A DNA stretch of 49,587 nt from Acidobacteriota bacterium. Lineage in GTDB: Bacteria; Acidobacteriota; Terriglobia; Terriglobales; Acidobacteriaceae. Below are positions 1 through 49,587 of the stretch, in pieces. Both the position numbers and the translations under genes were made by a program. Position 1 is the stretch's first letter; every line of letters begins with the position of its first letter. The stretch covers positions 1 through 49,587 of the forward strand of contig JAJZHE010000004.1 of assembly GCA_021804655.1 (NCBI GenBank), written 5' to 3'. The notes under the pieces are model-generated. The model saw only the letters and a program-made list of their open reading frames with translations, was not told the DNA's origin and made no database searches.

Positions 1-714
1 TTGCTCAACAGATGGAATAACATGTCCATACTTTTTCTTGATTGACATTCTAACACTATTAATAACATAATCCCCATGCTTGTTGATATAACTAATCCAA
101 TGCCATAGACCTCTTTTAGTGTCCAGGCCATGATACATTCTCATGTCGAGATGAAAGCATACTCGCAAGCGCATTTCTTGATCGCCACGAGGGCCGTTGA
201 ATAAATGCCCGTGGTCTATAAAAAATACAGATAGTTTTTGGCTATTGGATAACTTAACAAATACAACTTGCCTACTGTCAACATGGTCACACCAGACATC
301 AGCAACAAGTGAAGCTAAAAACATTGATCTGTTTTCAATCCGATTTATCCAACAAGTCGGGACAGCATCGAAAACATCTTGAGATTTATTACCCAACCAT
401 AAAGAAGCAAAATGATAGCCAGCTTTCGGCTTTATGTTCGAGTTGCTCATATCTTCCCAAAAATTCTGATTTTTATCAATAAACTCTTGAGCAACATATA
501 TTATTGTAAAGTGTGGTGTAGGTATTCCTAGTTTTATATATATTAGCGATCCGACTATTTCATTCATTACTAGATTAGGTCCCTGTGGATTCTGAACCCA
601 TTTAATAACATATAGCAGTCCATCTGAGGCCTCGACGAGCGTGCTTCCTGATCCGCCATGCATCCGCTTGATCGCACGTGTAGGCGTGATGATGTTGATT
701 TTGCGTGTAGACAT
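1..714 (-). CDS. HipA-like kinase family protein, partial (C-terminus beyond left window edge)
   Basis: Manual translation of the minus strand gives an uninterrupted 238-codon frame from ATG at 714 to base 1: MSTRKINIITPTRAIKRMHGGSGSTLVEASDGLLYVIKWVQNPQGPNLVMNEIVGSLIYIKLGIPTPHF...; resembles the HipA-like kinase N-terminal pattern. Absent from the ORF track because it has no stop inside the window. Confidence 0.75.
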   Translation of the reverse strand, partial: MSTRKINIITPTRAIKRMHGGSGSTLVEASDGLLYVIKWVQNPQGPNLVMNEIVGSLIYIKLGIPTPHFTIIYVAQEFIDKNQNFWEDMSNSNIKPKAGYHFASLWLGNKSQDVFDAVPTCWINRIENRSMFLASLVADVWCDHVDSRQVVFVKLSNSQKLSVFFIDHGHLFNGPRGDQEMRLRVCFHLDMRMYHGLDTKRGLWHWISYINKHGDYVINSVRMSIKKKYGHVIPSVEQ

Positions 715-916
715 GATCGCCCCGAAACGAATATGTCCAACGCAGGCTGGGAAATTGCACTGCAATCAGTAGAAGATTACATGTAGCTATTTTTGGCTTT
801 GAATTCTGCAAGTAGACTACTCTGTTAAATTGCTTTTTATTTTTTCACGATGAATTATTTTCGATCAGAACCAAAATTGACATTTCCTGATAGCTTGAAA
901 CTGGACGGTCATCGGG

Positions 917-1207
917 ATGCGCATCTTTCATCTGAGGCAGCGTTCACTGCTGCGCGGCACGCTGGTGGCGCTGGCGAGCGGCGGTGCGGGATTTGCGCTG
1001 TCGGGATTTCCCGCGCTGCGGCCCAATCTCTGGCTGCTGACGCCGGTGTTGTTGTGCGCGCTGGCTGCTGCGGATACGGCGCGGTGCATGCAGAAACGGT
1101 GGAACTTCTATCACGGAGCGGTGCTGCTGCTGCTTTACTCGGACCTGATGATCCTGCTGCTGCTGCTGTTTTTCCTGGTGGTGCCGTATGCAAGGATGCT
1201 GGCCTGA
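917..1207 (+). CDS. small hydrophobic (membrane) hypothetical protein
   Basis: 96 aa ORF with several hydrophobic segments (LLTPVLLCALAAAD, GAVLLLLYSDLMILLLLLFFLVV); GC-rich unlike the sequence just upstream. Confidence 0.5.
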   Translation: MRIFHLRQRSLLRGTLVALASGGAGFALSGFPALRPNLWLLTPVLLCALAAADTARCMQKRWNFYHGAVLLLLYSDLMILLLLLFFLVVPYARMLA

Positions 1208-1219
1208 GACGGCGCGGCA

Positions 1220-2050
1220 TCACACCCAGCCGCCATCGACGACGTAGCTCTGACCGGTGATGGCGCTGCTGTCGGCGGCGGCGAGAAAGAGCGCCAGCCG
1301 CACGACCTCATCGGGTTCGAGGTGACGCTGGATGGCCTGACGGCTGAGGATCTCCGCACTGTATTCGGGCGTGATCCAGAGTTGCTTCTGCTTTTCGGTG
1401 AGGATGGCTCCGGGCTGGATGCTGTTGACGCGGATGTTGTGGATGCCTTCTTCAAAGGCCAGTGAACGAGCGAGACCGACGATGGCGGCCTTGGATGCGA
1501 CGTATGCGGGCAGGCCGGTGGAGGGAATGCGCCAGGCGATGGAACTCATGTGCAGGACAGAGGCCGAGCCGGAGCGACGCAGCGCGGGCAAAGCGGCCTG
1601 GGTGACGAAGAACTGCTGGCGGAGATTGATGGCGAGCAGTTCGTCCCACTCGGCGGGGCTGAGCGCGTCGGTTGCGTGGCGACGGTCGTTGCCGGCGTTG
1701 TTGACGAGCACGTCGAGTGTTTCGGCTGTGTCCTGGCTGCCCAGCGCGTGAATGCAGTCGGCGACGGCGGCTGGAATGGCGGATGCGTTGGCGAGGTTGC
1801 AGTGGCGATAGATCGGCGCGAGTTGCGCTGAGTGCGAGGTGGCGGCAAGCTCGGAGACCAGCTCGGCGGCGGCGGCGTCCTGAATGTCGAGGAATGCGAC
1901 GGCGGATCCCTGCGCAACGAATCCCCGCACCAGCGCCGCTCCGATTCCGGTGGCTCCACCGGTGATGAGCACGCGGCGGCTGCGCAGCGATGGATAGCTG
2001 GCAAATGGGCCGACAGGAACACGCGAGCGGGAATCTTCGGCAGAAAGCAT
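1220..2050 (-). CDS. SDR family oxidoreductase
   Basis: ORF with TGGATGIG nucleotide-binding motif, NNAG, YVASK active-site motif and a C-terminal GQSYVVDGGWV typical of classical SDRs. Confidence 0.92.
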   Translation of the reverse strand: MLSAEDSRSRVPVGPFASYPSLRSRRVLITGGATGIGAALVRGFVAQGSAVAFLDIQDAAAAELVSELAATSHSAQLAPIYRHCNLANASAIPAAVADCIHALGSQDTAETLDVLVNNAGNDRRHATDALSPAEWDELLAINLRQQFFVTQAALPALRRSGSASVLHMSSIAWRIPSTGLPAYVASKAAIVGLARSLAFEEGIHNIRVNSIQPGAILTEKQKQLWITPEYSAEILSRQAIQRHLEPDEVVRLALFLAAADSSAITGQSYVVDGGWV

Positions 2051-2252
2051 GGTAAGTGAAATTTTAGCGGGTCAAATCCGGGCGGCGCGCAATCACGCCG
2101 CGATTTCCGGCGCAAATGAAGGGAATCTCTGCGCAATCCGCGCTATTCTTTAGATCAACTAGTTCGATGCCTGAGTCGGCAGGACGTGAAAGAACGGGTG
2201 ATCCGTATCACAGACGGCGAGGAACAACGCTCGGAATAATGGGGTCACACAG

Positions 2253-2639
2253 ATGAGGCGATTCGCCAAATTCGTTGCGGGTTTGCTCGTAGCTCTTACG
2301 GCGATGCCCGTGCTGGCGATGGTGCCTTGCCGCCAGTCGATGCACTCCATGAAGTGTTGCAGTTCGGAGTGTCCGATGATGGCTACGTCGGCAGGTGCGA
2401 AACTCGCTATCCGGACGGGGCTGGAAATCACGAGGCCGGCGTGCTGCACAACGTCTCATCGAGCAACCCCGTTCGCTGTACAAGCGGCGACAGAAAACCT
2501 GTCGAATATTGCGGTACAGCAAAGCCAGTCCCTCCATGTATTCATCGTGGTTGAAGACAACCGCAGACTGACGCCGCTGCCCAATGGGCCACCGTTCTCC
2601 CTGTTATCTCGCGCTTCTCTCTGCACGTTTCTGATCTAG
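2253..2639 (+). CDS. small secreted Cys/Met-rich protein, putative metal-binding
   Basis: Signal-like N-terminus (FVAGLLVALTAMPVLA) followed by CRQSMHSMKCCSSECPMM and CCTTSH; directly upstream of a CusCBA-type locus. Confidence 0.6.
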   Translation: MRRFAKFVAGLLVALTAMPVLAMVPCRQSMHSMKCCSSECPMMATSAGAKLAIRTGLEITRPACCTTSHRATPFAVQAATENLSNIAVQQSQSLHVFIVVEDNRRLTPLPNGPPFSLLSRASLCTFLI

Positions 2640-2779
2640 CTCCCTTCCTGCCTCTGGGAGTCTCGCACCTCCGTCCGAGACTCTTTTCTCCGCAAGCGAG
2701 CCATACGTGCTCGCGCAAAAAACATATCCTTTCTGCTCGCTATGAAAAGCGAAGCATCCCGAGTACGGAGATTCTGCTT

Positions 2780-3583
2780 ATGCTTTCTGGAATTTGGACA
2801 CGATACAAGTGCGTCATCCTCCTGTCGGTGATCGCCATAACGTTGAGCGGGATTTCGATGGCCGCCCAGGCTGCGCGACAGCCCGCTTCGCCGCCAGATC
2901 ATCCCGTGGCGGCCTCACTCGGTTGGAAAAGTCCCGCGCGAATACATCGCGTCGATCTCATGCCCAGTGATCGCGGATATCTTCTGATTGACCAGAAGGG
3001 AGTAGAGTTTCGCTCCAGCAACGGACGGAGCCGTCGATGGACTCTCGATGAAATTCATACTGTTTTCCTTGCTCCTCATCGTCTGGTGCTCGAAAGCTAT
3101 ATCGATCACAGTCTGTATCGCCTGGGGGAGCGGAAGTATCGGTTTGACCTGACGCGAACGCTGCCTCCAGCCGTAGCGGCAGGCATTGCCGAAGCTGTCG
3201 CGCGGCCCTCGCAGAATGCGGACCCGGATCCAGACGCGCCGACAATCGCCACGATTCCAGTCCGTCACCGTTCGCTCGCCTCCGGCACAAACGGCGTGCT
3301 GCGCATCCGGCGGGATGGGATCGATTATGTGACTCCGTCGAAAGACGACAGCAGGAGCTGGCGCTGGGCCGATCTTCAGACCCTGTCGAATCCAGACCCG
3401 TATCACCTGTTTGTTTTCGGATACCGGGATACCTATACCTTCGACCTCAAGGCACCGCTCTCCGACAAACTGCTCGACTGGGCGTCCGACGCAATCTTCG
3501 CGCATAGCGAATCGACGAACGGACCAGCAGTCACCGCGACGCGTGAAGTCGAGCCGGGCGCGACGGGAGGTCTCCATGAATAG
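2780..3583 (+). CDS. secreted/membrane-anchored hypothetical protein with two similar domains
   Basis: 267 aa ORF, hydrophobic N-terminus (VILLSVIAITLSGISMAAQA); internally repeated GYLLIDQKGVEFR...RRWTLDEIHTV / GVLRIRRDGIDYVT...WRWADLQTL; co-directional with cus genes. Confidence 0.65.
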   Translation: MLSGIWTRYKCVILLSVIAITLSGISMAAQAARQPASPPDHPVAASLGWKSPARIHRVDLMPSDRGYLLIDQKGVEFRSSNGRSRRWTLDEIHTVFLAPHRLVLESYIDHSLYRLGERKYRFDLTRTLPPAVAAGIAEAVARPSQNADPDPDAPTIATIPVRHRSLASGTNGVLRIRRDGIDYVTPSKDDSRSWRWADLQTLSNPDPYHLFVFGYRDTYTFDLKAPLSDKLLDWASDAIFAHSESTNGPAVTATREVEPGATGGLHE

Positions 3584-4955
3584 CCGCCGCGGATCATTCT
3601 CGTGGGTTCTGGCAGGCGCAATGGTACTGAGCACCGCGTCAGCCGGAGCGCAGGCGCCTCCGAACGGCTCCGGGGCCGTAGATGCTCCTGTCGCCAATTC
3701 AAACGTCTTTGCGCCATCTGTGCCGACCGGCCTCCCATCCGGGCCGACGGCTAAAAACGACGCACTCACTGGTCAGGAGATCGCGCTCCAGCAATTAGTG
3801 GCAATTGCTCTGGCACGGAATCCTGGCATCAAGAGCGCGGCAGAACGCTTCCAGGCGGAACGATCCCGCGTCCCCCAGGTCCGCTCACTGCCGGACCCGA
3901 TGGTTTCCGGCGGATGGATGGGGAACATCGCTCCGTTCAGCGTCCAGCAGGGCGATCCGTCGAGTTACCGGGGACTGATCGTAAGCCAGGCATTTCCATT
4001 TCCCGGCAAGCTGGGCTTGCGCGGCAAGATCGCCGACCGCGAGGCTGAAGCAGGCCAGTGGGAGTATGAGCAGACGCGGCGTCAGGTCGTCTCGGACGTA
4101 AAGACCGCCTACTACGCGTATTTTTACGACAACAAGGCCATCGAGATCACTGAGAAGAACAAAGATCTTCTCCAGAAACTGGAGAACATAGCAGAGGCTC
4201 GATATCGAGTGGGCAAGGGCATTCAGCAGGATGTGCTCCGCGCACAGATCGAGGTAGCAAGAATCGATCAGAAGCTGATTGTCCTCCAGCAGGAGGAAGA
4301 CACGGCGCGCGCCCGCCTGAACACCCTGCTTTACCGCGACCTCGAATCACCGCTGCCATCGCCGACGCCGGTGAAGGTGGCAGACTTTCATGACTCTCTC
4401 GAAGTCCTCTATGCGATGGCGCATAGGAATGATCCCGGCCTTGAACGCGACAAGCGCATGGTCGAGAGCAATCAATACGCGGTGCATCTGGCGCAGAAGG
4501 CTTACAAGCCAGACTTCGATGTGGCTTACAGCTACGAGCAGCGCCCTGATATGCAGGGCATGCACGGCGTCATGGTTGGAGTTAACATCCCAGTTTTCTT
4601 CCGCAGTAAGCAGCGCGAAGGAGTGATCGAGGCCAGTCACGAGCTGAATGCAGCACGCCACGAACTCGACGATCGTTTGAACGAAGTCAACTTTGAGATC
4701 AAGCAACAATATCTGGCGGCAACCGCGGCGCGAAATCTGATGAATCTTTACTCGAAAGCGATTGTTCCGCAATCGTCGCTGGCGCTGGAATCCTCGATGT
4801 CAGCGTATGAAGTGGGCAAGGTGGATTTCCTCTCCATGCTCGAGAACTTCGTATACGTACTGAACTACGAGGTCGGCTATTACCAGGAACTGAGCAACTA
4901 TGAGACCGCGCTGGCCCGGATGGAACCGCTGGTCAACACCGATTTGACGGAATAG
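3576..4955 (+). CDS. TolC-family outer membrane efflux protein (CusC-like)
   Basis: ORF frame 3411..4955; likely start ATG at 3576 after an RBS-like gggagg with a signal peptide. Conserved outer membrane factor sequence (ALARNPGIKSAAERFQAERSRVPQVRSLPDPMVSGG; SYEQRPDMQGMHGVMVGVNIPVFF). Confidence 0.88.
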   Translation: MNSRRGSFSWVLAGAMVLSTASAGAQAPPNGSGAVDAPVANSNVFAPSVPTGLPSGPTAKNDALTGQEIALQQLVAIALARNPGIKSAAERFQAERSRVPQVRSLPDPMVSGGWMGNIAPFSVQQGDPSSYRGLIVSQAFPFPGKLGLRGKIADREAEAGQWEYEQTRRQVVSDVKTAYYAYFYDNKAIEITEKNKDLLQKLENIAEARYRVGKGIQQDVLRAQIEVARIDQKLIVLQQEEDTARARLNTLLYRDLESPLPSPTPVKVADFHDSLEVLYAMAHRNDPGLERDKRMVESNQYAVHLAQKAYKPDFDVAYSYEQRPDMQGMHGVMVGVNIPVFFRSKQREGVIEASHELNAARHELDDRLNEVNFEIKQQYLAATAARNLMNLYSKAIVPQSSLALESSMSAYEVGKVDFLSMLENFVYVLNYEVGYYQELSNYETALARMEPLVNTDLTE

Positions 4956-4967
4956 GAAGGAACGGTC

Positions 4968-6254
4968 ATGAAACTCAGTTGGACGGCACACGCGCTGGTT
5001 ATCGGAATTGGGTTGCTGGTTGCTGGAATCCTGCTTGGAGGCGGAGCCACGTATTGGTATGCAATGCGGAAACATGCCTTGGCCGCGTCACAGAGTGCAG
5101 AAGCGGAACCGAGGCAGGTAGCCTCGCAGTCCAGCAGCGCAAACAACATGCAAGGAATGAGTATGCCGGACAGCTCCGGCGGCCAAACGGCGAGCATGCA
5201 GAACATGACTCCTGGAACGGTCGTGCTGGACGCGGCCACCGAGCAAAAGATCGGCGTGACCTATACGACGGTTCGCCGCGCGCACCTGAAGCGCACAATC
5301 CGCACCGTCGGACTGCTGCAAATGGACGAGGAAAAGATATCCCGCGTCCACGTGAAGGTTGTCGGCTGGATCGAGAACGTCTATCTCAATTATGTTGGCA
5401 AGCTGATCAAAAAAGGACAGCCCCTCTTTACGCTGTACAGCCCGGATATTGTCTCCACCGAGCAGGAGTATTTGATCGCCCGCAAAGGCCAGCAGTATCT
5501 GGCGAAGACTCCCTACACCGATGTCTCTTCCGATGCAAATTCCCTTCTGAAGGCTACGCGCGACAGATTGCGGCTGTGGGACATCAGCGACACAGAAATT
5601 CAACAGCTTGAAACCAGCGGAAAAGCTGCGCGGACGATGACACTTTACTCGCCGGTCAACGGTTTTGTAATGTCTCGGAACGCCTATGAGCAGGCTTATG
5701 TGACTCCGGAGACCGATCTTTACGACATCGCCGACCTTTCCACCATCTGGGTCAATGTGGACATCTTCGAATACGAGGCACCGTATGTCCATGTAGGGCA
5801 GACAACACAAATGCAACTCAGCTACTTTCCTGGCAGGACATATCGCGGGAAGGTGACTTATATTTACCCAACCCTCGATCCGAAGACCCGGACCATCAAG
5901 GTTCGTCTGGAGTTTCCAAATCCAGGTTATGAGTTGAAGCCCGACATGTACGCCGACGTGCAACTCAATGTGGATTACGGAACACAAACCCTTGTACCGA
6001 GCGAGGCCGTGCTCAATTCCGGGACGCGGCAGGTGGTCTTCATCGCCAAGCCGAATGGCTATTTTGAACCGAGGGACGTCGAGATCGGCGATCAGTTCGA
6101 CGGACAAACCGTGGTATTGGTCGGCCTCAAACCCGGCGAGAAAATCGTCGCCTCCGGAAACTTTCTGATCGATTCGGAAAGCCGCCTGGGGGCAGCGATG
6201 CAACAGATGATGGCCTCCATGCCCGGAATGGATATGGGCAAAGGCAAAAAATAG
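4968..6254 (+). CDS. cusB: efflux RND transporter periplasmic adaptor subunit (CusB-like)
   Basis: QKIGVTYTTVRRAHLKRTIRTVG...GWIENVYLNYVGKLIKKGQPLFTLYSPDIVSTEQEYL; Met-rich N-terminal segment and C-terminal tail. Confidence 0.88.
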   Translation: MKLSWTAHALVIGIGLLVAGILLGGGATYWYAMRKHALAASQSAEAEPRQVASQSSSANNMQGMSMPDSSGGQTASMQNMTPGTVVLDAATEQKIGVTYTTVRRAHLKRTIRTVGLLQMDEEKISRVHVKVVGWIENVYLNYVGKLIKKGQPLFTLYSPDIVSTEQEYLIARKGQQYLAKTPYTDVSSDANSLLKATRDRLRLWDISDTEIQQLETSGKAARTMTLYSPVNGFVMSRNAYEQAYVTPETDLYDIADLSTIWVNVDIFEYEAPYVHVGQTTQMQLSYFPGRTYRGKVTYIYPTLDPKTRTIKVRLEFPNPGYELKPDMYADVQLNVDYGTQTLVPSEAVLNSGTRQVVFIAKPNGYFEPRDVEIGDQFDGQTVVLVGLKPGEKIVASGNFLIDSESRLGAAMQQMMASMPGMDMGKGKK

Positions 6255-6261
6255 GTGTGTG

Positions 6262-6783
6262 ATGCGAACACGACCCAACCACTTTGACTTTATCGCTCTC
6301 CTGGTCGTTCTCTTTGTTCTGGGTGGCGCCTGGTATCTCGTGAGCCATCGGCAGCCGAAGGTTTGCCCTTTCTCGGGCCGCGCGATTTACCCGCAAACGC
6401 GAGCGCTGGTCACGGTCAGCAGGAAGAAATACGAGACCTGCTGCGTACGCTGCGCCATGATCGAAGCCGAGCAGACAGGCAAGCTGCTGAAAGTTCTAAA
6501 AGTCGCGGACTTTGAAACCAGCAAACTCATCGATCCGGAAAGCGCCTGGTTTGTCGAGAACAGCAACGTGAACCTCTGCATGCGCACGGCGCCGGCCGTG
6601 AAAAGTCCTGGCAGAGAGTCGGTCTACGTTCGCACCTTTGACCGTTGCTCACCGAGCGTGCTGGCATTTTCGAGCGAGCAACGGGCGCGCAGCTTCATCG
6701 CGCAGCACGGCGGCCTGCTGAAGCGTATCGCCGATCTGCACATGGAAGCGGCAAAGACCATCGGGAAGGTTCAAACGCCATGA
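6262..6783 (+). CDS. NosL-like protein, putative copper binding, with N-terminal TM
   Basis: N-terminal TM followed by CPFSGRAIYPQTRALV..KYETCCVRCAMIEAEQTGK, DFETSKLIDPESAWFVENSNV, FSSEQRARSFIAQHGG, a layout reminiscent of NosL; located between cusB and cusA. Confidence 0.6.
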   Translation: MRTRPNHFDFIALLVVLFVLGGAWYLVSHRQPKVCPFSGRAIYPQTRALVTVSRKKYETCCVRCAMIEAEQTGKLLKVLKVADFETSKLIDPESAWFVENSNVNLCMRTAPAVKSPGRESVYVRTFDRCSPSVLAFSSEQRARSFIAQHGGLLKRIADLHMEAAKTIGKVQTP

Positions 6784-9700
6784 TTGAGAAAATTATCGAT
6801 TGGAGCAGCAGAAACAGGTTTTTCATCTTCCTGGGGTTGTTCTTTGTGGTTGCCTGGGGAATCTGGGCGCTCAAAAATACGCCGCTTGACGCTATTCCGG
6901 ATTTATCAGACAAACAGGTCATTGTTTTTACTGAATGGCAAGGGCGCAGTCCCGATCTTGTCGAAGACCAGGTGACCTATCCCATTGTGACGGCGTTGAT
7001 CTCCGCGCCTCACGTCAAGGTCGTACGCGGTTATTCGTTCTTTGGTCTCTCGTTCGTCTACGTCATCTTCGACGATAATACCGATCTCTATTGGGCGCGC
7101 TCGCGCGTCGTCGAATACATGCAGGGTGTGCGGGGCAACCTTCCTGCAGGCGTCACGCCAACGCTCGGACCGGACGCAACAGGTGTCGGCTGGGTGTACA
7201 TGTATGCTCTGGTTGATAAGACCGGTCAGCACGACCTCTCCCAGTTGCGAAGTCTTCAGGATTGGACCGTGCGCTACGCGGTCGCCAGCGTACCAGGGGT
7301 CTCTGAGGTGGCCGGCATCGGCGGCTTTGTCAAGCAGTACCAAGTGGACATCAACCCCGATTCGCTGCTTGCTTACCATCTCGCCATCAATCGCGTGATC
7401 GAGGCCATTCGCCAGAGCAACAACGATGTGGGTGGGCGGGTCGTGGAGTATACCGGCCGCGAGTATATGGTGCGTGGACTCGGTTACATCAAGTCGGTCG
7501 CCGACCTTCAAAAGGTGGTCGTCGGCACCAATGGAGACGGCACGCCCATCTACCTGCGTGACGTGGCGGATGTCCATCTCGGTCCGGACATGCGGCGCGG
7601 CCTGGCCGAGTTCAATGGCGAAGGACAGGTTGCCGGGGGAATCGTGGTTGCGCGCTACGGTGAAAACGCGCTGACCCTCATCGGCCGTGTCAAACGAGAG
7701 ATCGACCAGATCAAGGGTTCACTACCCAAAGGCGTGGATATTGTGCCGGTCTACGACCGATCGCAATTGATTCTGCGCTCGATCGCGACGCTCAGGGAGA
7801 AGCTGATCGAAGAAATGGTCATCGTCAGCATCGTCTGCCTGATCTTCCTCTTCCATGTGCGTAGCGCGCTGGTTGCGATTCTGACGCTTCCTGTCGCCAT
7901 TCTCATGATGTTTATCGCGATGTATTACATCCATCTCAATTCGAACATCATGTCGCTGAGCGGCATCGCCATCGCCATCGGCGCCATGGTCGACGGCGCC
8001 ATTGTGATGATCGAGAACGCCCACAAACACCTTGAAAAATGGGAAACGGGAGGCAAGAAGGAAGACCGCAACGAAGTGATCCTCGCCGCCGCCAAAGAAG
8101 TTGGCAAGCCGCTCTTCTTCTCCATGCTCATTATTGCTGTTTCGTTCATTCCGGTCTTCTCGCTCCAGGCGCAGGAGGGGCGGTTGTTCAAACCGCTGGC
8201 CTACACCAAGACCTTTTCCATGCTCTTTGCCTCGCTGCTTTCTGTCACGCTGGTGCCGGTGCTGATGACGCTCTTTATTCGCGGCAAGATCGCGCCGGAA
8301 CATAAGAATCCGGTGAATCGCTTCTTGATCTGGGTGTACAAGCCATTTGTGTACCTGGCCCTGAAGTTCCCCAAAACCGTAATTCTTCTGGCTCTGGCCG
8401 CCCTGGCCATCACCGTTCTTCCTGTTCGCCGTCTTGGATCGGAGTTCATGCCGCCTTTGTACGAAGGCAGCCTGCTTTATATGCCCAGCGGACTTCCCGG
8501 GCAGTCGATCACTCAGACGATTGCAGCGACACAGCTTGAAGACAAGATCATCGAGCAGTTCCCCGAAGTGGTTTCCGTCTTCGGCAAAGGAGGGCGGGCA
8601 CGCACCTCCACCGATCCGGCTCCGCTCGAAATGGGCGAAGCCACGATTGTTCTGAAGCCGGAAGAACAGTGGCCAAAGGGTATGACCCCGGAGAGGCTGA
8701 TCAGCCAGATGGATGCGGCAATGCACATCCCGGGTGTTTCCAACTCATGGACGATGCCGATCAAAGGCAGGACCGATATGCTTTCAACCGGCATTCGCAC
8801 CCCTGTTGGCGTCAAGGTCTTCGGGCCGGATCTAGCTGTGATCCAGAACATCGGAGAGCAGATCGAAGATGCGCTGCGCAATCTGCCCGGCAGCCGGAAT
8901 GTCTACGCAGAGCGCGCGGCCAGCGGCTATTATCTGGACTTCAAAATCAACCGCGATGCAATTGCCCGTTATGGACTTACGGTGGCCGACGTAGAAGACG
9001 TCATTGAAACCGCTATCGGCGGTACGAGCGTCAGCACCACCATCGAAGGCCGCGAACGTTATCCCGTGGACGTGCGTTATCTGCGCGATTTCCGAACCGA
9101 TCTCCAGGCGCTCGACAGGGTGCTGGTTGCAACTCCGGGCGGGGCGCAGGTGCCGATTACCCAACTCGCGGATATCCGAGTAACCATGGGTCCGCCTGTC
9201 ATCAAGACGGAAGGTGCGATTCCCGTGGGCTATGTTTACGTCGATGTGGCGGGCGTGGACATTGGCACCTATGTCCACAAGGCAATGCAGGTTGTCCATC
9301 AGAAGGTCAAGCTGCCGCCAGGGTACTACCTCAACTGGAGCGGCCAGTGGGAGTACATGGAACACGCGAAGCAGACGCTTAAGTACGTCGTTCCGCTCAC
9401 GCTGCTGATTATCCTGGTGCTGCTTTACACCAATTTTCACTCCTTCGCCAAGACCATGATTGTCATGCTCTCACTGCCATTTGCGCTGATCGGAGGATTC
9501 TGGCTGCTATATCTGCTCAGTTACAACACAAGCGTCGCGGTGTGGATTGGGTTCATCGCCCTGGCCGGCGTCGCCGCCGAAACGGGCGTGGTCATGATCG
9601 TCTACCTCGACGAAGTCTATGACCGCCGCCGCGCGGAAGGGACCATGCTCACGCACCGCGATCTGTACGATGCCATTATCGAGGGCGCGGTGATGCGCGT

Positions 9701-9923
9701 TCGTCCCAAAATGATGACCGTTACGGCCATCATCGCTGGCCTGCTTCCCATCATGTGGAGCCACGGCACCGGCGCCGATGTCATGAAGCGCATTGCCGCT
9801 CCCATGGTGGGCGGCATGGTGACATCGACCATCCTGACGCTGATCGTGATCCCGGTAATCTACGAGATGTGGCGCGGCTGGCAGATGCGGCATGAGCGCC
9901 GTGCCGAGGTGAGTCATGCCTGA
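6780..9923 (+). CDS. cusA: CusA/CzcA family heavy-metal efflux RND transporter
   Basis: Full-length HME-RND protein ([87 protein letters not shown]); ATGA overlap with the preceding gene. Confidence 0.95.
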   Translation: [1047 protein letters not shown]

Positions 9924-9928
9924 AACAC

Positions 9929-10095
9929 AAGGGGAATGACAAACAGAAGAGGCAAGGGCAGGAACAATGACAAAGGCAGAAGCAGATTCTCTGCGGGAAG
10001 GCCGACAAGAAAGGCAGAAACAAATACAAAGGCAAAGAAAGACAGCGGCAACGAGACGAGCGCGGAGGCGGGAACGGAGAGCGGCAGAGGAACGG
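9929..10095 (+). repeat. copy A of interspersed intergenic repeat (degenerate cores plus AANNGC-type tail)
   Basis: ggggaatgacaaacagaagaggcaagggcagg and a second degenerate core agcagattctctgcgggaaggccgacaagaaaggcag; related to copies at 12.2, 18.7, 20.4, 23.2 and 43.9 kb. Confidence 0.65.
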
Positions 10096-10143
10096 GGCGC
10101 ATAAGTTTCGTTCTTTCTTCGCCTTTCAGGGTAGACTGGGGTT

Positions 10144-12135
10144 ATGGATTTTCAGTTGCAGACGACTTATGAGCCGCGTGGCGACCAGCCGCGCGCGATC
10201 GAAGAGCTGGTGAGCGGGTTGGCGGCGGGCGAGCAGCACCAGGTGCTGCTGGGCGTCACCGGGTCGGGTAAGACGTTCACGATGGCCAAGGTGATTGAGG
10301 CGGTGAATCGTCCGGCGCTGATTCTGGCGCATAACAAAACTCTGGCCGCGCAGCTTTACAACGAATTCCGGCAGTTTTTTCCAGGCAATGCGGTCGAGTA
10401 TTTTGTGAGCTACTACGACTATTACCAGCCGGAGGCGTATGTGCCGGCGGGAGACCTCTACATCGAAAAAGAAGCGACGGTGAACGAGGAGCTGGACAAG
10501 ATGCGGCTGGCGGCGACGCGGTCGCTCTTTGAGCGGCGGGATGCGATTATCGTCAGCTCGGTGAGCTGCATCTACGGACTCGGCTCGCCGGAGGCTTACT
10601 ACGGGATGCTGCTGCTGCTGGAGCAGGGGCAGCGCATCAGTCGGCAGGATATTGTGCGGCGGCTGGTGGAGATTCTGTATGAGCGGAACGATGTGGATTT
10701 TCGGCGTGGGACATTTCGCGTGCGCGGAGATGTGATCGAGGTTTTTCCCACGTATGACGAGAGCGCATTCCGAATTGAGTTGTTTGGCGACGAGATCGAG
10801 ACGCTGGCGCAGATCGATCCTCTTTTCGGCACGGTGAAACAGAAGTATGCGCGGCTGCCGATCTATCCGAAGAGCCATTATGTTGTGCAGCCGGAGCGGA
10901 AGGCGCAGGCGATCGACAGCATTGTGGCGGAGCTGACGGAGTGGGAGGCGCAACTGGAAAAAGAGGGACGAATGGTGGAGGCGCAGCGGATTCACCAGCG
11001 CGTGCGCTTTGACCTGGAGATGATCAAGTCGATGGGCTATTGCCACGGCATCGAGAACTACTCGCGACATTTCTCCGGACGGCTGCCGGGCGAGCCACCT
11101 CCGACGCTGCTGGATTATTTTCCGCGCGACTTCCTGGTCTTCATCGACGAGTCGCACGTGACGATGCCGCAGGTGCATGGAATGTGGCACGGCGACCGGA
11201 GCCGCAAGCAGACGCTGGTGGACTACGGCTTTCGGCTGCCGTCGGCGATGGACAACCGTCCGCTGCGCTTTGAGGAATTTGAGCGGCGCGTGAACCAGTT
11301 GATCTACGTTTCGGCGACGCCGGGACCGTATGAGTTGACGAAGGCAGCGGGCGTGGTGGTGGAGCAGGTGATTCGCCCGACGGGACTGGTGGACCCGGAG
11401 GTGGAGGTTCGTCCGGTAAAAGGCCAGATCGACGACCTGCTGGGCGAGATTCGCGCACGAGCCAAGCGTAACGAGCGCGTGCTGGTGACGACGCTGACGA
11501 AGCGCATGTCGGAGGACCTGGCGGGCTACTACACCGAGGTCGGCGTGCGCTGCCGCTATATGCACTCGGAGATTGAGACGCTGGAGCGGGTGAAGATTCT
11601 GGCCGGGCTGCGCAAGGGCGAGTACGACGTGCTGATCGGCATCAACCTGCTGCGCGAAGGACTGGACCTGCCGGAGGTTTCGCTGGTGGCGATTCTGGAC
11701 GCGGACAAGGAGGGATTCCTGCGTTCGACGGGTGCAATGATCCAGACGATCGGACGGGCGGCGCGCAATGTGGAGGGTCGCGCGATTCTGTATGCCGACC
11801 GCATGACGGACTCGATGAAGCGAGCCATCGAGGAGACCGAGCGGCGGCGGACGATCCAGCGAGCATACAACGAAGAGCACGGCATCGTGCCTCAATCGAT
11901 TTTGAAGAGCCTGGACGCGGGGTTGGCGGCGATTCTGAAGGCCGAGTACGGCGATCCGGTCGAGATCGCCCCCGAGGAACAGACGGCGTTTGCCAGCCAG
12001 ACAGAGTTGGACGCATACCTGTCCGGGCTGGAAGAACAGATGCGCGAGGCGGCAAAGCGGTTTGAGTTTGAAAAAGCGGCGAAGCTGCGCGACACACTGA
12101 AGGAACTGCGGGAAAAGGAATTCCTCTTCGGCTGA
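10144..12135 (+). CDS. uvrB: excinuclease ABC subunit UvrB
   Basis: [49 protein letters not shown]..., [13 protein letters not shown]-terminal UVR motif [22 protein letters not shown]. Confidence 0.99.
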
Positions 12136-12137
12136 AG

Positions 12138-12330
12138 GGGCATTGCATGCAGCGGCTGCGCGTTCGCGCAGGGGCGCTCCCGTTGGTCGCGGGCTGGCGG
12201 TGATGGAGATTGCCGGTGAGAAGCAGATTCCCTTCGGGAATGACAACCAAGATCAGTCAAGCAAGGGCAATAGCAATCGCAAGGGCAACTGCAATCGCAA
12301 GGGCAATGGCAGGGGAGGTTTACAAGAGTG
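12138..12330 (+). repeat. copy B of interspersed intergenic repeat
   Basis: gcattgcatgcagcgg..tgcgcgttcgcgca..gctcccgttggtcgcgg..aagcagattcccttcgggaatgacaac followed by a hexamer tail (aagggc aatagc aatcgc aagggc aactgc aatcgc aagggc aatggc). Confidence 0.85.
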
Positions 12331-12500
12331 ACTCTTGCTGGTGTCTCTTGTATGTGACTTGGGTGTAAGCAGCGGATCGAGGGAGCTGCGAGGCTTGAGG
12401 CAACCTGCGGACGTGAGCCGTCATCCTACGGGTGAGTTCGACGATTCCGGCGGAAGGTTGGAGAGTTGGCGTGCTGAAGCTGATTCGGTCCAAGTTGAAC

Positions 12501-12881
12501 ATGGCGGTTATCTTACTGGTTGACGAAAATCCGCTGCGAGCCTCGATGCGCCAGCGGTTGCTGGAGCGTGCGACGCCGGATGTGATCCGCGTAAGCAGCC
12601 CTGCCGAAGCGTTGTGCATGGTAGAGTCGGAGGACTTTTCCCGTGCGCTGCGACTGGTGGTGACGAGCAGCCGGGTTTCGGGGATCAGTAGTCCTGAGTT
12701 TGTGCTGGAGTTGCGGGCGAGGATGCCGGAGGTTCCTGTGCTGGTGTTGACGGAAAGCGCCGAAAAGCCGGTAGAGCGACAGGAAGTGGACGGCATTTTC
12801 TTTATGAGCGCGAACTCACCGGAAGAGCTGCGGACGACGGTGGATGGACTGCTGCACAGCCGATCACGACAGACGGCTTGA
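12501..12881 (+). CDS. receiver-like (CheY-fold) protein lacking the canonical phospho-acceptor Asp
   Basis: MAVILLVDENPLRASMRQRLLERAT... LRLVVTSSRVSGISSPEFVLELRARMPEVPVLVLTESAE; the ORF track places the start further upstream at 12432. Confidence 0.65.
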   Translation: MAVILLVDENPLRASMRQRLLERATPDVIRVSSPAEALCMVESEDFSRALRLVVTSSRVSGISSPEFVLELRARMPEVPVLVLTESAEKPVERQEVDGIFFMSANSPEELRTTVDGLLHSRSRQTA

Positions 12882-13098
12882 CGGTGGACGATTCCCTTCC
12901 CTTTTTCTTTTCAGCAAACAATCCACAAGCAATGATGTCTCGACCGAAGGATGGATTCGCGGTCGCGACACAGCGGCATACCATCTGAAGAGATAGACAT
13001 GCGGCAATGATTGCCCGCGCCGAGGCTGGGTGCGACAATCGTAGGGGATACGGACGCGCTGGCGGGCTGAAGAAGCTTTCCGCAGGGGATCAATAGAG

Positions 13099-15174
13099 AT
13101 GGCTGCATTTGGAAGTTTTGCGCTGCTGATTGCGCTGATTCTGGCGGTGTATAACCTGTTTGCCGGAGGCGTGGGGCTGCGATTACAGGCGGTGGGCGGT
13201 GGCGCGACACGCGTGGCTCCGGAGCGGTTGCTGGAGACGGCGCGGCGAGCGGGGATTGCGGGATTTGCAGCGGTGACGGCGGCGGCGTTTGCGCTGGTGT
13301 GGTCGGTCTTTCACAACGACTTCACGCTGGAGTACATTGTCGAGCACTCGAATATCGCGCTGCCGTCGGCGTACAAGTTTGCCGCGCTGTGGAGCGGGCA
13401 GGAGGGATCGCTGCTGCTGTGGTGCTGGCTGCTGGCGACCTACGGTTTTGTGCTGCGGCTGACGGATGGGGAAGACAAGCGGCTGCACGCGTATGCGGGA
13501 ACGATTCTGGCCGGGGTGCAGGTGTTTTTCCTGATCCTGGTGAACTTTGTGGCAATGCCGTTTTCGCTGGTGCGCGGCGGCGTGGCTCCGCCGGATGGAA
13601 ACGGATTGAATCCACTGTTGCAGTATCCGGAGATGGTGATCCATCCGCCGATGCTGTATCTGGGATATGTGGGATTCACGGTGCCGTTTGCGTTTGCTCT
13701 GGGCGCGCTGATGATGAGGTATCCGGGCGAGAAGTGGATTCACATCACGCGTCGCTGGACGATGTTCACGTGGATGTTTCTGACAATTGGAATTTTCCTG
13801 GGCATGCACTGGGCGTATGCGGTGCTGGGCTGGGGTGGATACTGGGGCTGGGATCCGGTGGAGAATGCTTCGCTGATGCCGTGGCTGACGGGGACGGCGT
13901 TTCTGCATTCGGTGATGATGCAGGAGAAGCGCGGGATGATGAAGAGCTGGAATGTGTGGCTGATCTTCTCGACGTTTCTGCTGTCGATTCTGGGCACGCT
14001 GCTGACGCGCGGCGGGCTGGTGAGCAGCGTGCATGCGTTTGCACAGTCGTCGATCGGGACGTGGTTTGTGGTCTTCCTGGGGATTGTGCTGGCGGTGTGC
14101 GCGTTCACGTACATCGTGCAGAAGGATCACCTGAAGACCGAGCATCAGATTGAGTCGCTGGTGAGCCGGGAGTCGAGTTTTCTCTTCAACAATCTGGTGC
14201 TGCTGGCGGCGTGTTTCACGATTCTGTGGGGAACGCTGTATCCGGTGCTTTCCGAGTATGTGGACGGGACGAAGAAGACGGTCTCCGGCGCGTACTACAG
14301 TCACGTGATGGTGCCGATTGGGGTCTTTCTGCTGCTGCTGACGGGGGTGGGGCCGCTGCTGGCGTGGCGCGCTTCTTCGCTGAAGAGCATGCGGAGAAAT
14401 TTTGTGTGGCCCGTGGTCGCGTTCTGGGTGGCATTGATCGGGTGCATGGTGGCGGGCGTGAAGGTGTGGGGCGATGAAGGCGTCTTCTACGCGGCGGTGA
14501 CGTGGTCGCTGGCGGCGGCGGTGACGACGGCGATCGTCTCGGAGTTTGTGCGCGGCGCGATGGTGCTGCATCGGCAGACGGGCAGGAATCTGGCATCCTC
14601 GGCGGTGCTGCTGACGCGGCGCAATACGCGGCGTTATGGCGGGTATGTGGTGCATCTGGGTGTTGTGCTGATCTTCCTGGGCTTTGCCGGGTATGCGTTC
14701 AATCGCAGCGCAGAAAAAGAGATGCCGCCGGGCAGCGCGGTGACGGTGGGACCGTACCGGCTGGTGAACCTTGGGAATACCGAGGAGTCGAATGCGAACT
14801 ACGATACTGAGTTTGCACAGCTTGACGTGTATGAGCACGGGAAGAAGATTCTGGACCAGCCGATGGCGCCAGAGAAGCGCGTCTATCTGGTGAACGGGCA
14901 GCCGCAGACGATTGTGGCGAACCACTCGACGCTGCTGTGGGATTTGTATGTAGTCTACGAGGGCAAGAATCCGGATACGGGGATGCCGATCATCAAGGTG
15001 TTTCTGAATCCGCTGGTGAGCTGGATATGGATTGGGCTGGCGGTGACGGTCTTTGGCACGCTGCTGGCGTTGGTGCCGACGTTGCAGCCGGTGCGTGTGG
15101 CGGCAACGGTTCCAGTGGTCCATGCAAATTCGGACGGCCGTGCGACGGCGGGGGGTGAAGGATGGCCGTCATGA
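13099..15174 (+). CDS. ccmF: cytochrome c-type biogenesis protein CcmF (heme lyase)
   Basis: Multi-TM protein with LPSAYKFAALWSGQEGSLLLW and WWD-type WGGYWGWDPVENASLMPWL motif. Confidence 0.95.
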   Translation: MAAFGSFALLIALILAVYNLFAGGVGLRLQAVGGGATRVAPERLLETARRAGIAGFAAVTAAAFALVWSVFHNDFTLEYIVEHSNIALPSAYKFAALWSGQEGSLLLWCWLLATYGFVLRLTDGEDKRLHAYAGTILAGVQVFFLILVNFVAMPFSLVRGGVAPPDGNGLNPLLQYPEMVIHPPMLYLGYVGFTVPFAFALGALMMRYPGEKWIHITRRWTMFTWMFLTIGIFLGMHWAYAVLGWGGYWGWDPVENASLMPWLTGTAFLHSVMMQEKRGMMKSWNVWLIFSTFLLSILGTLLTRGGLVSSVHAFAQSSIGTWFVVFLGIVLAVCAFTYIVQKDHLKTEHQIESLVSRESSFLFNNLVLLAACFTILWGTLYPVLSEYVDGTKKTVSGAYYSHVMVPIGVFLLLLTGVGPLLAWRASSLKSMRRNFVWPVVAFWVALIGCMVAGVKVWGDEGVFYAAVTWSLAAAVTTAIVSEFVRGAMVLHRQTGRNLASSAVLLTRRNTRRYGGYVVHLGVVLIFLGFAGYAFNRSAEKEMPPGSAVTVGPYRLVNLGNTEESNANYDTEFAQLDVYEHGKKILDQPMAPEKRVYLVNGQPQTIVANHSTLLWDLYVVYEGKNPDTGMPIIKVFLNPLVSWIWIGLAVTVFGTLLALVPTLQPVRVAATVPVVHANSDGRATAGGEGWPS

Positions 15175-15674
15175 AGCGAGGGATAAAGCTTTGGGGCAGG
15201 ACGCTGCTGGCGACCGTGGTGGTGGCCGTGTGCCTTTGCGCGACGGGTGCGACAGATCCCGGTGCGCGCTTCGACGATCTGGGGCACAAGATGATGTGTA
15301 CATGCGGGTGCAACCAGGTGTTGCTGGAGTGCAATCACGTAGGGTGCACGGTCTCTGGCGGAATGCGCGACGAACTGACGCGGGCAATTGCAGGCGGCCA
15401 GAACGACAGCCTGATCTTGCAGAGTTTTGTACAGGAGTATGGAGCGACGGTGCTGGCGGCTCCCACGACGCACGGACTGGATCTGTTGGCGTGGATCATG
15501 CCGTTTGCCGTCTCCTTGCTGGCGCTGGGGGGAACGATCTATCTGGTGCGGCACTGGGCGCGGCAACAACCGGCGCCGACGCAGGCGCGCACGCCGGAGG
15601 AAGCACAGGCGCTGGAGACGATGCGCGCGCGGATTCGGCGGGAGACGGGAACGCGGGAGGATGGGCAAGGATGA
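15162..15674 (+). CDS. ccmH: cytochrome c-type biogenesis protein CcmH
   Basis: HKMMCTCGCNQVLLECNHVGC thiol motif followed by TM segment; overlaps the ccmF 3' end. Confidence 0.88.
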   Translation: MAVMKRGIKLWGRTLLATVVVAVCLCATGATDPGARFDDLGHKMMCTCGCNQVLLECNHVGCTVSGGMRDELTRAIAGGQNDSLILQSFVQEYGATVLAAPTTHGLDLLAWIMPFAVSLLALGGTIYLVRHWARQQPAPTQARTPEEAQALETMRARIRRETGTREDGQG

Positions 15675-15964
15675 CTCCGACAGATGGATTGATTGCGGGC
15701 GCAGTGCTGTTTGTGGCGCTGTTTGTCTATATTCTGTGGCCGGAAAAGATAGTGGTGGCGCAGCGGGAGAAGACGCGGCTGGACTTTCTGGAGGAGTGGA
15801 AAGAACAGCTGTATGCGAATCTGCGCGACCTGCACTTTGAGTATCAGGCGGGCAAGTATCCGCTGGAAGACTACGAAGAGCAACGTGCGCTGCTGGAGAA
15901 CGAAGCGGCGACAGTGCTGGCGGAGATGGAGATGCTGGAGCGTCTGGAGCAGGCGACAAGCTGA
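15671..15964 (+). CDS. short CcmI-like membrane-anchored protein
   Basis: MTPTDGLIAGAVLFVALFVYILWPEK...LYANLRDLHFEYQAGKYPLEDYEEQRALLENEAATVL; ATGA overlap with ccmH. Confidence 0.6.
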   Translation: MTPTDGLIAGAVLFVALFVYILWPEKIVVAQREKTRLDFLEEWKEQLYANLRDLHFEYQAGKYPLEDYEEQRALLENEAATVLAEMEMLERLEQATS

Positions 15965-15971
15965 GATTCGA

Positions 15972-17369
15972 ATGCAGATGGGGGAAAATTTGAAGAGGTA
16001 CGAGGGCAAAGTTTTGCAAGTTGCGATGCGATGGGCTGGATGGAAAAAGTTGGCGGCGATTGCGCTGCTTTCGATGAGCGGCGCGGCCGGGCTGGCGGGC
16101 ACGATTACCGGAACTGTGATGAACAAGACGAATAACCGGCCTGCCGTGGGCGACACGGTGACGCTGCTGAGCCTGTCTGCGGGGCTGCAGGAGTTGTCGC
16201 ATACGAAGACGGGGGCGCAGGGCGACTTCACGCTGACAACGCCGGACGACAGCCAGCCGTATCTGGTTCGGGTGCATCACGAGACGGGCGACTACTTTGA
16301 AAATATGCCGCCGGGGATGCATGAGGCGAGCATCACGGTCTATGACGTGGCGAAGAAGGTAGCCGGAGTTTCGACGGAGGCCGACGTGCTGCGTGTGGAG
16401 GCAGCAAACGGGCAACTGACGGTGACGGAGAGCTACTTTGTGAAGAATGTCTCTTCTCCGCCGGTGACACAGTCGGGGGATCATACCTATGAGATTGTGC
16501 TGCCGTCCGAGGCGACCCTGGAAGGCGCGGCGACAGTGGGACCGGCAAATATGCCGCTGGCTGCGACGCCGGACCCGGTGAGTCCGAAGGGACATTATGC
16601 GTTTTCCTACCCGATTCGCCCGAACGAGGGCGAGAACGGGACACGCTTTCAGGTGACGTATCACCTGCCGTATTCGGGAAGTTTTACCTTTCACCCGAAG
16701 CTGGTGGAGGGTGCCGACAACCTGGCGGTGATGTTGCCGAAGAGCATGCAGTTCAGCGGGACGGGCTTTCAGCTTGTGCCGGACGACGTGAATGCGCAGA
16801 CCTATCTGGCGCGAGGAATTACGCCGGGGCAGTCGATGGCGTTCACGGTGACGGGCACGGGACAACTGCCGCGAGACACGGGCGATGGCGGTCAGGCGCA
16901 GGGCGCGGGACAGGGTTCCGGACCAGGTGCCGGGGACGCAGCGTCGCAACAGGGCGGTCCGAATGGAGCGCCCGGCGGTGGACTGGGCACGCCGATTGCG
17001 ACGCCGGATCCGCTGGCGAAATATAAGTGGTGGATTCTGGGCGGTCTGGGACTGGCGCTGGTGATTGCAGCGGCGTTTCTGCTGCGCCAGCCTGCGCCGA
17101 CTGTGGTGACAGCGGCAGCTCCAAAATCGGCAACGGGAAGTGCGCGCGCGACGGCCGGAACAGCGACAACGGCGGGCGGCTCGGGCGGGAAGCAATCGAT
17201 GCTGCTGGAGGCGCTGAAAGAAGAGCTGTTCGCTATCGAAAGCGAACGAATCGCTGGTACACTCACGGCTGAGCAATATGCCGAGGTGAAGGCGGGCGTG
17301 GAGGTTGTGCTGAAACGCGCGTTGAACCGCGGAAAAGCAGACGGAGGCAGGCCGAAGCAGCGGGATTGA
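15972..17369 (+). CDS. secreted/membrane protein with carboxypeptidase-regulatory-like (CNA-B-like) N-terminal domain and C-terminal TM
   Basis: GTITGTVMNKTNNRPAVGDTVTLLSLSAGLQELSHTKTGAQGDFTLTTPDDSQPYLVRVHHETGDYF; C-terminal WWILGGLGLALVIAAAFLL then a cytoplasmic helix. Confidence 0.75.
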   Translation: MQMGENLKRYEGKVLQVAMRWAGWKKLAAIALLSMSGAAGLAGTITGTVMNKTNNRPAVGDTVTLLSLSAGLQELSHTKTGAQGDFTLTTPDDSQPYLVRVHHETGDYFENMPPGMHEASITVYDVAKKVAGVSTEADVLRVEAANGQLTVTESYFVKNVSSPPVTQSGDHTYEIVLPSEATLEGAATVGPANMPLAATPDPVSPKGHYAFSYPIRPNEGENGTRFQVTYHLPYSGSFTFHPKLVEGADNLAVMLPKSMQFSGTGFQLVPDDVNAQTYLARGITPGQSMAFTVTGTGQLPRDTGDGGQAQGAGQGSGPGAGDAASQQGGPNGAPGGGLGTPIATPDPLAKYKWWILGGLGLALVIAAAFLLRQPAPTVVTAAAPKSATGSARATAGTATTAGGSGGKQSMLLEALKEELFAIESERIAGTLTAEQYAEVKAGVEVVLKRALNRGKADGGRPKQRD

Positions 17370-17414
17370 GCGGCAGCGTTTGCGAAGCGGAAATGCCGGG
17401 GAGGGACGATTGCG

Positions 17415-17915
17415 ATGAAGACGCTGATTCGAACATTGCTGATGCTGGCGCTGATGGTGTGGCTGGGCGCGGAGATATTCTTTCCGGTTGTTGCGGCGGT
17501 GACTTTTGGCCAGCTTGCACCGAACACTCATGCGGCAGGACAGATTGTGGGAGCGCTGCTGCGCATTCTGCATACGATGGGCGCGGGCGCGGGACTGGTG
17601 GCGCTGGCGCTGCTGGCGCTGGCTCCGGCGTGGGGATTGTACAAGGCGAAGCATGTGCTGCCGGGGATGATCCTGCTGCTGTTGATGATCGGGCTGACCT
17701 CGTATTCGCAACATGGAATCATGCCGCAGATGGAGCGCGATCGCATTGCAACGGGTGGAGCAATCGATCTGGCGCCGGCGAACAATCCCGCCCGGATCGA
17801 CTTCAACAGGCTGCATGAACGAAGCACGCAGGTGGAAGAAGCAATTCTGCTAATGGGCATTGCAGTGGTGGCCGTGGTGGCGCACGCGGAGACGCTGGCG
17901 TCGCGGGCCTCGTGA
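17415..17915 (+). CDS. DUF4149-like membrane protein
   Basis: Four hydrophobic segments, VWLGAEIFFPVVAAVTFGQL...LHERSTQVEEAILLMGIAVVAV. Confidence 0.65.
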   Translation: MKTLIRTLLMLALMVWLGAEIFFPVVAAVTFGQLAPNTHAAGQIVGALLRILHTMGAGAGLVALALLALAPAWGLYKAKHVLPGMILLLLMIGLTSYSQHGIMPQMERDRIATGGAIDLAPANNPARIDFNRLHERSTQVEEAILLMGIAVVAVVAHAETLASRAS

Positions 17916-18643
17916 AGACACCGGGACTGGCAATTGCGCTGGGCACGGTGGCGGCGCTGGCGGATGTGGCTGGCGGAGTTGTGCTGGTGAAAGCGCATGC
18001 GGCGGAGCGTTCGCTGCGCTACTTTGTGGCGTTGGGAGCCGGGTTCCTGATGGCCACAACGGTGCTGGAGATGTTGCCGGAGAGCATCCGGCTGACCGGC
18101 AACACGGCGGCGGTGCTGGTGATGGCGGGCTACTGCGCCGTGCATTTCCTGGAACATACGGTGAATGCGCACTTTCATTTTGGCGCGGAGACACATGCGG
18201 GCGAGTTTGTCTCAGCGCATACGAGCTATTCGGTGCTGGGCGGACTGGCACTGCATTCGCTGTTTGATGGCGTCGCGATCGGATCAGGATTTGCCATCTC
18301 CGGAGCGCTGGGGTGGCTGATCTTTGCGGCGATCTTCCTGCACAAGGCACCGGAAGGATTCACCATCGCATCGGTGATGCTGGCCAGCGGCGGCAGCCGG
18401 GGCAATGCCTTTCTGGCGACCGTGACTCTGGCGGTGGCGACGGTGAGCGGGGTACTGGTGGTGACACTGGCACCGGAGCTGGTGGCGTATGGATTGCCAC
18501 TTTCCGCAGGCGTGGCGCTCTATGTGGCCGCGACGGACCTGGTGCCGGAGGTGAACCGCGAGCCAGGAGTGAAGATGGCACTGGTTTTCTTTGCCGGCGT
18601 AGCCGGGTTTCTGCTGTTGCGGATGCTGGCTCCCGCGCTGTAA
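17912..18643 (+). CDS. ZIP family metal transporter
   Basis: GAGFLMATTVLEMLPES, LGGLALHSLFDGVAIGSGF, LHKAPEGFTIASVMLASG: ZIP TM4/TM5 signature. Confidence 0.88.
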   Translation: MKTPGLAIALGTVAALADVAGGVVLVKAHAAERSLRYFVALGAGFLMATTVLEMLPESIRLTGNTAAVLVMAGYCAVHFLEHTVNAHFHFGAETHAGEFVSAHTSYSVLGGLALHSLFDGVAIGSGFAISGALGWLIFAAIFLHKAPEGFTIASVMLASGGSRGNAFLATVTLAVATVSGVLVVTLAPELVAYGLPLSAGVALYVAATDLVPEVNREPGVKMALVFFAGVAGFLLLRMLAPAL

Positions 18644-18868
18644 AGCATTGCATGCAGCGGACGCGCGTTCGCGCGGTGACCGCTCCCGGCGGTCGCGAGG
18701 GTGCGCGGGTGGAGTTTGCCGGTGAGAAGCAGATTCCCTTCGCGAATGACAACAAGAAAAGCGATGGCAAGGACAAAAGCAAAGACAAGAACGAAGGAAA
18801 AAGCAAATTCCCTTCGGGAATGACAACAAGAAAAACAACGGCAAAAGCAATAGCAAGGGCAGGAACTG
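18644..18868 (+). repeat. copy C of interspersed intergenic repeat (two cores)
   Basis: aagcattgcatgcagcggacgcgcgttcgcgcgg..gaccgctcccggcggtc..gagaagcagattcccttcgcgaatgacaacaagaaaagc; second core at 18807..18821 attcccttcgggaat; hexamer tail. Confidence 0.85.
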
Positions 18869-18981
18869 AGGCCTGGGTGGGCGGCGGAGTTTCCGGGCGG
18901 TTTTGCAGTGAGGGATGGAGTGGTGGGTGGTGCGATAGGCTGGAAGGTTGCCCGATCAATCATGAATTCCGTAGCGCATCC

Positions 18982-20397
18982 ATGCGACGTGTCATGAATT
19001 CCCGGACGGGCGCGCCGAGGACGATGAAGAACGACGTTCCACTCCGCCGAAAGATTTCGCTGCGGCAGCACCTGCCGCTGGTTCATGAAGACCTGGCCGG
19101 GGTGTACCGACGGAACCTGTACAAGTGGATCGTCATCGCGCCGATGATCGGCATCACCACTGGCCTGACGATTACGGCGGTAGCGATCCTGATCCTGAAG
19201 GAGATATGGCCAGCGGTACTGGGGTATTATCTGGCGCATCATTGGGCGATTGTGCCGGGGCTGGTGTTGGGCTGCGCGGTGACGGGGCTGATCATGCAGT
19301 ATCTGACGCCAAATCCGAATGAGCATTCGACCGAAGAGATCATTCAGAGTTATCACAAACACGAAGGCGCGATCGACATGCGTCCGTTTCCGCAGAAGCT
19401 GCTGGCGGCTGTGACGACGGTGGGCTTTGGCGGCAGCGCGGCTCTGGAGGGACCGAGCATCTATGGCGGCGCGGCGCTGGGTTCGTGGTTGTGGACGAAG
19501 CTGCGGCGGTTTCCGCGCTTTCATCTGGAGGAGCGCGACCGGAGGATCATGCTGATCTGCGGGGCTGCGGCGGGGATGTCGGCGGTCTTTCGCGCGCCGT
19601 TTACGGGGATTGTGTTTGCGCTGGAGATGCCGTACAAGGATGATCTGGCGCATGAGGCTTTGCTGCCGTCGCTGATTGCTTCTGTGGTTTCGTATCTGAC
19701 GCTGGGGAATTTTTTTCGCAGCGGGCCGCTCTTCAATTTTGTGGCCAACGCGGATTATCGGACCTCGGACCTGCTGTGGGCGATGGTGCTGGGAGCGCTG
19801 ATCGGCCTGGTGTCGATGGCGTTTGTGATTACCTTTCGGCGTGTGCGCACATGGGTGGTGCAGTGGAGCTGGCCGCACTGGATCAAGCTTGCGCTGGGCG
19901 GACTGGTCACTGGGTTGTGCGGGTTAGGCTTCCTGCTGGCGTATCCGGGGACTCTGGTGCCGCTGGGGCCGAACTACGAAGCCGTGCAGACGGTGCTGAC
20001 GACGACACACAGCTCGCGGGAGCTGGTGGTGTTTGCCGTGCTGAAGCTGGCGGCGACGCTGGGCACGCTGGGCGCGGGCGGAGTGAGTGCGATGTTTGTG
20101 CCGCTGTTTCTGACCGGAGGCAGCCTGGGTGTGGCGTTTGCGCAGTCGGTGGTGCATTCTCCGGCGGTGGGTCTGTATGCGGCAGTGGGGATGGCCGCCT
20201 TCATCGCCGCCGGCTACAAGACACCGCTGGCGGCTGTGGTCTTTGTGGCGGAGGCGACGGGCGGACACGGATTCATCATTCCGGCGCTGATTGGCGCGGC
20301 GGTGGCGTATGCGGTCTCTGGCGATGCTTCGGTCTCTGGCGACCAGCGGGTACATGGAGTGAGGCCGGAGTTTGTGAGCGATACGGAATCGGTGTGA
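18982..20397 (+). CDS. chloride channel / ClC family protein
   Basis: GFGGSAALEGPSIYGGAALGSWL, GAAAGMSAVFRAPFTGIVFALEMPY, GAGGVSAMFVPLFLTGGSLG; alternative start ATG at 19024. Confidence 0.88.
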   Translation: MRRVMNSRTGAPRTMKNDVPLRRKISLRQHLPLVHEDLAGVYRRNLYKWIVIAPMIGITTGLTITAVAILILKEIWPAVLGYYLAHHWAIVPGLVLGCAVTGLIMQYLTPNPNEHSTEEIIQSYHKHEGAIDMRPFPQKLLAAVTTVGFGGSAALEGPSIYGGAALGSWLWTKLRRFPRFHLEERDRRIMLICGAAAGMSAVFRAPFTGIVFALEMPYKDDLAHEALLPSLIASVVSYLTLGNFFRSGPLFNFVANADYRTSDLLWAMVLGALIGLVSMAFVITFRRVRTWVVQWSWPHWIKLALGGLVTGLCGLGFLLAYPGTLVPLGPNYEAVQTVLTTTHSSRELVVFAVLKLAATLGTLGAGGVSAMFVPLFLTGGSLGVAFAQSVVHSPAVGLYAAVGMAAFIAAGYKTPLAAVVFVAEATGGHGFIIPALIGAAVAYAVSGDASVSGDQRVHGVRPEFVSDTESV

Positions 20398-20399
20398 AG

Positions 20400-20478
20400 G
20401 GCTTGGTTGCCGGGGGTGAAGATTGCTGGCAAACAGCAGATTCCCTTCGGGAATGACAAAAAAAAACAACGGCATAAG
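20400..20478 (+). repeat. copy D of interspersed intergenic repeat (truncated)
   Basis: gattgctggcaaacagcagattcccttcgggaatgacaaaaaaaaacaacggc immediately after a ClC stop codon. Confidence 0.75.
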
Positions 20479-20533
20479 CGGCTGGGTGTCTGGCTGGCAG
20501 AGGAATTCTTGTTTCGTCTACACTGGAAACGAG

Positions 20534-22291
20534 ATGGAAAGTGCAGGCGCGGCTGAACTCCCCCTGGCCAATCGCATTGGACACATGATCGGAAGCCGCT
20601 GGCGAACGATGCTGGCGAACCGTGAAGACCAGGTTTTTCTGGTTCTTTCGCTGGTGATCGGCGCGCTGGTCGGGCTGGTGGTGGTGGCCATGATCGTGCT
20701 GACAGAGCGGCTGGGCATGCGGCTGTATCCGGTGGGCAGTGCGGCGTGGCGGCGCGTGCTGATCCCAATTGGCGGATCGCTGGTGTTGGGCTTTCTGCTG
20801 GTGCGGTTCTTTCCGTTTGCGCGCGGGACGGCGATTCCACAGACGAAGGCGGCTGTGCAGACGCGGGGCGGATACATCTCGCTGCGCACGGTGCTGGTGA
20901 AGTTTTTCTGTACGGCAGCGTCGCTGGCGTGCGGCATTCCGCTGGGACCGGAAGGGCCGTCGGCGCAGATTGGCGCGGGCGTTGCGTCGGTGATCGGCAG
21001 GCGGCTGGGCCTGAAACCGGAAAAGGTGCGAGCGCTGTTGCCGGTGGGTGCTGCCGCAGCGATTGCGGCGGCGTTCAATACGCCGATGGCGGCGGTCTTG
21101 TTTGCGCTGGAAGAGATTATGGGGGATCTGAATGCGCCGATTCTTGGCTCGGTGGTGCTGGCGTCGGCTACTTCCTGGATGATGCTGCGGCTGGTGCTGG
21201 GAAACAATCCGCTCTTTCACGTGCCGCGGTACACGCTGGTGCATTCGAGCGAATTTGCCATCTATGCCCTGCTGGGCGTGGTGGGTGGCGTTATTTCAGC
21301 GGCATTTACGCGATTTCTGCTGTATCTGCGGGTGCAGTTCCTGGCGCTGCCGAAGAAGACGGTCTGGTGGCATCCGGTGGTGGGCGGCGTGGTGGCCGGA
21401 CTGATGGGATGGGCTGTTCCGCAGACGCTCGGCGTCGGATATGGATATATCGGCGACGCACTCAACGGGCAGATGGTGCTCAAAATCATGCTGCTGCTGG
21501 TGCTGCTCAAGTTCTTTGCGGTGACCATCGCCTACGCATCGGGCAATGTCGGCGGCATTCTGGGACCGGTGATTTTTCTCGGCGCAATGGTCGGCGGATC
21601 GGTGGGCAGCGTGGCGCATCTGCTGCTGCCCGGCCAGACTGGAACGGTGGGTGCGTATGCGCTGGTGGGGATGGGGGCACTGTTTGCCGGAATTATTCGC
21701 GCGCCGATGACCTCCGTGGTGATGATCTTTGAGCTGACGCGCGATTATGAGGTGATTGTGCCGCTGATGATCGCCAATCTGCTGAGCCTGTTCATTGCAA
21801 CGTGGCTCCAGAAGATGCCGATCTATGAGGGACTGGCGCATCTGGACGGGATTCATCTGCCGCGGCACGGACAGCAGCGGGACGAAGAGTTGCACGGGAA
21901 GCTGGTGATGAGCGTGATGCGTCCGGCAGCGGAGACGCTGGACGCGACGATGACGGTAACTGCGGCAGTGATCCAGTTGCAGTCCAGCCGCTATCAGACG
22001 TGGCCGGTGATGCGGGAATCGGCGCTGGTGGGAGCGCTGAAGCGAGAGACACTGGAACAGGCGGCGGCGCGCGGAGACGGAATGCTGACGCTGAACAGGC
22101 TGATGCCGTCGGCGGATTTTCCACATGTGCATCCGGACCATCCACTGTATGTGGCGCTGGAGCGGATGAGTCGGGCCGGGCTGAAGATGTTGCCGGTGAT
22201 GGAGCGGGACGATGCCAATCGGCTGAGCGGGATCGTGACAATGAGCGCCGTGCTGGCATCCTATGGAGTGACGGACCACGCGGCGCTGTGA
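20534..22291 (+). CDS. ClC family channel/antiporter with C-terminal CBS domains
   Basis: CGIPLGPEGPSAQIGAGVAS, AAAIAAAFNTPMAAVLFALEEIMGD, GNVGGILGPVIFLGAMVGG; C-terminal region with CBS-like repeats. Confidence 0.9.
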   Translation: MESAGAAELPLANRIGHMIGSRWRTMLANREDQVFLVLSLVIGALVGLVVVAMIVLTERLGMRLYPVGSAAWRRVLIPIGGSLVLGFLLVRFFPFARGTAIPQTKAAVQTRGGYISLRTVLVKFFCTAASLACGIPLGPEGPSAQIGAGVASVIGRRLGLKPEKVRALLPVGAAAAIAAAFNTPMAAVLFALEEIMGDLNAPILGSVVLASATSWMMLRLVLGNNPLFHVPRYTLVHSSEFAIYALLGVVGGVISAAFTRFLLYLRVQFLALPKKTVWWHPVVGGVVAGLMGWAVPQTLGVGYGYIGDALNGQMVLKIMLLLVLLKFFAVTIAYASGNVGGILGPVIFLGAMVGGSVGSVAHLLLPGQTGTVGAYALVGMGALFAGIIRAPMTSVVMIFELTRDYEVIVPLMIANLLSLFIATWLQKMPIYEGLAHLDGIHLPRHGQQRDEELHGKLVMSVMRPAAETLDATMTVTAAVIQLQSSRYQTWPVMRESALVGALKRETLEQAAARGDGMLTLNRLMPSADFPHVHPDHPLYVALERMSRAGLKMLPVMERDDANRLSGIVTMSAVLASYGVTDHAAL

Positions 22292-22365
22292 GCCATGCCT
22301 TCTGGCTCGTCGAGAATAGCAGCGGTCGGTTAATATTCGTACTGCGGTTCTCAGGGGGGTAGTCC

Positions 22366-23166
22366 ATGCGCGATTACAAACATCTTCTGGTGAATACGTT
22401 TCAGGGCGTACAGACGATTACGCTGGATCGCCCGGAGAAACGCAATGCGCTTTGTCCGCTGCTGATGGACGAGCTGGTGACGGCGCTGGACGAGGCGGCG
22501 ACGGACGAGAGCGGGGTGGTGGTGCTGGCGGCCAGCGGATCGGCGTTCTGTGCCGGTCTGGATATGGACGCGCTGGTGACGCTGCATGCTCAGACACGCA
22601 AGGATGCCAGGCTGGACTCCGAGCGAATGGCGCGAGTACTGCGCAAGCTGTATGAGTTTCCCAAACCTATTATTGCGGCGGTGAACGGACCGGCGATCGC
22701 CGGAGGGATGGCGCTGGCAATGCTGTGCGACTTCACATATGCGACGCCGGATGCACGATTTGGCTATACCGAGGTGCGGCTGGGCTATATTCCAGCGATT
22801 GTGGCAACGTTTCTGACACGGCAGATGGGTGAGAAACGAACGCGCGAACTGCTGCTGAGCGGGCGAATTCTAAAATCGGATGAGGCGATGCGGCTGGGTC
22901 TGGTTTCGCGCGTGGTAGCCACCGAGGAGTTGCGCGCCGAGGTGACGGCGCTGGCGCGCTCGCTGCTGCTGAACTCGCCCCAGGCGATGAGGACGGTGAA
23001 AAACTTGCTGACGCGTCATGCGGCTGAGAGCCTGGATCAAGAGATCGAGGCAGCCATTGAAGCCAACGCTGACCAGCATTCCTCCGAAGACTTTCGCGAG
23101 GGCGTACGGGCGTATTTTGAACGGCGCAAAGCGGACTGGCCAAGCCGACACGCACAAGTAAGCTGA
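22366..23166 (+). CDS. enoyl-CoA hydratase/isomerase family protein
   Basis: TITLDRPEKRNALCPLLMDELVTALDEA, SAFCAGLDMDAL, AVNGPAIAGGMALAMLCDFTYATPDARFGYTEVRLGYIP. Confidence 0.94.
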   Translation: MRDYKHLLVNTFQGVQTITLDRPEKRNALCPLLMDELVTALDEAATDESGVVVLAASGSAFCAGLDMDALVTLHAQTRKDARLDSERMARVLRKLYEFPKPIIAAVNGPAIAGGMALAMLCDFTYATPDARFGYTEVRLGYIPAIVATFLTRQMGEKRTRELLLSGRILKSDEAMRLGLVSRVVATEELRAEVTALARSLLLNSPQAMRTVKNLLTRHAAESLDQEIEAAIEANADQHSSEDFREGVRAYFERRKADWPSRHAQVS

Positions 23167-23370
23167 AGCATTGCATGCAGCGGATGCAGCATTGCATGCA
23201 GCAGATGCGCGTTCGCGCAGTGGCGCTCCCGCTGGTCGCGGAGGGGCTGTTGTGGAGGCTGATGAGAACAGCAGATTCCCTTCGGGAATGACAACAAAAA
23301 AAAGAAGGGGCAAGAGCAAAGGCAAGAGCATGGATGACTGCGGATTCTCTGTGGAAAGGCCAACAACCTG
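23167..23370 (+). repeat. copy E of interspersed intergenic repeat (5' module partly duplicated, two cores)
   Basis: agcattgcatgcagcggatgcagcattgcatgcagcagatgcgcgttcgcgcagtggcgctcccgctggtcgcgg..agcagattcccttcgggaatgacaac..; second degenerate core gcggattctctgtggaaaggccaacaac. Confidence 0.85.
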
Positions 23371-23378
23371 TTGCGACT

Positions 23379-24572
23379 TTATTGTGGGCGTGAGGTGGCG
23401 TGAAGCGGAGCGATGGCGACGGCGACAAAGGAGTCGGCGCAGCCGTAGTAAAGAAACCAGTGGCGGCGGAAGTGAACGAGTCCTTCAGCAAAGGTGGTGC
23501 CGGCGGCGTATTGGCCGCTGCGCTCCCAGGGCTGCTGCGGAAAGAGCACAGGCTGGTTGAGGCGGGCGAGCAGGCGCGTGGGGTCAGGGGCTGAAAAAAG
23601 CGCTTCGCCGACCGCATACGCGCCGGGATCGAGTGCCGGGTCGCGGGCTGTGACTGGATCGGATGCGGCTGCATTTTTGCCGTTATAGAGCAGGACAATG
23701 CCGTGGCGCGTGAGGATGGGTGGCGGACCGACCTCCGGAAAACCGCTGTCGAAGGAGCCGGGGCGGTTGTGGAGCAGAACGAGCGCATGGCCCGTCTCAT
23801 CGCCACTCGTCTCGGTGGAACTGGGCGGAGGCACCGCTTCCGCCGACCCCTGCTCGACCGGCGTCCAGTGAATGAGGTCAGGGGAAGTGGCGAGGCGAAT
23901 CTGAATCTCGCCCCAGTACATCCAGAAGCGACCATGAAGACGCGCAGCGACCAGATGGCCATGCTGGAGGCGCGTAAGAATACCGCCAGACTTGTACATC
24001 AGGCTGGCGTAAGGGCCGGAGACGCCGAGCGCGGGACCGTATTTGCTCCAGTGCTCCAAGTCTCGTGAAACAGCGATGCCGATCGAGTAGGTCTGCCGGT
24101 TCCACTGGGTGTAGGTGAGGATGTAACGCCCGTCCGGGGCCTGGACGATGCGCGGGTCTTCGACGCCGCCGGGCCACTCGCGAGACTGCTGGGCGTCGTG
24201 GGCGGGATAAAAGACCGGCGTGGGCAGGGTGTGGAAGTGGAGGCCGTCGCGAGAGACGGCCAGACCGAGGCGCGAGGTGTGCATGCCGATCTGCATGCTG
24301 CCGGAGTCGTCTTCGGCGCGGTAGAGAACGTAAACCTGACCGTGGCGGACGATGGCTGCGGGATTGAAGGTGTGCAGAGCTTGCCAGTGGACGTCGCGGT
24401 CGAGGATGGGGTCGTGAAAGAGCGATTGCGGATCCGGTTTGACGATGGGCGCGCTGACCTGGCCCGTAACGGGACGCGTGAACGGGCCGATCGCCCAGGA
24501 AGGAAGCTGAGCAGAGACGGGCAGAGCCGAGACAACAAAGCAGAGCGCGGAAAGAAGAATATATGGCTTCAT
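23379..24572 (-). CDS. secreted glycosidase/phosphorylase-like beta-propeller protein, GH130-like
   Basis: Signal peptide (LLSALCFVVSALPVSA); FNPAAIVRHGQVYVLYRAED, REWPGGVEDPRIVQAPDGRYILTYTQWN. Confidence 0.8.
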   Translation of the reverse strand: MKPYILLSALCFVVSALPVSAQLPSWAIGPFTRPVTGQVSAPIVKPDPQSLFHDPILDRDVHWQALHTFNPAAIVRHGQVYVLYRAEDDSGSMQIGMHTSRLGLAVSRDGLHFHTLPTPVFYPAHDAQQSREWPGGVEDPRIVQAPDGRYILTYTQWNRQTYSIGIAVSRDLEHWSKYGPALGVSGPYASLMYKSGGILTRLQHGHLVAARLHGRFWMYWGEIQIRLATSPDLIHWTPVEQGSAEAVPPPSSTETSGDETGHALVLLHNRPGSFDSGFPEVGPPPILTRHGIVLLYNGKNAAASDPVTARDPALDPGAYAVGEALFSAPDPTRLLARLNQPVLFPQQPWERSGQYAAGTTFAEGLVHFRRHWFLYYGCADSFVAVAIAPLHATSRPQ

Positions 24573-24630
24573 GGGGTACTCCAGGGTTCAGCGCCAACGG
24601 ACGCCAAAAACGCAAAGCCAGACACAATCT

Positions 24631-25623
24631 TCACTGGCCGGGAAAGGGATTAGCGGTGCGCAGCTCGGCGACGATGGTCTGCGCGGCGATGCGGGCTTCG
24701 TCGGCACGGTCGGGCGGAAAGCTGATGGCTCCCACGCGGGCATGGCCGCCGCCGCCGTAGCGCTCGCAGACTTTGGCGAGATTGACCATCTGTTCTCCGG
24801 TGGCCGTTGTCCAGGGATTGGAGCCGACCGCAACCTTGGTGCGGAAGCTGGATCGGGACAATCCGATAGAGTAGGTGGCTTGTGGAAAAAGATAGTACGG
24901 GATGAACTTGTTGAAGCCTTCCATCGGATGATCGGTGATGTCGAAGAAGAGCGTTCCATCGCGATATTCAGCGCGCTCGCGGATGAGGGCGATGGCGCGC
25001 TCATGCTGCGCCAGCAAAGGCGGCAACAGATCGGCGACAAAGGGCTGTGCGATGACCTCGGCAAGAGGCATGGCGGTGAGCAGCGGAATGAGATGCGGCA
25101 GAAAGGATGGATCCTGCGTAGCCTCAATGATGAGCGTGAGGCGCATGGCGGGAGCGGGCATCTCAACGGCGGACTCCGGCGATTCATAGCGCGCGCCATC
25201 GACGATGTCGGCCCAGTGGATGAGTTCGGCGAAGGGAGCGGTGTCGAAGCCGAAGCGCGTGGCAGCGATGTGCGCCAGAAAACTGGTGCAGGAGATGTAC
25301 GCGGGATCGTAAAAACGGCGGCGCGAGCAGGCTGCATCCTGCTGGCAGGCGGCGAAGTGCTGCTGATCGGCGGCGGTGAGGAAGGCCGAGAGGTGATGAT
25401 CGAACCACCAGGTGATGCGTGGCGACGAAGAGTACTTGAAATCGACGATGGCGTTTTCCTCGCCGGTGAAAGCGGCTTCGTCGAAGAGCGCGCCGGCACG
25501 ATGAACCAGGCCACAAAACTCGTAGGCGGCTGCCGGATCGATGCAGGAACGATGAAAACGCGTGAAAAGCGAGGCGGAACAGGCGCCATCGAAACATTTG
25601 TCGTGATAGAAAACGCGAACCAA
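24631..25623 (-). CDS. DHH/DHHA1-type phosphoesterase family protein
   Basis: VFYHDKCFDGACSASLF, VDFKYSS, WWFDHHLSAF, C-terminal YGGGGHARVGAISFPPD. Confidence 0.8.
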   Translation of the reverse strand: MVRVFYHDKCFDGACSASLFTRFHRSCIDPAAAYEFCGLVHRAGALFDEAAFTGEENAIVDFKYSSSPRITWWFDHHLSAFLTAADQQHFAACQQDAACSRRRFYDPAYISCTSFLAHIAATRFGFDTAPFAELIHWADIVDGARYESPESAVEMPAPAMRLTLIIEATQDPSFLPHLIPLLTAMPLAEVIAQPFVADLLPPLLAQHERAIALIRERAEYRDGTLFFDITDHPMEGFNKFIPYYLFPQATYSIGLSRSSFRTKVAVGSNPWTTATGEQMVNLAKVCERYGGGGHARVGAISFPPDRADEARIAAQTIVAELRTANPFPGQ

Positions 25624-25722
25624 CGACCCAACCTCCGGGGATTGAAGCAGGATGCAGGACAGCGAAGCGCCCAGCAGGCGCGCGTGCCCAAATGACTAGC
25701 ATCGACGCGAAGCAGCGGGATG

Positions 25723-26229
25723 TCAAGCGCGACGTCTGCTGGAAGCTTTGGGCGCAGCGGCTGCATCGGGGGATGCGCCCGAGTCGTCTGCGGATGTGTC
25801 GGCAGTGCGGCGCTTGCGCCCGAACCAGTCGTCAAGCATCTGCTGAGCGCGGCGGTCCGTCTCCTGACGCACGCGCAGCTCAGCCTCGGTGAGCAACGTC
25901 TCCACCTGGCGGCGAGCGGTACGGCGGGCCTGATACTCCTCGCGTTGGACGGCAAGCTGCTCGTCAAGCTGCTGGAGCTGGGGACGCAGAAACTCGGCTT
26001 GACGCGTGGCCACCTGCATGCGGATCAGGCCAGTCTGGCGGTCACGAGGGTCATCGTGTTCGACGCCGTGGACCAGGTCCGCACGGCCATCGAGACACTC
26101 CTGGTGAGCGGCCAGCAACTCGGCGGCAGCCTGTTCGCGGCTGCGTGCGGCTGCCTCCAGCACCAAGCGGCTTTGGTCCTCTTCGAGTTCACGAATGCGG
26201 GTGAGGCGACGGAGGGTTTTGACGGACAT
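25723..26229 (-). CDS. fliJ: flagellar export protein FliJ
   Basis: Coiled-coil protein RRLTRIRELEEDQSRLVLEAAARSREQAAAELLAAHQ directly downstream of fliI; start placed at MSVKTLRR. Confidence 0.75.
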   Translation of the reverse strand: MSVKTLRRLTRIRELEEDQSRLVLEAAARSREQAAAELLAAHQECLDGRADLVHGVEHDDPRDRQTGLIRMQVATRQAEFLRPQLQQLDEQLAVQREEYQARRTARRQVETLLTEAELRVRQETDRRAQQMLDDWFGRKRRTADTSADDSGASPDAAAAPKASSRRRA

Positions 26230-26366
26230 GAGCGAAACTCCGGACGGCGAAGGACAGGTTGCAGGTTGAGTGCGCGAGTTGAATCGGCAGATTGAGCGTG
26301 CACAATTTTCGTGCCTGGTTTGCGAGCCGGGTTTGCGAGCAAGGCTTGCGAGCTGAACATGCGCCA

Positions 26367-27686
26367 TCAGATCGACTCGGCCAAAGCCAGAAGACGATCC
26401 ACACAGCCCTGAAAGTCAAGCCGCTCGGCGGCGCCCTGCATGAAAAACTCGCGCAGCAGAGGGCGCGCTTCGAGCGCGCGGTCGAGGTCTTCATCGGAAC
26501 CAGGGCGATACGCCCCGATGCGGACCAGATCCTCGGAGCGCGCATAGGCCGCCAGCAGGCGGCGCAGCTCGGCAGCGGCTTCGCGATGCTCCGGCGAGGC
26601 GACAGCGGTCATCAGCCGACTGACGGAATCGAGAATCTGAATGGGCGGATACCAGCCCTCCGAGGCCAGCGCGCGGGAGAGCACGACATGGCCGTCCAGC
26701 AGCGAGCGAACCGCATCGACGAGAGGATCCTGCTGATCGTCGCCCTCCATCAGCACCGTGTAGAAAGCCGTGATGGAGCCGTTGCGGAAGCTGCCGGCGC
26801 GCTCGACCAGGCGCGCCAGGCGCGTGAAGACCGAAGGGGTGTAGCCTTTGGCCGTCGCTGGCTCACCGGCTGCAAGACCGATCTCGCGGGCAGCCATGGC
26901 GAAACGCGTGAGTGAATCGAGCACCAGCAGAACATGATGGCCCTCGGCGGCAAAGGACTCGGCAATCGCCGTGGCTCCCAGCGCGGCGCGCATGCGCATC
27001 AACGGGCTTTGGTCGGAGGTGGAAACCATGACAACCGAGCGGCGGCGACCCTCCTCGCCCAGCGCATCCTCCAGAAACTCACCCACCTCGCGGCCACGTT
27101 CGCCGACCAGCCCGACGACGGTGATATCCGCCTCAGTGTTGCGCGTCATCATGCCGATCAGGGTGCTTTTGCCGACACCGGAGCCGCCGAAGATGCCCAC
27201 ACGCTGCCCGCGACCAACCGTGAGTAGACCGTCGATGGCGCGGATTCCAGTGCCCAGCGGACGGCGGATGGGAAGCCGGTCCAGTGGCGTACAGACCGGA
27301 CCGTCGAGCGGAACCGAATGCGCGGTGCGCGGTGCGCGTCCGCCGTCAATGGGATGGCCCAGCGCGTCCAGCACACGGCCCATCAGCGCCGGGCCGGTCT
27401 CGACCTCCGGCGTCACCCCCAGCGCCTCGACCGCATCGCCATACTGGATGCCCTCCGGCGCATTGACCGGCATGGAGAGCACCGTCTGGCCGCGAAAGCC
27501 GATGACCTCGGCCAGGTGACGGCCGCCCTGCCGGTCCACGATGGCGCACAACTGGCCGACCGAGCAGATGGGGCCGGCTGATTCGATGGTCTGGCCGATG
27601 GCCTGCAACACCTGGCCGCGCCACCGCCAGGGCTGGATGCGCCGCAGGCGATGCTGATAGCCGCTGAGCTGCCCGGGAGGGGTCAT
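26367..27686 (-). CDS. fliI: flagellum-specific ATP synthase FliI
   Basis: RVGIFGGSGVGKSTLIGMMTRNTEADITVVGLVGERGREVGEFLED, LVLDSLTRFAMAAREIGLAAGEPATAKGYTPSVF. Confidence 0.97.
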   Translation of the reverse strand: MTPPGQLSGYQHRLRRIQPWRWRGQVLQAIGQTIESAGPICSVGQLCAIVDRQGGRHLAEVIGFRGQTVLSMPVNAPEGIQYGDAVEALGVTPEVETGPALMGRVLDALGHPIDGGRAPRTAHSVPLDGPVCTPLDRLPIRRPLGTGIRAIDGLLTVGRGQRVGIFGGSGVGKSTLIGMMTRNTEADITVVGLVGERGREVGEFLEDALGEEGRRRSVVMVSTSDQSPLMRMRAALGATAIAESFAAEGHHVLLVLDSLTRFAMAAREIGLAAGEPATAKGYTPSVFTRLARLVERAGSFRNGSITAFYTVLMEGDDQQDPLVDAVRSLLDGHVVLSRALASEGWYPPIQILDSVSRLMTAVASPEHREAAAELRRLLAAYARSEDLVRIGAYRPGSDEDLDRALEARPLLREFFMQGAAERLDFQGCVDRLLALAESI

Positions 27687-28792
27687 CGCGGTGCTCCAGT
27701 GGCTTCGGCAGCCGGAAGTGGGTCATGCGGCGCAGACTGAACTGGCACAGACGGCGCTGGCATCGGCTGAAAATCCACGGAGGCTGGAGTTTGTGTTGCT
27801 GGCCGACGTGGAAGGCGATCAAAAAAGCCACGCTCGATCTCACGCAACTGCTCGTGCAGGCTGAGATCGGCTCCGCCAAATCCGTTTTCACCCAGACCGG
27901 TTTCGATACGGCACTCGCCCAGTTCCATACGCGCATCGCCAACAACCTCCGGGCGCTGACGCAGGCCTGGAGTCAGACGAAGCGACTCTTCCCAAAGTGC
28001 ACGGTCGGCCTCTGGAACGATGATCTGGACCTTCGCCGACTCTCCAAGCTGGTTCAGCGCGACACGCACCGCTCCAGAAAGCAGCAGCGGATCCATCTGC
28101 GCCTCACGGCGCAGGATGCGCGCGGCAATGGCCAGTGCCAGACGCACGGCTTCCTGCTCCAGCTCATGGAGGCAATGCTCGCGTTCCGCGGCAAAGTCGT
28201 CAAGTACAGCCAGAACCTGCTGTCGCGCACCCTCGATCGCCGATTGCTGAGCCTCTCGATCGGCAGCCTGCGCCTGCGACCTGCCTTCTTCCCTGCCTTC
28301 TTCCCTGCCCTGCTGCAAACCAGCCAGCCAACCGTCCTGCCAGCGATGACTGACGACTTCTTCGGCCTCGCCTTCCGGTTTCTGATCTTCGATGCCGTCC
28401 GGCTGCGGCATCAGAGATCGTGAGGCCGCCGCTTGTGTTGTTTCGGTCTGATTTGTCTGCGGAGACATGACCGACAAAAATCCGGGGAAGACCGTGGCTA
28501 AATGTTGACTGGTGGCGGACTCTTCATCGGCGATGGAGATGGGGGCGACGGGAAAGGCGGAAGCGGCGTTGGAATCCTTCGCCGGGACGGTGGGATAGAC
28601 AAGTGCGGAGAAGTCGCTGCCGTCGCTCGATTCCGAGGAGAGAGCGTCCAGAGACGCACCTGCATCGAACGAACCAGCATCCGACGGACCAGCATGATCG
28701 GCTTTGCGGTCGCCCGTTCGGGCACGAGTCGGATGGCGCTTTGCGTTGTGAGAAGAACTTCGAAACGAACTGCGAAGACCAGACATGCGCAT
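27683..28792 (-). CDS. fliH: flagellar assembly protein FliH
   Basis: GLQQGREEGREEGRSQAQ glycine-repeat, C-terminal VRVALNQLGESAKVQIIVPEADRALWEESL; overlaps fliI by 4 bp. Confidence 0.85.
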   Translation of the reverse strand: MRMSGLRSSFRSSSHNAKRHPTRARTGDRKADHAGPSDAGSFDAGASLDALSSESSDGSDFSALVYPTVPAKDSNAASAFPVAPISIADEESATSQHLATVFPGFLSVMSPQTNQTETTQAAASRSLMPQPDGIEDQKPEGEAEEVVSHRWQDGWLAGLQQGREEGREEGRSQAQAADREAQQSAIEGARQQVLAVLDDFAAEREHCLHELEQEAVRLALAIAARILRREAQMDPLLLSGAVRVALNQLGESAKVQIIVPEADRALWEESLRLTPGLRQRPEVVGDARMELGECRIETGLGENGFGGADLSLHEQLREIERGFFDRLPRRPATQTPASVDFQPMPAPSVPVQSAPHDPLPAAEATGAPR

Positions 28793-28799
28793 CTCTCCC

Positions 28800-29849
28800 T
28801 CAGACCATCATCTCGTCGCCGGATTCCATCTTCAGGATGACCTTGCCTTCTGCCTCCAGGCGGCGGGCAAGGTTCAAAATCTCCTGCTGCGCGGCGGCAA
28901 CCTCGCGCGAACGCACCGGACCGAGCACCTCCATATCTTCCTTGAGCATCTCGACGGCGCGTGAACTCATCGCTTTGAACATCTGCGCGCGCAGCTCCTC
29001 GTTAGCGCCGCGCAACGCCAGTGCAAGCTGCTTTTTGTCCACGCCGGAGACGATCTCGCGAATACTGGTGGGCGGCACGGTGACCAGATCCTCAAACGTG
29101 AACATCAGGTTGCGGATGCCCAGCGCAAGCTCCGGATTGCTTTCTTCAAGCACCTCCAGAATGCGCTTGGCCTCCTCGGCATTCTGGCGGTTGAGAAGGT
29201 CGGCCACCGCCTTGAAGCCGGAGTAACTCTTCCGCTTGTTGTCGCCGACATTCTCCAGGCGACGATGAAGAATCTGCGCAACCTTCTGCGCCATCTCGGG
29301 CGAGAACTGCCGCATCTCCGCCAGACGGCGCACCGAGACTACCTTGCGCTCTTCACTCAGATTGTCCAGCACCATCGAGGCGCGACGCGGGTCAAGATGA
29401 GCCAGCACCAGCGCAATCGTCTGCGGATGTTCAGCCTCCAGCAACTTGCCCAGTTGCAGCGGATCTGTCTTCTGCAGCTTGGCCAGATTGCCCTGGCTCT
29501 CCTCCTGCGCACGTCGCACCAGTTCCATCAGATCCTCGGCGCGCTGCTTGCCAAATGCGTCCTGCAGCAGACGCGAGGCGTAATCAAGACCGCCGTGCAT
29601 CATCACCTGCTGGGTCTCCAGCATCTCCCAGAACTCCCGAACAATCTCGGCAGAAAGCTCGGGCGGAATGGCACGCAGATCGGCCAGCTCTTCCGTAATG
29701 CGCTGCACGTCGGACTCCGGCAGTGTGCGCAGAATCTCACGAGCCAGGTCCTCGCCAAGCGCAACCATGAGAATTGCCGCTTTGCGCGCTCCGCTGATCG
29801 ACGCCGCCATTCTGCGTTGTGCCGTATTCTCTGTCGCCTGCTCCGCCAC
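28800..29849 (-). CDS. fliG: flagellar motor switch protein FliG
   Basis: GARKAAILMVALGEDLAREILRTLPESDVQRI, EHPQTIALVLAHLDPRRASMVLDNL, MFTFEDLVTVPPTSIREIVSGVDKKQLALALRG. Confidence 0.97.
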   Translation of the reverse strand: MAEQATENTAQRRMAASISGARKAAILMVALGEDLAREILRTLPESDVQRITEELADLRAIPPELSAEIVREFWEMLETQQVMMHGGLDYASRLLQDAFGKQRAEDLMELVRRAQEESQGNLAKLQKTDPLQLGKLLEAEHPQTIALVLAHLDPRRASMVLDNLSEERKVVSVRRLAEMRQFSPEMAQKVAQILHRRLENVGDNKRKSYSGFKAVADLLNRQNAEEAKRILEVLEESNPELALGIRNLMFTFEDLVTVPPTSIREIVSGVDKKQLALALRGANEELRAQMFKAMSSRAVEMLKEDMEVLGPVRSREVAAAQQEILNLARRLEAEGKVILKMESGDEMMV

Positions 29850-29965
29850 GTTGCCTCACCCGATCTGAAAAAATTCTGCCTGAATCAAATCTTTGCCTGA
29901 AAAAACTCCCGTCTGAGAAATACGCCGACTTTTGTACTCACGCCTTTCTCAGGCCCTTGCAGCGC

Positions 29966-31645
29966 TCATTCGGAGTGAATCCAGCTTTGCAACAGCCGCG
30001 AACTTTGAGCCGGATTCTGCTTGAGTTGCTCGGCAACCTGATCGAAGACCTTCTGTGAACGCAACCGCTCCAGATCCGCTTCGGTCGGGACTCCGGGCGA
30101 CAGCACTGGATCCGCGACTCCGGCCAGCGCTGCCTGCTGCGCGGTGGTTTTTTCTGTTGTCTTTGGCTTCTGAAGCGCAGGACGAATCCCGAGCAGGATC
30201 AGCAAGGCCAGACCCACCAGCAGCGTGCCGTACTTGAGCAGCAATGGCGACTGCTCGGCGAGGCGCAGCATGCGCTCCGGCGTGGAGATCGCTGGTACGC
30301 TCTGATTATCCTCAAAGGGCAGGTTCTCGACCGTAACCAGATCGCCGCGCGTTCCGTCGAAACCCACAGCAGCCTGTGCCAAAGCGGTCAGGTTCTGCAT
30401 CTCGGCGGCATTGAGATGCTGCCAGACGGCAGGCGATTTGCCGCTGGCTGGATGCACCAGGCGGTCGTTGACAAGAATCGCCGCCGTCACCCGGCGCAGA
30501 TGGCCAGGCTGCTCCAGCGTGTGCAAGACCTTGTGCGAAGCCGCATAGGTGCCGCTCTCCGTCTTCGCCGTCTGCGGCGGTGTCTCTTGCGGAGGATAGA
30601 CAGGCTTGGCCTGGGAGTTGGGAGCATTCGAGGCCGTTCCGGGAACCCCGGCCGCTACCGGCTGCGAACCGGCACTCTGCTCGGTGCGCTGCATGGAGAG
30701 CGCAACGGTCTGGTTGGGATCGTAGGTGTCGTCGGTCTCTTCAGTCGTCTTCGGGTTGTAATCGACGGTCACCGAGGCGCGCACGTTGCCGGCGCCGACG
30801 ACCGGCTCCAGAGTGTCCATCAGCTTGGCCTCCAGCGCCTCTTCGGTGCCCAGACGCATCTGCTCGCCAGTCTTCGGACCCAACGGCAGATGACCGCTGG
30901 CATCGACCAGCACCACCTGAGCGGGCGCGAGACCATCGACGGCCGAGGCGACAAGATTGCGGATCGAGTCGTCCTCGCCGTCGGCCAGATGACCGTGGCG
31001 CAGCGTGAGAACGACCGAAGCCTTGGCCGGACGGTCCTGGTCGCGGAAGAGCGAATCGTGAGGCAGAACCAGATGGACGCGTGCCGCCTGAACGTCGCTG
31101 AGCGTGGCAATGGTGTGCTCCAGCTCACCCTCCAGTGCACGCTGATAGTTGACCCGCTCGTCGAACTCAGAGCCGACCCAGTTGGGCTTGTCGAAAAGCT
31201 CAAAGCCCATGCGCCCGCTGTGCGGTCCGCCTTTGGAGGCTGTGGCCAGACGAGCCTTGTCGAGATCCGCCGCAGGCACACGGATGGTGGATCCGGTGGC
31301 GGCAAGATCGAAGGGAATCTGCGCCTGAGTGAGCACCTGCGCCATGCTGCGCGCATCGTCCGGGTCCATGCCGGCGTAGAGCACGCGCCAGTCGGTGCGC
31401 GTGGCGAACCAGCCCATCAAAATCAGCACGGCGACCGCCAGCGTAGTCCCGATGAGCAGACGTGTGCGCTGATGCGGCGGCAATTGATCCCAGCGCGCGG
31501 AGGCCTGACTCCAGCCAAATTGAGCACGTGCCAGTACGCTGCCATCAGCGGCAGATTCGCCGGTAGGCGCGGCCCCGGAACCGCCTGGAAGAGGTATGGC
31601 TCCTGCGGCACCTGGACTGCGATCGATCTGTGTTCCTGCGGCCAT
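29966..31645 (-). CDS. fliF: flagellar M-ring protein FliF
   Basis: DWRVLYAGMDPDDARSMAQVLTQAQIPFDLAATGSTIRVPAADLDKARL; RALEGELEHTIATLSDVQAARVHLVLP. Confidence 0.96.
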   Translation of the reverse strand: MAAGTQIDRSPGAAGAIPLPGGSGAAPTGESAADGSVLARAQFGWSQASARWDQLPPHQRTRLLIGTTLAVAVLILMGWFATRTDWRVLYAGMDPDDARSMAQVLTQAQIPFDLAATGSTIRVPAADLDKARLATASKGGPHSGRMGFELFDKPNWVGSEFDERVNYQRALEGELEHTIATLSDVQAARVHLVLPHDSLFRDQDRPAKASVVLTLRHGHLADGEDDSIRNLVASAVDGLAPAQVVLVDASGHLPLGPKTGEQMRLGTEEALEAKLMDTLEPVVGAGNVRASVTVDYNPKTTEETDDTYDPNQTVALSMQRTEQSAGSQPVAAGVPGTASNAPNSQAKPVYPPQETPPQTAKTESGTYAASHKVLHTLEQPGHLRRVTAAILVNDRLVHPASGKSPAVWQHLNAAEMQNLTALAQAAVGFDGTRGDLVTVENLPFEDNQSVPAISTPERMLRLAEQSPLLLKYGTLLVGLALLILLGIRPALQKPKTTEKTTAQQAALAGVADPVLSPGVPTEADLERLRSQKVFDQVAEQLKQNPAQSSRLLQSWIHSE

Positions 31646-31737
31646 CTTCGCCTGCGCATTCTTTCATGGTTGGTTCAGAGTCGTCGGTTGCTGCGATTGC
31701 TGTCTTTCGTTGTCGGCAGCAGTGTGTTGGGACGCCG

Positions 31738-32217
31738 TCAGAACTGCATGCTCATCACCTGCTGATAGGCCGAGAGCGCTTTGTCGCGCACGGCGACCGC
31801 CATATCAAAGCCCATCTCGGCTTTTTCCGTGGCGATCATCGCCTCATGCACATCGACGCCTTTGCCGGAGAGCAGGCCCTCGATCGAAGTCTGTGCGGCG
31901 CGCTCCAACTGGTTGACCTGCGTAACGGACTGGACGAGAAGATCAGAGAACGGAGCAGACGTGGAAGCAATGCCCGACATCGCGATCTCTGACGACACGC
32001 CGGTTGCCGGGGAAATTGCGCCCGCTGACGCCGTAGCGCTGCTGGCAGCCGAGGCCAATGCGTCGCCGAACGTAGTTCCGAATGAGGCTCCATACGAAGT
32101 GACAGATTGCGACGCGCCGGAGGTGAGCGCGCCGCCAAAGGGGCTGAGCGGAGTTGTGCTGCTGAAGACGTCTTGCGCCGACTGCGCGGCGGGGATGAGG
32201 GGAAGCATCGGATTCAA
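31738..32217 (-). CDS. fliE: flagellar hook-basal body complex protein FliE (N-terminally extended)
   Basis: C-terminal LTQVNQLERAAQTSIEGLLSGKGVDVHEAMIATEKAEMGFDMAVAVRDKALSAYQQVMSMQF; position between flgC and fliF. Confidence 0.88.
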   Translation of the reverse strand: MNPMLPLIPAAQSAQDVFSSTTPLSPFGGALTSGASQSVTSYGASFGTTFGDALASAASSATASAGAISPATGVSSEIAMSGIASTSAPFSDLLVQSVTQVNQLERAAQTSIEGLLSGKGVDVHEAMIATEKAEMGFDMAVAVRDKALSAYQQVMSMQF

Positions 32218-32293
32218 TCTCCTTCAACGAGAGACAACGAGAGGTGGACGGCAACTAAATGGCGACGAGGGATGGACGACATGCGACCGTCGA

Positions 32294-32803
32294 TTACTTG
32301 GCCAGCTCGAGCGAAGAGCTGATCATGGATTTCTCCGCCTGCACGGCCGAGACATTGAGACCGTAGGAGCGGGTCGCGCCCATCAGGTCCACCATCTCCG
32401 TAAGCGGGTTGATATCCGGGTAGGAGACGTAGCCCTGCGCGTCCGCATCAGGATGGCCGGGATCGTAGCGCTTGAGCGCCGGAGCGGTGTCCTGGACGAC
32501 GGCCGCGACCTGAACACCGGGCGCAACGAGCGAGGCTCCAGGCAACGGCAGAATCACCGTCGGCGAAGCGGCCGAGGCCTGAAGCGCGGACAACTGCGTT
32601 GCCGGATCGAGCTGCGTATTGAGCGCGCCGGCGAAGCTCTGCTGCGAGCGGGCGGCGAAGACGACATGCTGGCGATGATAGGGCGTGCCGTCGGCGGTGC
32701 GCGTGGTCTCGGCGTTGGCCATGTTGGCGGCCACCACTTCGGCGCGCATGCGCTCGGCCTGCAACGCGGAACCGGAGGTGTCCATCATTCCAAAAAGATT
32801 CAT
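32294..32803 (-). CDS. flgC: flagellar basal-body rod protein FlgC
   Basis: SGSALQAERMRAEVVAANMANAETTRTADGTPYHRQHVVF, YVSYPDINPLTEMVDLMGATRSYGLNVSAVQ. Confidence 0.93.
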   Translation of the reverse strand: MNLFGMMDTSGSALQAERMRAEVVAANMANAETTRTADGTPYHRQHVVFAARSQQSFAGALNTQLDPATQLSALQASAASPTVILPLPGASLVAPGVQVAAVVQDTAPALKRYDPGHPDADAQGYVSYPDINPLTEMVDLMGATRSYGLNVSAVQAEKSMISSSLELAK

Positions 32804-32850
32804 CGCATTCTCCTCGGTATTCCAAAAAGATTCATTGGATTCTCCTCGAC
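32787..32850. repeat. 32-bp tandem duplication spanning the flgC start/RBS region
   Basis: attccaaaaagattcatcgcattctcctcggt (32787..32818) followed by attccaaaaagattcattggattctcctcgac (32819..32850); 28 of 32 positions identical by eye. Confidence 0.92.
32800..32835 (-). CDS. 11-codon upstream mini-ORF (MNLFGIPRRMR) overlapping flgC start
   Basis: Minus strand ATGAATCTTTTTGGAATACCGAGGAGAATGCGATGA; TGA at 32802..32800 overlaps the flgC ATG at 32803..32801. Produced by the tandem duplication; translation is unproven. Confidence 0.4.
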   Translation of the reverse strand: MNLFGIPRRMR

Positions 32851-32939
32851 GTTGCGGTTACACTCCCTGAAGATGCAGGGACGGAAGTCTCCGGGACGGC
32901 GGAACAGCAGCCTGCGCTGCGCGACGGACGGCATCCCGC

Positions 32940-33290
32940 CTACTTGGCATGGATGGCGTTGAAGACGCGCGTATACTCGCGGCGCAGCAGCGCAACGCCG
33001 GTCTTGAAGCGCAACTGCGCCTCGGCCATCTGCATCGACTCACGATCCATCGAGACGTCGTTGCCGTCGGGGCGCACAACCAGTCCGCCCTGCGGACGTA
33101 TCTTTGGCTGGACCGGATCCTGGCCGCCGTCGCTCAACGCCTGCTGCATGGCGGCGTCGAAGTCCATGCCCACGGTGCGGTAGCCGGGCGTGTCGATGTT
33201 GGCCATGTTGGCGGCGGTGATCTGGATCTGACGCGTGCTCAAATCCAGGTAGCGAGCCAGCTCATTGCTGAGCGTAGTTTCCAGTTGCAT
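32940..33290 (-). CDS. flgB: flagellar basal-body rod protein FlgB
   Basis: MQLETTLSNELARYLDLSTRQIQITAANMANIDTPGYRTVGMDFDAAMQQAL; start ATG at 33290 preceded by aaggagag. Confidence 0.93.
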   Translation of the reverse strand: MQLETTLSNELARYLDLSTRQIQITAANMANIDTPGYRTVGMDFDAAMQQALSDGGQDPVQPKIRPQGGLVVRPDGNDVSMDRESMQMAEAQLRFKTGVALLRREYTRVFNAIHAK

Positions 33291-33315
33291 GGGAACTCTC
33301 CTTGCGTGTGAATCG

Positions 33316-33331
33316 TGCAATTTTGCGGCCA
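33316..33331 (-). promoter_or_regulatory. putative sigma54 (-24/-12) promoter for the flg-fli operon
   Basis: Minus strand TGGCCGCAAAATTGCA, matching TGGC-N7-TTGCW with the canonical GG/GC spacing, about 26 bp upstream of the flgB start codon. Confidence 0.65.
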
Positions 33332-33398
33332 AACAGCGGGAGAAGACGCAGAGAATTCTAAGAATCCAACAAACGCAGCCAGCTCCCCGGAGTGCCTC

Positions 33399-34757
33399 TC
33401 AAAGCCGTGTTGCCACAGAATCAGCGTCCGCTTCATCCCCGAACTCAATCTCCGTGGAGCGTATCCAGGGAGAATCGGCGGCAAGAATCGCAGCTCGCTC
33501 CAGCACATGCTCCAGTTCGCGGACATTGCCCGGCCAGGAGTGGGTCATCAGGCGCTCCATCGCCTCCGGATCGAGCCGCTTGACCGGCATGCGCTCACCC
33601 AGCCGCTCCAGCACATGTTCAACCAGCAAAGGCAGGTCCTGCCGGTGCGCGGCCAGCGCGGGCGTGCGAATGAGAAAGACCGCCAGGCGATGATAGAGAT
33701 CTGCGCGAAAGCGCCCGGCGCGCGCGTCCGAGGCCAGATGCTGATGGGTCGCGGCGAGAATGCGCACATCGACGCGAACGGTCGAGTTTTCCCCGACGCG
33801 CTGCAACTCGCCGCACTCCAGGAAGCGCAGCAGTTTGGCCTGGAGAGCCAGCGGCATCTCACCAATCTCGTCGAGAAAGAGTGTTCCTCCATCGGCGGAC
33901 TCAATCCGTCCCGTGCGACCCTGTACGGCTCCGGTGAAAGCTCCTCGGGTGTGACCGAAGAGTTCGGCCTCCAGCAGCGCCTCTGGAATGGCAGCGCAGT
34001 TGATGGCGACAAAAGGTCGGGATGCGCGATCGGAGAGCCGATGCAAGGACTCGGCAACGCGCTCCTTGCCGGTGCCGGTGGGGCCTTCAATCAGCACCGA
34101 TGTACGATGACCGGCAACCAGGCGCACGCGTCGGCTGACCTCAAGCATCACCGGAGCGCGACCGATGAGGCCAGGCAACGGCTCAACCTCAGTCGAAGCG
34201 CCTGCGCTCCGCAGCGAGATGCTTTCACAGGAAGTCTCCGGTCCGGGACGGAACCGGGCCGAGTCAACCAACGACGAAACAGCGTCGGGCAGAGATGCCC
34301 GTGTCGTCTCTGGATCGCCGTCGAGTACAGGCGCGGCATTCCAGGCGGCGGTGTCCGACGGCGCACTGCGGCGCAGGGCAAAGAGCAACTCCTGATGATA
34401 GCTGCATCGCGGCGCACCCTTCACCTGCGCTCCATCCGTGAGCAGCATGTCGGCACGAGGATGCTGGCGGCGAAACTCTTCCAGAAATTCGTTCAGTTCG
34501 AGATCCGGCAGCCAGGAGTCCACGAGAACCGCTTCGATCGTCGTCTCGGCGGACTGAGTCCAGGCCGCAGCCCCACAATCGGCCTCCAGCACTCGCCAGC
34601 GCAGTTCGGCAAGTGCGACGGCGAGCTGACGCCGCTGGCCAAGATCGGGCGTGACGATCAGTACGGTGCGTGTGCGCAGGCTGCGCGGAAGCGCCACGCT
34701 GGGAATGGGCTGCGAAGACGGTCGAGAGGGCGAAGAGGGAAAGGGCTGGGACGACAT
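33399..34757 (-). CDS. sigma54-dependent transcriptional activator (AAA+ enhancer-binding protein) without C-terminal HTH
   Basis: [104 protein letters not shown]-stop; the ORF track extends to a TTG at 34847. Confidence 0.9.
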
Positions 34758-35032
34758 GAGCAGGCTCCAAAACGAAAAGTGTCGAGAAGAAATTGCCACG
34801 GAAGCGATCCATGGCGCATCACAGAGGTTGAGGAAAAAGCGCGTCAATAAAGTGAATCAGCGGAGAAGCCACCGCAAGCAAATACTCGAAAAAATCTCGT
34901 GATTTCACCCATGGGAAAAGCAATCGCCGAAGCTGGCCGGTCGCAATCCGGCAGTGCGCTGCCATTGCATCCACATGAGGCCAGCACAGAGCCAACCATC
35001 GCATGCCCGACCGGAACGCCGCTGCTCTGCTG

Positions 35033-35773
35033 TCAGCCCAGCGGCGGCAGCGCCGGTATGGCTGCAATCGCTGCTGCATGCCCAGGCACCGGAAGCCGCA
35101 ATTCGGTCTCCGATGGAACCAGATAGCCACGCCCCCGCACCGTACGCACCAGGAAGCCGGGCGGCGGATCCTTGAGCTTGCGACGCAGGTAGTTGATGTA
35201 CACATCGACGATGTTCGTAGTCTGAGCCGGCTCCATATTCCAGACCGCATCCAGAAGCTCGACGCGGGAGATGCACTCGCCACGGCGCAGCATGAGGTAC
35301 TCAAGTAACGCGAACTCTTTGTTGGTGAGCGCAATGGGCGCGCCGGCACGTCGCGCGGTGTGTTCCATGCGATCCAGTTCCAGGTCGGCGACGCGCAGCA
35401 TCAGGCGGGCCTCGCGTTTGCGACGCAGCAGAGCGCGGCAGCGTGCGCGCAGCTCATGCAGGCTGAACGGCTTGACCATGAAGTCATCGGCTCCGAGATC
35501 AAGGCAGCGGATGCGCGTCTCCACCTCCTGGCGTGCGGTCAGCACAAGCACGGGCAGATCGGCATCGACGGCGCGCATCTCGGCAAGGGCCTGTTCGCCG
35601 TCCTTGCGCGGCAGGTTCAGATCAAGGATGGTCAGGTCGGGCGCGTCCTGCTGATAGGCAAGGACGGCTTCGACGCCGTCGGCGGCGCAGCGGACACGGT
35701 GGCCATCGGCTTCCAGACCGCGGGTGAGGAACTGCGCCAGCGCGCGGTCATCCTCGGCAACAAGCAATTTCAT
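35033..35773 (-). CDS. OmpR/PhoB-family response regulator
   Basis: MKLLVAEDDRALAQFLTRGLEADGH, DLTILDLNLPRKDGEQAL, winged helix ending NIVDVYINYLRRKLKDPPPGFLVRTVRGRGYLV. Confidence 0.93.
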   Translation of the reverse strand: MKLLVAEDDRALAQFLTRGLEADGHRVRCAADGVEAVLAYQQDAPDLTILDLNLPRKDGEQALAEMRAVDADLPVLVLTARQEVETRIRCLDLGADDFMVKPFSLHELRARCRALLRRKREARLMLRVADLELDRMEHTARRAGAPIALTNKEFALLEYLMLRRGECISRVELLDAVWNMEPAQTTNIVDVYINYLRRKLKDPPPGFLVRTVRGRGYLVPSETELRLPVPGHAAAIAAIPALPPLG

Positions 35774-36003
35774 GGGTCAGTCCCTCCGCGGAATGAATGG
35801 CTGGCAGTTGCCGACACCAGGATTCCGCTGATCACGTCTCTACCTTCCGGCTTCTCATGAGGATTCTCAAGAAAAAATCATTTGACTCATGTGAATGGCT
35901 TCCGTGATTGGGAGCGCGTGTGTGGAATTTCCCAAATCACATGAAAGAGCCTGAGAAGCAGGTGAAGGGAAAGATGCCCAGGAAAAGTTGCAAAGGAATT
36001 TCC

Positions 36004-36033
36004 TGTACAGATTCGCCTTTTTTTCGCTATAAT
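36004..36033 (+). promoter_or_regulatory. putative lexA promoter (TATAAT at 36028..36033) with CTGTACAG palindrome over the -35 region
   Basis: tcctgtacagattcgcctttttttcgctataatgcgcgcATG; TATAAT ends 6 nt before the ATG at 36040. Confidence 0.5.
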
Positions 36034-36039
36034 GCGCGC

Positions 36040-36645
36040 ATGGCCATTACACGCAGACAAAAAGAAGTTGTCGATTTTCTGGAAGCGTTTGTCGAAGAAA
36101 ACGGGTACTCGCCGTCGTTTGAAGAGATTGCGGCGGGGCTGGGGCTGCGTTCTGTGGCCACGGTGCACAAGCACATCACCAACCTGGAAAAGAAAGGATT
36201 GCTTGACCGGGAGCGCAACCGCAGCCGTTCGATCGATCTGGTGCCGGAGGGAGCGCGCGTGCGCAGCGGGCAGCAGGTGCCGCTGCTGGGTCGCATTGCT
36301 GCTGGTTTTCCGGTGGAAGCGGTGCAGGCGGCGGAGACGATTTCGCTGCAGGATGTGGTGGGCAACCGTGACGTTTTTGCGCTCGAGGTCCGGGGCGACT
36401 CTATGCGCGATGAGCATATTTTGAACGGAGATTATGTGCTGGTGGAGCGCACTCGAACGGCGCGGCAGGGCGAGATTGTGGTGGCGCTGGTGCGTGGTGC
36501 AGAGACAACACTGAAGCGTTTTTTTTTCGAGGGCAACTCAGTCCGGCTGCAACCGGCGAATGTGGAGATGGCTCCGATTGTGGTGCCCGCAGCACATGTG
36601 GCGATTCAAGGACGCGTGCTCGGCGTTCTGCGACGATATCGCTGA
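36040..36645 (+). CDS. lexA: SOS repressor LexA
   Basis: TRRQKEVVDFLEAFVEENGYSPSFEEIAAGLGLRSVATVHKHITNLEKKG; AAGFP cleavage site, RGDSMRDEHI catalytic Ser, TLKRFF catalytic Lys. Confidence 0.97.
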   Translation: MAITRRQKEVVDFLEAFVEENGYSPSFEEIAAGLGLRSVATVHKHITNLEKKGLLDRERNRSRSIDLVPEGARVRSGQQVPLLGRIAAGFPVEAVQAAETISLQDVVGNRDVFALEVRGDSMRDEHILNGDYVLVERTRTARQGEIVVALVRGAETTLKRFFFEGNSVRLQPANVEMAPIVVPAAHVAIQGRVLGVLRRYR

Positions 36646-36697
36646 CCATGGCTCCTTGAGACTGGATTGAAGAGTAGTCTGAAGAACAACCAGAAAA

Positions 36698-36733
36698 CGG
36701 CCCGCCCGATTCAGGCAGGCCGCTGATTTTTTT
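36698..36733. terminator. rho-independent (likely bidirectional) terminator between lexA and trxA
   Basis: cggcccgcc-cgattca-ggcaggccg followed by ctgattttttt on plus; ttttct-type run on minus. Confidence 0.7.
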
Positions 36734-36768
36734 GAGACTTCACGTCCGGACGCGCGTGCAATCGCTGC

Positions 36769-37101
36769 TCAGGCGAGCAGGCGGTTGACTTTCTCCTCGA
36801 TGACCTCGCGCGGCACGTAGCCGACGATCTGATCGGCAACCTTGCCGCCCTTGAAGAAGAGCAGCGCGGGAATGCCGCGGATGCCGTAACGACCAGGCGT
36901 GGCACCGTTCTGATCGACGTTGACCTTGGCCACTTTGAGGCGCCCGGCGTAGGATTCGGCGACCTGATCGACAATGGGGCCGATCATTTTGCAGGGGCCA
37001 CACCAGACGGCCCAGAAATCGACCAGAACCGGCTGCTCGGATTGAAGAACTTCGCTGTCAAAAGAAGCATCGCTGACTTCCAGAACTGCTGTGCCTGCCA
37101 T
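36769..37101 (-). CDS. trxA: thioredoxin
   Basis: VLVDFWAVWCGPCKMIGPIVDQVAESYAGRLKVAKVNVDQN...GIRGIPALLFFKGGKV; start placed at MAGTAVL. Confidence 0.96.
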   Translation of the reverse strand: MAGTAVLEVSDASFDSEVLQSEQPVLVDFWAVWCGPCKMIGPIVDQVAESYAGRLKVAKVNVDQNGATPGRYGIRGIPALLFFKGGKVADQIVGYVPREVIEEKVNRLLA

Positions 37102-37215
37102 AACTCTCCTTCGTGCGGAAACACTTAAATTCAGTGTAAATGCTGCGCACGGGGATTGGATGCGCGAAGAAACAGCAAAGTCGCACGCATGGTCAGAGGC
37201 GGGCAAGGAGTGGGC

Positions 37216-37254
37216 AAGAAAAAGCGCCTGGACCTTGAACGGTCACAGGCGCTT
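37216..37254 (-). terminator. rho-independent terminator downstream of thrB
   Basis: Minus strand AAGCGCCTG-TGACCGTTCAAGGTC-CAGGCGCTT TTTCTT: 9-bp perfect outer stem, GACC/GGTC inner stem, U-rich 3' side. Confidence 0.75.
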
Positions 37255-37421
37255 AGAGCAGCCCTCCCCCAGAACTGCCCACGCGGTCAACTGTAGGTTG
37301 TTTTGAAGTGAATGGCAAGAAATCTTAGGTAATAGCAATCAGTAACCATGTATTTACTTTAAAGTAATAAAGTAACCACCCAGTGCAACAGAATCAGCAA
37401 GCCGGGATCGGCTTTCGAAGC

Positions 37422-38366
37422 TCAGACAATGAGCCAGAACTGGTCGGCGCCAAAGGTTGCAAAACGTGCGAAGAGAATCTCGACGTCGCGGTCAGGCTGC
37501 CAACCGAAGGGTTGAATGGAGCGGGCGATGGCCGCGAGAGCGGGTGCCTGATCGGTTTGGGTGATGAGCAGGACGGAGGGTCCGGCTCCGCTGAGCGTGA
37601 CGGAGTGGATGCCGTGCTGGCCGACGAGCGGGAGCAGCGGATCCAGCAGCGGGCAGATGGCGCTGCGATACGTCTGGTGGAGGTGATCGGTTGTGGCGGC
37701 GGCCAGAAGATCAGCGCGGCCGGAGGCGAATGCAGGAGCCAGCAGCGCCGTTGCCTGAAGGTTGGCGACAACATCAGTGCGTGACCAGGCATCCGGCAGC
37801 ACGGAGCGAGCGTGGCTGGTGGCCAGCGGATGCGCGGGAAGCGCGAGAATGGCGCGCCAGGCATCGGGCGGCGGGATAGAGACCAGAGGCAAGGTGTGCG
37901 CGGGATCATCGGATGAACGGGCCGCGATGGCCAGGCCACCATACCAACATGCGGCGACGTTATCGGGATGACCTTCGAGGGCGGCGGCTTCGGCGAGAAC
38001 GCGCGCACTGGACCAACCCAGTGCGCCGAAGTGAGCGGCAAGGGCGACGGCGGCAAGTCGTCCCGCGGCTGAAGAGCCACAGCCCATGCCCAGGGGAATC
38101 TGGTTCTCCATGCGAAGGCTGAGCGGGAGGACAGACCGACCTTCGCGGGTCAGCAGCGCGCGATAGGTGTCGAGGATCAGGTTGCCATGAAGCTGGGAGC
38201 ATTCGGCGATGTTGCGCCCGGTGGCGTGGATGGAGAATGCCGAAGCAGGCTCAGCCTCGATCTCCAGGGCAAAATCGAGCGCAACGGCGGCAGTGTCAAA
38301 GGCCGCGCCCAGGTTGGCCGAGGTAGCGGGCAGGCGCAGAAGCAGAGGGCGAGGACGGTCGGGCAT
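37422..38366 (-). CDS. thrB: homoserine kinase
   Basis: LPATSANLGAAFDTAAVALDF, IPLGMGCGSSAAGRLAAVALA, EGHPDNVAACWYGGLAIA: GHMP kinase motifs. Confidence 0.93.
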   Translation of the reverse strand: MPDRPRPLLLRLPATSANLGAAFDTAAVALDFALEIEAEPASAFSIHATGRNIAECSQLHGNLILDTYRALLTREGRSVLPLSLRMENQIPLGMGCGSSAAGRLAAVALAAHFGALGWSSARVLAEAAALEGHPDNVAACWYGGLAIAARSSDDPAHTLPLVSIPPPDAWRAILALPAHPLATSHARSVLPDAWSRTDVVANLQATALLAPAFASGRADLLAAATTDHLHQTYRSAICPLLDPLLPLVGQHGIHSVTLSGAGPSVLLITQTDQAPALAAIARSIQPFGWQPDRDVEILFARFATFGADQFWLIV

Positions 38367-38367
38367 T

Positions 38368-39768
38368 TCAGATGGCCTGTCGTGATGGGCTGGAGGATTG
38401 GCTTGCAGGCGGCGCGGTGATCTCTGCCACCGAGCGCAGGGTGCGCAGGACGGCCTCGGGCGTAGCTTCGACGGCGACGGCGTTGCGGCGCAGGGGCTGC
38501 ATGGCGGCCTCGACGGGAGCGGCTTCGGCTTCGGTGAGCAGGGTGCCGCGATGGAAGTCGATGGTGTAGTCGGCGTCCTTGAGAGTGTGTCCGGTGAGCA
38601 GCAGGACGACAGTTTCAGTCGAGGCGATGCGGCCGTCGGCAACGAGTTTTTTCAGGCCGGCCAGGGTAACAGCGGAGGCGGGTTCGGAACCGATGCCTTC
38701 GCGGCCCAGTTCAGCCTTGGCGACGCCGATTTCGCCTTCACTCACGTCGAGACACCAGCCGCCGGTTTCGTGGATAACCTGAGCGGCTTTGCGCCAGCTT
38801 GCAGGGTTGCCGATGCGGATGGCGGTGGCGCGGGTGTGCGCTTCGACCGGCTCCAGAGCCTTGCCACCGTTGGCGGCGAAGCTGTGCACCAGCGGGGCCG
38901 AACCCGCGGCCTGGACGACGGTGATGCGCGGCAGGCGATGGATGAGTCCAAGCTCCTTCATCTCACGGAAGCCTTTGCCGAGCGCGGAGCTGTTGGCGAG
39001 ATTGCCGCCGGGCACGAGGATGTGGTCGGGAACATTCCAGTCCATGGCTTCGGCGAGTTCGAGCGCGGGGGTTTTCTGCCCCTCCAGGCGATAGGGATTG
39101 ACGGAGTTGAGCAGGTAGATGGGGGCCTGCTCGACGATGCGCGTGAGGACGCGAACGCAGCCGTCGAAGTCAGTCTCAAGCTGGCAGGTGACAGCACCGT
39201 AGTCCATCGCCTGGGAGAGCTTGCCCCAGGCGATCTTGCCCTGAGGAATGAGGACGAGTGAGCGCATGCCGGCGCGCGCGGCATAGGCGGCCATCGCCGC
39301 TGAGGTGTTGCCGGTGGAGGCGCAGGCGACCCATTCGAAGCCACGTTCGCGAGCGACGCTGAGAGCCGAGGTCATGCCGGTGTCTTTGAAGGATCCCGTG
39401 GGATTCATGCCCTGGTGCTTGGCGAAGAGCGCGTCGATGCCGAGAGCGCACGCGGCAAGCGGAAGGTGATAAAGCGGAGTATTGCCCTCGCGCAGGGTGA
39501 CGGCGTGGTCAAAGCTGTCAAGGATGGGCAGCAGTTCGCGGAAACGCCAGACACCGGAGTGATCGAGCCTGTCCTGCGAAAGGCGGCGTTCTCGCCAGAG
39601 CCACTTGAGCGCGCCGGCATTGGGACGGTCGCCGGCCCGGCTCCAGCCGGGATATTCGACCTCGAAGAGATCGCCGCAATCGGCGCAGCGGAAGTTGGGA
39701 CCGGCCTGGTCACCGCGAATGCGCTGGCCGCAGCCGAAACAGCGAAGCTGATGAAGATTGTCGCTCAT
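38368..39768 (-). CDS. thrC: threonine synthase
   Basis: LREGNTPLYHLP, KHQGMNPTGSFKDTGMTSALS, CASTGNTSAAMAAYAARAGM; N-terminal zinc-ribbon-like CFGCG..CADC. Confidence 0.94.
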   Translation of the reverse strand: MSDNLHQLRCFGCGQRIRGDQAGPNFRCADCGDLFEVEYPGWSRAGDRPNAGALKWLWRERRLSQDRLDHSGVWRFRELLPILDSFDHAVTLREGNTPLYHLPLAACALGIDALFAKHQGMNPTGSFKDTGMTSALSVARERGFEWVACASTGNTSAAMAAYAARAGMRSLVLIPQGKIAWGKLSQAMDYGAVTCQLETDFDGCVRVLTRIVEQAPIYLLNSVNPYRLEGQKTPALELAEAMDWNVPDHILVPGGNLANSSALGKGFREMKELGLIHRLPRITVVQAAGSAPLVHSFAANGGKALEPVEAHTRATAIRIGNPASWRKAAQVIHETGGWCLDVSEGEIGVAKAELGREGIGSEPASAVTLAGLKKLVADGRIASTETVVLLLTGHTLKDADYTIDFHRGTLLTEAEAAPVEAAMQPLRRNAVAVEATPEAVLRTLRSVAEITAPPASQSSSPSRQAI

Positions 39769-39867
39769 CTTAAGTGTTAGCCTACCAGCAAGCGGTCGGC
39801 GCGGTGCTGCACGGAGTGCGGAAAAAGGTGAGCACGAGTGAGGACAAGAGCAAACAAAACGCAGGGA

Positions 39868-40674
39868 TGGCACCGGATGTGGCAGGGATGGTTGGTGACG
39901 GTGCTGGCGGCGATGTTTCTGCACGGGGGCAGTGCAGTCGCGCAGAAGCCGTCGGCGTCCTTGCGGATTGCAGCGGCAGCAGATTTGCAGCCGGTGCTGC
40001 CGCCGGTGTTGCGCGCGTTTCAGCAGGCGACGGGGATCGAGGCGACGGCGACCTATGAGTCGTCGGCGGCGTTGACGGCACAGATGTTGAATGGCGCAGG
40101 TTTTGACCTGTTTTTATCCGCGGATATGAGCTATCCGCGGAAGATCATTGCTGCGGGACTGGGCGCAACCGCCGAGCCGGTGCCGTATGCGCATGGAGTG
40201 CTGGTGCTGTTCACACGGCACGATTCGCACTGGCCGCATCCGACGATGGAACTGCTGCGCGAGACGCAACTGAAGCGGCTGGCGATTGCCGATCCGGAAC
40301 GCGCACCCTATGGACGCGCTGCGATGGCCACGCTGACGAGCCTGGGATTGAGCGCAGCCTTGCAGCCGAAGATTGTGACGGCGGCCAATATCGCACAGGC
40401 GGCGCAGTTTGCCGAGACGGGCAACGCAGATGCGGGATTGATTTCGCAGACAGCGGCGGTGACGGCGACGTTGCGCGCGGCGGGAAGTTTTGTGGTGGTG
40501 CCGCAGGAGTTGTATCCGGTGATCGAACAGGGAGCGGTGGTACTGGCGCTGTCTCCGCGGCGAACGGAGGCGCAGCGGATGCTGGATTTTCTGCGCAGTC
40601 CGGAGATGCAGCGACAGTTGCAAAAAAGCGGACTGAATCCAGTGACGGATTTGGCCGTGCATACTTCTCAGTGA
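39868..40674 (+). CDS. modA: molybdate ABC transporter substrate-binding protein
   Basis: LRIAAAADLQPVLPPVLRAFQQATGIEATATYESSAALTAQMLNGAGFDLFLSADMSYP; followed by modB/modC; start uncertain (ORF track 39838). Confidence 0.92.
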   Translation, partial: WHRMWQGWLVTVLAAMFLHGGSAVAQKPSASLRIAAAADLQPVLPPVLRAFQQATGIEATATYESSAALTAQMLNGAGFDLFLSADMSYPRKIIAAGLGATAEPVPYAHGVLVLFTRHDSHWPHPTMELLRETQLKRLAIADPERAPYGRAAMATLTSLGLSAALQPKIVTAANIAQAAQFAETGNADAGLISQTAAVTATLRAAGSFVVVPQELYPVIEQGAVVLALSPRRTEAQRMLDFLRSPEMQRQLQKSGLNPVTDLAVHTSQ

Positions 40675-40702
40675 CGAGCGCAGTGAGGGACGCGAGGACG
40701 GG

Positions 40703-41377
40703 ATGGACTGGCAGGCTCTGGAGCTGACAATGCGGCTGGCCGCAGTGACGACGGCAATTCTGCTGGCGGTGGCTGTGCCGTTTGCCGCGTGGGTGGCGCT
40801 GAGTGGATCGCGGATGCGCGGCGTAGCGCAGGCGGTGACGGCACTGCCGCTGGTGTTGCCGCCGACGGTGCTGGGCTATTATCTGCTGGTGCTGCTGGGT
40901 ACGCGCACAGCGGTGGGGCGAGGGATTGCCGCGGTGCTTGGCCATCCGCTGGCGTTTTCCTTCGCTGGGCTGGTGGTGGGTTCGGCGATTTATAGCCTGC
41001 CGTTTGCGGTGCAGCCGCTGGTGGCGGGCTTTACCGGGGTGGACAAGGCGATGCTGGAGGCTGCGCAGATGCTGGGCGCCGGACCGGTGCGGCTGACGCG
41101 TACCATCCTGCTGCCGCTGGCGAGACGATCGGTGGTGACGGCGGCTCTGTTAAGTTTTTTGCACACGGTGGGCGAGTTTGGCGTGGTGCTGATGCTGGGC
41201 GGCGATATTCCGGGAGCAACACGCACGCTTTCGATTGTGCTCTTCGATCAGGTACAGGACTTCAATGAGCACGCGGCGAATCACACTTCCCTGCTGCTGC
41301 TGGGATTGTCGCTGACGGCGCTGATGGTGCTTTATGCGCGTCCGGACAGGTGGTCGAAGGCGGGGCGTCGTGGTTGA
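40703..41377 (+). CDS. modB: molybdate ABC transporter permease
   Basis: LPLVLPPTVLGYYLLVLLG, LPFAVQPLVAGFTGVDKAMLEAAQMLGAGPVRLTRTILLPLARRSV...HTVGEFGVVLMLGGDIPG. Confidence 0.95.
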   Translation: MDWQALELTMRLAAVTTAILLAVAVPFAAWVALSGSRMRGVAQAVTALPLVLPPTVLGYYLLVLLGTRTAVGRGIAAVLGHPLAFSFAGLVVGSAIYSLPFAVQPLVAGFTGVDKAMLEAAQMLGAGPVRLTRTILLPLARRSVVTAALLSFLHTVGEFGVVLMLGGDIPGATRTLSIVLFDQVQDFNEHAANHTSLLLLGLSLTALMVLYARPDRWSKAGRRG

Positions 41378-42092
41378 AGTGAAGCTGCACAGTTGCGCGG
41401 GAGGATTTGCGCTGGACGTTGCCTGCGAGATGACGGCACCGCTGACGGTGATCTTTGGCCCCTCTGGCGCGGGCAAGAGTACGCTGCTGCGCATGATCGC
41501 AGGGACGGCGCAGCCGGAGCGCGGGCTGGTGCGCCTGGATGGAGAGACGCTGACCGATACGGAGCGGAAGATTCATCGCAGGCCAGGCAGGCGCGGGGTG
41601 ATGCTGGCTTCGCAGCAGGCTGCGCTGTTTCCGCAGATGACGGTGGAGGGAAACGTGGGCTTCGGCTTGCGCGAGTTGGCTCGTGAAGCCCGTGCCGAGC
41701 GAATTGCCGAAGCGCTGGAAGTGGTTGGCGCGGAAGCACTGGCGCAGCGACGCGTGGCGACGCTCTCCGGAGGTGAAGCGCAACGCGTGGCCCTGGCACG
41801 TGCGCTGGCTCCTCGACCGCGGCTGCTGCTGTTGGATGAGCCGCTTTCAGCGCTGGATACAGAGGCCCGCGATGGAGTGATGACGGCGCTGCTGCGATGG
41901 CTGGGAGAGCACAACATCCAGACGATGGTGGTGACACACGACGCGGTGGATGCACTGCGCACACAGGCCGAGGTGGTGCGGATGCACGAAGGACGCGTGA
42001 CGGCTCAGGGTGCGGCGATGGATGTGCTGACCGAGGAGCGCAGGCGATTGCTGGAGCGGCTGGGCGCGACAGAGCGACTTCAGCCGCGGTGA
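41370..42092 (+). CDS. modC: molybdate ABC transporter ATP-binding protein
   Basis: VIFGPSGAGKSTLLRMIAG, LSGGEAQRVALARALAPRPRLLLLDEPLSALD; GTG start at 41370 overlapping the modB stop. Confidence 0.93.
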   Translation: MVEVKLHSCAGGFALDVACEMTAPLTVIFGPSGAGKSTLLRMIAGTAQPERGLVRLDGETLTDTERKIHRRPGRRGVMLASQQAALFPQMTVEGNVGFGLRELAREARAERIAEALEVVGAEALAQRRVATLSGGEAQRVALARALAPRPRLLLLDEPLSALDTEARDGVMTALLRWLGEHNIQTMVVTHDAVDALRTQAEVVRMHEGRVTAQGAAMDVLTEERRRLLERLGATERLQPR

Positions 42093-42151
42093 CATGGCTC
42101 CGTAGTGGTCAAGCTTCATCAAGCGAGACTGCCCGATCAAAAGCCAAGCCG

Positions 42152-43204
42152 TCAGAAACCGAGGAGAACCGGTTCCATCTCCAGACGAATGCCGAAGCGG
42201 GCATAGACGGCATCCGCGATCTGATCGCGCAAAGCGAGCAGTTCGTCGGCAGTGCCGCCGTCGCAGTTGATGAGCGCGAGGGTGTGGCGTGAGGAGATGC
42301 CGACGTTACCGAGGCGGAAGCCGCGCGCGAAACCAGCCTGCTCAATGAGCCAGGCTGCGGGCAGCTTGATGCGATGCTCGCCCGCCGGATAGCTGGGCGG
42401 TGGCGCACCGAGTCGCTGGGCGAGAGCTGCAAATTCAGCGGTGGTGACGACGGGGTTGCGAAAGAAGCTGCCCGCGCTGCGCACATCGGGATCGCCGGGG
42501 ACGAGCAGCATTCCTTTACTGCGGCGGATGGCACGAACCCTGTCCGCGACAGCGGAAAGCGTGGGAGATAGCTGGTCGGCAAAGGCGCGTTGCAGGTCGG
42601 CGTAGCGCAACAGCGGCGCACCGCCGGGCAGGAGCGCAAATTCAACGGCGGTGACAACGAAGAGGTCGCGCGCAGTGGAGTTGAAAATGCTCTGCCGATA
42701 GGAGAAGCTGCAATCGGCGGCTTCCATCTCATGGAACTGAAGCGTAGCGCGGTCGAGGACACGGACGCGGCGAATGGTTTCAGCGACCTCCTGACCATAC
42801 GCGCCGACATTTTGCACAGGAGTTCCACCGACGGTGCCGGGAATTCCGGCCAGGCACTCGATGCCGGCACAATCGGCGGCGATAGCCTCGGTAACGAAGG
42901 TGTCCCAAGGTTCGCCGGCGGCGGCGCGAAAGAGGCAGAGATCATCCTGAAAGGAACGGCTGATGCCACGGAGATCGGACTGCAGGACGAGGCCGTCGAA
43001 GCCGGAGTCGGCGACGACGAGATTGCTGCCGCCGCCGAGGACGAAGACAGGCAGATTGCACGTGCGTGCCCATGTGAAGGCCTCGACAAGCTGGGACTCC
43101 GAGCTGAGGCGGGCGAACCAGCGCGCCGGGCCTCCGATGCCCAGCGTGGTCAGCGGCGCAAGCGGACGATTTTCTTCAATGGACAGACCGGATGGCAGGA
43201 TCAT
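42152..43204 (-). CDS. murB: UDP-N-acetylmuramate dehydrogenase MurB
   Basis: LTTLGIGGPARWFARL, VLGGGSNLVVADSGFDGLVL, GIECLAGIPGTVGGTPVQNVGAYGQEV, SAGSFFRNPVV. Confidence 0.97.
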   Translation of the reverse strand: MILPSGLSIEENRPLAPLTTLGIGGPARWFARLSSESQLVEAFTWARTCNLPVFVLGGGSNLVVADSGFDGLVLQSDLRGISRSFQDDLCLFRAAAGEPWDTFVTEAIAADCAGIECLAGIPGTVGGTPVQNVGAYGQEVAETIRRVRVLDRATLQFHEMEAADCSFSYRQSIFNSTARDLFVVTAVEFALLPGGAPLLRYADLQRAFADQLSPTLSAVADRVRAIRRSKGMLLVPGDPDVRSAGSFFRNPVVTTAEFAALAQRLGAPPPSYPAGEHRIKLPAAWLIEQAGFARGFRLGNVGISSRHTLALINCDGGTADELLALRDQIADAVYARFGIRLEMEPVLLGF

Positions 43205-43315
43205 CGTTACAGTCAGGCTAAATCAGATGGGCGCGTTGGCGGCTGAACGATTCACGATGCTGGCAATCCCCGGTACACTGTATGGAACGGAGATTTTTCT
43301 CTGTCGGAGGCACAG

Positions 43316-43741
43316 ATGTATCCAGAGATTATGGTGATCCCGATGCGCGAAGAGATGACGCGCGCCGGAATCCAGGAAGCACGGACTGCGGACGAGGTGG
43401 ACGCTGCACTGCGACAGCCCGGAACGACGATGTTGGTAGTAAATTCCATCTGCGGCTGCGCAGCGGGCAAGATGCGCCCCGGTGTACGCATGGCGCTGGG
43501 ACACAGCACACTGCCGGATCGCTCGATTACGGTTTTTGCCGGACAGGATCGCGAAGCGACGGAACGGGCGCGGTCGTACTTTGAAGGACATCCGCCAACC
43601 TCGCCGGCGATTGCAATTCTGCGCGATGGCAAGCTGGTGTATCTGATGCAGCGGTATGTGATCGAAGCAGCGACAGCGCCGCAGATTGCCGGCGAACTGG
43701 CGCGCGCCTTCGATGAGCTGTGTACCAAAACGACGGCCTGA
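43316..43741 (+). CDS. BrxA/BrxB family bacilliredoxin
   Basis: MYPEIMVIPMREEMTRAGIQEA, LVVNSICGCAAGKMRPGV (CGC motif), SPAIAILRDGKLVYLMQRYVIE. Confidence 0.92.
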   Translation: MYPEIMVIPMREEMTRAGIQEARTADEVDAALRQPGTTMLVVNSICGCAAGKMRPGVRMALGHSTLPDRSITVFAGQDREATERARSYFEGHPPTSPAIAILRDGKLVYLMQRYVIEAATAPQIAGELARAFDELCTKTTA

Positions 43742-44056
43742 GGCATTGCATGCAGCCACTGCGGCCTGCGAGCCGCCACGCAGAGTGGCGGCGCTCCGTT
43801 TGGTCGCAGGCTGGCCTGAGTGAAGGACGCTGGCAACAGCAACTTCCCTGCACGCCATTGCAAGGAGCAGGCGCGGGCTTTGCCTGCTACGGACATTTGT
43901 TGCGCTACCGTTGGTCGCGGAGGCGCCGCGGCGAAGGACGCTGACGAACAGCAGATTCCCTGCGGGAATGACAACAAGAAAAGCAAAATCAAGAGCAAGG
44001 GCAAAGGCGAGAACACGAAAAGCGGGAACAATGGCAGGAGCGAGAGCGCAGACGCA
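43742..44056 (+). repeat. copy F of interspersed intergenic repeat (extended/duplicated 5' modules)
   Basis: aggcattgcatgcagcc..gctccgtttggtcgcagg..gctaccgttggtcgcgg..agcagattccctgcgggaatgacaacaagaaaagcaaaatcaagagcaagggcaaaggcgag. Confidence 0.85.
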
Positions 44057-44101
44057 TGATTTCGCTGGCGCAGATGGCTGTCGGCAAATTAGGATGGCGG
44101 G

Positions 44102-45163
44102 GTGAGTCCTCGAAGCACCCGCAGTACATCTACAGGAAAGCCGGACATCCGCACGGTGGCGTCGCTGGCGCGCGTGTCGATCGCCACGGTCTCCCGCACG
44201 ATCAATGGGTCGTCCGCGGTGAGCGACAAGCTGTCGAAGCGCGTATGGCAGGCGATCGAACAACTGAACTATTTTCCGAACACCCATGCGCGGAGCCTGG
44301 TCTCCGGGCGCAGCCGCATCCTGGGCATCATTGTCGAAAACATCACCAATCCGTTTTTTCCCGAACTGATTGCAAGCTTTGAAGAGATTGCGGTGGCGCA
44401 CGGCTACGAGCTGCTGGTGAGTTCGGGCAACATCCAAAGCGCAGCACAGATTGAGACCATTGTGCGCCGCATGCTGGAGCGCAAGGTGGAAGGCGTAGCG
44501 GTGTTGACCTTCGGCAGCGAAGAGTCGGTGCTGGATCAATTGGTGAACCACGGTATTCCACTGGTGCTGGCCGAGTTTGAGGTGAACAACCCGCGCGTGA
44601 GCACGATCCTGATCGATTACGCATCGGGGATTCGCGAAGCGGTGGAACATCTGGTGAATCTGGGGCACAGGAAGATTGCTTATCTGGCCGGGCCGCACAC
44701 GCTGCACTCCGCCGAAACGCGTCTGCACTGCTTTGAAAGCTCGACGGCAGTCTGCGGTCTGCGCATCCGCAAAGAGTGGATTGTGGACGCGGATCACACG
44801 CTGAAGGGCGGCGAAGCTGGGATGCAGCGGTTGCTGGGGCTGAAGGAACGTCCGACGGCAGTGATCTGCTCCAACGACATGACGGCGATTGGCGTGCTGC
44901 ATGCGGCGCACCAGGCGCGGCTGGCCGTGCCGGAGGAACTTTCCGTCATCGGGCTGGACGATATTGCATTTACTGAATTTACGTTGCCGCCGCTGACCAC
45001 GATCGGGCTTTCGCGCCACGCTCTGGCGCGCGCAGCATTTGATGCGCTGCGCGTGCAGGTGGAGGCGCTCAACGAGCCAGGCGAACACATGCCAAACCAG
45101 CGTCGCTTTGAGGTGACAACGACGCTGATCGCGCGCGAAAGCACTGCCCCTCCGAAGGCGTAG
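44102..45163 (+). CDS. LacI family transcriptional regulator
   Basis: RTVASLARVSIATVSRTINGSSAVSDKLSKRVWQAIEQLNYFPNTHARSL, GIIVENITNPFFPELI. Confidence 0.95.
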   Translation: MSPRSTRSTSTGKPDIRTVASLARVSIATVSRTINGSSAVSDKLSKRVWQAIEQLNYFPNTHARSLVSGRSRILGIIVENITNPFFPELIASFEEIAVAHGYELLVSSGNIQSAAQIETIVRRMLERKVEGVAVLTFGSEESVLDQLVNHGIPLVLAEFEVNNPRVSTILIDYASGIREAVEHLVNLGHRKIAYLAGPHTLHSAETRLHCFESSTAVCGLRIRKEWIVDADHTLKGGEAGMQRLLGLKERPTAVICSNDMTAIGVLHAAHQARLAVPEELSVIGLDDIAFTEFTLPPLTTIGLSRHALARAAFDALRVQVEALNEPGEHMPNQRRFEVTTTLIARESTAPPKA

Positions 45164-45185
45164 TCAAAGCATTTTGGCTCCAGGG

Positions 45186-46019
45186 TCAGGCGCGAACGAC
45201 TGGGTTCGTCAGCTCGCCGAGGCCATCGATACGGATGCGGACAATATCTCCCTCGGCCAGCGTGAAGTCATCGTCGGGCACGATACCTGTGCCGGTCATG
45301 AGAAACACTCCGCTGGGAAAGCAATTGTCGCGGAAGAGATATTCGACAAGCTGGGCTGGGTCGCGTTTGAGTTCGGCCAGCGTGGTGGACCCGGAGAACG
45401 CGACTGCGCCTGCGCGTTCGACTGCGAGCGCAATACCGGTCGTCGGCGGGAGCGGTTTGGTGGCAAGCAGGATGAAGGGGCCAAGCGCGCAACTGCCTTG
45501 GTAGACCTTGGCTTGTGGCAGATACAGGGGGTTTTCGCCTTCGATGTCACGCGAGCTCATGTCATTGCCGATGGTGCAGCCGACGATCTGTCCGCGTGGG
45601 TTGACGAGCAGCGTCCACTCCGGTTCTGGAACCGACCAGTGCGCGTCGCGACGGATGCGCACCGGCTGACCGGGGCCGGAGACGCGGCTGGCTGTGGCTT
45701 TGAAGAAAAGCTCGGGCCGCTCGGCGGAGTAGACACGATCGTAAAAGCTGCCACCGCCGGCATCGCGCGACTCTTCCATGCGCGCGTCGCGGCTGCGATA
45801 GTAGGTGACACCGGCGGCCCAGACTTCCTGACTCTGGATGGGCGCAAGCAGGTCTTCGGGTGAAAGCTGCTCGGCGACGCTTCCCTGCCCGACGATCTGA
45901 TCCATATAGCCGTGGAGATCATCCATGCGCAACAAGGCGTCCAGGCCTGTTTCAGGAACCGGGTAAACCTTCTGCTCGACGGTGAGAAAGAGGCCTTTGC
46001 GCGTATTCCAGAGCTTCAT
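45186..46019 (-). CDS. fumarylacetoacetate hydrolase family protein (putative sugar-acid catabolic enzyme)
   Basis: [90 protein letters not shown]. Confidence 0.9.
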
Positions 46020-48025
46020 GATTGTCCTTTCGTGGAAGGGTGCGATTGCGAGTGGCTGAGCTGCGCGATGACGGCATCGGAGTCATAGACGCATCCGCCC
46101 CAGACGCCACCGGAGGCGGTGACGAGCGCGGCCCAGAGACGCGTGTCGTCGGGGAGCTGCGGATGCGGGTGAAGATCGGGTCGTGGAGTGCGCGCAGCCA
46201 GCAGCGCGGTGCCGCTGGCGACGGCCTCGTCGTCCGGAGCAAGCAGATCGACAGTACCGGTGAGTTGACTGCGGTCGATAACGATGCGGATGCGATCGCC
46301 GTCGAGGACGCGCCCGATGGGTCCGCCGGCCAGCGCCTCCGGGCTGATGTGGCCGATGCAGGCACCGGTGGAGACGCCGCTGAAACGCGCGTCGGTGAGG
46401 ACGGCGACGTGTTTGCAGTGCGGCAATTGTTTCAGCGCGGACGTGATCTGATAAATCTCCTGCATGCCGGCGCCGAGCGGCCCACCGCAGAGGAGGACAA
46501 TGACGTCGCCGCTGCCGACCTGCCCGGATTTGATGGCGGCAATGGCAGCTTCTTCCGTGACGAAGACGCGCGCCGGACCGGTATGACGATAGACGTTATC
46601 CGGACCAATGAGCGAAGGATCGATGGCGGTGCATTTGATGACCGAGCCGTGCGGAGCGAGATTGCCGGAAGGAAAACAGACGGTAGAGCTGAGTCCGGCA
46701 GCGCGAGCGGCGGCGGGGGAGTGGATGACGTCCTCCGGGTCGATGCCGTCGAGGTCGCGCAGTCGTTGGCGCAGGACGCCGCGGCGCTCACTCGATCGCC
46801 ACCAGTCGAGTGATTCACCGAGAGTGACACCAGCGACCGTGCGCACGGAGGTGTCGAGCAGACCGGCTTCGCGGAGATGCAGCATGACCTCCGGTACGCC
46901 GCCGGCGAGAAAGACCTGCACGGTGGCGAAGTTGCGCGGACCGTTGGGAAGCGCATCGACGAGGCGCGGAACAGCGCGGTTGACAGCGGCCCAGTCCTCG
47001 GCGGTGGGCCGCGCCAGACCGGCGGAGAATGCAATGGCGGGCAGGTGAAGCAGCAGATTGGTGGATCCGCCAAAAGCGGCGTGCAGGACCATGGCGTTGC
47101 GCACGGCGGCATCGGTGAGGATGTGGCGCATGCCAACTCCGGTCTGGTGCATGCGCAGCAAAGCCAGTGCGGAGCGAGCCGCGGCATCGAGCCAGAGGGG
47201 ATGGCCGGAGGGCGCAAGCGCGGAGTGAGGCAGCGCGATGCCGAGCGCCTCTGCGACGACCTGCGCAGTGGCGGCTGTGCCCAGGAACTGGCATCCGCCG
47301 CCGGGCGAGGCGCAGGCGCGACAGCCGACCTCGGCAGCGGCTTCCAGCGTGATCTGCCCCTGGGCAAAACGCGCGCCGATGGTCTGGACCTTGCCGGCGT
47401 CTTCGCCGGAGGTGGGCAGCAGCGTGACGCCGCCGGGGACGAGGATCGCCGGATAGTCGCCGCTGGCGGCCAGGGCCATCATCATGGCGGGCAGACCCTT
47501 GTCGCAGGTGGCCACGCCGAGGACGCCTTTGCGTGTGGGCAACGAACGGACGAGGCGGCGCAGGACGATGGCCGCGTCGTTGCGATAGGGCAGCGAGTCG
47601 AACATGCCGACTGTGCCCTGTGTGCGCCCGTCGCAGGGATCGGTGCAGGCAGCAGCGTAGGGGATGGCGCGGTTGTGGCGAAGCGTTCGCGCGGCCTCGG
47701 CGACGAGCAGGCCGACTTCCCAGTGGCCGGTGTGGAGGCCGAGCGCAATGGGTTCGCCGCTGTCGGCACGCAGGCCGCCATGGGTGCTGAGGATGAGAAA
47801 TTCAGGATCGAGCAGACGGGACGGCTCCCACCCCATGCCCGCGCCCTGGCTGAGCGCGAAAAGATTGCCGGAGGGCTGGGTGAGCAGCATCTCCGGCGTG
47901 ATGGGCAAGGCTCCGGACGGGCCAGCGGCGTGGGTAGCGACAGGCGCGTCTGAGTACAGGGCCGCATTCAAACTGGAAGGCAGAATGGACTCGATGGAGA
48001 GAACAGACAAAAGAGATGCTCCCAA
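46016..48025 (-). CDS. IlvD/Edd family dehydratase, YjhG/YagF (D-xylonate dehydratase)-like
   Basis: [93 protein letters not shown]; 4-bp overlap with the FAH gene. Confidence 0.9.
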
Positions 48026-48126
48026 GTGAACAGGAATCGCAGACGGGATCGCGGACGGCAGATACGCCGTCGGAATGATTGTAGACGCGCTGCAACTGTC
48101 GGTGCGAGTTCATGGGGTGGGACGGC

Positions 48127-48333
48127 TCAGTGGCCGTCCGCATCTCCGTCGTGTGCGAGCGAGGCGCGACCGGCTTCGCTGATGGAGGCTGTGTCCTTCT
48201 GCAGCATGGCGTTCTGGTCCTGCGCCTGCTGGGTTGCGGCTACGCTGGCCTGGACGCTGGCTTGAACACTGGCCTGGGCGGCCTGTGCGACCTGCGCGGC
48301 TTGAGTTACGGCTCCAATTGCTGCGATACTCAT
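48127..48333 (-). CDS. small Ala/Gln-rich hypothetical protein with QASV repeats (possibly motility-related)
   Basis: MSIAAIGAVTQAAQVAQAAQASVQASVQASVAATQQAQDQNAMLQKDTASISEAGRASLAHDGDADGH; RBS-like aaggagta before the ATG. Confidence 0.55.
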   Translation of the reverse strand: MSIAAIGAVTQAAQVAQAAQASVQASVQASVAATQQAQDQNAMLQKDTASISEAGRASLAHDGDADGH

Positions 48334-48617
48334 AGCAGTACTCCTTTCTGCTGTTGTTTTCGGCGAAGCGCAACGAGTGCTTGAGCGTGGAGGTCAACAA
48401 TGACGAACTCTTCATGGGGTTGCGGCTGGTTGACGGCGCGAACAGGCGAGGCAAAAAGCCGCGGCGTAAATAAAAGTCCGGACGACAGGCCATGCAAAAA
48501 GCAGAGCCGCTGGCGACACAACAAGCAGAGCGACGCGAACCCTTTCAGCCACAACTTCAAACGCGGAGTGCGCACAGCTTCCGCTAAGCCTGCAAGATGA
48601 CCCGGAGGGTCTCCGGC

Positions 48618-49587
48618 ATGTCAGTTCAGCTTCCCCTGTCGGCCATTCCAGAAACGCCATCTCCAGTGCATCAAATCGCTGAGGCGATTGATCGCATTGC
48701 GCCCTTGCAGGGGTTGAGCTATGCCGAACGGGAGTGGCTGGCGCAACATGGGCAGGAGATTCGCCTGAAGGTGGGCGAGACGCTTTTTGAGGAAGGGATG
48801 GCCGCCGAGCAGATGATCCTGATCCTGAAGGGCGAGATTCATGTGCGGCGACACAGGACAGGGCCGATGACGCTGTTCATTGGGCGCGCGGGCCAGATGA
48901 CAGGACTGCTTCCCTTCTCGCGGATGAACAGCTATGGTGGACACGGATATGCCGTGCAGGATGTGTGGGCGCTGCTGTTTCATCGCTCCCTTTTTCCGGA
49001 GATGCTGCAGACGATCCCAAGTTTGGGCCAGCGCGTGGTAAATACGCTGCTGGACAGGGTGCGCGAGGTGACGCGCATTGAGCAGCAAAGCGAAAAACTG
49101 ACGGCGCTGGGCAAGCTGGCGGGCAACCTGGCACATGAGCTGAACAATCCTTCGGCAGCCGCGCAGCGGGCGGCCAGCGGGATTTTGAGCGAGCTGCGGT
49201 ATTTTGCCGACGGACGTTATGCGCTGGTGGCGCAGTGTCTGACCGAAGAACAGGTATTGGCGGTACAGAACTGGGAGCGGCAGGCACGCACGCGTGCCGC
49301 GGATGTGCAAGGCGATGGACAATCGACGATTGCAGACCGTGAGGATGCCATTCTGCGCTGGCTGAACGAGCACAGGATTGAGGAGGGATGGCGGATTGCG
49401 CCCGAGCTGGCGGAGCTGGGCGTGATGCTGGATGACCTGCAAATGCTGGCGGATTTTCTGGACCGCGAAGCGATGCAGGTGGTGCTGGCTCAGTTCGCCT
49501 CTTCGCTGCGCGCCGAGCACTTTGCGCAGGCGATGCTGCACTCCTCGGAGCGCATCTTTGACCTGATCAGCGCGATCAAAAGCTACT
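48618..49587 (+). CDS. cNMP-binding domain sensor histidine kinase, partial (truncated by right window edge)
   Basis: Open frame with no stop before the window end: MSVQLPLSAIPETPSPVHQ...VGETLFEEGMAAEQMILILKGEIHVRRHRTGP...ALGKLAGNLAHELNNPSAAAQRAA (H-box). Not in the ORF track for lack of a stop. Confidence 0.85.
   Translation, partial: MSVQLPLSAIPETPSPVHQIAEAIDRIAPLQGLSYAEREWLAQHGQEIRLKVGETLFEEGMAAEQMILILKGEIHVRRHRTGPMTLFIGRAGQMTGLLPFSRMNSYGGHGYAVQDVWALLFHRSLFPEMLQTIPSLGQRVVNTLLDRVREVTRIEQQSEKLTALGKLAGNLAHELNNPSAAAQRAASGILSELRYFADGRYALVAQCLTEEQVLAVQNWERQARTRAADVQGDGQSTIADREDAILRWLNEHRIEEGWRIAPELAELGVMLDDLQMLADFLDREAMQVVLAQFASSLRAEHFAQAMLHSSERIFDLISAIKSY

Follow-up and report, generated by a model that had tools for sequence, protein, structure and literature searches.

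Whether the flagellar operon beginning with flgB is under sigma-54 control, and which activator would then serve it, is the question raised by this locus. The window, i.e. the whole stretch of 49,587 nucleotides under analysis, carries on its minus strand an NtrC-type activator gene followed by flgB and further flagellar genes (Table 1). A first, sequence-only reading had placed a strong sigma-54 promoter match in the gap between the two and predicted sigma-54 control of flgB and the genes behind it. Based on the comparisons described below, we consider it highly probable that positions 33331–33316 form a working sigma-54 promoter for flgB, and most likely also for the co-oriented genes flgC-fliE-fliF-fliG-fliH-fliI-fliJ.

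Table 1. Features of the flgB locus, with the basis of each assignment.
Feature	Position	Strand	Basis or remark
OmpR-type response regulator gene	35033..35773	minus	Pfam; directly upstream of the activator in 47/50 loci (synteny)
HTH-less NtrC-type sigma-54 activator	33399..34757	minus	Degenerate receiver, AAA+ with GAFTGA, lid, short tail
Conserved block TTCTTAGAA	33356..33364	minus	Some 25-33 nt ahead of the flgB -24 box; second-best conserved, 0.74 identity
Predicted sigma-54 promoter core TGGCCGCAAAATTGCA	33316..33331	minus	-24 TGGC 33331-33328; -12 TTGCA 33320-33316
Predicted transcription start	33305	minus	12 nt from the -12 C; from the sigma-54 spacing rule
Shine-Dalgarno AAGGAG of flgB	33298..33303	minus	Sequence
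flgB, first operon gene, 116 aa	32940..33290	minus	Pfam Flg_bb_rod; orthologues
flgC	32294..32803	minus	Pfam Flg_bb_rod and Flg_bbr_C
fliE	31738..32217	minus	FliE-like C-terminal sequence by eye; start uncertain
fliF (MS ring)	29966..31645	minus	Pfam YscJ_FliF
fliG (rotor)	28800..29849	minus	Pfam FliG
fliH	27683..28792	minus	Weak NCBIfam FliH matches below cut-off
fliI (export ATPase)	26367..27686	minus	NCBIfam FliI/YscN family
fliJ	25723..26229	minus	By position; profile search without match

The probable promoter core between the activator gene and flgB

The minus strand at 33331–33316 reads TGGCCGCAAAATTGCA, i.e. TGGC-CGCAAAA-TTGCA, which fits the pattern TGGC-N7-TTGCW with the exact GG-N10-GC spacing, just as the sequence-only reading had reported. 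Its description of the match as strong holds for the core, in which both TGGC and TTGCW are perfect, but the inner ACG of TGGCACG is unmatched and the core pattern itself is common. The gap that houses the site, from the stop codon of the activator gene (34757–33399) to the flgB ATG (33290), was measured as 108 nt, the length given before, and the ATG is situated 41 nt downstream of the site. At sigma-54 promoters, transcription starts approximately 12 nt downstream of the -12 element. With the -12 C at 33317, the start would fall near 33305 and leave a leader of 15 nt, GCAAGGAGAGTTCCC, which contains AAGGAG; the very short leader with a ribosome binding site that had been proposed would thus be obtained if this spacing applies.

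The core pattern occurs twice in the window, compared with 1.44 matches expected from shuffles, and 86 times in the whole 2.86-Mb genome. The second match in the window (421–406) is probably fortuitous, since it sits within an open frame (1–765, minus strand). This frame runs off the window end and resembles a HipA-like kinase by eye. Pattern statistics were rejected as the sole proof of a promoter, the window count not being significant. Since the pattern occurs at chance frequency, the significance of the flgB site rests on its position and its conservation.

Conservation and distribution of the flgB site

Activator orthologues were drawn from 40 related genomes and FlgB orthologues from a GTDB-species collection; the matching relatives are Acidobacteria/Acidobacteriaceae metagenome-assembled genomes, which places the window in this group. 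Among the eight closest upstream regions (window included), to which the main conservation claim refers, the flgB site is the most conserved 16-mer, with an identity of 0.89 compared with a mean of 0.54 ± 0.08 for the flank 16-mers and 0.74 for the next-best non-overlapping block. Removal of near-duplicates gave 0.875 for the site and 0.55 for the flanks. TGG, TTGCA and the spacing are invariant in these eight genomes and the middle of the site is variable, the pattern to be expected of a sigma-54 core under selection. Seven of the eight have the site 40–41 nt from the ATG and one has it at 50 nt, with activator–flgB intergenic lengths of 107–217 nt. In shuffled 150-nt upstream regions, TGG-N8-TTGCR would arise by chance with a probability of 0.0045–0.02 per genome, and it was observed in all 10 close genomes tested; these per-genome values were not multiplied because the genomes are related.

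The activator tree groups every one of the 12 site-bearing genomes placed in it within a single 13-member clade (support 100/100), whose sole member without a recognisable flgB site is L014 (G004). L069, L070, L009 and L016, which have weaker or shifted matches, were scored as site-bearing here, and L066 carries the site but is absent from the tree. Approximately 30 more distant relatives share the activator–flgB order and have no site at flgB, so that sigma-54 control at this gene is not general; judging from this distribution, the flgB sigma-54 promoter is specific to the clade of the window.

In most of these distant relatives the activator and flgB are separated by only 19–85 nt, and with such a short gap and no sigma-54 site, flgB must there be served by read-through. 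The same could apply here, with most flgB transcription initiated at a promoter ahead of the OmpR-type regulator and activator genes and the sigma-54 site playing a minor part, as 47 of the 50 loci preserve the order and common orientation of the three genes. We regard this as unlikely, because within the clade of the window the gap widens to 100–217 nt and the site stands out as the one strongly conserved block, which demands an explanation.

The neighbouring activator

The sequence-only reading had described the adjacent activator as lacking a helix-turn-helix (HTH). Its AAA+ domain contains Walker A and GAFTGA, the latter being kept in 46 of the 46 orthologues that cover this region. After WPGNVREL, the protein ends within a few dozen residues, in an E-I-[DE]-F-G tail conserved in Acidobacteriaceae; the search for an HTH in the activator gave no family match, and essentially all orthologues are likewise without one, in line with that description. 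Class Ic enhancer-binding proteins, namely CtcC, FlgR and FleT, possess no DNA-binding domain, and FleT also lacks a signal domain (PMC3162934). The activator was assigned to the HTH-less class because its short tail fits this class (PMC3162934). At the N-terminus, relatives show a weak Pfam Response_reg match (E 4e-5 to 6e-4, below the cut-off), and the acidic pair of the receiver is altered by eye. Therefore, phosphorylation of the activator should not be assumed. Judged by its domains and its position, the protein is an HTH-less sigma-54 activator linked to flagellar genes and in this respect resembles FlgR.

FlgR of Helicobacter pylori, which has no DNA-binding domain, acts from solution as an activator (PMC3930126). 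By this precedent, the local activator could do without an enhancer in opening the flgB promoter. In the mechanism that we propose, sigma-54 RNA polymerase would form a closed complex at the -24/-12 site, and the AAA+ activator would open this complex by ATP hydrolysis via its GAFTGA loop. The likeliest activator would be the neighbouring HTH-less protein, acting from solution as Helicobacter FlgR does, a pairing that we infer by analogy. Alternatively, the site may be a sigma-54 promoter that is activated by another NtrC-type protein, while the adjacent one acts elsewhere or is inactive: six places in the genome match the activator query, and the degenerate receiver leaves the input of the protein unclear. 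However, the nearest neighbour gene encodes precisely an activator, its GAFTGA loop intact, and has been kept beside flgB in dozens of genomes, which makes the involvement of a different protein improbable.

rpoN and the predicted promoters of other flagellar genes

The sequence-only reading had made its prediction dependent on rpoN and had looked to further -24/-12 sites near flagellar genes. The genome encodes an intact RpoN of 541 aa with the N-terminal region and the RpoN box (match of 190 bits, no stops), and further sites were found at flgF and flgD, both in this genome and in relatives. TGGTTCTCCTGCTGCA is located 41 nt before the flgF ATG, which belongs to a second flagellar cluster (contig C202); of 23 genomes representing two families, 18 carry TTTGG-N9-TGCW before flgF, compared with 0.02 expected from shuffles of the same sequences. 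The flgD gene of the genome carries TGGAACGTTGTTCGCA, with similar sites in relatives. The sigma-54 matrix used was written from the known consensus and is untrained, its scores serving for ranking only. It also gave many sites in the second flagellar cluster that were discarded, being mostly inside coding sequence, e.g. within fliR before flhB; only the flgF and flgD sites were kept because they are intergenic and recurrent in relatives. Upstream of the activator gene, the search for a sigma-54 site yielded no convincing, conserved one.

The family other than that of the window has no site at flgB, yet mostly has one at flgF. With the flgF site shared by both families and the flgB site confined to one clade, the most parsimonious view is an old sigma-54 control of flgF and a single gain of such control at flgB in the clade of the window. 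This clade would thereby have extended an older set of sigma-54-controlled flagellar genes, which has flgF as a member throughout the order, to the flgB operon, with fliC served by FliA.

The genome also contains fliA, and fliC has a FliA promoter, TAAA-N15-GCCGATAG (TAAA-N15-GCCGATAR), which is conserved in five genomes. The sigma-54 motif is thus not simply present before every flagellar gene. Together with the sites at flgB, flgF and flgD, this suggests a layered scheme of sigma-54 for rod and hook and FliA for flagellin, and we predict a regulon in which sigma-54 acts at flgB, flgF and flgD and FliA at fliC. The FliA promoter lies 150–170 nt upstream of fliC (contig C46, L120), implying a long 5′ leader that is conserved between species.

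That the flgB operon is driven by FliA (sigma-28), or from a housekeeping promoter within the activator–flgB gap, appears very improbable. Besides the presence of fliA, the clade member L011 (G009) has, 99 nt before flgB, the sequence TAAAGTTCCTTTTCGTACGGCCGATAT, which agrees with the FliA consensus at 11/12 positions; in the flgB region of the window, however, the best FliA match is 7/12, which equals the background level, and no sigma-70-like site was found near the activator–flgB gap. In L011, TAAAGTTCCTTTTCGTACGGCCGATAT directly precedes the sigma-54-like TGGCCGTTCAATTGCA, a possible dual promoter.

A match that is due to chance, or conserved as the binding site of another protein, would agree with the chance-level count in the window but can hardly be upheld given the GG-N10-GC spacing fixed in orthologues, the same architecture at flgF and flgD, and the presence of rpoN. 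The sigma-54 control of flgB put forward in the sequence-only reading thus gains support from the conservation of the site, the intact rpoN, the like sites at flgF and flgD, and the domains of the activator.

A conserved element upstream of both promoters

The block TTCTTAGAA (Table 1) has a counterpart at flgF, (C)TCTAAT, which 12 of 13 same-genus genomes (regions L128–L139) keep at a fixed spacing of 17–23 nt ahead of the flgF -24 box. An activator without HTH should need no enhancer, yet both promoters carry a conserved upstream element. The OmpR-type regulator, encoded upstream of the activator, is a candidate partner for it. We would suggest, as a speculation of rather low probability, that a DNA-binding protein, perhaps this regulator, binds TTCTTAGAA/CTCTAAT and holds the activator, whereby enhancer binding and AAA+ activation would be split between two proteins. 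An arrangement of the TTCTTAGAA block as a direct repeat with an 11-bp period in OmpR style, considered by eye, was not adopted.

Comparison with known flagellar systems

Published work on flagellar transcription or promoters in Acidobacteriota was not found in the literature searched. The predicted scheme suggests that flagellum genes in this little-studied phylum are wired in largely the same way as in better-known bacteria. It resembles the FlgR/RpoN regulon of Helicobacter pylori, where FliA is likewise used for a flagellin (PMC3930126), but differs in the degenerate receiver, the OmpR-type gene directly upstream, the order activator–flgB and the phylum, Acidobacteriota. With class Ic (CtcC, FlgR, FleT) the activator shares the AAA+ domain and the lack of an HTH; in contrast to these proteins, it represents a distinct sequence family marked by its conserved tail, and its HTH-less form has been kept across the family.

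Vibrio FlrBC and Pseudomonas FleSR act at sigma-54 promoters before flgB and, in Vibrio, separately before flgF (PMC7064773), an arrangement similar to that found here except that the acidobacterial activator has no HTH. In Vibrio and Pseudomonas, fliF and fliG belong to an earlier class and form a checkpoint that activates the rod and hook genes, and in Campylobacter, Vibrio and Pseudomonas their products contribute to the checkpoint through which such activators are turned on (PMC7064773). In contrast, fliF and fliG of this locus are situated behind the predicted sigma-54 promoter of flgB itself, so that these checkpoint genes would require the very activator that they are expected to trigger. 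If the flgB operon is transcribed as one unit, this placement is a real change of wiring, and sigma-54 control over an operon with fliF and fliG would be a clade-specific gain.

The proposed operon downstream of the site

The genes from flgB to fliJ would form a single operon. Gaps of 76–136 nt separate flgB/flgC, flgC/fliE, fliE/fliF and fliF/fliG, and neither a sigma-70-like site nor a convincing minus-strand terminator was found in these four gaps. At the flgC start (32795–32845, minus strand), the ribosome binding site and the first codons are tandemly duplicated, GAGGAGAAT...ATGAATCTTTTTGGAAT occurring twice. The first copy opens a frame of 11 codons, the stop of which overlaps the flgC start; in L066, the one relative checked, the duplicated stretch is present as a single copy.
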